From Bacteroidales bacterium (GTDB lineage Bacteria > Bacteroidota > Bacteroidia > Bacteroidales > UBA10428), in contig JAFGPB010000087.1 in the NCBI GenBank assembly GCA_016926205.1, positions 1-60,919 on the forward strand: a stretch of DNA of 60,919 nucleotides, given 5' to 3'. How positions within the stretch are numbered: position 1 is the stretch's first letter; each line of letters starts with the position of its first letter. Shown here piece by piece: positions 1-60,919 of the stretch. The notes beneath the pieces were generated by a model. It was not told the origin of the DNA. It searched no databases and worked only from the letters and a program-made list of their open reading frames with translations. The position numbers were made by a program, and so were the translations under genes.

Positions 1-3000
1 GCTGTAAATTCGATCTTGAAATAACGGTCGCCCGCAGTGATCTGGTCAACTTCATAAGTTTCTGTCTGTGCAAGATAACGGATGATTGTCTTGTTATCGC
101 GGATTGCCAGGTCAAATCTCAGGTTCAGATCACTTTCAAAAGTCCTTTCACCGATTTTCACAGGCACAGAGTTAAAACGGTATCCTGCACCAATCACAAG
201 CTCATTATTAAGGCTTTCCGTAAGCTGATTGTTGGACAGGCTCAAGGCCAGTACCCTGGATTTTCTGAATTGCAGGCGTGTGGACAGACTGTTCACCCAG
301 GCCATGTCTAACCCGATAAAAGGATTCATGTCCTCCCTTATTGCCAGTGTATTAATCTGCAGCTCAGGAATAAAATTGTTCTGTATGTCCCTGACGTATC
401 CCAGACCGTCTTCTTCATCCGCAACGAATCCGAAGTTGGTCGTATACGCATTAATATTGTATGTAGAACTGTAAGAGTGTGTTATGTTTGCGGATCTCAA
501 CAACGGCTGAAGGAACGGTATTCTCGAGATTCCGTCAAAAGTAAGTCGCCAGTTCGGCATGATTTTCAGGAATCCGGGAAACTTTGAAAGTGAAATCTTC
601 TGAGGATCCTGACCGGTATAGGATGCAAGGAAAGCCGGGATGATCACATCGGAAGACGTAGAACCGTAACCATCTGCATAACCGGGTTCTGTTGCTTGCT
701 GAATCGTACCCTGATAATGGATTCCGGTCGCATCCAGACGCTCATCAGATAACCGTTGAGAAATGATCTTACGGTATTCCTTGAACCGTTCAAAATAAAC
801 CGACATGTAACCGTTGTCGCTTTTGATTTTCTCAAATGCTGATCCGATGCTTATAATTGACATGGAGAAACTTCCGTACCTCATGCGGTTGTCAAAATAG
901 AACCCCCCATGAGTGAACAGGGTATCACTGTAATAAAAATATTCATTCAATGATTTCGTATGCGTTCTGAGTCCCGAAAGCTCTACTCTGAAACCTCTTA
1001 CCGGCTCAAAGGTTCCTCTGATGTTTACATTTTCGGTTTCATTCAGGGTATATGGACTGTTAAAGGCCGGATTTCTCGTCAGCCAGCCATTTGATGCGGC
1101 ATTCCTGATAAAATCCTGGTCCTGGTATCCCAGAAGAAACGGCAATCCCGGAGAGCCTCCGTACTCATCTCCGGTATTGAATCCGATGATGTTTGGTGTG
1201 GGCATGTATCCCATCAGATTGGTGCCTCCGGTTTTTGAATATGTCAATGTTACATTTTTCAATCCTGTCAGGATCCTTACCGTATTCTCAGCCAGAAACA
1301 CGAAAGGATTCTCGCCGGCTTCGACTTCTCCCGTCACCGTAAGCATAACACCGGTATGGATCGTATCGGCCGTAACACTGATCCTGTTCTCGTCTATAAC
1401 ATCAATAATGGCTTCCACATCCTGTCCATTCCTGTCTTTCAGAACCACCTCAACATTCCTGGTGTTCAGTTTGTGACTGAAATTTCTGGTGGTATTGGCT
1501 CTTAATGCCAGATTCTCCCTTGAATACGTCACGGTCTTGTATCTCTTGTCAGCCTCAACCTGTCCGGTTGCCGTTCCGCCATATTTTGAACTGATCCTGT
1601 TTATGAATTTCACTTTGTTGTAAAGTAAAGACAGGTTCAGGCTGGAATTCGCCTGAATGGTGCTGGAATTGCTCATGGAATTGCCAAGAGAACGGCTTCC
1701 CTGAAATACAGGTCCCTCCCTCCACTGGAAAGTAGAATTGTATCGCAGGGACAATGAGGTCCAGTTCAGGATCGGAAATTTGCTCAACGGTACACTGTAT
1801 GTCGCGTTAAAACTGTGGTTGTAATGTATCGCACGTCCTCCTTCACCGATGCTGTTCCAGACTGATTTTGACCATTCACGGTTGTCCCCTTTTCTGAACC
1901 AGTCGTATGCACCCTGTTGCTCTTCGATTCGCGACTGGTTGTGGACCGAAAAATCAAATCTTAACGACCGGGTAAGATCCCAGCTGATCTCATATTCCCG
2001 GGTCCAGACGAAATCCTTGCTTACGGTTGAATCAATCAGGATTTCACGGTCTTCATAAACATTTCTCAGTTTAGTCTCATTGTAATACCTGTCGAAATCT
2101 GTCCGGAATGAAAGCCTGCTGGGCATGAGCGAGAAATTGAAATCTTTGATAAAACGCAAATAAGGTGAATTTAAGCCTTTTATACTGCCAAACGGGGTGA
2201 TGTTTTTTGGCCTCGCATTGTATATATAATTGAAGGCCAATCCATATCTCACCGTATTGTTGCGCTCAACCTCATAACTGTGCGCTTCGGTCCTGCTGTA
2301 ACCTGCAGTCAGTGAAAAATTGGAAGGGGAAAGCAGCCGGAACTTCTCGAACTCCTGATTCACCCGGACGTTCGTAAGGTTGACACTGTTGCGCTTGACC
2401 ACATCCTGAGACACTTCCTTGACCTCCCTTCTTTCATCTTTCGTCCCGGCTTCTTTCAGGGCATCCTTCAGCAGTCGGTCCGGTTCATTCGGTGCGTATT
2501 CCGGATTTATTGTCGTATTTGATATGCCGACGTAGAGGGGAATGGACACCTGGGTTTTTTCAGGCAACAGCTTTCCCAGCTCTACGTTGGTGGCAACATT
2601 GATTTGGTTGGTTTCTTCTTTTTTCCGCTGGTCAACCTTCTGTTCAATGCTGCCGAATCCGGGTTTTGATGTGCTGCCCGCGACCGATATCGTACCCAGG
2701 TCCGCAAGCCGCAACTGCGTTCTGGCATTTACTGCCCAGCCCCCGTCATTGTTGAAATCTGTCAGTCTAAATTCATTAAACCACACTTCTGCGGATTTGG
2801 AAAGGCCGTCGTTCGGATAATCATTGTCCACATCACCTGCATTTCTGATCCCGATCAGAATCGTCCTGATGTTGCTGAGGTTCGGTGTTCCTTTGATGCG
2901 TACCCTGTTTTTCCCATCCTTTCTCATATAAACCCTGGTGATGTTATAGTTTCCAGGATCATCGCGAACTGCCTGATCCCTCTCAACCTTCAGGTCCACC

Positions 3001-6000
3001 AGCTCATCCAGCTTGATTTCTATCAGATTTTCGTCAGGCCATACGATCCTCCGTTCAGAATCATTATAATTGCCCTGGGGGGTTACCTTCAATGGAACTT
3101 CATATTCGTAGTAGTTGTCGGTCTGGTCAGATCCCATCCTGACAAAAGCCGTGATTTCATAATCATTCAGGTTCTGGTTGATCAAAGCTTCCGCATGAAC
3201 AAACATCTTCAGCATTTTATACTGCCTCAGGTCAAGGTTCATGTTCTTATAAGCACCTCTGGCATCACCATCTGCAAGGTTGCGTACCCTATAGACCACC
3301 GACTGTTCATTCAACTGGGCAATCTGAGGCTGACTGGGATCCACAACACGGTCGATTCCCGGGGGCAGAATATAGTTGACGGGTTCTTTGGCTGCATTTT
3401 CTTCAATATTTACGGACGTGATCTCAAAATTTCCGCCTTCATACTGATTTGTGATGGAAGGGCCTCCCTGAACAAGACTGTTGTTGTATTTTCTCCATTC
3501 CGACCTGATCAGGCGCAACTCGGCAAAACGAAGGATCACCGGCTCCCGGAATCCCGTCAGGTACATTCTCATGAACCTTATGGACTTGAAATCCTCAATA
3601 TTCCCGTATTTCTTCTCGAAATCGTTGATCGGGATGCGAAACTGATACCAGTTTACATCCTTCCCCCTTACGATCTCAGTGATATAATCATTCTCAACAT
3701 TCATGATCCCGGGCTTCAATGGAACATGATATTCATAATAAGATTCCGTTTCATTTAACGTATTGTCACGATTTAAATCCTCTGTATTCGGCAGGGTTGT
3801 ACCTGCCGCAAAATCACCTCCGCTCTGCTGGTTTGTCGGTGAGTTGCCTTCCATATTATTGTAATCCTTATACCGGGAAATGACACCTGCCGTATCGCTG
3901 TAATCAGGACTGAGAAAATACCTGAAATTATCACGGGAAGGATCTTCAAATGCCATCTGAAATGCCTGTGAACCCTGAGGCAATGCATTAAGATATGACC
4001 TGAATTTTTCCCGCTCCTGATCATCATCCAGACCGTCGAGTCCAACGTCCTGCATGGCGCGGTTGTCGGGATCAGCATCGAAAGTGTTTACAATGGCCTG
4101 TACCGTAGGCACCCTGCCCCAGACCGTGTTTGTATCAACACGGACAATGGTGTCCGTTGTCGGCAGACCGTTTTCAAACGATTTGCGTGAATCTTTCAGC
4201 ACATCCTCAGAGATCTCTCCGAGGTTGAAATACAAATCACCTCCCTGATGCAGGGAATCCTCAACGAAAGGATCCATAAGCCAGAACTCTATATATTCAA
4301 TATTGGAAGTTTCAAAATCATTGGTCTGAATTTCACGCATAATGCCGCCCCACCTAAGTTCAGGATTCGGAAGCCTGCCGTCAGGGGTAATTGACGGATC
4401 GAAATTATAAGGACCCCGTTCTTCAGGATAGTAGGCCAGGTTCATGACAAGCAGGGTATTGTCAAAGCCTGTGCCGCTTTCCCTTTTCTTAAAGATCTCC
4501 GTTTCCAGGATCTCCCGGACAAATTGACTGTTCTGCTCTTCCTCGGTGATGTTGTCGGGGGTTCTTGACTCATTTCGTGTAAAAAGCGGATCGATCGAAT
4601 ACCAGGCCAGTTTTGCCCGGTTGTAACCGTAGCGCAGATCATTCAAAGTGCCGGAATATTCAAACCTTTTGGGTGTACTGGACAAAAACCAGGACTGAAT
4701 CGTTTTCAGCTCAACCGGGGTTTCTGTACCTTCAAAATCATCTATGTATGCAACACCCCCTTCACCGATGACTTTGGCCTGACCGGGGATCAGGTGTGCG
4801 AATTCAGCATCGAATGTCACCGTAGACGGTTCTTTCGTCTCGATCAACGGCAGTTTGTCAATTAAATTGGTGATGAGTTGTGATTCCGTACGGTAGCTGG
4901 TATTCAAACCCCATATGGTGTTGGAGATCGGTTCGTCGCCAATATTGACCTTTTGCGTTAAGGGTCTTTCTGTCAGGTTCATCACTGTCGCGCCCACATT
5001 GAAATTGTCCGAGAACCTGTATTCCATATGTGTGCCCACAAGGGTCTTGGTCTGCAAATTGAAAAGCGCGTTGTTCTCAAGTGAAACCCGGATCGGCGCT
5101 CCGGATTCAATAAGTCCCTGATTCAGGATCCTCACCCTTCCCAAAGTGTAATCCACCGTATAATCCTGTCCTTCAGCAAGTGTAAGCCCCCCTGAAGATA
5201 CCTTTACGGAGCCCTGGGGTATGTTAATCGCATTGAGCTGTATCTCTGAACTGGAAGATGACTGGTAGGAACCTTCCAGGAAAAACTTGTTCTTTCCGGA
5301 GTTCTGTCGCGCCTTGGTTTGTGTGGAATCATAAAGCGCTTCAAAGACATATTTATCAGCAACGGGATCTCTGGCAGGGTCGCCTCCGGTGATGGTCATG
5401 CGTAAATCCGAACCAAAAGGCTCAACCTGCGTGAAAAAGATCCTTCCGTCCCGGGCACTGACAGTAATTCCTTCTATAAAGTCAAACCGGCCGTCCGGAA
5501 CCGGTTGATTCCTTGAATCGAGATTGTCCATGTCCATCACCTTAAGCAGAATCTTCCGGTTAAAACTGCTGTCAGCCTGATTGTCGGCAATATAATTCAC
5601 AGGAACACCCGTCTCATCTTTCCTATACAAAATATCCATAATAAAATCCTGGCCTGAGACCTGATATGCTCCGATTGCATAAACATTTTTCATCATCAGA
5701 TCCCATGTTCCGAGCTTTGGGGTCAGAGTGGTACCCTTGATCATTTTTACGGCCAGTGTTGCTGGTGCGCTCACACCATCGGTTGACAACTCTCCCACCC
5801 GGTAAGTCTTGCCCTGAAATGTATACACATAAGCAACTGCCAGCACTTCATCCGACCGCAGCGCAGAATTCAGGGAAATGTACCCCAGCTCCCTGTTTAC
5901 CGTATATTCGCGTTCATTTAACTTACGGGCATTTTCAACTTTTTCAAAATCAATTCCGTTGTAAAAACCTGAAGTACCTTCAAGAGGAGCAAGGATTTTG

Positions 6001-7193
6001 GAAATCTGGTTGAATGTCCTGAATGCCGCATAATCCGCTGTGATGGTCGTGTAAAGCTGATTCTGCCCGTTGTCTGCCGGTGCATTCACCAAACTCCCGG
6101 GAAGAATGAAATTCTCTTCACCGAAGAAATTCGGCTGACCGTCGGGACCGTATCCTTCACCGAGATCCATCAGTGCCAGGATATTTCGGGTATCATTGTT
6201 GAAATCGCTTGTTTTGTTCGTAATCCACACTTCAACCTGCTCAATCCGGACACCTGAATTAACATGCGGCAATGATTCAAGCCAGGAATTGTAATTGTCC
6301 CTGAAGAAATGCGACAGGAAAAAATGCCGGTTTGCGTCATAGTCCACTGCATCCACCTTGAATTCATTTATCTGGGCTCCGCCTTTCACTTCGATGACCT
6401 GCGACTGTCCGCGCTGGTGACTGAAAACGGTGCTCACGAATAGTTTTCCGAACTGCAGATCGGTCTTCAGTCCGAATAAGCTCTGGCTCCCTGTAATCAG
6501 GCTCCCGGGGAGTGAGAATGTCACGTTTCCCGCTTCTATCTTTTTAATGATTTCATCCTCCTTCCCCGTATATTCCAGTTTTGTTTTATTCTCAAAATCA
6601 AATGAAGCCTCAGTATTGTAATTGATCCCCAGTTGCATTTTGTCTCCTATGCTTCCGGTGACATTCATCTGGATCTTTTCTTTGAACAAAAAAGATCCGT
6701 TTCTTCTGTTTTTTTCCGAAAGTGCCGGATTGTCAATCCTGGACATGTTGTAGCCAAAGATCAACTCTGCCGAACCCTGGGGTACAATATTGATTACATC
6801 AGTACCAAAAACCTTATCAAAGGTTTCACCAAGACTGAATGTTGGCAGTAAGGGTGCAGTCTGTGATGCGGAAGTCTCCCTCGACCTCTGAAACCAGTAA
6901 TCACGTACCGAAGTCCGGTTGACATAATCATAATACTGATCGATGGTCATGGATGAAGGACGCCTGTAATCAAAACTCCCGATTTTCTCTGAAAATATAA
7001 ACCGGTTCTGAGCCGGGTCATAAGTCACCAACTGCCGGATATTCGAAGGATTTCTAAGGTACAAAGGAGAATAAATGCCGCTGTTTGAAAAAGGAAAACG
7101 CAATTCATCCCTGAAGGGATACTGCAATTTCAGACTATCATTGGATTCCGGAACAACTTCCTGTGCAAAGCCGGCGTTCGCAACCAAACCCAT
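1..7193 (-). CDS. sprA: Cell-surface protein SprA (type IX secretion translocon), C-terminus truncated by window edge
   Basis: Continuous open frame on the minus strand from about 7193 to the left edge, absent from the ORF track because its stop lies outside the window. My translation reads MGLVANAGFAQEVVPESNDSLKLQYPFRDELRFPFSNSGIYSPLYLRNPSNIRQLVTYDPAQNRF... and contains VIGEGGVAYIDDFEGTE, typical of SprA. The start could be an upstream TTG near 7276. Confidence 0.93.
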   Translation of the reverse strand, partial: MGLVANAGFAQEVVPESNDSLKLQYPFRDELRFPFSNSGIYSPLYLRNPSNIRQLVTYDPAQNRFIFSEKIGSFDYRRPSSMTIDQYYDYVNRTSVRDYWFQRSRETSASQTAPLLPTFSLGETFDKVFGTDVINIVPQGSAELIFGYNMSRIDNPALSEKNRRNGSFLFKEKIQMNVTGSIGDKMQLGINYNTEASFDFENKTKLEYTGKEDEIIKKIEAGNVTFSLPGSLITGSQSLFGLKTDLQFGKLFVSTVFSHQRGQSQVIEVKGGAQINEFKVDAVDYDANRHFFLSHFFRDNYNSWLESLPHVNSGVRIEQVEVWITNKTSDFNNDTRNILALMDLGEGYGPDGQPNFFGEENFILPGSLVNAPADNGQNQLYTTITADYAAFRTFNQISKILAPLEGTSGFYNGIDFEKVENARKLNEREYTVNRELGYISLNSALRSDEVLAVAYVYTFQGKTYRVGELSTDGVSAPATLAVKMIKGTTLTPKLGTWDLMMKNVYAIGAYQVSGQDFIMDILYRKDETGVPVNYIADNQADSSFNRKILLKVMDMDNLDSRNQPVPDGRFDFIEGITVSARDGRIFFTQVEPFGSDLRMTITGGDPARDPVADKYVFEALYDSTQTKARQNSGKNKFFLEGSYQSSSSSEIQLNAINIPQGSVKVSSGGLTLAEGQDYTVDYTLGRVRILNQGLIESGAPIRVSLENNALFNLQTKTLVGTHMEYRFSDNFNVGATVMNLTERPLTQKVNIGDEPISNTIWGLNTSYRTESQLITNLIDKLPLIETKEPSTVTFDAEFAHLIPGQAKVIGEGGVAYIDDFEGTETPVELKTIQSWFLSSTPKRFEYSGTLNDLRYGYNRAKLAWYSIDPLFTRNESRTPDNITEEEQNSQFVREILETEIFKKRESGTGFDNTLLVMNLAYYPEERGPYNFDPSITPDGRLPNPELRWGGIMREIQTNDFETSNIEYIEFWLMDPFVEDSLHQGGDLYFNLGEISEDVLKDSRKSFENGLPTTDTIVRVDTNTVWGRVPTVQAIVNTFDADPDNRAMQDVGLDGLDDDQEREKFRSYLNALPQGSQAFQMAFEDPSRDNFRYFLSPDYSDTAGVISRYKDYNNMEGNSPTNQQSGGDFAAGTTLPNTEDLNRDNTLNETESYYEYHVPLKPGIMNVENDYITEIVRGKDVNWYQFRIPINDFEKKYGNIEDFKSIRFMRMYLTGFREPVILRFAELRLIRSEWRKYNNSLVQGGPSITNQYEGGNFEITSVNIEENAAKEPVNYILPPGIDRVVDPSQPQIAQLNEQSVVYRVRNLADGDARGAYKNMNLDLRQYKMLKMFVHAEALINQNLNDYEITAFVRMGSDQTDNYYEYEVPLKVTPQGNYNDSERRIVWPDENLIEIKLDELVDLKVERDQAVRDDPGNYNITRVYMRKDGKNRVRIKGTPNLSNIRTILIGIRNAGDVDNDYPNDGLSKSAEVWFNEFRLTDFNNDGGWAVNARTQLRLADLGTISVAGSTSKPGFGSIEQKVDQRKKEETNQINVATNVELGKLLPEKTQVSIPLYVGISNTTINPEYAPNEPDRLLKDALKEAGTKDERREVKEVSQDVVKRNSVNLTNVRVNQEFEKFRLLSPSNFSLTAGYSRTEAHSYEVERNNTVRYGLAFNYIYNARPKNITPFGSIKGLNSPYLRFIKDFNFSLMPSRLSFRTDFDRYYNETKLRNVYEDREILIDSTVSKDFVWTREYEISWDLTRSLRFDFSVHNQSRIEEQQGAYDWFRKGDNREWSKSVWNSIGEGGRAIHYNHSFNATYSVPLSKFPILNWTSLSLRYNSTFQWREGPVFQGSRSLGNSMSNSSTIQANSSLNLSLLYNKVKFINRISSKYGGTATGQVEADKRYKTVTYSRENLALRANTTRNFSHKLNTRNVEVVLKDRNGQDVEAIIDVIDENRISVTADTIHTGVMLTVTGEVEAGENPFVFLAENTVRILTGLKNVTLTYSKTGGTNLMGYMPTPNIIGFNTGDEYGGSPGLPFLLGYQDQDFIRNAASNGWLTRNPAFNSPYTLNETENVNIRGTFEPVRGFRVELSGLRTHTKSLNEYFYYSDTLFTHGGFYFDNRMRYGSFSMSIISIGSAFEKIKSDNGYMSVYFERFKEYRKIISQRLSDERLDATGIHYQGTIQQATEPGYADGYGSTSSDVIIPAFLASYTGQDPQKISLSKFPGFLKIMPNWRLTFDGISRIPFLQPLLRSANITHSYSSTYNINAYTTNFGFVADEEDGLGYVRDIQNNFIPELQINTLAIREDMNPFIGLDMAWVNSLSTRLQFRKSRVLALSLSNNQLTESLNNELVIGAGYRFNSVPVKIGERTFESDLNLRFDLAIRDNKTIIRYLAQTETYEVDQITAGDRYFKIEFT

Positions 7194-7297
7194 CAAAAAG
7201 CAAACCAGCCAGCGGGTTTTTGTATATATTTGAAACGGCTTTGTCCTTCTGATATGTTGAACCGTCCAATTTGTCAAATTCCTGATGTTTATGACTT

Positions 7298-7879
7298 TTA
7301 CAACTGTTTCAAGGCTTTTTTGATGAGGTCCTCAAGCGAAAGGGATTTTTCTTTGGCCAATATCCTCACGAGTACCTTATCCACTTCGGTTTTGTTAAAC
7401 CCAAGGATTACCAATGCAGATAACGCTTCATCCTTTAATCTATTGTCTATTAGAGCAAATAATTCGTCAGATGTTTTTTCTTTGCCCAGTTTGTCCCTCA
7501 GCTCGATGATTACCCGTTGCGCTGTCTTTGTACCGATACCTTTGATGCTTTGCAGGACTGAAGTATTGCCGGCAGCAATCGCCTGCTGCAAATCGAGGGT
7601 GGTCAGTGATGACAGCATCATGCGTGCTGTATTGGCACCGATACCGGAAACAGTGATCAGTGCCCTGAACATTTCACGTTCAAGCTTGTCGGAAAAGCCA
7701 TAAAAAAGATGCGCGTCTTCCCGTATTACCTGATGGATGAACAGTTTTACCCGGGTGAGTGACTGGATTTTTGAATATGTATTCAGTGAAATCTGAACAA
7801 TGTAACCTATATTTCCGGTTTCAATGACACAAAATGCAGGGTTGATTTCAGTAAGGTCACCTTCAATGGTTTCATACAT
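7298..7879 (-). CDS. ruvA: Holliday junction branch migration protein RuvA
   Basis: 193 aa; MYETIEGDLTEINPAFCVIETGNIGYIVQISL, HhH motifs VSGIGANTARMMLS and IKGIGTKTAQRVIIELRDKL. Confidence 0.97.
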   Translation of the reverse strand: MYETIEGDLTEINPAFCVIETGNIGYIVQISLNTYSKIQSLTRVKLFIHQVIREDAHLFYGFSDKLEREMFRALITVSGIGANTARMMLSSLTTLDLQQAIAAGNTSVLQSIKGIGTKTAQRVIIELRDKLGKEKTSDELFALIDNRLKDEALSALVILGFNKTEVDKVLVRILAKEKSLSLEDLIKKALKQL

Positions 7880-7948
7880 GGGAATTGTTGTTATGGATTT
7901 TTATCAGGTCAGGTTGTTTTGCTACTCTCCGAAGCCAGCGGGACAGGA

Positions 7949-9001
7949 TCATAATTCACTAAGATCTACAGATGAAAGCGGATTGCGTGACATCTCACTG
8001 TATGAACTCCTGTTCTTAAAAATATCACATGCAAGATAGATTGCTTTCCTGAAGGATTCCGGTGATGCTTCATTTTTACCGGCCAGTTCATATGCGGTAC
8101 CGTGTGCCGGAGATGTCCTTACCACAGGCAGTCCGGCCGTATAATTCACTCCTCCGTCAACTGTAAGCGCCTTAAACGGAATCATCCCTTGATCATGATA
8201 CATGGCAAGAACAGCATCAAACTGCCGGTACGTTCCCGCACCAAAAAATCCATCTGCCGGAAATGGGCCGAAAGCCATAATCTTTTCTGTTTTTGCCAGT
8301 TCCAGGGCAGGCTTGATAATGTCTGTTTCTTCACTGCCCAGCAGTCCTTCATCGCCCGCATGGGGATTCAGTCCAAGTACTGCGATACGCGGACTTGAAA
8401 TCATAAAATCGATCTGAAGGGACCGGTTCAAAATGTGCAGTTTTTCTAAAATTGCATCCATGGTAATGTATTCTGGAATTTTGATTATGGGCAGGTGGGT
8501 CGTTACAACTCCCACCCTCATCAGGTCATTGATCATCAACATGAGCACTCCCTCCGCTTTAAACCGTGATGCCAGAAACTCGGTATGACCCGGAAAATTG
8601 AATCTATCCGATTGTATGTTCATCTTGTTTACGGGACCCGTCACAAGTGCATCGATCTTACCGGCCGCCATATCCGAACAGGCGGCTTCAAGTGCTTTAT
8701 AGGAAGCTTCACCGGCAGCCTGACTGATCTTTCCCAGTTCAACCCTTGCATTGTCGTCAGTACAGTTGATGATGTTTGCGCGGCGCAGGATCGCTTCATC
8801 TGCCAGGCGTATCGTATTGAAGCTGAAGTTTTCTATATTCAGTGCTTTGCGATGGTATGATGCAATCTTAGGCGAACCATAAATGACCGGTATGCAAAAA
8901 TCAAAAATTCTGTTGTCCAATAATGATTTGATAATTACCTCATAACTGATCCCATTGATATCACCCTGAGTTATTCCGAGTATAATTTTATCACCCTTCA
9001 T
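7949..9001 (-). CDS. pdxA: 4-hydroxythreonine-4-phosphate dehydrogenase PdxA
   Basis: 350 aa; ILGITQGDINGISYEVIIKSL, ALVTGPVNKMNI, FPGHTEFLA, LGLNPHAGDEGLLG, YHDQGMIPFKAL. Confidence 0.96.
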   Translation of the reverse strand: MKGDKIILGITQGDINGISYEVIIKSLLDNRIFDFCIPVIYGSPKIASYHRKALNIENFSFNTIRLADEAILRRANIINCTDDNARVELGKISQAAGEASYKALEAACSDMAAGKIDALVTGPVNKMNIQSDRFNFPGHTEFLASRFKAEGVLMLMINDLMRVGVVTTHLPIIKIPEYITMDAILEKLHILNRSLQIDFMISSPRIAVLGLNPHAGDEGLLGSEETDIIKPALELAKTEKIMAFGPFPADGFFGAGTYRQFDAVLAMYHDQGMIPFKALTVDGGVNYTAGLPVVRTSPAHGTAYELAGKNEASPESFRKAIYLACDIFKNRSSYSEMSRNPLSSVDLSEL

Positions 9002-9096
9002 GATCTGTACCTTAATAAATTAATGATTACGGGCCGCATATCCGACCCGGTCCGGTAAAGTTAACAATTTTATTCAGTGATGTGGTGCTCACCACC

Positions 9097-10869
9097 TCAC
9101 TTCAGATTCCTGAAAAGGGTGAACAGGAATTCCAGTCCGCCGTTGCTGCGGTTTTTTACAGAAATTGTGCCTTTGTGGAATTCTATGGCATTTTTAACGA
9201 TGGCAAGTCCGAGTCCGGTCCCACCCCTTTTGCGGTCGCGTCCCTTATCCACTCTGTAAAACCGTTCAAAAAGCCTGGGCAGGTCTTCGTCAGGGACTCC
9301 TCTGCCATCGTCCGAAAATGAAAAATAATAGAATTCCTCATCTTCAGCGTATTTTTCGATCCTGATGGTCGTGCCTTCCCCGCCATGATCAACAGCGTTA
9401 TCCATCAGGTTCCTGAAGACCGAGTACATCAATACCGGATTGCCCTTTAACATTAGTTTACTGCCTATGGCAATCTCCAGTTCTATCTGATGCTCGTCCA
9501 GTCCCGGCCGCATCTCCTGCTCTATTTCTTTAAGAATATTGCGCAGGTCCATGGCTTCTATTTCATAAAGACTGCCGGCTTCTTCAATTTTTGTAAGCAG
9601 GGAGATATCATTGACCAGATGGGAAAGCCGACATGCCTGAGCATATGCCCTGTGCAGAAAATCCATGGCCTTTTCCTTTGGAGGATTGCTTTCAATGATG
9701 GTTTCGAGCAGTCCCCTGATGGAACTCACCGGTGTTTTCAACTCGTGGGCAATATTTTCCGTTAGTTCCTGTTTCAGCAGCTTTCTTTTTGCAGGTCTGG
9801 TAACATCCTGTATGGAGACTTCGAAACTTTTATCCGGAAAGACCATGCTTTTGACATTGTAGTATTTTCCGCCCTTGCTTAGGGAGATTTCACAGACAGG
9901 TTGTTTTTCCGCAAGTTTCTGCACGTCTTTCCGGATGTTTTTGTAAATGAAACGAAAAAGATCCTCAAAGTCCGGTATGTTGAAAAAGCCTTCCGGTGAA
10001 TTTACCCTGGAATCACTGATATGGTTGATAAATTGCATAAAATGCTTGTTGTTCGTGATCACTTCCATATCTTTTGAAAAAATTGCAATGCCCTCTTCCA
10101 GCATGTTCAGGTGTCTGATAAGCTTTTCCCGCTCCGATAACAGGGTTTCTTTTGTCTGGTTCAGCTTACGGTAAATTTCGATGATCTCCTGCCCGATTGA
10201 GCCCAGCTCGTTATCCGGGAAATCCAGACCTTCCTCAACGGATTTGTTCGAGAGCACACGTGAAGTAAATTCCTTCAGTGTGTGAACCGATTTGCCAAAT
10301 TTGTCATTGATCAGAACAATACTGAAGGAGGTGATGAAAAGGACAATCACCAACAGAAGCATGAAGATGGTATCGGGCTTGATGAACTGTCTTGTTTCCA
10401 GATCGAAAATCACAGATATCCTTATGAAGTATTCTTCAACATACCTGGCATAATAATAATACCTGATTTTTGTGGTGGCTGAAACCCGAATGTCGGTGCC
10501 GAATTCTTCACGGAGGGATTGCCGGACCTCGGGACGGTTCAGATGATTCTCCATGGTGCCGATATCTTCCACACTGGAATCGTACCACACCGCACCCTCC
10601 GGAGAAATTACGGTAATCCTCAGCGTATGATCCTCGATCAGACCGGTAAGTGAGTCCAGCCTTTCAAATGATTTTTCTTCGCTGAGCTGATTTTTCTGAA
10701 TGTAATTTATAGCCAGCGAGGCATAATTGTTCAGCTCATCATTCAGTGCCTCAATGCGGATGCTCTTTTCGTGCCGGTATTGAATGATCAGCAGAACAGA
10801 GGTAAAAAATACAAGAAAAGTTACCGTATAAAAAAGCCATTTTCTGTTGTAGGAAGAAAAAAATCTCAT
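9097..10869 (-). CDS. Membrane sensor histidine kinase (PhoR-like)
   Basis: 590 aa; two N-terminal TM segments, H-box ENIAHELKTPVSSIRGLLE, N-box FRNLMDNAVDHG, G-box DDGRGVPDEDLPRLFERFYRVDKGRDRKRGGTGLGLAIVKN. Directly precedes (by ORF order) a PhoB-like regulator. Confidence 0.93.
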   Translation of the reverse strand: MRFFSSYNRKWLFYTVTFLVFFTSVLLIIQYRHEKSIRIEALNDELNNYASLAINYIQKNQLSEEKSFERLDSLTGLIEDHTLRITVISPEGAVWYDSSVEDIGTMENHLNRPEVRQSLREEFGTDIRVSATTKIRYYYYARYVEEYFIRISVIFDLETRQFIKPDTIFMLLLVIVLFITSFSIVLINDKFGKSVHTLKEFTSRVLSNKSVEEGLDFPDNELGSIGQEIIEIYRKLNQTKETLLSEREKLIRHLNMLEEGIAIFSKDMEVITNNKHFMQFINHISDSRVNSPEGFFNIPDFEDLFRFIYKNIRKDVQKLAEKQPVCEISLSKGGKYYNVKSMVFPDKSFEVSIQDVTRPAKRKLLKQELTENIAHELKTPVSSIRGLLETIIESNPPKEKAMDFLHRAYAQACRLSHLVNDISLLTKIEEAGSLYEIEAMDLRNILKEIEQEMRPGLDEHQIELEIAIGSKLMLKGNPVLMYSVFRNLMDNAVDHGGEGTTIRIEKYAEDEEFYYFSFSDDGRGVPDEDLPRLFERFYRVDKGRDRKRGGTGLGLAIVKNAIEFHKGTISVKNRSNGGLEFLFTLFRNLK

Positions 10870-10878
10870 ATTGCCGCT

Positions 10879-11571
10879 TTATTCGGTTTCAAGACAGTAA
10901 CCGTAACCCGATCTGCTGACCAGGTGTTTGCCGTACTTTCCCAGTTTCTTTCTCAATCGGGTAATGTGTACGTCAACCGTCCGTTCAATCACTGTCACAT
11001 CACGCCAAGCAAAATTCAGGATCTGCTCACGGGTGAAAGTGCTGCCCGGATTCTTCATCAGGATCTGCAGGATCTTGTATTCGTTTGGCGTAATATCGGT
11101 CCTGACACCATCCACAAAAAGCCTTTTCTTCTCAAAATCCAGTTCAAGTCCGAGTATTTTCAGCTTTTCCTTCTTTCCTTTGGGTTTGAAATCCGGTCCC
11201 GATCTGTGCAGAACTGCCTTCACCCTGGCGATCAACTCCCTGATTGAAAATGGCTTCGTGATGTAATCGTCAGCCCCGAGTGTAAACCCCGTCAGTTTGT
11301 CATTTTCCGAATTCCTGGCTGTAAGAAAAATGATGGGTTTGTCGAGTCTCTTTTTTTTCCTCAATTCATTGGCCAGCATAAAACCCGACATTCCCTTCAT
11401 CATGATGTCAACCAGAAACAGGTGGTAATCATCCAATGGCATTTTCAGCGCCCGTTCCGATGAATTGACGGCATCCACATGAAATCCTTCCGCCTCAAGG
11501 TTGAATTTGATGATTTCACAGATGTCCTCCTCATCATCCACGACAAGTATTCTCGGCTTCAGATTGTTCAT
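10879..11571 (-). CDS. OmpR/PhoB-family response regulator (winged-helix DNA-binding)
   Basis: 230 aa; ILVVDDEEDICEIIKFNLEAEG receiver, FLTARNSENDKLTGFTLGADDYITKPFSIRELIARV, C-terminal LTPNEYKILQ-like TREQILNFAWRDVTVIERTVDVHITRLRKKLG. Confidence 0.95.
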   Translation of the reverse strand: MNNLKPRILVVDDEEDICEIIKFNLEAEGFHVDAVNSSERALKMPLDDYHLFLVDIMMKGMSGFMLANELRKKKRLDKPIIFLTARNSENDKLTGFTLGADDYITKPFSIRELIARVKAVLHRSGPDFKPKGKKEKLKILGLELDFEKKRLFVDGVRTDITPNEYKILQILMKNPGSTFTREQILNFAWRDVTVIERTVDVHITRLRKKLGKYGKHLVSRSGYGYCLETE

Positions 11572-11624
11572 AATCTTTTATTTTATAAAGATCACAGCAT
11601 GCGGGCGAAATAAAAAAATACTTC

Positions 11625-11668
11625 TTACGCTCTGGTTACAAATTCGTTACAAAAATATTACAAGAATC
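11625..11668 (+). promoter_or_regulatory. Candidate Pho-box-like direct-repeat array (4 x 11 bp, TTACR on + strand)
   Basis: TTACG at 11625 and TTACA at 11636, 11647 and 11658: TTACGCTCTGG TTACAAATTCG TTACAAAAATA TTACAAGAATC, exact 11-bp period. Confidence 0.65.
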
Positions 11669-11711
11669 TCTTCTGTAATATATTCTTAATGGAATTGTAA
11701 CGCTGCTGTAA
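11668..11711 (-). promoter_or_regulatory. Candidate Pho-box-like direct-repeat array (4 x 11 bp, TTACA on - strand, one unit degenerate)
   Basis: TGTAA on + at 11674, CTTAA at 11685, TGTAA at 11696 and 11707. Read on minus: TTACAGCAGCG TTACAATTCCA TTAAGAATATA TTACAGAAGAG; 11-bp period, mirror-symmetric with the + array about 11668. Confidence 0.58.
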
Positions 11712-11843
11712 AAATATGGGATTATCATCGAACCGGTAATACGAATTGGTAAAAAAGATATAACTCATTGATTTACTGAATACTTTTAAAATACCGGACA
11801 GTGACCATCCGTACTCAGCAATAATTTTTATCATCTCTGTCAA

Positions 11844-14111
11844 ATGGAGCAATTCTTCCTTATCATTGTGATTATTCTTTTTATTCTTGCGGTTTCTGAT
11901 CTGATCGTCGGGGTGAGCAATGATGCCGTGAATTTTTTGAATTCCGCCATCGGTTCAAAAGCAGCACCCGAAAAGATCATATTCCTGATCGCCACAGCCG
12001 GGATACTTTTCGGTGCGACCTTCTCAAACGGAATGATGGAAGTCGCCCGGAACGGAATATTCAATCCCTATGTCTTTACCTTCTCTCACATTATCATCAT
12101 CTTTCTGGCCGTGATGATAACGGACGTATTGCTGCTGGATCTCTTTAACACTTTCGGACTGCCCACCTCCACCACGGTCTCGGTGGTCTTTGAACTGCTC
12201 GGAGCAGCTGTAGGCATGGCTTTCATCAGTATCAGAACTTCAGCAGGAACCGCAAATGACATCGGTGATTATATCAATTCAGAAAGGGCTCTTTTGATTA
12301 TCAGCGGCATTTTGCTTTCCATTGTGATTGCATTCACTGCAGGGATGATCATCCAGTATGTTTCGAGGATCATTTTTTCCTTCAATTTTAACCGGACCGC
12401 CAGGTATTTCGGGGCAATATGGGGCGGACTTGCGATTGCATCAATCACCTATTTTATACTGATCAAAGGAGCCAGCGGTTCTTCCTTCATCAATGCGGAG
12501 CAGTCCTCATGGATCAAAGAACACAGCAATGCAATCCTCGGTATTTGTTTTGGGGGATGGACAGTTTTGATGCTCCTGCTTCAATGGCTTTTCAACACAA
12601 ACATTTTCAAAGTAATCGTACTTTTCGGAACATTTGCCCTGGCCATGGCTTTTGCAGGTAACGACCTCGTGAATTTCATCGGTGTGCCCCTGGCCGGTTT
12701 TGAATCCTATAAGATCTTCTCGGCACAGAGCTCATTGTCAGCGGATGCATTCCTGATGCAGGGCCTCATGGAAGAAGTGAAAACTCCGACCTTCTTCCTG
12801 CTGCTTGCAGGAATTGTCATGGCGCTGGCACTGTGGTTCTCCAAAAAAGCACGCAGTGTGACAAAAACTGAAGTCAACCTTGGGAATCAGGACCTGATCA
12901 ATGAGCGGTTCTCATCCTTCGCATTTGCCAGGGCAATCGTCCGGATCGGGATACGTTCCGGAAATGTATTCAGGCTGTTGATTCCTGAAAAAATCAGCAA
13001 GTCCCTGGACGAAAGGTTTGACGACAAAACCTTTAAAAAGGAAATCAGAAAAAACAAGAGTATCTCTTTTGACCTGGTCCGTGCCTCCGTCAATCTTGCC
13101 GTATCAAGCAGCCTGATCGCTCTGGCGACATCCTACCGGCTGCCGCTGTCCACCACATACGTTACTTTCATGGTCGCCATGGGCACGTCCCTTTCCGACC
13201 GGGCCTGGGGCCGTGAGAGCGCCGTATACCGGGTTTCCGGTGTGCTTACCGTGATCGGCGGCTGGTTTTTCACAGCTTTAAGTGCCTTTACAATCGCAAT
13301 GATCATTGCACTCCTGATTCACTGGGGCGGACCAGCCGCCCTCATCGCCATGATCCTGTTGATCATTTTCATCCTGTACAGGACCTACGTTCTGCACAAG
13401 AATCGTGAAGAAACCATTAAAAAAGCTGAACTCGAAGTATCAGCATCCGATGGCATTTCTGCGGCCGATGCCGGACATAAATTCAGCAACCGGATCTCAA
13501 AACTAACCGACAGGGCTGCGGATCTTTATGAAACGGCAATACTCTCACTGATCGCTGAAAAAAGAAGAAAACTGGCAGTTGCCAGAAAGAGGTTCACGGA
13601 ACTTCAAAAAGACATAAAATCCTTCAGGAAGAACACGTATCAAATGATCCTCAGCATGCAGGAAACCGAAGCTGACAAACATGGTGAGCATTTCATGCTG
13701 ATGCTTGCCCATCTGAATGAAATGGTCCGGAGCCTTGAACACATCATTCATTCCGCTTACGAACATGTTGACAACAATCATGAAACGATGAAATCAAAGG
13801 AAGCGGATGATCTCATGTCATTCTGCAGATCCTGTGGAGACTTCATTCAAAGATCGGGGAAGATGATCCCCGAAAGACATCCTTATGAGATGGGAAAACT
13901 TCATGATGCCATGATGGATCTGAGAGCAAGGCTGTCAGCTATGGGCAGGGACCATCTTAAAAGGATCAGGACCACGCCCTCAGGTACACGTGCCAGCCTG
14001 CTTCATATAGGTATTCTCAGCGAGTCCAGGAACCTCATCCACTCAGCTTACATGCTGGTCTCGGCTTCAGATGAACTGTCCCGTTCAATTCAATCTGGCA
14101 CCAAAGGCTAG
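11844..14111 (+). CDS. Inorganic phosphate transporter (Pit family) with long C-terminal helical/PhoU-DUF47-like extension
   Basis: 755 aa; VSNDAVNFLNSAIGSKAAP and FAGNDLVNFIGVPLAG (the two inverted Pit signature motifs), GLPTSTTVSVVFELLGAAVG, YRLPLSTTYVTFMVAMGTSL; about 200-aa charged helical C-terminus. Confidence 0.92.
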   Translation: MEQFFLIIVIILFILAVSDLIVGVSNDAVNFLNSAIGSKAAPEKIIFLIATAGILFGATFSNGMMEVARNGIFNPYVFTFSHIIIIFLAVMITDVLLLDLFNTFGLPTSTTVSVVFELLGAAVGMAFISIRTSAGTANDIGDYINSERALLIISGILLSIVIAFTAGMIIQYVSRIIFSFNFNRTARYFGAIWGGLAIASITYFILIKGASGSSFINAEQSSWIKEHSNAILGICFGGWTVLMLLLQWLFNTNIFKVIVLFGTFALAMAFAGNDLVNFIGVPLAGFESYKIFSAQSSLSADAFLMQGLMEEVKTPTFFLLLAGIVMALALWFSKKARSVTKTEVNLGNQDLINERFSSFAFARAIVRIGIRSGNVFRLLIPEKISKSLDERFDDKTFKKEIRKNKSISFDLVRASVNLAVSSSLIALATSYRLPLSTTYVTFMVAMGTSLSDRAWGRESAVYRVSGVLTVIGGWFFTALSAFTIAMIIALLIHWGGPAALIAMILLIIFILYRTYVLHKNREETIKKAELEVSASDGISAADAGHKFSNRISKLTDRAADLYETAILSLIAEKRRKLAVARKRFTELQKDIKSFRKNTYQMILSMQETEADKHGEHFMLMLAHLNEMVRSLEHIIHSAYEHVDNNHETMKSKEADDLMSFCRSCGDFIQRSGKMIPERHPYEMGKLHDAMMDLRARLSAMGRDHLKRIRTTPSGTRASLLHIGILSESRNLIHSAYMLVSASDELSRSIQSGTKG

Positions 14112-14120
14112 ATTGCCAAT

Positions 14121-14223
14121 AAAAAATTTCAGAGTTTTTTCTTGAGTTCGGTGGTAAAAAATTCAGAGCTTTTTCTTGACTTCTGTGGTAAAAAGTTCAG
14201 AGTTTTTTCTTGACTTCTGTGGT
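14121..14223. repeat. Tandem triplication (34-35 bp unit) of the infB 3' end
   Basis: Copies at 14121-14155, 14156-14189 and 14190-14223 on consensus aaaaaattcagagttttttcttgacttctgtggt. On minus each reads ACCACMGAASTCAAGAAAAARCTCTGA, i.e. TTE(V/L)KKKL-stop. Confidence 0.95.
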
Positions 14224-17130
14224 TTCATAACCTTCAACGATATCGCCGACCTTAATATCATTGAAGTTTTCAATGTTCAATCCGCAATCCTGTCCGCTTA
14301 CAACTTCCTTCACGTCATCCTTGAACCGCTTGAGCGATGCAAGAATTCCTGTATAGATCACGATACCTTCGCGGATTATCCTCACTTTTGTTTCGCGTCT
14401 GATCTTGCCTTCCTTAACGATACAGCCGGCAATCGTTCCAACCCTGTTGATTTTAAATGTCTCCCGCACCTCAAGGGTTGCCACGATTTCCTCTTTGATC
14501 TCGGGTGAAAGCATGCCTTCCATGGCAGACCTGATCTCATTGATCGCGTCATAGATGATGGAATAAAGCCTGATATCGATCTGCTCTTTTTCTGCCAGTT
14601 TGCGTGCCTGCAGGGAGGGCCTGACCTGAAAGCCCACAATAATGGCATTGGAAGCCGCGGCAAGCAGAATATCGCTTTCCGATATCTGACCGATGGCTTT
14701 GTGAATCACATTGACCTGGATTTCTTCATTCGAGAGCTTGATCAATGAATCGGACAGTGCTTCAATGGAACCGTCCACGTCGCCCTTTATAATGATATTC
14801 AGTTCTTTGAAATTGCCTATCGCAATTCTTCTTCCGATTTCATCCAGTGTAATATGTTTCTGGGTGCGGAGTCCCTGTTCGCGTGACAACTGTTCCCGTT
14901 TTATGGCCAGTTCCTTTGTTTCTTTTTCGCTTTCCATAACGTTGAATTTATCCCCTGCCTGCGGTGCGCCATTCAGACCCAGCACAAGCACCGGATCGGA
15001 CGGGTAGGCCTGATCGATCTTTTTGCCCCTCTCATTATACATGGCTTTAATTCGGCCGTAATGATGTCCGGCCAGCATCATATCGCCGATCTTCAATGTG
15101 CCTGTCTGTACCAGTAAAGTTGCAATAAATCCGCGTCCCCTGTCCAGTGAAGATTCAATGATCGTTCCTGTTGCACGCTTGTCCGGATTTGCCATTAAAT
15201 TCAGCATTTCAGCTTCGAGAAGTACTTTTTCAAGCAAATCGTCTACATTCAATCCTGATTTTGCCGAAATTTCCTGTGACTGGTATTTGCCTCCCCAATC
15301 CTCTACGAGTATGTTCATCTTGGCAAGCTCTTCCTTAATTTTTTCAGAATTTGCCGTAGGTTTGTCAATTTTATTAATGGCAAATACCATTGGGACACCT
15401 GCTGCCTGAGCGTGATTTATCGCTTCAACGGTTTGTGGCATAATGCCGTCATCCGCAGCGATCACGATAATAGCGACATCCGTTATCTGCGCCCCCCGGG
15501 CCCGCATGGCAGTAAAAGCTTCATGTCCGGGTGTGTCCAGAAAAGTAATCTGCCGTCCATCCTTGAGCTCCACACCGTAAGCACCTATGTGCTGGGTTAT
15601 GCCACCTGCTTCACCTGCAATGACGTTCGCATTCCGGATGTGGTCAAGCAGTTTGGTTTTGCCGTGATCAACATGTCCCATCACTGTGACAATCGGAGGC
15701 CTTGTTTCCAGATCATCCGGACGGTCTTCCTCCTCTTCAACGGAATCATGAAGGTCGGCGGTTATAAACTCGACTTTATAGTTGAATTCTTCTGCAACAA
15801 GCACCAGTGCTTCTGCATCAAGTCTCTGATTGATTGAAACAAACAAACCAAGGCTCATACAGGCAGCGATCACCTCGTTTACATGAACATTCATCAAGGT
15901 AGCCAGTTCATTCACCGTAACAAATTCTGTGACCCTGAGTATATTCTTTTCCTGTTCCTGTTTTTCAAACTCCTGCTGCAAACGCTGACTGGCAATTTCA
16001 CGCTTTTCACGCCTGTACTTCGATCCCTTTGATTTGCCCTTGCCTGTCATTCTGGCAAGCGTATCCTTTATCTGACGGTCGACATCTTCTTCACTGATCT
16101 CATAACGGTAACCCTTCCTTTTCTTCTTTCTCTTTTTATCCGTTTCCGTTTCAGCGAGTTCGGTTTTGGGTTTATCCAGACTGACACGTCGTGTGTCCTT
16201 GTCAATTCTCCTTCTTTTTCGTTTGTTATAGATCTGTTTCTTGTCCAGATCCTCTTCACCTGCATTCAGCTCTTTTGAAGAAATGATTTTGGCCGCCTTC
16301 GGCTCTTTTCCTTTTGCCTCTTCCTCATGTTTTTGCTTCTCCCTGGATTCAACAGCTTCATCACTTACTTTTTCTTCTGCTTCCTTACGTTTTTCTGCAA
16401 GTCTGGCTTTCCGTTCCTGTTCCAGCTGTTCCCTGCCTTTGCGGACCGGTCTGGTCCGCTGATTCATCGCTTCAAGATCAATTTTACCCACAACTTTCAC
16501 TTCAACATCCTTGACTTCAGGCTTTATGAATACTTCTTCCCGTTCTGAAACGGGTCTTTTTTCAATTGTATCTTTCCCTTTTGATGATTCCTGGTCATGT
16601 ACCTGTATTTCCTCCGGCTCTTCTTTCCGAAGGGATTCTTCCTTCTTTTCAGACGGAACCTTCTTCTTTTCCGGCTCTGCCTTTTTATCAGTGCCTTTTG
16701 GGGCAGGAGCAAATTTATCTACATCAATTTTGCCGATCACATTCAAACGGAATCTGTCCCTCTCGGTTATCCTGGTTGTTTCCGGTTCCGGTGGAATTGA
16801 CGTGCCCCGTGTATCTTTGATGAGCACTTCATCTTCAAAATCCTGGTTATCCAGCTCATTGGTCTCTTCGACATCCTGCTGGGAAATGGTTTCCATTCGC
16901 TCCCTGCGTGTCCGGAGATGAAGCATTTCTGACTCTTTTTTGGCATTCAGGTCGGTGCTAAATTCCTTAAGGAGCATATCCTGGAGTTCAGGCGCAATTT
17001 TCTCGTTGGGATTTGAATTGATCTTCACTCCCTTCTTATGCAGGAAATCCACAATTGTGGAAATGCCCACATTCAGTTCCCTGGCAATTTTACTAAGTCT
17101 TGTTGCTTTTACTTCTGACATTCCAGGCAA
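14197..17130 (-). CDS. infB: Translation initiation factor IF-2
   Basis: 977 aa; G-domain [54 protein letters not shown]; charged N-terminal region. The true start may be at [19 protein letters not shown]. Confidence 0.98.
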
Positions 17131-17190
17131 TTAAATGGATTTAGCACCGCAAAATTAGTAAATCCATTGATATATTATAACTTAATTCAA

Positions 17191-18429
17191 CTATTCAAAT
17201 TCCGCCTTCAGGATCTTCAACACTTCCCGAATGGTTTCTTCCTCTAAATCAGTACGCTTTACCAGGTCCTCCACATTCAGGTTCAGTACGCTTCTGGCAG
17301 TATCGCAACCAATGGCCTTAAGCTCATCCAGGATCCAGCCCTCAATCTCATCGGCAAATTCTTCAAGATTTACATCTTCCTCATCTGCGCTGTCTGTTTC
17401 ACGATAAACATCAATATCATATCCTGTAAGCTGACTGGCCAGTTTGATATTCAACCCGCCTTTCCCGATGGCAAGTGATACTTCATTCGGCTTAAGATAT
17501 ACTTCCGCCTTCTTATTGACCTCATCTATTTTAATTGAGGAGATTTTGGCGGGACTCAGAGAACGGGTAATGTACAATTGAAGATTGTTCGTATGATTGA
17601 TCACATCGATGTTCTCATTCTTCAGTTCCCTGACGATACCGTGGATCCGTGAACCTTTCATTCCGACACATGCACCCACCGGATCAATACGCTCATCATA
17701 TGATTCAACCGCCACCTTGGCACGTTCTCCGGGAATCCTGACAATCTTCTTTATGGTGATCAGCCCGTCAAATATTTCAGGAACCTCAAGTTCAAAAAGA
17801 CGCTCCAGAAAAACCGGTGAAGTTCGTGATAATATGATTAACGGTGTGTTGTTGTGCATTTCCACCTTGATCACCACCGCTCTTAATGTATCCCCCTTTC
17901 GAAAATAATCTGTTGGTATCTGTTCTGTTTTCGGAAGTACGAGTTCATTGCCTTCCTCGTCAAGTACGAGGATCTCACGTTTCCAGACCTGGTAAACCTC
18001 ACCCGTAATGATGTCCCCGATCCGGTCATAATACTTCTGAAAAACGTTGTTCTTCTCCAGATCAAGGATCCGGGCTGTAAGATTTTGCCTGAGCGTCAGG
18101 ATGGCACGCCTGCCAAAGTCCAGTAACTTGACTTCATCCGTAACCTCCTCACCCACCTCATAGTCGGCATCAATGATTTTGGCTTCTGACAGCGAGATCT
18201 GCCTGTATGGATCTTCAACTGTTCCGTCCTCAACCACTTCCCGGTTTCGCCATATTTCAAAGTCCCCCTTGTCAATATTGATGATTACATCGAAATTTTC
18301 ATCTGTTCCGAACATTTTGACCAGCATCCCGCGAAAAACATCTTCAAGAACGCTCATCATGGTTGCCCGGTCAATGTTTTTCAGCTCTTTAAATTCTGAA
18401 AAAGTCTCAATTAAATTAAGGTTTTCCAT
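17191..18429 (-). CDS. nusA: Transcription termination/antitermination protein NusA
   Basis: 412 aa; S1 domain, GACVGMKGSRIHGIVRELKNENIDVI (KH), EVSLAIGKGGLNIKLASQLTGYDIDV. Confidence 0.98.
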   Translation of the reverse strand: MENLNLIETFSEFKELKNIDRATMMSVLEDVFRGMLVKMFGTDENFDVIINIDKGDFEIWRNREVVEDGTVEDPYRQISLSEAKIIDADYEVGEEVTDEVKLLDFGRRAILTLRQNLTARILDLEKNNVFQKYYDRIGDIITGEVYQVWKREILVLDEEGNELVLPKTEQIPTDYFRKGDTLRAVVIKVEMHNNTPLIILSRTSPVFLERLFELEVPEIFDGLITIKKIVRIPGERAKVAVESYDERIDPVGACVGMKGSRIHGIVRELKNENIDVINHTNNLQLYITRSLSPAKISSIKIDEVNKKAEVYLKPNEVSLAIGKGGLNIKLASQLTGYDIDVYRETDSADEEDVNLEEFADEIEGWILDELKAIGCDTARSVLNLNVEDLVKRTDLEEETIREVLKILKAEFE

Positions 18430-18441
18430 TTCCGATTTCTT

Positions 18442-18912
18442 TTATTTGCTGATGATAATTTTAGCCTTTTTCACTTGATCCATTGCGATCTCAATATTTC
18501 TGACCCTCTTTATTTTCTTTCCCGATTCTTCATCCTTAACCTGTTGCTCCGTTTCCAGTATGATCCTGTTTCCGTTTAAGTCTATGAGCTTCCCCCGGTG
18601 TCTGATCCCATCCTTCCCCAGTATATCCAGTTTTCTGCCCTTGTTTATATGATACTGGATGGGCAACAGCAAAGATCTTTCGGGCCCGGGTGACGAGACT
18701 TCAAGCTCATAATCCTGATTGCTCCGGTCCAATCGTGATTCAATGAACCTGCTTACTTCCGCACAATCATCAATCGTAACCCCTTTCATACTGTCAATAT
18801 AAACCGTAATTTTACCGGCGGGTGTAACAACCGTCTCAACCGGGAAGAAGTTGCTGTCCCGCAGTGCCTCATTTATGATTGACTTTATGTTTTCCGGTTT
18901 TATCATAAGCAA
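18442..18912 (-). CDS. rimP: Ribosome maturation factor RimP
   Basis: 156 aa; GVTIDDCAEVSRFIESRLDRSNQDYELEVSSPGPERSL; start of the rimP-nusA-infB operon. Confidence 0.95.
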   Translation of the reverse strand: MLMIKPENIKSIINEALRDSNFFPVETVVTPAGKITVYIDSMKGVTIDDCAEVSRFIESRLDRSNQDYELEVSSPGPERSLLLPIQYHINKGRKLDILGKDGIRHRGKLIDLNGNRIILETEQQVKDEESGKKIKRVRNIEIAMDQVKKAKIIISK

Positions 18913-19140
18913 TGATTCGTGAACAAAATAGGGGACATAATCTGTCCCCTATAACCAAAAGCAAATGCAAAGATAAAAATAATATAACAAACTGCAAAAT
19001 TTTCGTCAAATACTTTAATTACAGATAATTAAGGATCATGTATAAATGGATGCCATGGTTGCCTGCTATAAATTATAATTGCTTTTGTGCAATTAATGCA
19101 TTAATTTGCTGTTTATTTTAAGACCCGATTAACATGTCAA

Positions 19141-20391
19141 TTGTCCGCACCTGTGAATAAACGAAAAATCGTAAATGATCCGGTTCACGGATTTATAAAG
19201 ATACCTACTGATTTTATTTTTGACCTGCTTGAACATCCTCATATACAACGCCTGAGAAGAATAAAACAGCTCGGACTGACCAGTTTTGTGTATCCGGGCG
19301 CAACCCACAGCCGTTTTCAACATGCTTTGGGAACTGTACACCTTATGGACATGGCAATTGATATCCTCAGGCAAAAGGACATCACAATTACCGACGAAGA
19401 AGCTGAATCTTCCCTTGCTGCCATACTGCTGCACGATATCGGCCATGGCCCTTTCTCTCATGCACTCGAAGAAAGTATCATACAACACCTAACCCATGTC
19501 GATCTTTCAAAAATGCTGATCAAAAGACTCAATGTTGATTTTTCAGGCAAGCTTAATATGGCCATGGATATTTTCAACAACAAGTACCCGAAAAAATTTC
19601 TCCACCAGCTCATCTCGGGACAACTGGATATGGACAGAATGGATTACCTGATGCGTGACAGCTTTTATACAGGAGTGGCAGAAGGAATAATTGGTACCGA
19701 ACGGATCATTAAAATGCTCAATGTAATTGATGATCAGCTTGTAGTTGAATCAAAGGGCATCTATTCCATCGAAAAGTTTTTAATTGCCAGGCGGATCATG
19801 TATTGGCAGGTTTACTTTCATAAAACTGTCATTGCAGCTGAAAATCTCCTGGTAAAATTGTTACAGCGTGCCAAATACATCGCTGCCGCTGACCACAGCC
19901 TTTTTGCAACGGAAGCCTTTGATTATTTCCTCAGGAACAGGATCAGTAAAGAAAATATTGATGAAAACGAAGACCGGATCCTTGACCATTTTACCAGTCT
20001 TGATGATGAAGACATCACGGTTTCAGCAAAGGCATGGCAGAAACACTCCGATAAACTGCTGTCACTGATGTCCCGCAACCTGATCCAGCGCGTACTCCCC
20101 AGGGTCAATATTCAGGATTCCCCGTTCCAGGATGAAGCGGTCAGTCAACACATTCAGCAGGTCCGTGAGCATTACGGACTGGACGATGTTGAGGCAGGGT
20201 ATCTGGTTTTTGCGGGTGTTATCTCCAATAAGGCATACAGTGGTCAGACCGAAACCATAAAGATCCTTTACAACACAGGCGAAATAAAAGACCTGTCTGA
20301 TGCTTCCGATTTGTTCGGAACCTCAAACCTCACAGAGAACATCAACAAATATTTTTTATGCCATCCGAAAGAATATGCCTTAAATTATTAA
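19141..20391 (+). CDS. HD-domain phosphohydrolase (SAMHD1/dGTPase-like fold)
   Basis: 416 aa; NDPVHGFIKIP, HIQRLRRIKQLGLTSFVYPGATHSRFQHALGTVHL, LLHDIGHGPFSHALE; predicted TTG start. Confidence 0.92.
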   Translation: MSAPVNKRKIVNDPVHGFIKIPTDFIFDLLEHPHIQRLRRIKQLGLTSFVYPGATHSRFQHALGTVHLMDMAIDILRQKDITITDEEAESSLAAILLHDIGHGPFSHALEESIIQHLTHVDLSKMLIKRLNVDFSGKLNMAMDIFNNKYPKKFLHQLISGQLDMDRMDYLMRDSFYTGVAEGIIGTERIIKMLNVIDDQLVVESKGIYSIEKFLIARRIMYWQVYFHKTVIAAENLLVKLLQRAKYIAAADHSLFATEAFDYFLRNRISKENIDENEDRILDHFTSLDDEDITVSAKAWQKHSDKLLSLMSRNLIQRVLPRVNIQDSPFQDEAVSQHIQQVREHYGLDDVEAGYLVFAGVISNKAYSGQTETIKILYNTGEIKDLSDASDLFGTSNLTENINKYFLCHPKEYALNY

Positions 20392-20497
20392 TTTTGTTGT
20401 GAACACAAGATATGTCAGATATTCCGGTTCGCTTACGGAAGGACATTTGAGGGAATAATTTGTATTGTATTGCGAAAAAACAGAAAATATCTCATCC

Positions 20498-21538
20498 ATG
20501 AATTTTACAGCAAAAAGAATTGCCGAGTTTACAAATGGTGAAATAGTAGGGAATCCTGATGAAATCGTACATGACATTTCCAGGATCGAAGAAGGGAAAA
20601 AAGGGACTCTTGCCTTTCTTGCCAATCCCAAATACGAAAAATACCTTTACGACACCAAGGCATCAATAATACTCGTCAACCGGGAACTTGTAATCAACGG
20701 CAGCATTAAATCCACCCTGATCCGGGTTGAAAACGCGTACAACGCATTTACCTCCCTTCTCGAATTGTATGCGGGCTCCCTGCATGAAAAAACCGGGATC
20801 GAGCAGCCTTCTTTCATCGACCCCACTGCAAAAATCGGAAATAACGTTTATATCGGGGCTTTCGCATATATTGGGCCCAAAGCTGTAATTGGCAATAATG
20901 TTAAAATCTATCCTCAATCCTATGTTGGTGAAGGCACTGAAATAAGAGACCATACAATCCTTTACTCGGGTGTCAAGATCTATCACGACTGCATTATCGG
21001 TTCCCATTGTATCTTTCATTCCGGTTCTGTAATCGGTGGTGACGGCTTTGGGTTTGTTCAGCAGGACGATATGCAACAAAGAAAAATTCCACAGCTTGGT
21101 AATGTTATCATTGAGGATCATGTTGAAGCAGGTTCAAATGTAACCATCGACAGGGCAACAATCGGATCGACCATCATACGGAAAGGCGTCAAGCTGGATA
21201 ATCTGATCCAGATCGGCCATAATGTTGAGGTAGGTGAAAATACCGTGATTGTCGCCCAGGCGGGAATTGCCGGTTCCACTAAAGTCGGGGAAAACTGTAT
21301 GATTGGAGGACAAGCGGGTCTCGCCGGACATTTAAAAATAGGAGATAGTGTCAAAATCGGAGCACAATCAGGTGTAACCAACAGTATAAAAGCTAACGAG
21401 ACGGTTCTAGGTTCGCCGGCCATGAATGCTTCGAAACAGGTGAAGGCAATGGTGATTTACAAAAGTCTGCCTGAAATGTATCAAAGAATCACAGATCTTG
21501 AAAAAGAAATTGCGTTGTTGCGCAAGGAAAAGGAATAA
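20498..21538 (+). CDS. lpxD: UDP-3-O-(3-hydroxyacyl)glucosamine N-acyltransferase LpxD
   Basis: [56 protein letters not shown]; hexapeptide repeats, GGDGFGF motif. The ORF-track start at 20465 is upstream of this likely ATG. Confidence 0.96.
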
Positions 21539-21764
21539 CCGGACCTGTAAAGACTTTTAAATGAATCATAAAATACCGACAATCCCATAAATCCACTATG
21601 GAATTGTTCACAGTTCCTCCGTAAATGAACCGGAAATAAACGATCCTGCCGTGCAAAACTCCATCCCGGCAGTCTTTTAACAAATCCGTGTCAGTCAATA
21701 TATCTGAAGGAGAACTTGCGTTTTCATATTTTTTTATAATTTCGTCATTATTTTTTAATTCTTT

Positions 21765-23165
21765 ATGTCTGAAAAGCAGAGAACCATAGCCGGTAAGGCA
21801 AGGTTAAGCGGAAGGGGACTGCATACCGGAGCTGAAGTGGAAGTGATCATCTGCCCGGCTCCCGAAAATCAAGGCTATCAGTTTATAAGAAAAGATCTTG
21901 AAGGCTCACCTTCAATCCGCGCACTGGCAGAAAATGTAAAAGTAACGGACCGGAGCACAACACTTTTTGAGAACAACGCCTCCATGTCCACGGTGGAACA
22001 TTTGTTGGCAGCATTATATGGCCTTGGTATTGACAATGCATCAATCGAGGTTAACGGACCGGAAATACCCATCATCGACGGGAGCTCCAGGCCTTTTGTG
22101 GAAGCCATACTCAATGCAGGGATCAAAGAACAGGAAGCAGACCGGCATTATTACCCTATTAAGGAAAAAATCACCTTCAGGGATGACAAACAGCAGATAG
22201 AGATTGTAGCCTATCCCGATGATCATTTCAGTGTTGATGTCCACATCCAGTACGATTCCAATGTGATTGGCCACCAATATGCCACTTTAAGGAATCTGGA
22301 TCAGTTCGAGAAGGACTTCTCTGCATGCAGAACTTTTGTGTTCCTTTATGAGCTTGAATATCTCCTAAAGAACAACCTAATCAAAGGTGGTGATCTTGAA
22401 AACGCCATTGTCATATCTGACCGTCCTGTCAGCCAGCAGGAATTTGACAGGCTTGCCAACCTGCTGGGTAAACCTTCCGTCAAAGCAAAAACTGACGGGA
22501 TCCTGAATGATAAGGATCTTGTATTTCCAAACGAACCTGCCCGCCATAAGCTTCTTGATGTAATCGGGGACCTGGCCCTGTGCGGTGTGCGGCTTAAAGG
22601 AAAAATCATTGCGACTCGTCCCGGTCATCACGCCAACGTGGAATTTGCCAAAATCCTCAGGAAACACATCAAACAAGCTTTGCACAAACATGTGCCTCCT
22701 GAATATGATCCGGAAAAGGAACCCCATTTCAACATTAACCAGATCCAGAAAATGTTGCCGCACCGGTACCCGTTCCTGCTGGTTGACAAAATCACGTATA
22801 TGGACGCCTGGGTCGTGTGCGGTATTAAAAATGTCACCATGAACGAGTCCTTTTTCGAAGGACATTTCCCTGATGAGCCCATTATGCCCGGCGTATTGCA
22901 AATCGAAGCCCTTGCCCAGGTTGGTGGCATTCTGCTTTTAAGCAGTGTACCCGATCCTGAAAACCATTTGTTGTATTTCCTCCGTATTGATTCCGTTAAA
23001 TTTAAACGTAAAGTTGTGCCCGGAGACACACTGAACATCAAAATGGAACTCAAGGAGCCGATCAAGCGGGGAATTGCTCTTTGCAAAGGCGAAGGATTTG
23101 TGGGCAATAATCTTGTCATCGAAGCAGAATTTATGGCTCAACTGGCAAAAAAGCCAGATTTATAA
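21765..23165 (+). CDS. lpxC/fabZ: Bifunctional LpxC deacetylase / FabZ 3-hydroxyacyl-ACP dehydratase
   Basis: 466 aa; N-terminal LSGRGLHTGAEVEV, STVEHLLAALYGLGIDN, DGSSRPFVEAI (LpxC); C-terminal IQKMLPHRYPFLLVDKI and FFEGHFPDEPIMPGVLQIEALAQVGG (FabZ) in one frame. Confidence 0.97.
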   Translation: MSEKQRTIAGKARLSGRGLHTGAEVEVIICPAPENQGYQFIRKDLEGSPSIRALAENVKVTDRSTTLFENNASMSTVEHLLAALYGLGIDNASIEVNGPEIPIIDGSSRPFVEAILNAGIKEQEADRHYYPIKEKITFRDDKQQIEIVAYPDDHFSVDVHIQYDSNVIGHQYATLRNLDQFEKDFSACRTFVFLYELEYLLKNNLIKGGDLENAIVISDRPVSQQEFDRLANLLGKPSVKAKTDGILNDKDLVFPNEPARHKLLDVIGDLALCGVRLKGKIIATRPGHHANVEFAKILRKHIKQALHKHVPPEYDPEKEPHFNINQIQKMLPHRYPFLLVDKITYMDAWVVCGIKNVTMNESFFEGHFPDEPIMPGVLQIEALAQVGGILLLSSVPDPENHLLYFLRIDSVKFKRKVVPGDTLNIKMELKEPIKRGIALCKGEGFVGNNLVIEAEFMAQLAKKPDL

Positions 23166-23199
23166 AGTTTTCACAAAAAAAAGTATAATTGTTTTTTCA

Positions 23200-23988
23200 A
23201 TGAGCAAAGAAACGCTTAATGTAATCCATCCCGAAGCCAGGATCGGTAAAAATGTAGAAATCGGACCATTTACTACCATTTACGGAGATACCCGGATTGG
23301 TGACAATACCTGGATTGGTCCCAACGTGACCATCATGGATGGTGCACGCATCGGTATGAACTGCAGAATCTTTCCGGGTGCCGTAATCGCCGGAATTCCG
23401 CAGGACCTGAAATTTGCAGGAGAAATAACTACCGCTGAAATCGGGGATGGTACAACCATACGTGAATATGTTACCGTTAACCGGGGAACGAAATCCAAGG
23501 GAAAGACCCTTGTCGGAAGTGACTGTCTGCTTCAGTCCTATGTGCACATTGCACATGATTGCTTTATTGGCAATCACTGTATCTTATCGGGATACACCGG
23601 ACTCGGGGGAGAAGTGATCATTCAGGACTGGGCAATTCTGGGCGGAGGCAGCCTCATTCATCAGTTTGTCAAGATCGGTCAGCATGTGATGATACAGGGA
23701 GGCAGCAAGGTACAAAAGGATGTTCCCCCATACATAATGGCAGGACGTGATCCTCTGGTTTACGCAGGGCTGAATCTTGTCGGGCTCCGCAGGCGCAATT
23801 ATTCTCAGGAGAAGATCCAGGAGATACAGGAAATATACCGTACCATATATCAGAAAGGCCTGAATACCTCTGACGCCTTGCGAAATATTGAAGCGAGTTT
23901 TCCCCCTTCCTTTGAACGTGAATATATTATTCAATTCGTCAGGGAATCGGAAAGGGGGATTATTAAAGGACTGCTTGAGGAAGACTGA
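23200..23988 (+). CDS. lpxA: Acyl-ACP--UDP-N-acetylglucosamine O-acyltransferase LpxA
   Basis: MSKETLNVIHPEARIGKNVEIGPFTTIYGDTRIGDNTWIGPNVTIMDGARIG; hexapeptide repeats, AGIPQDLKFAGE, GLNLVGLRRRNYS. ORF-track start 23074 overlaps lpxC/fabZ; ATG at 23200 preferred. Confidence 0.95.
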   Translation: MSKETLNVIHPEARIGKNVEIGPFTTIYGDTRIGDNTWIGPNVTIMDGARIGMNCRIFPGAVIAGIPQDLKFAGEITTAEIGDGTTIREYVTVNRGTKSKGKTLVGSDCLLQSYVHIAHDCFIGNHCILSGYTGLGGEVIIQDWAILGGGSLIHQFVKIGQHVMIQGGSKVQKDVPPYIMAGRDPLVYAGLNLVGLRRRNYSQEKIQEIQEIYRTIYQKGLNTSDALRNIEASFPPSFEREYIIQFVRESERGIIKGLLEED

Positions 23989-24308
23989 AAGACCAGTCCG
24001 GTCCGTACCCTCCCTGAGCATTTCATTCAAACGCTGTCCGGGATTCTGTAATCATTCAAGACGCAGATCAGGTCATGTTCATGCGCACATTGGGGTAAAC
24101 AATCGCATCAATAAGCCCATACCCCGATAACCGTATATGAAACGATCCTTCCGGCAGGCGATGAAGCCGTACCACTTCCCGCAAGGTCAGCTCCGTAATA
24201 ATCACATACCCGCTTAATGCAGGAATTCATCTCCTCAGTCATTTCAACGGTAAACTCAGCATAGAGCGCAACCGAAACAATTATCAGTATAAATTGAACT
24301 AGATTTAT

Positions 24309-24316
24309 TATATTTG
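24309..24316 (+). promoter_or_regulatory. Candidate Bacteroidetes -7 promoter element (TAnnTTTG) for suf operon
   Basis: TATATTTG immediately upstream of the palindrome at 24321-24341. No well-spaced -33 TTG found (nearest TTG 24294-24296, 12-nt spacing). Confidence 0.45.
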
Positions 24317-24320
24317 CGAT

Positions 24321-24341
24321 TATTTAGAATAATTCTAAATA
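24321..24341. promoter_or_regulatory. 21-bp perfect palindrome, Fur/PerR-like operator (core TTAGAAT-A-ATTCTAA)
   Basis: TATTTAGAAT A ATTCTAAATA: 10-1-10 inverted repeat with a 7-1-7 core, between the candidate -7 element and the sufB ATG at 24482. Confidence 0.65.
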
Positions 24342-24481
24342 CGATTGTACCGGCTTCGGCTGTAGCATCCTTGCTCTCCTGCCGGATATCAATCGTGCTT
24401 CAAGGCGATCAGGACATCAATCCGGATTTGCTGATGGTTCAGGATGCGCCGACCTTCACAGGTAAAAACAGGATATTGAGA

Positions 24482-25930
24482 ATGAATGCATCACAGGATA
24501 AATTACTGGCTAAGGTTACACAGGCTGATTATAAATATGGTTTTTATACAGACATAGAAACGGATGCCTTTGCAAAAGGACTGAATGAGGATGTTGTACG
24601 GCAGATCTCCGGAAAGAAGAATGAGCCCGGGTTCATGCTCGATTTCCGTCTCAAAGCATACAGCCACTGGAAAACTATGAAAATGCCTGAATGGGCGCAT
24701 CTTACAATCCCTGAAATTGATTACCAGGACATCATATATTATGCTGCACCCCTGCAAAAACCCACACTCGGCAGCCTCGATGAAGTAGATCCCGAGTTGC
24801 TCAGAACATTCGAAAAACTGGGCATTCCCCTCGAGGAACAGAAACTGCTTTCAGGTGTTGCAGTGGATGCGGTAATGGACAGCATCTCTGTCAAGACCAC
24901 TTTTAAAGAAACCCTGGCAGAGCTGGGTGTCATCTTTTGTCCAATGAGTGAAGCCATCCGGGAGTATCCCGATCTCGCAAAAAAATACATCGGAAGTGTT
25001 GTTCCCTATACCGACAATTTTTTCGCAGCACTCAATTCGGCTGTTTTCAGTGACGGATCATTCTGCTATATACCCAAAGGGGTAAGGTGTCCCATGGAAT
25101 TGTCGACCTACTTCAGGATCAATATGGCCAATACCGGACAGTTTGAGAGAACCCTGATCATAGCCGAAGATGACAGTTATGTCAGTTATCTTGAAGGATG
25201 CACCGCACCCGTGCGTGATAACAATCAACTGCATGCCGCTGTTGTTGAGATCGTTGTTCTGGATAATGCGGAAGTGAAGTATTCTACCGTTCAGAACTGG
25301 TATCCTGGCGATAAAAACGGGAAAGGCGGCATATACAATTTCGTTACAAAAAGGGGGCTTTGTAAAGGTGATCATTCAAAGATCTCCTGGAACCAGGTAG
25401 AAACCGGCTCAGCAATTACATGGAAATATCCCAGCTGTATTCTTAAAGGAAACCATACCACGGGTGAATTTTATTCGGTTGCCATTACCAACAACTACCA
25501 GCAGGCAGATACAGGTACCAAAATGATACACATCGGGAAAAACAGCCGCAGTACGATCATTTCAAAGGGTATTTCTGCAGGTCACGGACAAAACAGTTTC
25601 CGGAGCCTGGTCAAGGTACTGAAAACAGCAGATAACGTCCGCAATTTCACGCAATGTGATTCCCTTCTGATGGGAGATCAGTGCGGCGCGCACACATTCC
25701 CCTATATTGAAGTGGAAAATGATTCCGCAGTCCTCGAGCATGAAGCCACAACCTCCAGGATCGGGGAAGACCAGATTTTCTACTGTAACCAGCGTGGTAT
25801 TGATACGGAAAATGCCATCGGACTGATCATAAACGGATATGCACGGGAAGTGCTGAACAAATTGCCCATGGAATTTGCCGTCGAAGCACAAAAGCTCCTT
25901 CAGATCAGTCTGGAAGGCAGCGTAGGGTAA
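24482..25930 (+). CDS. sufB: Fe-S cluster assembly protein SufB
   Basis: [96 protein letters not shown]. The 24314 ORF-track start would put the palindrome inside the CDS; ATG 24482 preferred. Confidence 0.96.
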
Positions 25931-26014
25931 ACAACAAATGGAACGGTCATCTGTTCGCAACAAGTCGGATAGGGTGACTCAAAAGAACAGATTCTTGAAA
26001 CCAAAAAAGTGTAT

Positions 26015-26761
26015 ATGCTTGAAATTAAAAATTTGCATGTAAACATTGAAGGAAAAGAAATATTGAAAGGTATCGATCTGCATGTCAGGGCAGGCGAGAT
26101 ACATGCCATTATGGGCCCCAACGGTTCGGGTAAAAGTACGCTCGCCTCCGCCATTGCGGGAAAGGATATTGTCGAGATCACAGAAGGAGAGATCAACTAT
26201 ATGGGAGAAAATCTGAAGGATATGAATCCGGAAGACAGGGCCCGAAAGGGTTTGTTTCTCGGATTTCAATACCCGGTCGAGATCCCCGGAGTTTCACTGG
26301 TAAACTTCATGAAGACGGCAATCAACGAAAACCGTAAATTTAAGGGACTGGAACCCATTTCTGCCTCGGAATTCCTGAAAATGATGAACGAAAAACAGGA
26401 GCTGGTGGGTTTGCATGCAAAGCTCACAAGCCGGTCTGTCAACGAAGGCTTTTCCGGCGGTGAGAAAAAACGCAACGAAATCTTCCAGATGGCGATGCTT
26501 GAACCCTTGCTTGCCATTCTTGACGAGACGGATTCGGGACTTGATATCGATGCAATGAAAATCGTCGCCAATGGTGTAAACAAACTGAAGCGAAGTTACA
26601 ATGCGACGATACTCATTACGCATTACCAGCGTCTGCTGGATTATGTCATCCCCGATTTTGTGCATGTTCTGTACAAAGGCAGAATTGTCAGGTCAGGCGA
26701 AAAAGAACTTGCCCAGGAGCTTGAAGAGAAAGGTTATGAGTGGATTGAGGAAGAAGTATAA
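26015..26761 (+). CDS. sufC: Fe-S cluster assembly ATPase SufC
   Basis: MLEIKNLHVNIEGKEILKGIDLHV; Walker A MGPNGSGKSTLA; SGGEKKRNEIFQMAMLEPLLAILDETDSGLDIDA. Confidence 0.97.
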   Translation: MLEIKNLHVNIEGKEILKGIDLHVRAGEIHAIMGPNGSGKSTLASAIAGKDIVEITEGEINYMGENLKDMNPEDRARKGLFLGFQYPVEIPGVSLVNFMKTAINENRKFKGLEPISASEFLKMMNEKQELVGLHAKLTSRSVNEGFSGGEKKRNEIFQMAMLEPLLAILDETDSGLDIDAMKIVANGVNKLKRSYNATILITHYQRLLDYVIPDFVHVLYKGRIVRSGEKELAQELEEKGYEWIEEEV

Positions 26762-26790
26762 TAATATTTTAAACAATTGGTTGTGATAAA

Positions 26791-28158
26791 ATGAATCTGT
26801 TGACATCCGTTACCGAAATCAAACAGCAAATCATCGAACAGTTTGAAAAACACGCAGATGAATTATATAACGGCACAGGCAACCGGATAAACCGGTTTCG
26901 CAAACAGGCACTGGATGATTTCAACCGCCTCGGAATCCCGACAGCCAAAAACGAAAACTACCGTTACACACCCGTTGACAGGTTCCTGCAGGGCAGTTAT
27001 GACCTGGATCTTAAGGCCAATCCTTTCAGGATCGAACCGGAAGATGTTTTTAAATGCAACATTCCGGAACTGGATACTGATGTGCTGCTTTTTTTGAACG
27101 GATTCTATTATGGTTCAGGAAGACCCCTGAATGTACCTGACGGAGTCGTCATCTGCAGCCTGAATGAAGCATCGGAAAGGCATCCTGATATTTTTCAGGC
27201 CCATTATTCGAAGTATGCCAGCACCTCAGAGGACGGTCTTGTAGCCATGAACACTCTTTTCGCCCGCGACGGGATCTTTATATATCTTCCTGATGACGCA
27301 GTACTCAGACGTCCTCTGCAAATTATCAATCTCAGCCATTCATTCAACAACCTCCGGATCACCCGGCGAAACCTTGTTGTTGCCGGCAAAAACACGGCAG
27401 CCAGTCTTGTGATCTGCGACCATACACTATGTGAACAGAGCTATCACATCAATTCACTTACCGAAATAGTCCTGGACGACCATTCCCACATTGACTACAC
27501 CAGGATTCAGAATGAAAACAACCTTTCGGCACAGATTAACAATGTATTTGTCAACCAGCAGTCAGGCAGCCTTTTTAACAGCCATATCATTACATTGCAC
27601 GCCGGTCTGAGCAGAAACAATTTTTATGTAAATCTCATGGCACCTTTTTGTGAAAGCAATCTTTACGGATTGTTTCTTTGTGACAGGAAACAGCATGTGG
27701 CAAATTACACCCTGATGAATCATGACAGTCCGGATTGTCTTAGCAATCAATTGTTTAAGGGTATACTCGACGATGAAGCGACAGGAACCTTCAACGGCAA
27801 GATCCATGTCCGTAAGGATGCCCAAAAAACACGGGCATATCAGAGAAACAATAACATTTTGCTTTCATCAGCCTCAAAAATGAACTCAAAGCCTCATCTT
27901 GAAATATATGCGGACGATGTAAAATGCAGTCACGGTGCCACAACAGGCCAACTCGACAATGAAGCCCTGTTTTACGCCCGTACACGAGGTATCAGTGAGA
28001 AAGAAGCCAGGCATTTGCTGATGTATGCTTTTGCAAATGAAATCGTTTCAGAGATCTCAGTTGATATTCTCAGGGAACGCATCATTGAGATGATTGACAA
28101 AAGACTCAGGGGTGAATTGTCAAGATGCAACAATTGTGACATTCACTGCACCTCCTAA
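26791..28158 (+). CDS. sufD: Fe-S cluster assembly protein SufD
   Basis: 455 aa; KPHLEIYADDVKCSHGATTGQLDNEALFYARTRGISEKEARHLLMYAFANE. Confidence 0.96.
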   Translation: MNLLTSVTEIKQQIIEQFEKHADELYNGTGNRINRFRKQALDDFNRLGIPTAKNENYRYTPVDRFLQGSYDLDLKANPFRIEPEDVFKCNIPELDTDVLLFLNGFYYGSGRPLNVPDGVVICSLNEASERHPDIFQAHYSKYASTSEDGLVAMNTLFARDGIFIYLPDDAVLRRPLQIINLSHSFNNLRITRRNLVVAGKNTAASLVICDHTLCEQSYHINSLTEIVLDDHSHIDYTRIQNENNLSAQINNVFVNQQSGSLFNSHIITLHAGLSRNNFYVNLMAPFCESNLYGLFLCDRKQHVANYTLMNHDSPDCLSNQLFKGILDDEATGTFNGKIHVRKDAQKTRAYQRNNNILLSSASKMNSKPHLEIYADDVKCSHGATTGQLDNEALFYARTRGISEKEARHLLMYAFANEIVSEISVDILRERIIEMIDKRLRGELSRCNNCDIHCTS

Positions 28159-28169
28159 TCAGAATATTT

Positions 28170-29390
28170 ATGGAGTATAATGTTGATTCGATCCGGAAAG
28201 ATTTTCCGATGCTCAAACAGGAAGTCTACGGCAGACCGTTGGTTTATCTCGATAACGGGGCCACCACCCAGAAGCCGCTTCCAGTCATAGAATGCATCCG
28301 TAATTTTCATTCCTTCAAAAACAGCAGCATCCACAGAGGCATCCATTTTTACAGTGAGCGGGCGACCGAGGAATTTGAAAATGCCCGCAAGACCGTGCAA
28401 CAGTTTATTCATGCTGAAAAGTCCAGTGAGATTATTTTTACAAGCGGAACTACCAGCTCGGTGAACGGCCTGGCCTGGTCTTTCGGTGAACGGTTCATCC
28501 GCCCTGGAGATGAAATCATCATCTCCGAAATGGAACATCACTCCAATATTGTACCCTGGCAAATGCTATGTGAAAGGAAAGGATCCGTCCTGAAGGTCCT
28601 TCCTTTCAACGACGACGGCATACTTGAAATTGACAGGCTTGATGCCCTGATTAACAACAGGACCCGCCTCATCTCTGTCATGCATATTTCCAACACCCTG
28701 GGTACCATAAATCCGATACGCACCATCATTGAGAAAGCTCATGAAAATGATATTCCGGTGCTGATCGACGCTGCACAGTCGGTTCAGCACATTGCAATTG
28801 ATGTGCAGCAACTGGATTGTGACTTTCTCGTTTTTTCGGGCCATAAAATATATGGGCCCACCGGTATCGGAGTTCTTTATGCCAAGGAAAAATGGCTTCA
28901 TGAGCTGCCCCCATTCCAGGGAGGTGGCGAAATGGTTGACGTGGTCACTTTTCAGAAGACCACCTACACCGAACCCCCTGTGAAATTTGAGGCGGGCACT
29001 CCCAACTATATTGGTGCGATCGGACTGGCAGAAGCGTTGAAATACGTTACATCAACCGGATTGTCCGGGATTCTTCAGCATGAAAACGCACTGCTGGATT
29101 ACGGGTTCCAGCAACTGTCCCAACTGGATTTTGTAAAACTCTATGGTCAGGCGTCCGATAAGAGTTCAATCTTGTCCTTCAATCTCAGGGACATTCATTA
29201 CTATGATGCCGGTATGATCATTGATAAAATGGGCATTGCCGTGCGTACAGGGACCCACTGTGCGCAACCCGTAATGCAGCATTATGGTATCAGTGGGACC
29301 ATTAGGGCATCTCTCGGAATGTACAATACAAAGGAAGAAATTGACAATCTGGTCGGTGCCATTAAAAAGGTCCGTGATATGTTTGTCTGA
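28170..29390 (+). CDS. sufS: Cysteine desulfurase SufS
   Basis: 406 aa; VYLDNGATTQKPLPVIE, DFLVFSGHKIYGPTGIGVLYAK (PLP Lys), VRTGTHCAQPVMQHYGISGTIRASLGMYNTKEEID. Confidence 0.97.
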   Translation: MEYNVDSIRKDFPMLKQEVYGRPLVYLDNGATTQKPLPVIECIRNFHSFKNSSIHRGIHFYSERATEEFENARKTVQQFIHAEKSSEIIFTSGTTSSVNGLAWSFGERFIRPGDEIIISEMEHHSNIVPWQMLCERKGSVLKVLPFNDDGILEIDRLDALINNRTRLISVMHISNTLGTINPIRTIIEKAHENDIPVLIDAAQSVQHIAIDVQQLDCDFLVFSGHKIYGPTGIGVLYAKEKWLHELPPFQGGGEMVDVVTFQKTTYTEPPVKFEAGTPNYIGAIGLAEALKYVTSTGLSGILQHENALLDYGFQQLSQLDFVKLYGQASDKSSILSFNLRDIHYYDAGMIIDKMGIAVRTGTHCAQPVMQHYGISGTIRASLGMYNTKEEIDNLVGAIKKVRDMFV

Positions 29391-29435
29391 TATTGAAATC
29401 GAACATATTAATTTCTAATTTGTTATATTTAAAAA

Positions 29436-29867
29436 GTGAAAAGCATCATTGAAATCCAGCAGGAAATATCAGGAGAATTTGAAATGTACGACGACTGGAT
29501 GGATAAATACAATTATTTAATTGAACTTGGTAAAGATCTTGCCGTTATTGACACGAAACACAAAGTGAAAGAAAACCTGATCAATGGTTGCCAGTCGAGG
29601 GTCTGGCTGCACGCAGAATATGAGGAGGGTCTGATTCACTTCACGGCCGACAGCGATTCCATCATTACAAAAGGGATCATTGCTTTGCTGGTGCGCGTTC
29701 TTTCCGGACGGAAACCGGAAGAGATCCTGAACACTGATCTCTTCTTTATCGACCGTATCGGTCTGAGGCAAAATCTTTCACCCACGCGGTCAAACGGACT
29801 GCTTTCCATGATCAGGCAGATGAAACTGTATGCATTGGCATACCATGCAAAAGCAAAAGGCTCATAA
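29436..29867 (+). CDS. sufE: Cysteine desulfuration protein SufE
   Basis: 143 aa; YDDWMDKYNYLIELGKDL, LINGCQSRVWLHAEYEEG, ITKGIIALLVRVLSG. GTG start. Confidence 0.94.
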   Translation: MKSIIEIQQEISGEFEMYDDWMDKYNYLIELGKDLAVIDTKHKVKENLINGCQSRVWLHAEYEEGLIHFTADSDSIITKGIIALLVRVLSGRKPEEILNTDLFFIDRIGLRQNLSPTRSNGLLSMIRQMKLYALAYHAKAKGS

Positions 29868-29940
29868 ACCGGAATCCCGAACCACAGGTATGAAATCCCA
29901 AAAGAAAGCTTTGTAAATAAATACCAAAGAAAAGAAGCAT

Positions 29941-30246
29941 ATGTTGTCACTGGAGACTGAAATCGTAAACATTCTCAGAGATATTTATGATCCCGAGATT
30001 CCCGTGAACATTTATGACCTTGGCCTGATCTATGATATCAACATCGAAGACCGGAATAAAGTCCGGATCACCATGACTTTAACCGCGCCCAATTGTCCGG
30101 TTGCTGACCTTCTGCCAAACGAAATCAAGGAAAAAATAGAAAGGCTTCCTGAAGTGTCTTCCGCTCAGGTCGATCTGGTTTTTGATCCCCCCTGGAACCA
30201 GTCCATGATGTCGGATGAAGCCAAATTTGATCTCGGGATGCTCTGA
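29941..30246 (+). CDS. DUF59/MIP18-family Fe-S assembly protein (SufT-like)
   Basis: 101 aa; ILRDIYDPEIPVNIYDLGLIYDINIE, MTLTAPNCPVADLLPNEI, VDLVFDPPWNQSMMSDEAKFDLGML. Confidence 0.92.
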   Translation: MLSLETEIVNILRDIYDPEIPVNIYDLGLIYDINIEDRNKVRITMTLTAPNCPVADLLPNEIKEKIERLPEVSSAQVDLVFDPPWNQSMMSDEAKFDLGML

Positions 30247-30421
30247 ACATTGCCTCTGCACTTTATCTGTTCCTCTCTGTCAGATCCATCATATTCACAA
30301 TCATTTACTTCCGAACAATCCAATGACAAATTTCAAACTGTTATTAACTTTATCATTTTTTTAACGTAAACAGAACGGATGGAATAGTTTTTGTTCATAA
30401 ATTTGTTCCGAGAAATTGCCT

Positions 30422-30790
30422 ATGAAAAAACTTCTACTCCTATCAGCTGTCCTTTTGTTGCTTTGTGTTCATGATGCTGCGGATGCTGCAGGAAACATGA
30501 ATACATTCAACTCAGATGTCAGCTTTTTGTTTTTTCAGGAAAACCCCGGACCGAAGGTTGAAATATATCCAAATCCCCTGTCTGAGGGGAGACTTACCAT
30601 TGAAGCCAATGATCAGATTCTGAACGTTCAGGTTCTCAATATTACCGGCGAAATGGTGTTCAACAGGGAATATCAACCCGGGACCTACTCGGTCGTTGTG
30701 GAATTAAATCAGGCAGAAAAAGGATTGTATCTAGTCAGGGTCAGCTTTAACCATAAGGTGATACACACTGAAAAAATCATGGTGAAATAG
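30422..30790 (+). CDS. Small secreted protein consisting largely of a type IX secretion C-terminal sorting domain
   Basis: Signal peptide MKKLLLLSAVLLLLCVHDAADA; VEIYPNPLSEGRLTIEANDQILNVQVLNITGEMVFNREYQPGTYSVVVELNQAEKGLYLVRVSFNHKVIHTEKIMVK fits the Por secretion tail pattern. ATG 30422 preferred over the track's TTG at 30416. Confidence 0.82.
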   Translation: MKKLLLLSAVLLLLCVHDAADAAGNMNTFNSDVSFLFFQENPGPKVEIYPNPLSEGRLTIEANDQILNVQVLNITGEMVFNREYQPGTYSVVVELNQAEKGLYLVRVSFNHKVIHTEKIMVK

Positions 30791-30831
30791 CGCGGGACTC
30801 TGTTGTATTGATCCGCCGCTTAATCTGAGTA

Positions 30832-31461
30832 TTACAAGGTGATTGTAACTCCCAGCGAAATGTTGGACGGATAGATATCAAATCCAAAACTGCTTATAAT
30901 GTTTTTGTTATCATCCTCGTCGGTCAGGGTTTCAATTTCAAAACCCATCCAGCCAATTTTTGCCTCAAGCGCCAGACGTTCTGTCAGGTAATAATAAACT
31001 CCCGGGATAATGCCGGCGGAGAACTGTGTTACTGTGTATTCGAAAGAACCTCCGGTGAAATGAATTTTTGCATTGCCAAAAGAGCTCTTAAACGAAGCTT
31101 CGGCAAATATTCCTCCCTGACCTGAAATCAAATAATACCGAAGGAAGGGATTCACAATATAAAGCAATCCTGTATATTTTTCAGGATCACCAACCATTGG
31201 TTCCGGATATTTTGTGATCTCGGCATTCACCCCCAGATATGCACCGACAGCCAGTCTGTCGCCCGGAAAATATCCGGCGCCCGGCAGGATGCTGATCATC
31301 GTGGTGATTTCATTATCCTGTGTTGTTGCGTCAATCCTGCTTTTATCCTTCATGGAGTAAACAGAGATATTTCCTCCCAGGAAAAGTTTTCCGGATGCAG
31401 GCTGCGCCAGCATTTTCCCGCCTAACAGCAACATAATAATGACGATGGGTATGTGTTTCAT
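30832..31461 (-). CDS. Outer-membrane beta-barrel protein
   Basis: 209 aa; signal peptide MKHIPIVIIMLLLGGKMLAQPASG, alternating aromatic/Gly strands, terminal SNISLGVTITL. Confidence 0.75.
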   Translation of the reverse strand: MKHIPIVIIMLLLGGKMLAQPASGKLFLGGNISVYSMKDKSRIDATTQDNEITTMISILPGAGYFPGDRLAVGAYLGVNAEITKYPEPMVGDPEKYTGLLYIVNPFLRYYLISGQGGIFAEASFKSSFGNAKIHFTGGSFEYTVTQFSAGIIPGVYYYLTERLALEAKIGWMGFEIETLTDEDDNKNIISSFGFDIYPSNISLGVTITL

Positions 31462-31714
31462 TTGAATAGATATAAAATTTCAGGATTAAAAATACACAAA
31501 CTTGTGATGAATTTCATTCCCGTATGATAAAATCATGAAAAATCGAATTGAGGCGGATTGAAAACCAAGTAAACGTGAACCGTGTATGACATAGTTTCAG
31601 ATGCACTTTTTATGCTTGGATTCAAAAAAAATTAATGAAATGCTTTTGTAAATAAGAATAAAAAATATATAAATTTACCGCAATCGTAAAAGCATATAAA
31701 ACTATCGCAAAATC

Positions 31715-32008
31715 GTGGGTAAACAAAGGATTTTAAAAGCATATGAGCAACTTCCGGAGCATCTCGTTGTAAAGCTGAAAGAACGGTATCCTGATGGATT
31801 TGACGATCATATAATCACTTTTACAAATTCAAAGGGTGAAATCGAGGTGGCAATTCCCTTTGATACCGAAGAAGTATATTACCTGGTTAAACTTCCGCGT
31901 ACAAGTGCTGCTGAAGAGGAAGAAGACGTTGAATCTTCACAGTACAATGAATTTGACAATTTTGAGAGCCTTGACATTGCCGATGATGTTACCGAAGATG
32001 AAGAATAG
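31715..32008 (+). CDS. Small acidic protein of unknown function
   Basis: 97 aa; GKQRILKAYEQLPEHLVVKLKERYPDGFDDHIITFTNSKGEIEVAIPFDTEEVYYLVKLP plus a Glu/Asp-rich tail; GTG start. Confidence 0.75.
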   Translation: MGKQRILKAYEQLPEHLVVKLKERYPDGFDDHIITFTNSKGEIEVAIPFDTEEVYYLVKLPRTSAAEEEEDVESSQYNEFDNFESLDIADDVTEDEE

Positions 32009-32013
32009 AAATC

Positions 32014-32069
32014 CCTCATTTCCGGTTCCTCATTCCTGGTTCCTCATTCCCGGTTCCTCATTCCCGGTT
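32014..32069. repeat. 14-bp tandem minisatellite (about 3.6 copies, ttcccggttcctca)
   Basis: ttTccggttcctca / ttcctggttcctca / ttcccggttcctca / ttcccggtt at 32019-32069, preceded by a partial cctca. Confidence 0.9.
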
Positions 32070-32072
32070 GAC

Positions 32073-32750
32073 CTAAAGACTCCAGTCTATTTCATTCAGT
32101 CCGTGCCTGCGAAGAATTTCATTTGTCTTTGAGAAATGCCGGCACCCGAAAAATCCGTTATATGCCGAAAACGGGGAAGGATGCGCTGCTTTCAGGACAT
32201 AGTGTTTTTTGGTGTCGATCAATTGTTCTTTGTCCTGCGCATATTTGCCCCAAAGCAGGAAAACCAGACCGACCCTTTTATCTGACAATTTGCGGATCAC
32301 CGAATCTGTAAAGAGCTCCCACCCTTTTTTCTGGTGTGATCCGGCCTGATTGGCCCTTACCGTAAGTGTCGCATTCAAAAGCAACACGCCCTGTCTTGCC
32401 CATTTTTCCAGATTTCCGTGTTTGGGTAAAGGGTTTCCGAGATCCGAGTGAATTTCCCTGAAGATGTTTACCAGGGAAGGCGGAGGAACAACCTTTCCGG
32501 GCACCGAGAAACACAATCCGTGTGCCTGTCCCTTTCCGTGATAAGGATCCTGTCCCAGAATTACCACCCTTACCTGATCAAAAGGAGTCAGCTGAAATGC
32601 ATTGAAAATGAGCGATCCGGGAGGATAAACCGTGTGCCTGAGTTTTTCAGCAACAAGAAACTCTTTTAATTCCTGAAAATATTGTGCATTAAATTCTTCA
32701 TTCAGGATGCTCTTCCAGGTATGTTCGATCTGAGGATCAATCCGTGCCAT
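32073..32750 (-). CDS. ung: Uracil-DNA glycosylase
   Basis: 225 aa; VVILGQDPYHGKGQAHGLCFSV, LLNATLTVRANQAGSHQKKGWE, HPSPFSAYNGFFGCRHFSKTN. Confidence 0.97.
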   Translation of the reverse strand: MARIDPQIEHTWKSILNEEFNAQYFQELKEFLVAEKLRHTVYPPGSLIFNAFQLTPFDQVRVVILGQDPYHGKGQAHGLCFSVPGKVVPPPSLVNIFREIHSDLGNPLPKHGNLEKWARQGVLLLNATLTVRANQAGSHQKKGWELFTDSVIRKLSDKRVGLVFLLWGKYAQDKEQLIDTKKHYVLKAAHPSPFSAYNGFFGCRHFSKTNEILRRHGLNEIDWSL

Positions 32751-32873
32751 ACCAAATTTTCATGGCCAAATGTAAAAAATAAAATCAAATTCTGATTGTT
32801 GGTAAATCCATTATCAGGCCTTTGATATATTTCCTAATTTTGAGAATCTAACAAATGAATACCGGAACGGCCT

Positions 32874-35651
32874 ATGAGTAAATGGAATGTGCTGCCATTT
32901 ATCCTGATCGCGGGACTGATCGCCATCATTGTCGCTTTGATCCTGACCGTTAAGCCGGGAGCAACAAGTGAGCCCCTGAAAGCTATACCGGTCGACGCTT
33001 CTGTAATTATTAAAGTAAATGACTTTCAGAATTTTGTTCAGGAATCCCTGGTCAGAAGCAGCACATGGGAAGAATTGAAAGCCATACCTGAATTTGACAG
33101 GCTGAACAGACAAATTCAGTTCCTCGATTCACTGTACAGGAACATGCCCGAAGCCAGAGATCTGCTGCAGGCAAAACCATCCTATATTTCAGCCCACTTC
33201 ACCGGTAAAGACCGCATCAGCTTTATGCACGTTTTCAAGCTGCCCGGAAAGCTTAATGAAAAGAGAATCAATGATCTGATACACGGATTGATCATTGATC
33301 AAGGGACCGTCAACAGCAGAAAATATGAGGGTGTCAATATTTACGAAGTGAACCTGCTCAGCCAGGAGTACATCGGTAATTTCTCCTATGCCGTCACAAA
33401 CGGTAATTTTCTGCTGAGTTTTTCTTCAATTGTTCTTGAAGATGCTATAAGACAATTGGTTTCAGATGGATCCGTAATCAGACAGGAAGGTTTTCAGGAG
33501 ATGTTCACCGCCGCGCTTAAAAATGCCAGCGTGGATGCCAACATTTTTATGAACTTTCGTGAACTGCCCCGCAGCATTTCCACTCTGGTCAAACCCGAAT
33601 TCAAAGCTGAGGTTCGTTCATTCGACACATTTTCCGACTGGGGTGAGCTTGATGTGAACACCATGCCTGATGCATTGCTGTTGAATGGTTTCGTGCACAA
33701 TTCCGATTCTGTTGTCTCAGCAGCATCCTTATTTGTGAATCAGAATCCACAGCGAATTACTTCCGATGAAGTTCTTCCTGCAACCGTTTCTGTATTTCTG
33801 ACGTTGTCATTTTCCGATGTCAACCGCTATTTTGAAGATTATCATGAATACCTGCGTGAACTCGGCAGGTATACCAATTACTGCAATACACTCCGTTCCC
33901 TGGACAACACCTATGACCTGGATTTTCTTGGTGCGTTCAAAGAGATCCTGGACCAGGAAGTTACATTGGCCTTTGATGCAGGAAATGCAGAAAATGATGC
34001 CATCGGGACACTCTTCCTGATGCGTGTGAAAAGCCGGGCTCTGGCTGAAGAAAAAATGAACGGAATCCTTAACAGCATCGCATCTTCGGAATCGAAAACA
34101 CCGGACTCATATACACACCGGTACAGATTTGACAGTGAACTGTCGTTTGCCATTCATCACCTGCCGATAAAGAAGCTTTCAGGTAAGCTTTTTGGGAGTT
34201 TGTTTGCCGGACTGGATGAGCATTTCTATGTGTTTCTGGACAACTATCTGATATTTGCATCCTCAAGAGAGGCGCTGGAAGATCTGATAACAAGTTACAT
34301 TCTGAACAGGACACTTGTATCTGTACCCTCATACAAGGATTTTAAGAACAGCATTTCTTCCCGTTCCAATATCTGTTTCTATTGCAAACTAAATGAGGGA
34401 TACCGCACTTTTGCAAGATACCTGAATCCCGAACTTGTAAAAAAATGGGAGGCTCATAAACAGGTATTTGATAAAGTGCAGGTTCTGGGCTTTCAGCTCT
34501 ATTCCCACAACGGCATGTTGTACAACAATCTGCTGGTCAAACACCTGGCATCATCGGGCACAGCCTCACCCACCCTGTGGGAAAGCAAACTGGATACGGT
34601 AACCGATTTCAAACCGACATTTGTACTCAACCACAATACCCATCAGAAGGAAATATTTGTCCAGGATATCAGCAATAATATTTACCTGATCAATCAGGTG
34701 GGCAGAATACTCTGGAAAGTCCCCCTTAATGAAAAAATCAACAGTGAGGTATACCAGATCGATTTTTACAGCAACGGTAAGCTCCAACTATTGTTCAGCA
34801 CGGCAAATCATCTTTATCTTCTGGATCGCAACGGGAATTATGTTGAAAAATATCCTGTTGAACTCCGTTCTCCTGCCACCTGCGGTATGTCGCTTATTGA
34901 TTATGACAACAACGGGAATTATCGCATTTTCATTCCGTGCGAGGACAGGCAGGTCTATGTGTATGACAAAGAAGGCAGTCTGTTAAGCGGCTGGGAGTTC
35001 GGCACGACCGAAAACATTGTAACACAGCCCGTGCAGCATTTTAAGGTGCTGGATAAAGATTACATCGTCTTCGGAGACAGGTTCAGAACTTATATCCTCG
35101 ACCGCAGGGGAAACATCAGGACCAATGTAACGACCTATTTTCAGAAGTCAACCGGTAACAGGTATTTTCTTGATGTGCCCGGACGGACCGCTGATGCACG
35201 TCTGATCACGACCGATACGGCAGGTATGGTATATTTCATTTATCTTGACGGAAGAGTGAATACGCTTGAGCTGGCAACATGCTCGAACGGTCATTATTTT
35301 GAATGTCATGATCTGAACGGAGACGGCACCAGAGAATATATATTTCTGGAAAACAACATCCTGACCGTTTACCGAAATGACAGGAGCAAAATGTTTGAAA
35401 TTGAATTCAGGGAAGCGATCAACGACAGGCCTGTTTGCTACGAATTCTCTTCAACAGACCGGAAAATCGGGATTGTCGCGCGCAATGACAACCTCATTTA
35501 TCTGATCAGCAACAACGGCAGCATTCACCGCAATTTTCCGCTTCAGGGCAATACCCTGTTCAGTATCGGCTATCTTGACAATGCAGGAACATCGTTCAAT
35601 TTACTAGTCGGCAGCAGGAATCATTTTCTTTACAATTATCAGCTGAACTGA
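32874..35651 (+). CDS. Large membrane-anchored protein: N-terminal DUF3352-like region plus C-terminal beta-propeller-like repeats
   Basis: 925 aa; N-terminal TM (VLPFILIAGLIAIIVALILTV), IPVDASVIIKVNDFQNF; C-terminal repeated LLDRNGNYVEKYPVEL, VYDKEGSLLSGWEFG, ILDRRGNIRTNV, LISNNGSIHRNFPLQG. The family label is by recall. Confidence 0.7.
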   Translation: MSKWNVLPFILIAGLIAIIVALILTVKPGATSEPLKAIPVDASVIIKVNDFQNFVQESLVRSSTWEELKAIPEFDRLNRQIQFLDSLYRNMPEARDLLQAKPSYISAHFTGKDRISFMHVFKLPGKLNEKRINDLIHGLIIDQGTVNSRKYEGVNIYEVNLLSQEYIGNFSYAVTNGNFLLSFSSIVLEDAIRQLVSDGSVIRQEGFQEMFTAALKNASVDANIFMNFRELPRSISTLVKPEFKAEVRSFDTFSDWGELDVNTMPDALLLNGFVHNSDSVVSAASLFVNQNPQRITSDEVLPATVSVFLTLSFSDVNRYFEDYHEYLRELGRYTNYCNTLRSLDNTYDLDFLGAFKEILDQEVTLAFDAGNAENDAIGTLFLMRVKSRALAEEKMNGILNSIASSESKTPDSYTHRYRFDSELSFAIHHLPIKKLSGKLFGSLFAGLDEHFYVFLDNYLIFASSREALEDLITSYILNRTLVSVPSYKDFKNSISSRSNICFYCKLNEGYRTFARYLNPELVKKWEAHKQVFDKVQVLGFQLYSHNGMLYNNLLVKHLASSGTASPTLWESKLDTVTDFKPTFVLNHNTHQKEIFVQDISNNIYLINQVGRILWKVPLNEKINSEVYQIDFYSNGKLQLLFSTANHLYLLDRNGNYVEKYPVELRSPATCGMSLIDYDNNGNYRIFIPCEDRQVYVYDKEGSLLSGWEFGTTENIVTQPVQHFKVLDKDYIVFGDRFRTYILDRRGNIRTNVTTYFQKSTGNRYFLDVPGRTADARLITTDTAGMVYFIYLDGRVNTLELATCSNGHYFECHDLNGDGTREYIFLENNILTVYRNDRSKMFEIEFREAINDRPVCYEFSSTDRKIGIVARNDNLIYLISNNGSIHRNFPLQGNTLFSIGYLDNAGTSFNLLVGSRNHFLYNYQLN

Positions 35652-35722
35652 ATGTCTTTTATTCATAACTTCCAGGATGGTTCAAGTGTAAATAAATATT
35701 CTAACTTTGCAAAAAAAGGAAG

Positions 35723-35980
35723 ATGGCTTTACTCAGAACCATATTAATACTGATTATAATCTACTATGTCGTTCAGATTTTTACACGTTATATATTCCCT
35801 GCTCTGTTTTACAACCATATGGAAGATAAGGTGAATGAATTCTCCAAAAACCAGAAAAAACAGCAAAAAAAGGCAGCAAAGCGTGAAGGCGAAATTACCA
35901 TCGACTACATCCCGGAGAAACATTCCGGGGAAAAACAGGGAGAAGGAGAATACGTTGACTACGAAGAAGTGAAAGAATAA
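35723..35980 (+). CDS. DUF4834-like small membrane protein
   Basis: 85 aa; single TM ILILIIIYYVVQIFTRYIFPALF followed by a Lys/Glu-rich tail. Confidence 0.7.
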   Translation: MALLRTILILIIIYYVVQIFTRYIFPALFYNHMEDKVNEFSKNQKKQQKKAAKREGEITIDYIPEKHSGEKQGEGEYVDYEEVKE

Positions 35981-36745
35981 TCAGGAATCTTTTGAGGTGA
36001 GCGACTTGATCTTCTTGGCAAAATTGGAGGCAAAAACGAAATCATTCAGGTGCTCATTATCGCTGTCCAGGATCTCTTCCCTCGTGCCCTCCCAGCATTT
36101 GAAGCCCTGATGAATAAAAATTACCTTCTGTCCGATTTCCATTACTGAGTTCATATCATGTGTGTTCACGACTGTTGTTATGCTGTAATCGTGTGTAATC
36201 TCGCTGATCAGGTCATCAATAACAAGTGCCGTTTTCGGATCCAGACCGGAATTCGGCTCATCACAGAACAGGTATCTCGGATTCTGTACAATAGCCCTGG
36301 CTATGGCCACCCTCTTTTTCATGCCCCCGCTCAGTTCACCGGGGAATAATTTATTGACATTGTCCAGATTCACCCTTTTCAGACATACATTGGCCCTCTC
36401 CCTCTTCTCATCCCATGGCATTTGCGTGAACATACTGAGCGGGAATATAACGTTTTCCTCAACAGTAAGCGAATCAAACAGTGCCCCTCCCTGAAACATC
36501 ATGCCTATTTCCTTCCGCAATTCTTTTCTGCCGGTGAAGTTCATCCCCACAAAATTGCGGTTGTCAAAAATTACCGCACCCTGGTCTGCTTCATGCAATC
36601 CCACGATGCATTTCATCAGGACCGTCTTTCCCGATCCGCTTCTGCCGATGATCAGGTTCGTCTTGCCCCTTTCGAAGGTTACAGATATATCCTCAAGCAC
36701 AGGCACACCTGCAAAGGATTTGTAAAGATGTTCCACTTCAATCAT
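35981..36745 (-). CDS. ABC transporter ATP-binding protein (MlaF-like)
   Basis: MIEVEHLYKSFAGVPVLEDISVTF; Walker A IIGRSGSGKTVLMK; LSGGMKKRVAIARAIVQNPRYLFCDEPNSGLDP. ATG at 36745 overlaps the upstream permease stop (ATGA); the longer track ORF (to 37012) reads into the permease gene. Confidence 0.93.
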   Translation of the reverse strand: MIEVEHLYKSFAGVPVLEDISVTFERGKTNLIIGRSGSGKTVLMKCIVGLHEADQGAVIFDNRNFVGMNFTGRKELRKEIGMMFQGGALFDSLTVEENVIFPLSMFTQMPWDEKRERANVCLKRVNLDNVNKLFPGELSGGMKKRVAIARAIVQNPRYLFCDEPNSGLDPKTALVIDDLISEITHDYSITTVVNTHDMNSVMEIGQKVIFIHQGFKCWEGTREEILDSDNEHLNDFVFASNFAKKIKSLTSKDS

Positions 36746-37506
36746 CAGGCGAGCATTAATTGGGTAAGGATCACATCTGCCAGCAATATCAGAATACTGC
36801 TGTATACCACTCCCCGGGTACTGCAACGGCCCACTTCCAGTGCGCCTCCCTGAACATAGTAACCGTGAAAAGCGGTTACCGATGTGATAATAAAGGCATA
36901 AACCACTGTTTTTACCAGTGCATAAGTGATGTAAAAAGGAATGAACCAGTATTGAATGCCATATATGTAATCGGAGGAAGAAAGTGCACCGGTCACGATA
37001 CACGCCATCCATCCCCCGAAGATTCCCACAACCATGCTGATGATTGTAAGTACGGGATTGAATACCATGGTGGCAAGGATTTTCGGCAGTATGAGATAGC
37101 TTGCTGAATTGATCCCCATCATTTCCAGTGCATCAATTTGCTCGGTGATGCGCATATGACCGATTTCAGAAGCTATATTTGATCCCACCTTGCCTGCCAG
37201 AATCAGTCCCACCATGGTTGACGAAAACTCAAGCAGGATCGTGTCCCTGGCGGTAAGACCAATCAAATACAGGGGTATCCAGGAGCTCTCAAGATTATAA
37301 CGGGTTTGCAACGTGATGACCGCACCAATGAATATGGAAATGACAATCACAATGCCGATTGAATTGATCCCCAGGCTGTCAATTTCCCTGATGGTCTGTT
37401 GAAGGTAAATTTTTGTCTTCTCCGGCCGGGAAAATACCCGTGTGACAAAGATGATGTATTTACCGAAAGCTGATATGGTTTTCATCCGCAAATACTTTAA
37501 ATACAA
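36745..37506 (-). CDS. ABC transporter permease (MlaE family)
   Basis: 253 aa; FIGAVITLQTRYNLE, LEFSSTMVGLILAGKVGSNIASEIGHMRITEQIDALEMMGINSASYLILPKILA. Actual start may be MKTISAFGKY. Confidence 0.94.
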   Translation of the reverse strand: MYLKYLRMKTISAFGKYIIFVTRVFSRPEKTKIYLQQTIREIDSLGINSIGIVIVISIFIGAVITLQTRYNLESSWIPLYLIGLTARDTILLEFSSTMVGLILAGKVGSNIASEIGHMRITEQIDALEMMGINSASYLILPKILATMVFNPVLTIISMVVGIFGGWMACIVTGALSSSDYIYGIQYWFIPFYITYALVKTVVYAFIITSVTAFHGYYVQGGALEVGRCSTRGVVYSSILILLADVILTQLMLA

Positions 37507-37627
37507 TAGTCAATTTAAATGTCCAGTTCAGCTGCTCATTAGGTCACTGCATCAAATTTAATTGATTCATGAAAACGATTTTATTAAATTCGCTGAAAGT
37601 TATTCAAAAAACCAATATTGACATCTG

Positions 37628-38722
37628 ATGAACAGACATCATTACTGCGTGATCATGGCAGGTGGTATCGGAAGCCGCTTCTGGCCATTGAGCAAGACCA
37701 AAAAACCAAAGCAGTTTCTTGACATTCTGGGTACAGGCAGAACATTGATCCAACAGACATTTGACCGTTTGACCCGTGTATTTCTGCCTGAAAACATCTA
37801 CATCGTCACCAACGAGGACTACAAAGACCTGGTTATTGCACAGCTGCCTGCAATCCGACCGGAGCAGCTGCTTCTTGAACCTCTGAGGCGCAATACAGCA
37901 CCGTGTATTGCCTATGCCAATCAGAAAATCGCATTCCGGGATCCCGGGGCCCTGATACTGGTAGCACCTTCAGACCATCTGATCCTGAAAGAAGGAGAAT
38001 TTCTGGAGGTTGTGAAAAAGGGACTTGCTTTTGTGAGCGAAAACGATCACATACTCACACTGGGCATTCAGCCTGACAGGCCTGAAACTGGTTACGGCTA
38101 CATTCAGGTAAATGGCGACAAAACGCAGATCGAACTCAACAAAAGCTTCCGTAAAGTAAAGACCTTCACGGAGAAACCCGATATCAAAATGGCTGAGATA
38201 TTCATCAACAGTGGTGACTTTTTCTGGAATTCCGGTATGTTTTTCTGGTCTCTGAAAACCATTAACCGTGCCTTTGATATATATCTTCCTGAAATAACCC
38301 GTTTGTTTAAGGAGGGAGCCAAATATTATAATACACCCCAGGAGGCCGAATTCATAGGCAAAGTTTATCCGAACTGCAGAAATATATCCATTGATTACGG
38401 CATCATGGAGAAAACTGATAATGTATATGTGCTGTGTTCCGATTTTGGCTGGTCCGACCTGGGTACCTGGGGCTCACTGTATGATATGATGACCAAGAAC
38501 GAAGATCAAAGCACCGTTACCGGCAAACATGTATATACATACAATACCCGCAACTGCATCATCAACCTCCCTGAAAACAAGCTTGCCGTGATTCAGGGAC
38601 TCGACGGTTACATTGTCGTTGAATCAGACAATATCCTGCTGATCTGCCGGAGAGAAGATGAGCAGAAGATCAAGAATTTTGTAAATGATGTAAAGATAGA
38701 GGAAGGAGAGTCGTTTGTGTAA
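37628..38722 (+). CDS. Mannose-1-phosphate guanylyltransferase
   Basis: 364 aa; VIMAGGIGSRFWPLSKTKKPKQFLDILG; VAPSDHLI; DFGWSDLGTWGSLYD. Confidence 0.95.
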   Translation: MNRHHYCVIMAGGIGSRFWPLSKTKKPKQFLDILGTGRTLIQQTFDRLTRVFLPENIYIVTNEDYKDLVIAQLPAIRPEQLLLEPLRRNTAPCIAYANQKIAFRDPGALILVAPSDHLILKEGEFLEVVKKGLAFVSENDHILTLGIQPDRPETGYGYIQVNGDKTQIELNKSFRKVKTFTEKPDIKMAEIFINSGDFFWNSGMFFWSLKTINRAFDIYLPEITRLFKEGAKYYNTPQEAEFIGKVYPNCRNISIDYGIMEKTDNVYVLCSDFGWSDLGTWGSLYDMMTKNEDQSTVTGKHVYTYNTRNCIINLPENKLAVIQGLDGYIVVESDNILLICRREDEQKIKNFVNDVKIEEGESFV

Positions 38723-38752
38723 AAAAATCCGCATCCTGCCGGGCACACAATG

Positions 38753-38785
38753 AAAAGGGCGGCTTGCGGCCACCCCTTTCTTTTT
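38753..38785. terminator. Candidate bidirectional intrinsic terminator between convergent genes
   Basis: aaaagggCggcttgcggccACccctttctttttc: stem AAAGGG/CCCTTT plus GGC/GCC with flanking T tract (A tract on the other side). Confidence 0.5.
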
Positions 38786-38797
38786 CAAAGATCTTTT

Positions 38798-39661
38798 TCA
38801 ATATTCCCACATATCGTGTTCGATGTTGAAAAGCCATTCCTTGACCTGTTCAGCCTCCAGCAGGGCATCCATACCTACTGAATAGGAATTGATTGCCCTG
38901 TTTGCGTAAACGTTTGATTCCGCGAAAATATAGCTTGAGAACCTTCGTTGCATAAAAAAGTCGTCAAAGGAAATACGCTGTGCATCATTGTTGTTGTTAA
39001 AAATCTCATGATTTGCCAGCAACGGTCTGATCTCCGGGAAATATATCCAGAATGTCTGCCTTTTCCTGATGACATCCGTCGGGAGGCCATCTTCATCAGG
39101 CTGGTTGTATACCCGTATCGGGCACAATCCAATAATTCTGACATTCATGACCGAATTGTTGCGGTCGAAGAACCACTTTTCCTTTACCAGGATCTGTTTT
39201 ACCTCATCAAGCCTTCTTTCGTTATGAATGGTCGTGTCCCTCGGCAATCCTGTATCCAGATCTATGATTCTAATGGTTTCCGTACCCGCACCCATTTCTG
39301 CATCAATCCTGCTGCGGTCAAGTGGCAGGGTAAACTCATTGTTCGGATCATCGGTGGAATACGCACGGATGCCCATGTTATCGATTCCCCAGAGAATGAG
39401 GGAAGTCAGACTGAAACGGTCCCCGATGGGTTCTGTCGGATAATACAAAGGAAGGTTCTGAAGCTGTGTCAGATCTATGATCCTGTAAATGTCCTTCGCC
39501 CATAGTACATCGGCTTCACGCACCCATGTATAGGGTATAGGATCCTTATTGGGAATGTGTTCACGTGTATACACCTCTGTCAGTATATCCTGGGTAAAAG
39601 ACCTTTGCCCGGTAACTCCAACAATTGCCAGTACCACGAAAATGAATGCTGCTCGTCTCAT
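38798..39661 (-). CDS. gldN: Gliding motility / type IX secretion protein GldN
   Basis: 287 aa; DILTEVYTREHIPNKDPIPYTWVREADVLWAKDIYRIIDLTQLQNLPLYYPTEP; downstream of gldM. Confidence 0.95.
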   Translation of the reverse strand: MRRAAFIFVVLAIVGVTGQRSFTQDILTEVYTREHIPNKDPIPYTWVREADVLWAKDIYRIIDLTQLQNLPLYYPTEPIGDRFSLTSLILWGIDNMGIRAYSTDDPNNEFTLPLDRSRIDAEMGAGTETIRIIDLDTGLPRDTTIHNERRLDEVKQILVKEKWFFDRNNSVMNVRIIGLCPIRVYNQPDEDGLPTDVIRKRQTFWIYFPEIRPLLANHEIFNNNNDAQRISFDDFFMQRRFSSYIFAESNVYANRAINSYSVGMDALLEAEQVKEWLFNIEHDMWEY

Positions 39662-39679
39662 CTCAACTCAATTTTGTTG

Positions 39680-41356
39680 TTAATTCAATTTCAAACTTAT
39701 GGGTGACAGAGGTCTTACTCCTCCATCCGGTCCCACTGCCCTGATGTCTTCTATATATACGGAGGCCCCTCTGCTGAGGCCGTTGATCAGATTCCGCACT
39801 TCCTGGTTGAACTGATTGCCGGTAACTTTCACATCATTGACAAAACCACCAATGATCGCCACAACAGTAAATTCCGTAACCCTGAATGTCAGGTCAAACT
39901 CAAAATCCTCCGGCATGGCAGCCACAACACCGGGCTGTGCCAGCAATACGCTTTTCGTAATGGCTCCGCTTCTCTGGTTGGCAACCATTGCAACAGGATC
40001 CGGTACGGTTTTCACCCGGAAAGGTTTAGATCCCACCTGAGTCCAGTTGCCGTTCAGCTGTGCTGAAACGGTCACTACACAATTGCCCTGCCGCATAGGG
40101 TTCATAATCCATCCGTCACCCGATCTTTTCATGGTACCGTTCGAGGCCGACGCCTGAACCTGATTGGCAGGAACTCCAGGTACTGATATCTCAACCGGAT
40201 TGTCGACCCCAAGATAAAAAACATTCATCTTGGTGGGTGAAACCACGACGCTTCCTTCCGCTACCTGGTATTCCTCATAGAAAGGCCTGCGAATGGCTCC
40301 TCCGGGTCCCTGGAATTCAAGAATCCCTCCCCATTGCTTAATGCCTGCAGTACTGCCCGACCTTTCAAAGATTCCTTTACCGGTCTGCAGATCCACTTCA
40401 ATTTGCTGATAGTTCAGTCCTTCCCTCAGCTCATATTCGACCTGTCCGGTCTCCTCATTCAAACGCTCTTCCCATGGCTGGCTTACGCCTTCCACAACAT
40501 AAATGCTGGGTGCCTGGGTAGTATCGCGGGCTGCCAGAAATATCTCAGCCTGGTAAGGATTACCCCTGATGATATAATTGGAATTGGGTATGACCACGGC
40601 TTCCAGTTCGTTGAATTTTACTTCACCCGCACTGATCTGCGCATATAAATAATTGATCATCTCCGATTCAGCGTTGCGCAAATCGATCTGCATGGATGAC
40701 ATGATGGCAAGAAATCCCATAAGCGGAGAATGTCCGAATTTGTGGATCTCCCAGACACTTTTTTCACGATTCCTCAACGCTCCCTCCTGAGCAGGAGCTT
40801 CGGTATTCAGACTCGCTTTGATTGTTTCCCTGAGCTGTTCCGGAAGATTTTCCTCACTGCCTTCAATATTCAGCAGGAATTCCCTGAATTCTTCAATATT
40901 GTTCTTGAGCAGCCTTGCCTCGCTTTTTTCGGTCAGTTCATTCCCGATCATGATGCGGTTGGGTGTATCATAATCAGTGGTTGCCTTGATGTTATCCTGA
41001 ATGATCTCGCCATCCACCACGATGTCTTCAATATTTCCCCGTTCCGCCTCGCTGAGTACTCTGATCTTCAGTCTCTGGATATAGGTATTCAGGCTGTCAG
41101 CCCTGCTTTTCACCTCAAAAGCTTTGTTGTACCATGCTGCCGTTTTGCTCTCGTTTAATAGCAATGCCTGCTCAAACTCGGAATAGATATCGCTGTTTTT
41201 TATTTCAATGGTATTCCCGGTCTTTTGAAGGCCCTCATCAATGATCTTAAAGGCATCGAGCACATCGGTTGATACATTCAGCGCCAACAATGCCGTCAGC
41301 ACCAAATACATCATGCCGATCATTTTTTGTCTCGGTGTTTCCTTACCGTGTGCCAT
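39680..41356 (-). CDS. gldM: Gliding motility / type IX secretion protein GldM
   Basis: 558 aa; MAHGKETPRQKMIGMMYLVLTALLALNVSTDVLDAFKIIDEGL; SAGEVKFNELEAVVIPNSNYIIRGNPYQAEIFLAA. Confidence 0.97.
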   Translation of the reverse strand: MAHGKETPRQKMIGMMYLVLTALLALNVSTDVLDAFKIIDEGLQKTGNTIEIKNSDIYSEFEQALLLNESKTAAWYNKAFEVKSRADSLNTYIQRLKIRVLSEAERGNIEDIVVDGEIIQDNIKATTDYDTPNRIMIGNELTEKSEARLLKNNIEEFREFLLNIEGSEENLPEQLRETIKASLNTEAPAQEGALRNREKSVWEIHKFGHSPLMGFLAIMSSMQIDLRNAESEMINYLYAQISAGEVKFNELEAVVIPNSNYIIRGNPYQAEIFLAARDTTQAPSIYVVEGVSQPWEERLNEETGQVEYELREGLNYQQIEVDLQTGKGIFERSGSTAGIKQWGGILEFQGPGGAIRRPFYEEYQVAEGSVVVSPTKMNVFYLGVDNPVEISVPGVPANQVQASASNGTMKRSGDGWIMNPMRQGNCVVTVSAQLNGNWTQVGSKPFRVKTVPDPVAMVANQRSGAITKSVLLAQPGVVAAMPEDFEFDLTFRVTEFTVVAIIGGFVNDVKVTGNQFNQEVRNLINGLSRGASVYIEDIRAVGPDGGVRPLSPISLKLN

Positions 41357-41376
41357 AAAACGCAGAGATTACTTAA

Positions 41377-42312
41377 TTATTTGTTAATGATTACATTCAT
41401 AGCCGACAACATATTTCCGTATATGCTGTTCAGTGATGTAAGGTTATCTCGAAGTTTCACGATTTCTTCCTTATACTTGCCTGTTTCATCGATGGATTCC
41501 CTGAGCCTTTTGATCATATCCTCAATGCCCGAGTAAACCTCCTGTGTCCCTTTAAGATGATCGCTACCTTCTTTGATCTGCAGCTCATATACCGCATTCA
41601 AGGCGGAAAGATTCTTGTTCAGGGCTTCGAGGTGTTGTTCATGGACACTGCCGCTCTGTGAAATGTTCTCATGTTCATTCTTAATGGTCTCTGCAATGCG
41701 CAGATAAGAATCTGATATCTCTGAACCCGATTTTGCAACCTTCTCTGCAGAATTAAGATAAGCGCTGGCCAGACTGTCAGCCGAGCTTTTTATTGCCTCT
41801 GCAGTAGTATTGTATGTCTCATTTACCGTGCCGATTGAACTGGCAGCCGACTGCATGTTGGCAAGGAACTCTTTTGTTGCCACAGATGCTGCCGAAATAT
41901 CTGCAATACTGCTTGCTGCAATGTTCAAACGCTGCAAGCCTTCACCGATGTTCTTTAATGTACTCTCATCTATATAGGTTTCACCAAGCAGATTTTCAAT
42001 TTTTTCAAGGGGTCTGCCACCAAAACCCTGGCCCAGTTCCTTCATTTCCCCCATCTCCTCTTCGTCTGACATGCCCGCCAGTTCGGGATAGACAAGTGTC
42101 CAGTCAAGCTCTTCATGAAGCGGCTCAAATGCTGAGAAAAAGAATATGATTGCTTCAGTGCAAAGTCCCAGAGTCAGGAAGAGACCTGAACCTTTCCAGT
42201 GCTGGATCTTGAACAAGGCCCCGATGATAACAACCGATGCTCCCCAGCCGTAAAGCTTAGCCATAAACTTCTTCCAACCGGAACTTTCAACTATTTGTGC
42301 CAAACTAGCCAT
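41377..42312 (-). CDS. gldL: Gliding motility / type IX secretion protein GldL
   Basis: 311 aa; KFMAKLYGWGASVVIIGALFKIQHWKGSGLFLTLGLCTEAIIFFFSAFEPLHEELDWTLVYPEL. Confidence 0.97.
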   Translation of the reverse strand: MASLAQIVESSGWKKFMAKLYGWGASVVIIGALFKIQHWKGSGLFLTLGLCTEAIIFFFSAFEPLHEELDWTLVYPELAGMSDEEEMGEMKELGQGFGGRPLEKIENLLGETYIDESTLKNIGEGLQRLNIAASSIADISAASVATKEFLANMQSAASSIGTVNETYNTTAEAIKSSADSLASAYLNSAEKVAKSGSEISDSYLRIAETIKNEHENISQSGSVHEQHLEALNKNLSALNAVYELQIKEGSDHLKGTQEVYSGIEDMIKRLRESIDETGKYKEEIVKLRDNLTSLNSIYGNMLSAMNVIINK

Positions 42313-42351
42313 AGTCTTTAAACTTTAGATTAATGAACTCTTGTTATTTTT

Positions 42352-43689
42352 TCAGTTGCTGCCCATATATGAACGTACGCATCTGAATCCGATATAGGAT
42401 TTAGCGGTATCCTGATATTCATATGTCCTGCTTCCGTTCTGCAGAAAATACGCGATGTCCTTCCATGATCCGCCGCGGATCACTTTCCTTTTCATGACCG
42501 GCAGGTCGTCCGGTTTTGCATTGTAGCGGTAATCCGGATTCAGGTCATTGGTGAACAAATATGCCGATTCGTCATATGCACTGGATGTCCATTCCGCAAC
42601 ATTTCCCGCCATATCATAAAGGCCATACTCATTGGGTTGGTATGAACCGACTGCGACTGTGGTGATGCCGCCATCATCCACATATCTGCCCCTCATGGGC
42701 TTAAAATTGGCCAGGAAACATCCGTCCATGTTGCGTGAGTAATAACCTCCCCACGGGTACATGGAATTATCCAGGCCACCTCTTGCAGCATATTCCCATT
42801 CCGATTCGATAGGAAGCCTGTAATCGGGAACTCCGGGATGTCCGGTCGACCTCAGTGAAGCATTCAGGTACATAGACCTCCATATGCAAAAAGCATTCGC
42901 CTGTTTCCAGGTCACACCCACAACCGGGTAGTTGTCATAGGAAGGATGCCAGAAATAACTGGTCGTGTAAGGTTCATTGAATGAATAGGTAAAGTCGGCG
43001 ATCCAGACCAGTGTATCGGGATACACATTTACCATGTCCCTGATTACAAATGAGGAGCGGTCCATTATCTCCACCTGTTCACCCTGACTGTTGACAATGT
43101 ATCCCTCATATTCACCGGTTTCATAATTATAACGGTTCGATTTGCTGGCAGCCTGCTTCAGGTCTATCCACCAGTATTCATAATTCAGTTTCCGGGTATC
43201 AATTTCCTTTTTGTAGAAAAACCTTTCCTGCTGATTCAGATACAGATCACTCAATATTTCATTGATCTCCTCATCTCTCATATCAATTCTTGTTTCCCAG
43301 TTAATGGCAGGAGGATCAATCAGATTGCCATATTCATCTTCTGTGATGAGAAAATCATCAAGCTGTTCACCCAGCATTCTTCTCATGATTGAATCCCTGA
43401 CCCAGAATACGAACTGCCTGTACTCATTATTGGTTATTTCGGTCTCATCCATCCAGAATGCACCGGTCGTAACGGTTTTGGTCAATGATGACTGTGCCCA
43501 GGCTGCATCCTGATCATTGGGCCCCATATTGTAAGAACCTTGTGGAATGAAAACCATACCATAAGGATCGGGCTCATAGAACTTGGATCTGTTATCAACA
43601 CCAGTCAGTTCTCCTCCCTGATAGCTGCCGGAGCAACCGCTGATCACAGCCAGTAACAGAACAAAACCTGCACAAATTAGCTTTTTCAT
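42352..43689 (-). CDS. gldK: Gliding motility lipoprotein GldK (formylglycine-generating-enzyme-like fold)
   Basis: 445 aa; lipobox MKKLICAGFVLLLAVISGCSG; FIPQGSYNMGPNDQD, TNNEYRQFVFWVRDSI, RLPIESEWEYAARGG, VIRGGSWKDIAYFLQNGSR. Confidence 0.96.
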   Translation of the reverse strand: MKKLICAGFVLLLAVISGCSGSYQGGELTGVDNRSKFYEPDPYGMVFIPQGSYNMGPNDQDAAWAQSSLTKTVTTGAFWMDETEITNNEYRQFVFWVRDSIMRRMLGEQLDDFLITEDEYGNLIDPPAINWETRIDMRDEEINEILSDLYLNQQERFFYKKEIDTRKLNYEYWWIDLKQAASKSNRYNYETGEYEGYIVNSQGEQVEIMDRSSFVIRDMVNVYPDTLVWIADFTYSFNEPYTTSYFWHPSYDNYPVVGVTWKQANAFCIWRSMYLNASLRSTGHPGVPDYRLPIESEWEYAARGGLDNSMYPWGGYYSRNMDGCFLANFKPMRGRYVDDGGITTVAVGSYQPNEYGLYDMAGNVAEWTSSAYDESAYLFTNDLNPDYRYNAKPDDLPVMKRKVIRGGSWKDIAYFLQNGSRTYEYQDTAKSYIGFRCVRSYMGSN

Positions 43690-43700
43690 AATCCAATAGA

Positions 43701-43762
43701 TTTTACCATTAAAACAAGCTCTTCAATACTTTTTTACCATTAAAACAAGCTCTTCAATACTT
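43701..43762. repeat. Perfect 31-bp tandem duplication in porP-gldK intergenic region
   Basis: ttttaccattaaaacaagctcttcaatactt at 43701-43731 and 43732-43762, identical. Confidence 0.96.
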
Positions 43763-43779
43763 TAACAACTCATACAATT

Positions 43780-44748
43780 TTATAAAAACCTGATACTCTT
43801 ATATTTTTCCGGAACTCTTTCGATTCCGATAATAAAATCATAGCCAATCATGACTTCATGTGAACCTTTTGAATAATTCGACAAGGCCGATGTATCAAAA
43901 TCATAGGAATAACCGATTTTTACGCCGTTCAGGATGTTCACGCCTGCCATCCCTACAACAGCCGAGCCAACTCTATAGGTAACGCCGGCCCATAACTTTT
44001 TATTGTACATGAAAACCGTGTTTAAATCAATTTTTGTAGCGCGGGTATCCGACTGAATGAAAACCGAAGGCTGTAACTCGAATGCAGGATTGGACAACTG
44101 CAGGGTATAACCTGCAGTCAGATAAAAATGCCTGATTACCTTTTCTTTCGCTTCCGAAAGGGAAGATGAAACACCTTCAGTCTGATATACAAATTCATCC
44201 TGCATGATGTGAGTGGATGACAATCCTACATAAAGTTCGTCGGTCTGGTAAAATACCCCGGCACCTATATCAAAGACAAACTCGTTTTGTTTTCCTGTCG
44301 GTATTGCGGCATCCTGATCGGGTGAGATGTGTATGGGGGATGAAGGGATGCTCCATACCGGATCAAGTTTACGGTTCAGAAAACTGCCGCTGATACCCAG
44401 ACCAAGCCTGCCGGTTCCCAGGGTAAACTGATATGCATAGGACAGTGAAAGATTTATATCCTGGTTGAATCCGATCTCATCATAATAAATGGAAAGACCT
44501 GCACCGTGGTTGGCTCCAAACAGCCTGAACGGAGCACTCAGGTTCAGGATGACATCCCTCGGGGCTCCCTCTATTCCTACCCATTGCTGCCTCATTATTG
44601 CATGCGTTGAGATCATGTCACTGCTTCCAGCGAAACCGGGATTTATGGATATATGATCGTACATATAATGACTTACCTGTCTTTCCTGTTGTGCTTCGGC
44701 AGATATAAAAACTGTCAAAGCAAAAAATACCAAGATTGATTTTTTCAT
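43780..44748 (-). CDS. porP/sprF: Type IX secretion system membrane protein PorP/SprF
   Basis: 322 aa; signal peptide, QQERQVSHYMYDHISINPGFAGSSDMISTHAIMRQQWVGIEGAPRDVILNLSAPF. Confidence 0.95.
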   Translation of the reverse strand: MKKSILVFFALTVFISAEAQQERQVSHYMYDHISINPGFAGSSDMISTHAIMRQQWVGIEGAPRDVILNLSAPFRLFGANHGAGLSIYYDEIGFNQDINLSLSYAYQFTLGTGRLGLGISGSFLNRKLDPVWSIPSSPIHISPDQDAAIPTGKQNEFVFDIGAGVFYQTDELYVGLSSTHIMQDEFVYQTEGVSSSLSEAKEKVIRHFYLTAGYTLQLSNPAFELQPSVFIQSDTRATKIDLNTVFMYNKKLWAGVTYRVGSAVVGMAGVNILNGVKIGYSYDFDTSALSNYSKGSHEVMIGYDFIIGIERVPEKYKSIRFL

Positions 44749-44821
44749 ATTTTTACTATCCTACTTTAATTGCTTTTATCAGATAGTGCCTGATTGAGCC
44801 TATAATATAAAGTAAAATAAG

Positions 44822-44829
44822 CAAAAATA
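44822..44829 (-). promoter_or_regulatory. Candidate -7 promoter element (TAnnTTTG) for porP-gldKLMN
   Basis: CAAAAATA on + = TATTTTTG on minus, about 75 nt upstream of the porP ATG. The region is AT-rich, so a chance match is possible. Confidence 0.35.
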
Positions 44830-45033
44830 TTGTTTACCAACAAATCAAAATTAACAGCCTCCTGTTAATAAACTTCAAATTGAAAACGTCTTATTATACT
44901 GATTTGTTAAAAGAATGTTACCTCTGCATCATTTTTTTTCCAAAAAAAAACAAATCAGCATTTTCGGGCCGGTAAAAGCCAAATGTGAACACAACAGATG
45001 ATATAGGGCAGCAAAATACCGTTAACGGAATGT

Positions 45034-45061
45034 GCAGTTTACAAACGGCAGTTTACAAACG
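45034..45061. repeat. 14-bp perfect tandem duplication adjoining the formimidoylglutamase-like stop codon
   Basis: gcagtttacaaacg x2 at 45034-45047 and 45048-45061. Confidence 0.92.
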
Positions 45062-45062
45062 G

Positions 45063-46208
45063 TCAATTGATTCTCTGGTATACTTTCCACCAAAGGTCGG
45101 GGATCTCATGCTTTCCGGCCTGCTGATATTCCTCACAGGAACATGATACCATAACAGTCCGGCCTGATCCGATATCCGGCACTTCCATCCACCAGCGGTT
45201 GGTGATCATACTCTTATAAAATGTAAGTTCATGTTCCATATCCTGATGGCCGATGATAAACACTTTAAAATCGGGATTTTCCGGACCCGGATTTTCAGAT
45301 CTGCGTTGCACAAAACCATCAATGAAATACCAGATTATCTGGGCTCCCAGGTGTGTAGTTTGGTCGTGGCGGTCAAAAAGGGGATTGGCTTCAAAGATCC
45401 CGAAACAGGAAACACGATCGCTTAATCCGGCATAACGTGCCAGCCGGCAGGCTTCATCAGCAACAAAGCCATTGGGCGAAGGAAACATCGTGCCCGGTGA
45501 ATCCGATTGCTTGATGGCAGCGACATCAAAACTGACAATGTGAGCGTCACGCAGGTAAGGTTCGCTCATCCCAAGGTTGTCGCGCAGCATTCCAAGACGC
45601 ACAGCTTCAAAGGAATGTTTTTCAAAACGTTCAAGCAGTTCATTGTCCACCAGATATTGCTGGTGACCCAGGTTTGTATACTGGAAAAGCTTCGGACTCT
45701 TCATGATTTCCTCCATCCATCTGATGTCACCGCTTTCTCCTTCAGTCAGGTCCAGCCGCGGATCAACACTCACCACATTTACGGTTTCCTTCATTCTTTC
45801 AAGAGCCATGTAGGCACCATACGTTATGTCCTGCGTGCCCCCCATCACGATCACCACCAGCTGGTTGCCCAGCAGTTCCAGCAGAACATCCCGCACACCG
45901 AAATAAGTATCACTCAACGAACCGGTACTTTTAAGGTTGCCCAGATCGATTATCCTTACTTTTTCGTTCATCCTGTAAAGCTGATAAAGCTGATTCCGGA
46001 TCTTGTCAGGTGATTCCGAAGAACCCCTGTTCAGTGAGTTGCGGTCCTCGCCGACTCCGAGCAACGCCACCTGGTAATTGCTGATCTCATCAATGGGCGT
46101 ATCTGGTGTGTTGATCCTGATATTATGGCCCAGCATGGTTTTGCGGGTACTCAGGGCATGTTCGGGTTTATCAAGCGCCACAGGTTCAAAATACAGATTG
46201 AGGTCCAT
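45063..46208 (-). CDS. Arginase/formimidoylglutamase-family protein
   Basis: 381 aa; VALLGVGEDRNSLNRGSSESPDKIRNQLYQL, VVIVMGGTQDITYGAYMALE, VSVDPRLDL, HIVSFDVAAIKQSDSPGTMFPSPNG. Confidence 0.85.
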   Translation of the reverse strand: MDLNLYFEPVALDKPEHALSTRKTMLGHNIRINTPDTPIDEISNYQVALLGVGEDRNSLNRGSSESPDKIRNQLYQLYRMNEKVRIIDLGNLKSTGSLSDTYFGVRDVLLELLGNQLVVIVMGGTQDITYGAYMALERMKETVNVVSVDPRLDLTEGESGDIRWMEEIMKSPKLFQYTNLGHQQYLVDNELLERFEKHSFEAVRLGMLRDNLGMSEPYLRDAHIVSFDVAAIKQSDSPGTMFPSPNGFVADEACRLARYAGLSDRVSCFGIFEANPLFDRHDQTTHLGAQIIWYFIDGFVQRRSENPGPENPDFKVFIIGHQDMEHELTFYKSMITNRWWMEVPDIGSGRTVMVSCSCEEYQQAGKHEIPDLWWKVYQRIN

Positions 46209-46224
46209 CTTTCCGGGTATGGTT

Positions 46225-48540
46225 TTATTGCTTCTTTTTCTCTTTTGTTTCTGAATCCCTGACGATCTTCAGGCAATCTTTGTAGGTAAGCTCAGCAGGA
46301 TCGGCACCTATTGGTATTTTGTAATTCTTCCTTTTATAACTCAGGTATCTCCCCCACCTGCCATTTAATATGACCATATCATGGTCCTCAGTGAAGGTTT
46401 TTACAATCCTGTTTTTCTCTTTTTCCCTTTTTTCCCCAATCAGTTCCACAGCTCTTTCAAGTCCAACCGTGTAAGGATCGTCCGTTTGCTTTTTCAATGA
46501 ATAGAATTTTGAATCGTGCAATATATAAGGTCCGAATCTGCCCGTTGATGCGATCACTTCCCTTCCTTCATACTTCCCAAGAACACGGGGCAGTTTGAAC
46601 AACGTCAGGGCCTCTTCCAGCGTAATCGATTCCATGTTTTGTCCCTTACGCAACTGGGCATATTTAGGTTTCTTCTCACCGGAAGTCTCACCGATCTGTG
46701 CAACAACCCCAAACCTGGCCATACGGACATAAACCGGCAGTCCGGTTTCCGGATCCTTACCCAGCAGACGCTCCGGTTTTGTAAATTCCGAATTTTCCAG
46801 GACATGCTCCACCCTTTTATGAAACGGTGAATAGAACCTGCCGATCATCTCGGTCCAGTTCAGCTTCCCAACCGAGATCTCATCAAACTCTTTTTCAACC
46901 GATGCGGTAAAATTAAAATCAAGGATCTCCCCGAAATGCTCAACGAGGAAATCATTCACCAGTATGCCGATGTTATCGGGGAACAATTTCATTTTTTCAG
47001 CTCCTGTGGTCTCCACCCCGACAGTTTCCTGAATGCGGTCACCTTCAAGTGTGACCACATTGAACTTACGTTCTTTCCCGGGGCGTTCTTCCTTTATTAC
47101 ATAACCCCGCTGCTGGATCGTCGAAATGATCGGCGCATATGTTGACGGTCTGCCAATTCCCAGTTCTTCGAGCTTTTTAACCAGACTGGCCTCGGTATAC
47201 CTTGGAGGATGATGTGTAAATCTTTCGGTTGCGTTCATCGTGCTGCAGCTTAATTCCATCCCGGCCGATACAAACGGCAGCAACTGGTTTGCCTTTTCTT
47301 CGGCCTCCTCATCGGGAGATTCAAGATATACCTTCAGAAAACCTTCAAATTTCAATACCTCTCCTTCAGCAAGAAATTTTTCAGGTCTGTTTGAAAGATC
47401 GATCGTTATTGTGGTTTTCTCCAGAAGGGCATCCGCCATCTGTGAAGCGACCGTCCTTTTCCAGATCAGTTCGTACAATTTTTTTTCCGTATTGCTGCCG
47501 TGAATTTCCTGGTTGCTCGGGTAAGTGGGTCGTATGGCTTCATGGGCTTCCTGGGCTCCTTTGCTTTTGGTTTTGTATTTCCTGATATTTACGTATTCCC
47601 GGCCATACAATTTTGCAATGATCTCCTCTGCCGAGGACAATGCCTGGGATGAAAGATTGACGGAATCGGTTCTCATATAGGTAATCAGTCCTGCTTCATA
47701 CAATTTTTGCGCAACAACCATGGTTTGTGCGACCGAGAAACCGAGTTTGCGGCTCGCCTCCTGCTGCAGTGTCGACGTGGTAAAAGGAGGTGAAGGTGAC
47801 TTTTTTGAAGGTTTCTTGACTGCAGCACTGACCTTGAACTCAGCTTTGATGCAATCCTCCAGGAATTTCCGCGCATCCTTCTTTGTCGAAAATCGCCTGT
47901 CAAGATCAGCTTTTATGGTATTTGTCCTTCCTTCTTTTTCAGGTACTTCAAAAACCGCAGTAACTTTATAACTGGATGTGCTTTTAAAATTGATGATCTC
48001 CCGCTCCCGTTCCACGATCAGCCGGACTGCGACAGACTGGACACGTCCCGCCGACAGCGACGGTCTCACCTTCCTCCAAAGGATCGGGGATATCTCAAAA
48101 CCCACCAGACGGTCGAGCACCCTTCTGGCCTGCTGTGCATCAACAAGATTCCGGTCAATTTCCCGGTAGTTTTCAACGGCATGCCATATGGCTTCCTTTG
48201 TGATCTCGTGAAATACGATCCTTTTGCTGTTCACTTTGTCCAGCTTAAGCTCCTCACAAAGATGCCATGCGATTGCTTCACCTTCCCGGTCCTCATCAGA
48301 AGCGAGCCATACCGTTTTAACCTGCCTGACCAGGCTTTTTAATTCGGAAACGATCTTTTTCTTCTCCTGGGGGACAATATATCTTGGACTGAAGTTGTTC
48401 TCTATATCAATCCCCAGGTCTCCCTTGGACAAATCACGTATATGGCCCATGCTCGACTTTACCTGAAAATCCCTGCCAAGAAACTTTTGTATGGTTTTGG
48501 CCTTGGCGGGAGATTCAACAATTACCAGATTACTGATCAT
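46225..48540 (-). CDS. topA: DNA topoisomerase I
   Basis: 771 aa; LVIVESPAKAKTIQKFLGRDFQVKSSMGHIRDL, WLASDEDREGEAIAWHL, GLITYMRTDSVNLS. Confidence 0.98.
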   Translation of the reverse strand: MISNLVIVESPAKAKTIQKFLGRDFQVKSSMGHIRDLSKGDLGIDIENNFSPRYIVPQEKKKIVSELKSLVRQVKTVWLASDEDREGEAIAWHLCEELKLDKVNSKRIVFHEITKEAIWHAVENYREIDRNLVDAQQARRVLDRLVGFEISPILWRKVRPSLSAGRVQSVAVRLIVEREREIINFKSTSSYKVTAVFEVPEKEGRTNTIKADLDRRFSTKKDARKFLEDCIKAEFKVSAAVKKPSKKSPSPPFTTSTLQQEASRKLGFSVAQTMVVAQKLYEAGLITYMRTDSVNLSSQALSSAEEIIAKLYGREYVNIRKYKTKSKGAQEAHEAIRPTYPSNQEIHGSNTEKKLYELIWKRTVASQMADALLEKTTITIDLSNRPEKFLAEGEVLKFEGFLKVYLESPDEEAEEKANQLLPFVSAGMELSCSTMNATERFTHHPPRYTEASLVKKLEELGIGRPSTYAPIISTIQQRGYVIKEERPGKERKFNVVTLEGDRIQETVGVETTGAEKMKLFPDNIGILVNDFLVEHFGEILDFNFTASVEKEFDEISVGKLNWTEMIGRFYSPFHKRVEHVLENSEFTKPERLLGKDPETGLPVYVRMARFGVVAQIGETSGEKKPKYAQLRKGQNMESITLEEALTLFKLPRVLGKYEGREVIASTGRFGPYILHDSKFYSLKKQTDDPYTVGLERAVELIGEKREKEKNRIVKTFTEDHDMVILNGRWGRYLSYKRKNYKIPIGADPAELTYKDCLKIVRDSETKEKKKQ

Positions 48541-48647
48541 TCAGCTAACGTTTTGTTTAAAGTTGCAAATAAATCAATTATGCCACTAAGTTCAAAATTT
48601 TAATCTAATAATTATTATTTTTACCCGTCATGGTACCGTATTTCTCT

Positions 48648-50996
48648 ATGGGCAGATTTAAAATCAACCGTAAAAAATTCAACAGATATTTTTGGATTAT
48701 TTTTGCCGTTCCCTTTGCTATACTGGCCATATTGCTTGTACTGGCTGCTCTTGGGGGCCTGGGTTACATGCCCGATATCGAGACACTTGAAAATCCACAA
48801 ATCAGCCTTGCCTCCCAGGTGATCTCGGAGGACGGTGAAATTCTGGGCTCATTTTACTATCAGAATCAGAACAGAACCTATGTGGATTACGACGAGGTAC
48901 CTTCCCATGTGATCGATGCACTGATCGCAACCGAGGACATCCGTTTTTACCGCCATGCCGGTATCGACGCGAAAAGCCTGGCACGTGTCGCCATCAAAAC
49001 GGTACTGCTTCAGCAGCGCAGCTCGGGTGGCGGAAGCACCATCACACAACAGCTGGCAAAGCTTCTCTTCCATGATCCCCCGAGGACCATGGTCGGCAGG
49101 ATCAAACAAAAGATCAAGGAATGGATCATTGCCGTGCGCCTTGAAAAAGCCTATACAAAAGAAGAGATCATCATCATGTATTTCAACCAGTGCGACTTCC
49201 TGAACCAGGCCGTGGGGATCAAATCCGCCGCACAGGTTTATTTCAGCACGATCCCGGATTCCCTGAACATCGAACAGGGTGCCATGCTTGTCGGCATGGC
49301 AAAAAATCCTTCCTATTATAATCCCGTGGATTCGGCAAAAAAGGATCAGGTCCTGATCAGGCGCAATGTGGTGCTGAACCAGATGGAAAAATACGGTTAC
49401 CTCGACGGGGAACTTAATGACTCTCTGAAACAGCTGCCCATTGAGCTTAAATTCCAGCGCATATCGCACAATCAGGGACTGGCAACTTACTTTCGTGAAT
49501 TTTTGAGAAGGACCATGACGGCCGGGGAGCCCCGTCGCGGAGACTATGGCGACTACGCTGCATACCGGGAGGATTCAGCAAAGTGGGTCGATGACCCGCT
49601 TTACGGATGGTGCAACAAAAATAAGAAACCCAACGGGGAACCGTATAATTTATATACCGATGGACTGAAAATCTTTTCCACCATCAATTCAAGCATGCAA
49701 CGATATGCTGAAGAGGCCATTGTTCAACACCTGAGCACAGAAATCCAGCCTGCATTTTTTGATGAGAAAAAGAACAGCAGCAGGGCACCCTTTTCATCTG
49801 ACCTGACCAGCCAGCAGGTTCAGGACATCCTGTGGAGGGGAATTGTGCTTTCCGACCGCGGCAGAAAACTCCGGGATGCCGGTGCATCCCACAGCGAAAT
49901 CTCCGATGAATTCAACAAGGCCGTACCCATGCGGGTGTTCAGCTGGAACGGACCGGTTGATACCATCATGACTCCCATGGACTCCATCCGGTATTATAAG
50001 CATTTCATTCATTCGGGCTTTATGGCCATGGATCCACAAACAGGAGAAGTCAGGGCTTATGTGGGCGGGATTGATTATACGGAATTCCAGTACGACCATG
50101 TTACACAGGGTAAACGACAGGTGGGATCGACATTCAAACCGTTTTTGTATATCCTTGCCATGCAGGAGGGATACAGTCCGTGTGATAAAGTACTTAACGT
50201 GGAACAATCGTTCATCGTCAACGATTCAGTTTACCGGCCGAGAAGCCTGAGCAAGCCGGAGGACCTGAACACCTGGAAGACATTGAAATGGGGACTGGCA
50301 ACATCCGAGAACAACATATCTGCATGGCTTGTCAGGCAGTTCAATCCCAAACCCATAGCTGACATTGCACACAAAATGGGCATAAAAAGTTATATCGATC
50401 CCGTTCCGGCCATGATATACGGAACATCGGACGTTTCTGTGGCTGAAATGGTATCATCGTTTGCAACCTTTGCCAATAAAGGAGTTCATACCGAACCTCT
50501 TTTTATTACAAGGATCGAGGACAAAAACGGAAATGTACTGACTGAATTCATGCCCGACCGTATGGAATCGATCAGCGAAGAAACCGCCTATCTGATGCTG
50601 AACCTCCTGGAAGGCGTGACAAATTCCGGCACTGCTATCCGGCTGCGCTACAGGTATAATTTCACAGCACCGATCGCGGCAAAAACCGGCACCACACAGA
50701 ACCATTCAGACGGATGGTTCATCGGTGTGACACCAAAACTGGCTGGCGGAACATGGGTCGGTGCTGAAGACCGCTCCGTCCATTTCGACAGGATGGATCT
50801 GGGACAGGGTGCAAACCTTGCCCTTCCGATATGGGCCCTGTTTATGGAAAAAGTATATGCTGACAGCGCCAATCTGAAGATTTACCAGACTGATGAATTT
50901 GAAGCTCCTCCCAACATGGCCCCGATACCCAATTGTGAGGATGTGACGTCCGAATCTTCCGTCGCCAATGATTATTACTGGGAGACCGAGTGGTAG
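48648..50996 (+). CDS. Penicillin-binding protein 1A (transglycosylase/transpeptidase)
   Basis: ATEDIRFYRHAGIDAKSLARVAIKTV, GGGSTITQQLAKLLF; transpeptidase QVGSTFKPFLYILAMQEG, AAKTGTTQNHSDGWFIGVTP. Track start 48630; MGRFKINRKKFNRYFW preferred. Confidence 0.96.
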   Translation: MGRFKINRKKFNRYFWIIFAVPFAILAILLVLAALGGLGYMPDIETLENPQISLASQVISEDGEILGSFYYQNQNRTYVDYDEVPSHVIDALIATEDIRFYRHAGIDAKSLARVAIKTVLLQQRSSGGGSTITQQLAKLLFHDPPRTMVGRIKQKIKEWIIAVRLEKAYTKEEIIIMYFNQCDFLNQAVGIKSAAQVYFSTIPDSLNIEQGAMLVGMAKNPSYYNPVDSAKKDQVLIRRNVVLNQMEKYGYLDGELNDSLKQLPIELKFQRISHNQGLATYFREFLRRTMTAGEPRRGDYGDYAAYREDSAKWVDDPLYGWCNKNKKPNGEPYNLYTDGLKIFSTINSSMQRYAEEAIVQHLSTEIQPAFFDEKKNSSRAPFSSDLTSQQVQDILWRGIVLSDRGRKLRDAGASHSEISDEFNKAVPMRVFSWNGPVDTIMTPMDSIRYYKHFIHSGFMAMDPQTGEVRAYVGGIDYTEFQYDHVTQGKRQVGSTFKPFLYILAMQEGYSPCDKVLNVEQSFIVNDSVYRPRSLSKPEDLNTWKTLKWGLATSENNISAWLVRQFNPKPIADIAHKMGIKSYIDPVPAMIYGTSDVSVAEMVSSFATFANKGVHTEPLFITRIEDKNGNVLTEFMPDRMESISEETAYLMLNLLEGVTNSGTAIRLRYRYNFTAPIAAKTGTTQNHSDGWFIGVTPKLAGGTWVGAEDRSVHFDRMDLGQGANLALPIWALFMEKVYADSANLKIYQTDEFEAPPNMAPIPNCEDVTSESSVANDYYWETEW

Positions 50997-51005
50997 CCCG
51001 CTCTG

Positions 51006-52376
51006 TCAGGGGTATGAAACGAACAAATGCTTCAAAACCTCCTCCAGCCGTCTCACCTTTACCAGCTTGATTTCTTTTTTTTCCGGAAGGTTAATCCTGC
51101 CGTGTGCTGCTGAAATCATAATTTCATCAAATCCAAGCCTTTCCGCTTCCCTGATCCGGCTTTCAATCCGGCTTACGGGGCGGATTTCTCCGGAAAGACC
51201 GACTTCAGCGCTAAAGCACTTCTTTTTCCCTGTCGGTTTGTCCCTGCTGGATGACAGAATTGCGACGATCACGGCCAGGTCGATGGCAGGATCCGTAACC
51301 CTCAGTCCCCCGGCCAGATTCAGAAAGACATCCCTTGTCGCCAGCCTGAATCCGGCCCTTCTTTCGAGCACGGCCAGCAACATGTTCAGTTTGCGCAGGT
51401 CGTAGCCGGACGAAACCCTCTGTGGAATGCCATAGGCAGCGGTACTTACAAGGGCTTGTACTTCAATAAGAAAAGGCCTGATTCCATCAATAGTGGCAGC
51501 GATTGAAATACCGCTGAGTTCCTCGTTGCTGGTGTTTATCAGGACTTCAGACGGATTCTTCACTTCCCTGAGCCCTTCATGCAGCATTTCAAATATGCCC
51601 AGTTCGGTGGTTGCTCCAAAGCGGTTCTTGGCAGCCCTGAGGATCCGGAAAAAATACTGCTGGTCCCCTTCGAACAGCAAAACGGTGTCCACAATGTGTT
51701 CAAGGATCTTCGGACCGGCAAGACTGCCATCCTTTGTAATATGACCTATCAGCAGGACAGGCGTGGCTGTTTCTTTTGCAAATTTCAGCAACCGTGCAGT
51801 ACAATCCCTGATCTGTGAAATGCTTCCCGAAGAGGACTCGTTTTCATCATCCTGAAGGGTCTGTACTGAATCCACGATGACTACATCAGGTTTCAGTTTA
51901 TCCAGATGGATGAAAATGTTTTCCAGCATTACCTCACTAAGGACATAACAATGGTCATTCCCTGTTTTCAGTCTGTCAGCCCGCATTCTGATCTGCTCCG
52001 TACTCTCCTCTCCGGATATGTAAAGCACTTTTGAATCCTTCATTGCCAGTGCCACCTGCAATGCAAGAGTGGACTTTCCGATGCCGGGCTCACCTCCTAT
52101 CAGAACCACTGATCCTTTCACCAGTCCGCCCCCGAGAACACGATTCAGTTCACTGATCCGGGTATCCAGGCGCGGCAATCTTTCCGGACTGATTTCACTC
52201 AGCGGCAAAGGTTCAGCCATTTTGTTCCGTAAAGATCTGGTCCCCGCTGGCTTTCCTGTAAACCGTGTCTCCTCTCTGAAGGTATTCCATTGCCCGCAGG
52301 AGGGACATCTCCCGATCCATTTCGGAGTTTCGTTGCCGCAGCTGGTGCAGACAAAAACACTTCTGGTTTTACCCAT
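51006..52376 (-). CDS. radA: DNA repair protein RadA
   Basis: 456 aa; zinc motif CTSCGNETPKWIGRCPSCGQWNT, Walker A IGGEPGIGKSTLALQ, KNRFGATTELGIFEM. Confidence 0.98.
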   Translation of the reverse strand: MGKTRSVFVCTSCGNETPKWIGRCPSCGQWNTFREETRFTGKPAGTRSLRNKMAEPLPLSEISPERLPRLDTRISELNRVLGGGLVKGSVVLIGGEPGIGKSTLALQVALAMKDSKVLYISGEESTEQIRMRADRLKTGNDHCYVLSEVMLENIFIHLDKLKPDVVIVDSVQTLQDDENESSSGSISQIRDCTARLLKFAKETATPVLLIGHITKDGSLAGPKILEHIVDTVLLFEGDQQYFFRILRAAKNRFGATTELGIFEMLHEGLREVKNPSEVLINTSNEELSGISIAATIDGIRPFLIEVQALVSTAAYGIPQRVSSGYDLRKLNMLLAVLERRAGFRLATRDVFLNLAGGLRVTDPAIDLAVIVAILSSSRDKPTGKKKCFSAEVGLSGEIRPVSRIESRIREAERLGFDEIMISAAHGRINLPEKKEIKLVKVRRLEEVLKHLFVSYP

Positions 52377-52882
52377 CAGACCGAACCGGAATTAATTCTG
52401 TTGATTGTTTCCCGGGTTGAATGCGCTGCTGTTGAATCCAGACTGATGATCTTCCCTCCGTATTGTCTGACGACATCGCCCAAAGCACTGTCTTCAGGTT
52501 CGTGATCCGCTCTCATTACCAGCACATCAGGACGGATCTGCCGGATCAGGTTCAAAGGTGTTTCCTCATCAAACAGCACAACGACAGATACAAAACGCAT
52601 TGATGCCAGGATCAGTGCCCTTGATTCCTCATCCAGATACAGGCTGATGTTTCTTTTAAGCTTTTTTACCGATGCATCGGTATTCAGGCCGACGACCAGA
52701 AAATCACCCTGTCCGGCAGCTTCAGCGAGATATTGAACATGTCCTTTATGCAGAATATCAAAAAAACCACTGGTGAATACAATCTTCTGATGCCTGAACC
52801 TCACAATCGAGAGCCATCGTTCGAGTTCAATTCCTGATCGTATCCTGCCCTTTATCAATGCAGTTCTTTCCATAAAAATCAT
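52376..52882 (-). CDS. rfaE2: D-glycero-beta-D-manno-heptose 1-phosphate adenylyltransferase (RfaE2/HldE C-terminal type)
   Basis: 168 aa; IVFTSGFFDILHKGHVQYLAEAAGQGDFLVVGLNTDASVKKLK; stop overlaps the radA start. Confidence 0.92.
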   Translation of the reverse strand: MIFMERTALIKGRIRSGIELERWLSIVRFRHQKIVFTSGFFDILHKGHVQYLAEAAGQGDFLVVGLNTDASVKKLKRNISLYLDEESRALILASMRFVSVVVLFDEETPLNLIRQIRPDVLVMRADHEPEDSALGDVVRQYGGKIISLDSTAAHSTRETINRINSGSV

Positions 52883-52958
52883 CTGGTTTAAACCGTTTTA
52901 CCTTTCACTGTTAACCGTTTGCTGCTCTTGCCGTCTAACGTTCGGCACATACCTTTAT

Positions 52959-53309
52959 TCAAACAAGTCTGTTTGTTGCTGTATCGGGAAAGACAAATGC
53001 AGGCACAAATTCTTTGGCCTCCTCAAAATCCATCATGGCATAGGATATGATGATCAATATATCACCAACCATCGCCTTTCGGGCAGCAGGCCCATTCAAA
53101 CAGATAATTCCCGAACCTCGTTTGCCTTTGATGACATAAGTGTCCAGCCGTTCACCGTTGTTGATGTTAACAACCTGCACTTTTTCATTTTCAATGATAT
53201 TGGCTGCATCCATAAGATCCTCATCAATCGTTATGCTGCCAATATAATAAAGGTCCGCTTCCGTCACGGTGACCTTATGAATTTTTGATTTTACGATTTC
53301 TATTTGCAT
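52959..53309 (-). CDS. panD: Aspartate 1-decarboxylase
   Basis: 116 aa; [44 protein letters not shown] cleavage site; [19 protein letters not shown]. Confidence 0.97.
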
Positions 53310-53321
53310 GACAATGCAAAT

Positions 53322-54167
53322 TTACGAAGAAAAATAGACATTGTCAATAAGCCTTATCTTTCCGAGTTTTACAGCGATACAGCCAATCTTATTCCCTTTC
53401 TGACCGAAGTCTTTTACAGGCTGAAGCGTCCGGTCATCCACAATTTCAAAATAATCCGCTTCCATAAGCGGATTGCTGTTGATCCTGCTGACCACAAATT
53501 CCCTGGTTTCATCCGCTGTGTGGACCTTTGCCATATCCCTGGCTGCAAACAATATACGCGATATGGCAACGGCACTTGCACGTTGTTCGGGACTGAGCAA
53601 TACGTTTCTCGAACTTAGGGCGAGTCCGTCATCTTCCCTTACGATCGGACAGGCTACAATTTCAATAGGATACTTAAGATCATCCACAACTTTCCTAATG
53701 ATTGCAACCTGTTGAAAATCCTTCAAACCGAAGTAGATCCTGTGCGGAATCACAATATCCAGCAGCCGGGTCACAACCTGGGCCACTCCGTTAAAGTGAC
53801 CGGGACGGCGCAGACCTTCCATAACATTGTCCAGTCCGCCAAAGTTGAACTGCCTCGTGTCCGGAACAGGATAGATTTCCTTTTCATCGGGACAAAAAGC
53901 CAGGTCGCATGAATTCTTTTCCAGCAACTCCAGATCTTTGCTCAGATTTCGCGGATAATTACATAGATCAGCGGGATCATTGAACTGTGTGGGATTCACA
54001 AAAATGCTCACAATGGAAACATCATTCTGTGCTTTGCACGCATCCAGCAGTGAGAGGTGCCCGCCGTGCAACGCACCCATGGTAGGGACAAAACCGACCG
54101 TCCTTCCCGTGTTCCTGTATGAACGGACCTTCTGTGAAAGTAAATCCGCCAGTTGAATGATTTCCAT
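53322..54167 (-). CDS. panC: Pantothenate synthetase
   Basis: MEIIQLADLLSQKVRSYRNTGRTVGFVPTMGALHGGHLSLLDACKAQNDVSIVSIFVNPTQF; YFGLKDFQQVAIIRKVV. Track start 54251; internal ATG at 54167 preferred. Confidence 0.97.
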   Translation of the reverse strand: MEIIQLADLLSQKVRSYRNTGRTVGFVPTMGALHGGHLSLLDACKAQNDVSIVSIFVNPTQFNDPADLCNYPRNLSKDLELLEKNSCDLAFCPDEKEIYPVPDTRQFNFGGLDNVMEGLRRPGHFNGVAQVVTRLLDIVIPHRIYFGLKDFQQVAIIRKVVDDLKYPIEIVACPIVREDDGLALSSRNVLLSPEQRASAVAISRILFAARDMAKVHTADETREFVVSRINSNPLMEADYFEIVDDRTLQPVKDFGQKGNKIGCIAVKLGKIRLIDNVYFSS

Positions 54168-54257
54168 ATTTTTTGACGATGCAAATATAGAAGAAATATA
54201 ATTAACGAAATTTTTAGTAATTTTGTGCAAATATTCTAAAATAGCAAGCAAAGCTAA

Positions 54258-55073
54258 ATGAAGGGTCTTAAAGTTCTTTACGTATCACAAGAAATAACTC
54301 CCTACCTCCCCGAATCTGAAATGTCTGTCATTGGGAGAAACTTACCACAAGCCATCCAGGAAAAGGGAAAAGAGATACGGACATTCATGCCAAAATACGG
54401 ATGTATCAATGAAAGAAGAAATCAGCTGCATGAAGTGATCCGTCTTTCAGGCATGAATATCATCATTGATGACACGGATCATCCCCTGATTATAAAAGTA
54501 GCTTCCATACAGGCAGCGCGAATGCAGGTCTACTTTATTGACAATGAAGATTATTTCCAGCGCAGGTATCTGTTCCATGATGACGATGGGGTCTTTTTTG
54601 ACGACAACGATGAACGGGCAATCTTTTTTACGAGGGGTGTCATTGAAACGGTAAAAAAATTACAATGGCCTCCGAATATTATTCATTGTCACGGCTGGTT
54701 TTCAGGATTACTGCCCCTTTATGTTAAAAAAGTATACGAAGATGACCCGGTTTTCAGAAACTCCAGGATCATCTGGTCCGTATACAATAATGAATTTAAC
54801 AAAACCATGAACAAATCCTTCATGCATAAACTCGCGCAGGACGGCATTAACAGCAGTGACCTGAAGATTATTGACAATCCCGATTATCTCAATTACTGCA
54901 AGCTCATCGTTAACAATTGTGATGGAATCATCATCGGCAGTCCTTCCATACATCCTGGTCTGGCCGGCTATATCAAGAAATCAGGCAAGTCCATGCTCCC
55001 TTACCAGGAACCGGCAGATTATGTTGAAGCATATTCCGAGTTCTATAAAAAGATCCTGGACATAAAAAACTGA
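54258..55073 (+). CDS. Glycogen/starch synthase N-terminal (GT5) domain-like protein
   Basis: 271 aa; MKGLKVLYVSQEITPYLPESEMSVIGRNLPQAIQEKGKEIRTFMPKYGCINERRNQLHEVIRLSG; PPNIIHCHGWFSGLLPLYVKKVYEDDPVFRNSRIIWSVYNNEF. No second GT-B half present. Confidence 0.85.
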   Translation: MKGLKVLYVSQEITPYLPESEMSVIGRNLPQAIQEKGKEIRTFMPKYGCINERRNQLHEVIRLSGMNIIIDDTDHPLIIKVASIQAARMQVYFIDNEDYFQRRYLFHDDDGVFFDDNDERAIFFTRGVIETVKKLQWPPNIIHCHGWFSGLLPLYVKKVYEDDPVFRNSRIIWSVYNNEFNKTMNKSFMHKLAQDGINSSDLKIIDNPDYLNYCKLIVNNCDGIIIGSPSIHPGLAGYIKKSGKSMLPYQEPADYVEAYSEFYKKILDIKN

Positions 55074-55102
55074 TCGCTAATCCTGAATAAACATTACATT
55101 TC

Positions 55103-56941
55103 ATGTGTGGTATTGTCGGATATATTGGCTACAGGGAAGTACTTCCTGTATTGTTAAATGGTCTGAAACGGCTTGAATACAGGGGTTATGATTCCGCAGG
55201 AGTTGCAGTCCTCAATAACAAAACCGGTATCTATAAATGTAAGGGCAAAGTGACGGATCTGGAAGAACACATCAAAAAAGATGACGGTCTTTCCGGGACC
55301 ATAGGCATAGGCCATACACGCTGGGCAACCCATGGAGAACCCAATGATATCAATGCACATCCCCACATGTCCTACAGGGGAAAATTTGTCATCATTCATA
55401 ATGGTATTATTGAAAACTATGCACCGCTAAAGGAGACACTGGTGAGCAAGGGTATAAAATTCAAAGGTGAAACAGATTCGGAGGTGCTGGTAAATCTCAT
55501 TGAATACATCTATCTGAAAGGTAACATGACTGCCGAAATGGCTGCAAGACTGGCCCTAAGCAAGGTTGAAGGAGCTTATGGCATTGTACTGATGTGCACC
55601 GATGAAAAGGACAAGCTCATTGCAGCCCGCAAAGGAAGCCCTCTCGTGATCGGTGTTGGTCATGAAGAATATTTCATCGCCTCTGATGCCACACCTATTG
55701 TGGAATACACAAAGAGCGTCATTTATTTGAATGACAACGATGTTGCAGTTCTTACCAGGTCTGAACTGATTCTCAAAACCCTGAAGAACATCCGGCTTAC
55801 ACCACAGGTTCATCAGATCGACCTTGATGTTGATGAAATTGACAAGGGGGGTTATGCGCATTTCATGCTTAAGGAAATCTTTGAACAGCCCCGTTCCATA
55901 CTCGACACTTTCCGCGGCCGTGTAATTTCAGACGGTTCAGAATTGCGTCTGGGCGGACTGTTTCATGTGATACCCCGACTGGTTGAGGCTAAGCGTATCA
56001 TTATCGTTGCATGCGGCACATCCTGGCATGCCGGACTTGTGGGTGAATACCTGTTTGAAGATCTGGCCCGGGTATCCGTCGAAGTTGAATACGCTTCCGA
56101 ATTCAGGTACCGCCGTCCCATCATCACCGTTGATGATGTTGTCATTGCCATCAGTCAGAGTGGAGAAACTGCCGATACGCTCGCCGCGGTAAGACTAGCA
56201 AAGGAATCAGGTGCACTTGTCCTCGGCATTTGCAATGTGGTCGGATCCAGCATTCCCCGTGAAACCGATGCCGGAGTTTATACACATGCCGGACCTGAGA
56301 TCGGTGTGGCTTCAACCAAAGCATTCACCGCACAGGTCACCGTACTGGCCATGATGGCCATTTTGATCGCAAAAAAGAGAAACCTGCTGGACGACAAACA
56401 ATACAGAACCTATATTAAAAATTTAGTTGAAGTCCCTGATAAAATCGGGGCTATATTGAAGGATGATGCAAAATTCAGGAATATTGCAGGTATGTATCAG
56501 CACGTGAACAACTTCCTGTACCTGGGCCGCGGATACCTTTTCCCGGTAGCGCTTGAGGGTGCTCTCAAACTCAAGGAGATTTCCTACATTCACGCCGAAG
56601 GATATCCGGCAGCAGAAATGAAGCACGGTCCGATCGCCTTGATTGACCAGAACATGCCTGTTGTCGTGCTTGCCACCAAAGACCATTCCTATGATAAAAT
56701 CGTAAGCAACATCCAGGAGGTAAAAGCCCGGAAAGGAATTGTCATCGCAGTTGTAAATCAAGGTGATACTGCCATACGGAAAATGGCTGATCACATACTG
56801 GAAATCCCGTCTTCACCTTCCATTTTCACACCCCTGCTGGCGGTTATTCCGCTTCAGCTCCTGTCCTATCACATCGCCGTAATGCGCGGGTGCAATGTCG
56901 ATCAACCCAGGAACCTTGCGAAGTCTGTTACAGTGGAGTAA
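55103..56941 (+). CDS. glmS: Glutamine--fructose-6-phosphate aminotransferase (isomerizing)
   Basis: 612 aa; MCGIVGYIGYREVLPVLLNGLKRLEYRGYDSAGVAVL, GIGHTRWATHGEPNDINAHPH, ACGTSWHAGLVGEYLFEDLARVSVEVEYASEFRYR, terminal NLAKSVTVE. Confidence 0.98.
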   Translation: MCGIVGYIGYREVLPVLLNGLKRLEYRGYDSAGVAVLNNKTGIYKCKGKVTDLEEHIKKDDGLSGTIGIGHTRWATHGEPNDINAHPHMSYRGKFVIIHNGIIENYAPLKETLVSKGIKFKGETDSEVLVNLIEYIYLKGNMTAEMAARLALSKVEGAYGIVLMCTDEKDKLIAARKGSPLVIGVGHEEYFIASDATPIVEYTKSVIYLNDNDVAVLTRSELILKTLKNIRLTPQVHQIDLDVDEIDKGGYAHFMLKEIFEQPRSILDTFRGRVISDGSELRLGGLFHVIPRLVEAKRIIIVACGTSWHAGLVGEYLFEDLARVSVEVEYASEFRYRRPIITVDDVVIAISQSGETADTLAAVRLAKESGALVLGICNVVGSSIPRETDAGVYTHAGPEIGVASTKAFTAQVTVLAMMAILIAKKRNLLDDKQYRTYIKNLVEVPDKIGAILKDDAKFRNIAGMYQHVNNFLYLGRGYLFPVALEGALKLKEISYIHAEGYPAAEMKHGPIALIDQNMPVVVLATKDHSYDKIVSNIQEVKARKGIVIAVVNQGDTAIRKMADHILEIPSSPSIFTPLLAVIPLQLLSYHIAVMRGCNVDQPRNLAKSVTVE

Positions 56942-57048
56942 GTTTACTTTGCAATTTTCAGTGAAGAATGCAGGCTGTGTTTTTCACTGAACATTTTTGT
57001 CGGACATCACATCCTGTTCCCGTTTCTTACTTCATGACGTATGAATGC

Positions 57049-58104
57049 TCACCTGTTGCCGTATTGCTTCCGGTAATAGCGCTTATACTGTCCGCTGACA
57101 ACATGCTGTACCCAGGTTGTATTGTTCAGGTACCAGTCGACCGTCAGGTCCAGTCCTTTTTTGAAATCCACTAGGGGTTCCCAGCTCAGTTCGCGCCTGA
57201 TTTTAGAGGAATCGATGGCATACCGAAAATCATGGCCTGCACGGTCCGTCACAAATGTGATCAATCCTGCGCTGGTCCCTTTTTTGCGTCCCAGCTTGTC
57301 ATCCATGATGGAACAGAGAAACCGGATCAGATCAAGGTTTTTCCATTCATTGGTGCCTCCGATGTTGTACTTTTCCCCGATCCTTCCCCTGTGAAACAGG
57401 AGGTCAATGGCCTTTGCATGATCTTCAACATAAAGCCAGTCACGTACGTTTTCTCCCTGTCCGTAAACGGGAACAGGCCTGTTGTTTACAATGTTATGTA
57501 TGGCCAGCGGTATGAGCTTCTCGGGAAACTGATTGGGGCCGTAATTGTTGGAGCAGTTGGATATGACGACCGGCAACCTGTAAGTGTTGTGATAGGCTTT
57601 GACAAAATGATCCGCACCGGCTTTTGAAGCGGAATACGGACTCCGGGGATCGTAAGAGGAAAGTTCCGTAAAAACCCCGCCTTCATCCAGCGAACCGAAT
57701 ACTTCATCTGTGGATATCTGATAAAACCGCTTTCCGTTCATGCCGGTCTTCCATTGTTCTTTTGCCAGATTGAGCAGATTCACGGTTCCCATGATGTTGG
57801 TCCTGATAAAGACAAGGGGACTGTCAATTGAACGGTCTACATGGGATTCGGCCGCCAGGTGTATGATGCCGTCAAAACTGTATTTGCTGAAAAGTTCCCG
57901 CAGCTGCCGCATGTTTGTAATGTCAATCCTGAAAAATTTGTAGTTGTCCTTGTTTTCGATATCTGCAAGATTTTCCAGGTTCCCGGCATAAGTCAGTTTG
58001 TCGATATTAACGATCCGATAATCCGGATGACTTTTGACCAGCAGCCGCACGACATGGGATCCAATAAAACCTGCCCCTCCGGTGATCAGAATGGTCTTTT
58101 TCAT
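57049..58104 (-). CDS. rfbB: dTDP-glucose 4,6-dehydratase
   Basis: 351 aa; ILITGGAGFIGSHVVRLLV, HLAAESHVDRSIDSP, ISTDEVFGSL, YSASKAGADHFVKAYHNTYRLPVVISNCSNNYGPNQFPEKLIPL. Confidence 0.97.
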   Translation of the reverse strand: MKKTILITGGAGFIGSHVVRLLVKSHPDYRIVNIDKLTYAGNLENLADIENKDNYKFFRIDITNMRQLRELFSKYSFDGIIHLAAESHVDRSIDSPLVFIRTNIMGTVNLLNLAKEQWKTGMNGKRFYQISTDEVFGSLDEGGVFTELSSYDPRSPYSASKAGADHFVKAYHNTYRLPVVISNCSNNYGPNQFPEKLIPLAIHNIVNNRPVPVYGQGENVRDWLYVEDHAKAIDLLFHRGRIGEKYNIGGTNEWKNLDLIRFLCSIMDDKLGRKKGTSAGLITFVTDRAGHDFRYAIDSSKIRRELSWEPLVDFKKGLDLTVDWYLNNTTWVQHVVSGQYKRYYRKQYGNR

Positions 58105-58116
58105 AAAAAAGTGATT

Positions 58117-59151
58117 TTACACGTTTGTCATTCTGTTAATCTGCTGTTCCCATTTCCAGGCTGATAAAACAACTTCCTCAAAAGGGGCAAGGGCCTTCCA
58201 TCCCAGAATCTCGCCGGCTTTCGAAGCATCTGCATAAATACAGCCAATGTCACCCGGCCTCCTGGGTACTATTCTGTAGTTGACTTTCATGTCCAGAACT
58301 TTTTCAAAGGCTGCTATGATCTCCAGGACTGACAGGCCTTTTCCGGTTCCCAGGTTGAACACTTCAAACGGCTCATTACCTTTTCTTTCCTCCAGCCGTC
58401 TGATGGCTGCCACATGTGCCTTTGCCAGATCCACAACATGAATATAATCACGTATCCCGGTTCCGTCGGGAGTATTGTAATCATTGCCGAATACATGAAG
58501 TTCACTGCGCTTGCCGATCAATGTCTGTGTGATTATAGGAACCAGATTCAGCGGTGGTCCGATCGGATATTCACCGATCAAAGCGGACGCATGTGCGCCA
58601 ACAGGATTGAAATACCGCAGTGAGATTGCCCGGTATCCTTCAGCGGATGCCAGGAAATCCGCAATCATCTCTTCGGAAACCTGCTTGGTGTTGCCATAGG
58701 GCGAAGCAGCTTTCTGAACAGGAGTTTCTTCAGTCACAGGCAGATTCTCAGGTTGTCCGTAAACAGTACATGATGACGAAAATACCAGACCGGGGATTCC
58801 GAAATCACGCATGGCCTTAAGCAGGTTGATCATCGAGCCCAGGTTGTTCTCATAGTACTCGAGGGGACGGGAGACTGATTCGCCCACCGCTTTCAGGGCC
58901 GCAAAATGTATGATGGCATCTATCTTTTCATATTTATTGCAGCACGCAATCAGTTTTTGCATGTCGCACAGGTCGAACTCCTCAAAAAAAGGACGAATCC
59001 CCGTGATCTCCCGGATGCCCTCCAGAACTTCTCTCCGGGAATTCATGAGATTGTCGGCTATTAAAACCTGATAACCGCTTTCGATCAGTTCAACAGCAGT
59101 GTGGGAACCGATATATCCGGTACCCCCGGTTACCAGTACGAGCTTATTCAT
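58117..59151 (-). CDS. galE: UDP-glucose 4-epimerase
   Basis: 344 aa; KLVLVTGGTGYIGSHTAVELIESGY, HFAALKAVGESVSRPLEYYENNL, FSSSCTVYGQPENLPVTE, GTGIRDYIHVVDLAKAHVAA. Confidence 0.97.
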   Translation of the reverse strand: MNKLVLVTGGTGYIGSHTAVELIESGYQVLIADNLMNSRREVLEGIREITGIRPFFEEFDLCDMQKLIACCNKYEKIDAIIHFAALKAVGESVSRPLEYYENNLGSMINLLKAMRDFGIPGLVFSSSCTVYGQPENLPVTEETPVQKAASPYGNTKQVSEEMIADFLASAEGYRAISLRYFNPVGAHASALIGEYPIGPPLNLVPIITQTLIGKRSELHVFGNDYNTPDGTGIRDYIHVVDLAKAHVAAIRRLEERKGNEPFEVFNLGTGKGLSVLEIIAAFEKVLDMKVNYRIVPRRPGDIGCIYADASKAGEILGWKALAPFEEVVLSAWKWEQQINRMTNV

Positions 59152-59738
59152 GTGTCAGTCCTGCTTAATTTTTCTACCCGGTCATCCTTTATCCTGTAGT
59201 TTTCACCACTTTCCGGACAAACGGCAAGGCCGTTCCCGTCAAAATTCAGCCTGTGACCGTATTCACTCATCCATCCAGCATGCCGCGCCGGATTGCCAAG
59301 TACCAGTTCATAAGGTTTCACATCCCGGGTAACTACGGCACCCGCCCCGATAAATGCATATTTTCCGATCGTGATCCCGCAGATGATGGTTGCATTGGCC
59401 CCGATCGTGGAGCCTTTTTCCACCAGGGTTTTCATATACTGGTCCTTGCGCTCCACCGCACTTCTCGGATTGATGACGTTGGTGAACACCATTGAAGGAC
59501 CGAGAAAGACATCATCTTCACAAATTACGCCCGTATAAATGGAAACATTGTTCTGTACCTTCACACGATCACCCAGCCTGACCTGAGGTGAAACGACAAC
59601 ATTCTGGCCAAGGTTGCAGTTTCTGCCAATCATGCAACCCGACATAACATGCGTGAAATGCCATATTCTGGTTCCTTCGCCAATTACACAACCGTCATCA
59701 ACAACAGCCGTTTCGTGCGCGAAATACTTATTTTCCAT
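59148..59738 (-). CDS. Left-handed beta-helix N-acetyltransferase (WbpD/WlbB-like)
   Basis: 196 aa; VIGEGTRIWHFTHVMSGCMIGRNCNLGQNVVVSPQVRLGDRVKVQNNVSIYTGVICEDDVFLGPSMVFTNVINPRSAVERKDQY. Confidence 0.9.
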   Translation of the reverse strand: MENKYFAHETAVVDDGCVIGEGTRIWHFTHVMSGCMIGRNCNLGQNVVVSPQVRLGDRVKVQNNVSIYTGVICEDDVFLGPSMVFTNVINPRSAVERKDQYMKTLVEKGSTIGANATIICGITIGKYAFIGAGAVVTRDVKPYELVLGNPARHAGWMSEYGHRLNFDGNGLAVCPESGENYRIKDDRVEKLSRTDT

Positions 59739-60867
59739 GGTTGCTCTTTAAAAATTCCGTGATGTTGCCTGTTATATATTCAAGCTGTTCTTCATCCATT
59801 TCAGTATGCATGGGCAATGAAACCACAGTGTCACAAAGCATTTCCGCAACGGGGAAATCTCCCTTCCGGTAACCAAGATACTGATAGGCTTTCTGAAGAT
59901 GCAGGGGAACAGGATAATAGATCATGGTCGGTATTCCCTTTGTTTTCATGTAGTCCCTGAATTGTTCGCGGTGGATCCCCTCCAGTCTGATCGTATACTG
60001 GTGAAAGACATGTGTGCTGTAACCGGTCCGCACCGGCAAACGAATGCCCGGAAGATCAGCCAGCATGTCATCATAATATACAGCCACCCTTTGCCTGAGT
60101 CCGGCATATTCATCCAGGTGTCTGAGCTTGATCCGCAATATCGCAGCCTGAATGCTGTCAAGCCTCGAATTCACTCCGATCAGATCCTGGTAATATTTTA
60201 CACGACTGCCATGTGTTGTGATGGCAGCAAGGTCCTGTGCAAGATTGTCGTCATCCGTAAAAATAGCCCCTCCGTCACCAAAACAACCCAGGTTTTTCGA
60301 CGGGAAAAATGATGTGCATCCTACATGACCGATCGTCCCTGCTTTTCTGGCAGGATGGATGCCATGGTAATCAGCGCCGATGGCCTGAGCTGCATCTTCA
60401 ATCACCCACAATTCATGTTGCTTTGCCAGATTCATGATTCCTTCCATATCAGCACATTGACCAAACAGATGTACAGGTATGACGGCTTTCGTTTTCGAAG
60501 TAACCGCACTTTCCAACGATCTGAGATCCATATTGAAAGTGTCAGGATCAACATCTGCAAAGACGGGTTTCATGCCGAGCAGGGCGATCACCTCAACGGT
60601 CGCGCCAAAGGTAAAAGCAGGTGTGATCACTTCATCCCCGGGCTTCAGATCCAGTGCCATCAGACTGATCTGCAAGGCATCCGTTCCATTGCCGCATGAT
60701 ATTGCATTTTTGACATTCATGTATCGTGCCAGTTCCTTCTCAAAAGCTTTTACCTCAGGTCCCTTTATAAATGCAGAGCTCTCAATTACCTGCTGGATCG
60801 CCCGGTCAATTTCCGTTTGCAGCTTTTGATACTGACCATAGAGGTCAACCATTGCGATTCTGTTCAT
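59728..60867 (-). CDS. DegT/DnrJ/EryC1/StrS-family PLP aminotransferase (WbpE-like)
   Basis: 379 aa; NAISCGNGTDALQISLMALDLKPGDEVITPAFTFGATVEVIALLGMKPVFADVDPDTFNMD; SFFPSKNLGCFGDGGAIFT. Confidence 0.94.
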   Translation of the reverse strand: MNRIAMVDLYGQYQKLQTEIDRAIQQVIESSAFIKGPEVKAFEKELARYMNVKNAISCGNGTDALQISLMALDLKPGDEVITPAFTFGATVEVIALLGMKPVFADVDPDTFNMDLRSLESAVTSKTKAVIPVHLFGQCADMEGIMNLAKQHELWVIEDAAQAIGADYHGIHPARKAGTIGHVGCTSFFPSKNLGCFGDGGAIFTDDDNLAQDLAAITTHGSRVKYYQDLIGVNSRLDSIQAAILRIKLRHLDEYAGLRQRVAVYYDDMLADLPGIRLPVRTGYSTHVFHQYTIRLEGIHREQFRDYMKTKGIPTMIYYPVPLHLQKAYQYLGYRKGDFPVAEMLCDTVVSLPMHTEMDEEQLEYITGNITEFLKSNHGK

Positions 60868-60919
60868 AGGGGTTTCTCTTGTTAGAACCTCACGAAGATA
60901 ATCAATTGTTAAAAATTTA

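Follow-up and report, generated by a model that had tools for sequence, protein, structure and literature searches.

Two predicted PhoB operators, back to back between phoBR and pit in a Bacteroidales genome

What is the role of eight short repeats, spaced by one turn of the double helix, between the gene of a response regulator and the gene of a phosphate transporter? The question is raised by a stretch of 60,919 nucleotides from a Bacteroidales bacterium (contig JAFGPB010000087.1), called here the window. A sequence-only reading of the window had proposed that the repeats are a Pho operator which drives both divergent units and has an unusual 4+4 head-to-head arrangement. The answer favoured here, with a probability of about 0.9, is that the repeats constitute two operators for PhoB, or Pho boxes, which lie back to back between phoBR and pit and from which phosphorylated PhoB (PhoB~P) activates transcription, one box per gene.

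The repeat arrays and the genes that flank them

The arrays are present as first described. On the forward strand, TTACG at 11625 is followed by TTACA at 11636, 11647 and 11658, and the second array consists of TGTAA at 11674, 11696 and 11707 with CTTAA at 11685; in both, the steps are exactly 11 bp, and the two four-unit arrays mirror each other about 11668. A Pho box is expected to contain at least two direct repeat units with an 11-bp period, and four such units are found on each side. The CTTAA in the second unit of the pit box does not signify decay, since most modules of the genus have something other than TGTAA as unit 2.

Such arrays are not expected by chance. The pattern TTAC-N7-TTAC-N7-TTAC, with at most one mismatch, has four matches in the 61-kb window, all of them at the array, compared to 0.09 expected from dinucleotide shuffles. 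We also trained a unit matrix on seven other congeneric genomes, excluding the genome of the window. The two best four-unit scores in the 61 kb are 28.8 (minus strand, first unit at 11662) and 24.2 (plus strand, first unit at 11674), in that order; the best four-unit score in 100 shuffled windows is 19.1, and when the intergenic region was shuffled 5000 times, 0 of 5000 shuffles reached either value.

The flanking genes had been recognized from the letters as a PhoR-like kinase, a PhoB-like regulator and a phosphate transporter, and matches to NF053855, NF053854 and PHO4 bear this out (Table 1). PhoB scores 300.3 bits against the Bacteroidetes equivalog NF053854, for which the curated cut-off is 270, and PhoR scores 641.4 bits against NF053855, with a curated cut-off of 500. 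The recognition segment in the winged helix of this PhoB, RTVDVHITRLRKKL, is nearly identical to its counterpart in E. coli PhoB, RTVDVHIRRLRKAL. The phoR gene begins 9 bp after phoB, and the two are presumed to share one operon. The Pit protein has a long soluble C-terminal extension beyond the PHO4 domain (about residues 500-755), which is kept in relatives within the order. Further along the window, at 14125-14225, about three tandem copies of a stretch of ~38 bp (TTTTTTCTTGAnTTCnGTGGTAAAAA...) extend over the infB end and into the gap that follows pit, and look as if the 3' end of infB has been duplicated.

Table 1. Genes, predicted Pho boxes and putative promoter elements of the phoBR-pit region (window coordinates)
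Feature	Position	Strand	Remarks
phoR, sensor histidine kinase	9097..10869	-	NF053855 HisKinPhoRBctds
phoB, response regulator, presumed DNA-binding protein	10879..11571	-	NF053854 RespRegPhoBBctds
phoBR -7 element (putative), TTATTTCG	11606..11613	-	4/6 of TAnnTTTG; 16 bp past last-unit start
phoBR-side Pho box (predicted)	11624..11662	-	four 11-bp units; top window score 28.8; conserved in 9/9 congeneric phoB promoters
phoBR-side box units, phoB coding strand	TGTAAT 11662-11657, TGTAAC 11651-11646, TGTAAC 11640-11635, CGTAAG 11629-11624	-	
pit-side Pho box (predicted)	11674..11712	+	four 11-bp units; second window score 24.2
pit-side box units, pit coding strand	TGTAAT 11674, CTTAAT 11685, TGTAAC 11696, TGTAAA 11707	+	
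pit -7 element (putative), TATCATCG	11723..11730	+	4/6 consensus positions; 16 bp past last-unit start
pit-type phosphate transporter, divergent partner	11844..14111	+	PF01384 PHO4, E 1.8e-21

Orientation of the boxes and spacing to the promoter

The arrays can be read on either strand. Taking TTACA as the motif makes them converge; this option was dropped, as in that orientation no -7 element is found at a constant distance. If each box is read in the coding direction of the gene that it faces, it consists of TGTAAY-N5 repeated four times. The consensus of the -7 element in Bacteroidetes, recognized by sigma-ABfr, is TAnnTTTG (PMC7366714). When the offset is counted from the start of the last box unit, the match to this consensus on the phoB side is 4.78/6 at offset 16, versus 1.95 +- 0.50 at other offsets (n=9 genomes), and on the partner side it is 4.88/6 at offset 16, versus 1.85 +- 0.51 elsewhere (n=8). 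The partner-side comparison is partly post hoc, and is the weaker of the two, because three of its arrays, those of G161, G163 and G167, were picked by eye among several adjacent ones as having a -7 element at +16; the independent test in other Bacteroidales (see below) is unaffected by this. In the window itself, each of the two -7 elements matches only 4 of the 6 consensus positions.

Given that TGTAAC on the outward strand produces a constant 16 bp in 9/9 genomes, we conclude that the boxes lie back to back, each pointing outward at its own gene. The operator proposal thus stands as far as the identity of the Pho boxes is concerned, with gene identities, conservation and recurrence at phosphate genes on its side, but the arrangement is not head-to-head.

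For the independent test, the genus-trained matrix was run on the regions upstream of phoB in other Bacteroidales (61 non-redundant sequences). The mean of the best scores at period 11 amounts to 4.65, versus -6.09 +- 0.47 for shuffles; at periods 7-10 and 12-15, it lies between -3.5 and -6.2. About 40 of the 61 upstreams are without a strong box on the phoB strand. In the 21 that score at least 12, with loci from Bacteroides rodentium, Phocaeicola and Paludibacter among them, the -7 match is 4.86/6 at offset 16 versus 1.77 +- 0.45 elsewhere. An alignment of 21 Bacteroidales phoB promoters has TTTG of the -7 element at that position throughout, bar one letter in one sequence. The consensus of the box in these promoters is TGTAAY, TGTAAC, TTTCAT, (N)GWAAT, with TTTCAT often found as unit 3 in Bacteroidaceae. 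Thus, a fixed position upstream of the core promoter, of the kind from which a Pho box activates, is observed in all nine congeneric phoB promoters as well as in the independent set.

The same spacing bears on the sign of regulation. OmpR-family regulators are able to repress from sites that overlap promoters, and the box proximal to phoB might be such a site, so that PhoB would repress phoBR (negative autoregulation) and activate pit from the other box. This is quite improbable, as both boxes are placed identically with respect to the -7 element, in the placement that is activating at E. coli phoA, and PhoB of Flavobacterium johnsoniae increases in low phosphate (PMC8115612).

Conservation in the genus and the meaning of the mirror symmetry

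Nine congeneric genomes, the one of the window included, have this PhoB. Exact three-unit TTACA arrays, sought in ten genomes of the genus, are found only upstream of phoB, and conservation of the array in orthologous intergenic regions, as an operator would require, holds in the congeneric phoB loci. The two-sided arrangement is kept in 8/9 of these loci, with two kinds of divergent partner: pit in the genome of the window, G162, G164 and G166, and an operon of porin_O_P (phosphate-selective porin) and pstS in G161, G163, G167 and G169, which continues with pstC, pstA and pstB where the region was read. Divergent regions of both the pit type and the porin-pst type carry arrays on each side, and the boxes equivalent to the pit-side box face either pit or porin-pstSCAB in 7 congeneric genomes. 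The closest relative, G165, with PhoB 82% identical, has kept the phoB-side box and lost the other side. At this locus (L081, G165:C42:40000-50000, about 3740-4894), a 1.2-kb stretch followed by arsenic-type genes (for a permease, an ArsR-like regulator and an arsenate-reductase-like protein) takes the place of the pit-side box and pit, and the break adjoins the first unit of the phoB box.

The window has 11 bp between the two boxes; five relatives have 37-39 bp, and two have 128 bp as measured by the outer array. This variation matters for another reading of the symmetry, in which all eight units form one integrated dyad operator, with PhoB on the two halves interacting across the axis, so that phoBR and pit are switched together or one half loops onto the other. 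The 11-bp inner gap in the window, the perfect 11-bp phasing of both halves and the prevalence of the double arrangement in the genus would fit such an operator. However, the gap is not conserved, G165 has the phoB box alone, and the phoB promoters of Bacteroidaceae have a single box, all of which makes an integrated dyad unlikely. Because the inner gap varies and single boxes are found in other families, we view the mirror as two boxes facing opposite ways, not as a rigid palindrome. By the same token, the 4+4 layout combines two standard boxes at a variable distance; it is one way of arranging the general Bacteroidales Pho box and does not constitute a new operator type.

The compact version seen in the window, with eight units and the 11-bp gap, might nevertheless act as one cooperative bidirectional switch in this reduced genome, where a search for a pst operon had no result. 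Such coupling is possible but unsupported, and we judge it about as unlikely as the integrated dyad. If true, filling of one half would be aided by PhoB filaments that start on the other, and the supply of the regulator and the uptake of phosphate would be tied to a single threshold.

Occurrence of the module at other phosphate genes

Two box units with the -7 element were defined as the genus module. With at most one mismatch, 8/9 matches in the genus are at phosphate loci (phoB, pit, a TonB receptor, and a PlcP-like phosphoesterase-glycosyltransferase); with two mismatches, total counts are barely above the control, and a DUF47-PiT pair is also among the matches. A stricter module in nine Bacteroidaceae-type genomes produced 57 matches versus 9 in the control. 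One genome, G105, accounts for 20 of the 57, and about a dozen of these 20 do not look like the module, with unrelated TGAAAC/GTTTCA repeats among them. The remaining matches are found upstream of phoB, pit, pstC, a pstS-containing operon, polyphosphate kinase (ppk), alkaline phosphatase and metallophosphoesterase, and a minority are intragenic or precede genes with no evident phosphate role. When 198 genomes of the order were scanned blind for exact matches, 27 were obtained versus 12 in the control, with sites upstream of phoB, pit, pstS and TonB-receptor-like genes among them. A separate contig scan relied on response-regulator motifs, which are generic; among the matches listed are named loci of Bacteroides, Phocaeicola, Parabacteroides and Paludibacter. 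Loci of the same-order genomes (for example L255 and L188) coincide with such named loci, supporting their placement in Bacteroidales.

The genome of the window (2.24 Mb, 88% complete), scanned with three mismatches, has 43 matches versus 47 in the control, with only this locus above background, and therefore no regulon beyond the locus is visible there. The expectation that a genome-wide motif scan would pick out phosphate genes is thus borne out in relatives, where sites cluster upstream of phosphate-acquisition genes, but not in the genome of the window, where this locus is the only one to stand out.

These data also bear on the specificity of the box. Direct repeats with an 11-bp period are generic to the OmpR/PhoB family (PMC4415409), and the repeats could be sites of another regulator of that family, with phosphate genes adjacent by accident. 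This is highly improbable, considering that phoB itself has the box next to it, both within the genus and in Bacteroidales at large, and that the box precedes pit, pst, ppk and alkaline phosphatase genes in genomes where these are unlinked.

Several other loci deserve mention. A pst operon was looked for in the 88% complete genome of the window, and none was found; this would suit an organism with a reduced phosphate economy that depends on Pit, but could be an assembly gap. The lone PstS-like match (C31) lies beside ExbB/TolQ-like genes and was rejected as evidence of a pst operon. A second pit gene, 60% identical to the first, is located at a contig end (G000:C50:1148-3397, L080), and the 128 bp available upstream of it contain no box. 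A second conserved divergent region with Pho-type promoters was seen in three relatives (G161:C89:11537-11678, G164:C30:33595 and G169:C24:267609-267751; L123, L125 and L124, respectively), with a TonB-dependent receptor and a ~940-aa sorting-tail protein on one side and a lipid-remodelling pair, PlcP-like metallophosphoesterase and glycosyltransferase, on the other. A one-mismatch Pho module at G163:C21:9944-9978 (L126) is just upstream of a gene for an ECF-type sigma factor, either by chance or as a link to the regulon.

Proposed mechanism and comparison with known systems

PhoB binds Pho boxes made of 11-bp direct repeats in a head-to-tail manner (PMC4415409), and recruitment of sigma-70 at PhoB promoters is seen in an E. 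coli structure cited in that paper. By analogy, phosphate limitation would lead PhoR to phosphorylate PhoB, and PhoB~P would fill the four 11-bp units of each box head-to-tail, one unit per helical turn. With 16 bp from the start of the last unit to the -7 element, PhoB would be placed over the -33 region, where it may recruit the sigma-ABfr RNA polymerase, in the same way as PhoB acts with sigma-70 at pho promoters of E. coli. One box would drive phoBR, resulting in positive autoregulation, and the other would drive pit. For this locus, we infer that PhoB binds the boxes, that it activates and does not repress, and that its autoregulation is positive.

The kind of system is already known. What appears to be undescribed is the consensus, its fixed spacing to a -7 element specific to the phylum, and the placing of two boxes back to back: the sequence-only reading was aware of no well-described Bacteroidetes Pho box of this form, and our own search, which covered the open-access literature, likewise found neither a Pho box nor a PhoB motif for Bacteroidetes or Bacteroides. 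In gut Bacteroides, PhoB governs sets of genes for survival and colonisation, and the same box and promoter spacing occur at phosphate genes across Bacteroidales, gut Bacteroides included. TGTAAY-N5 units with a -7 element at 16 bp should make the Pho regulon of Bacteroidales, uncultured members included, predictable from sequence. The geometry of PhoB promoters is the same in Bacteroidetes and E. coli, despite the different primary sigma factor and -7 element.

The PhoP box of Bacillus is made of TT(A/T/C)ACA repeats. This box, as well as the TTAACA repeats in pit upstreams of the order, resembles the boxes of the window in the period of about 11 bp, the AT-rich TAAC core and the presence of multiple units; the TTAACA repeats of the order differ from the window in the unit itself (TTAACA versus TGTAAC) and in having another offset to the -7 element. 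They were seen in other families of the order (L011-L039), where 18 of 23 pit upstreams have two TTAACA units exactly 11 bp apart, and 0-1 have them at other periods. These promoters often add a third AT-rich unit and a TAnnTTTG 25-37 bp further on, and represent a second, Bacillus-like dialect of the Pho box, found mostly in genomes in which the best PhoB match is below the NF053854 cut-off.

Among Bacteroidetes, PhoRB of B. fragilis (BF1576) is a regulator of the same type from the same order, which controls pst, a phosphate permease and other genes (PMC3547664). B. fragilis PhoB binds its own pstC promoter in EMSA, and the phoB mutation lowers the permease, BF3715, by 52-fold; the paper gives neither a box consensus nor a repeat architecture (PMC3547664). 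In F. johnsoniae, phoBR, oprP, a glycosyltransferase, PlcP and TonB receptors are linked or induced by low phosphate, and the main text of the report on this Pho regulon mentions no Pho box, motif or binding site (PMC8115612).

The Pho box of E. coli (CTGTCAT-N4 direct repeats, e.g., at phoA) shares the 11-bp repeat period with the window, and the recognition segments of the two PhoB proteins are near-identical (RTVDVHI-RLRK). At E. coli phoA, CTGTCATAAAGTTGTCAC, TATAGT is found at TGTCAC + 16, so that strand orientation and spacing are as in the window, with TGTCAC in place of TGTAAC. Unlike E. coli, the window has TGTAAY units and not CTGTCAT, and it is the geometry, not the CTGTCAT consensus, that is common to both. 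The basic box of E. coli has two units and the boxes of the window have four; the sigma-70 -10 element is replaced by TAnnTTTG of Bacteroidetes; and, in contrast to the E. coli Pho box, the window has a single divergent region that holds two boxes back to back.
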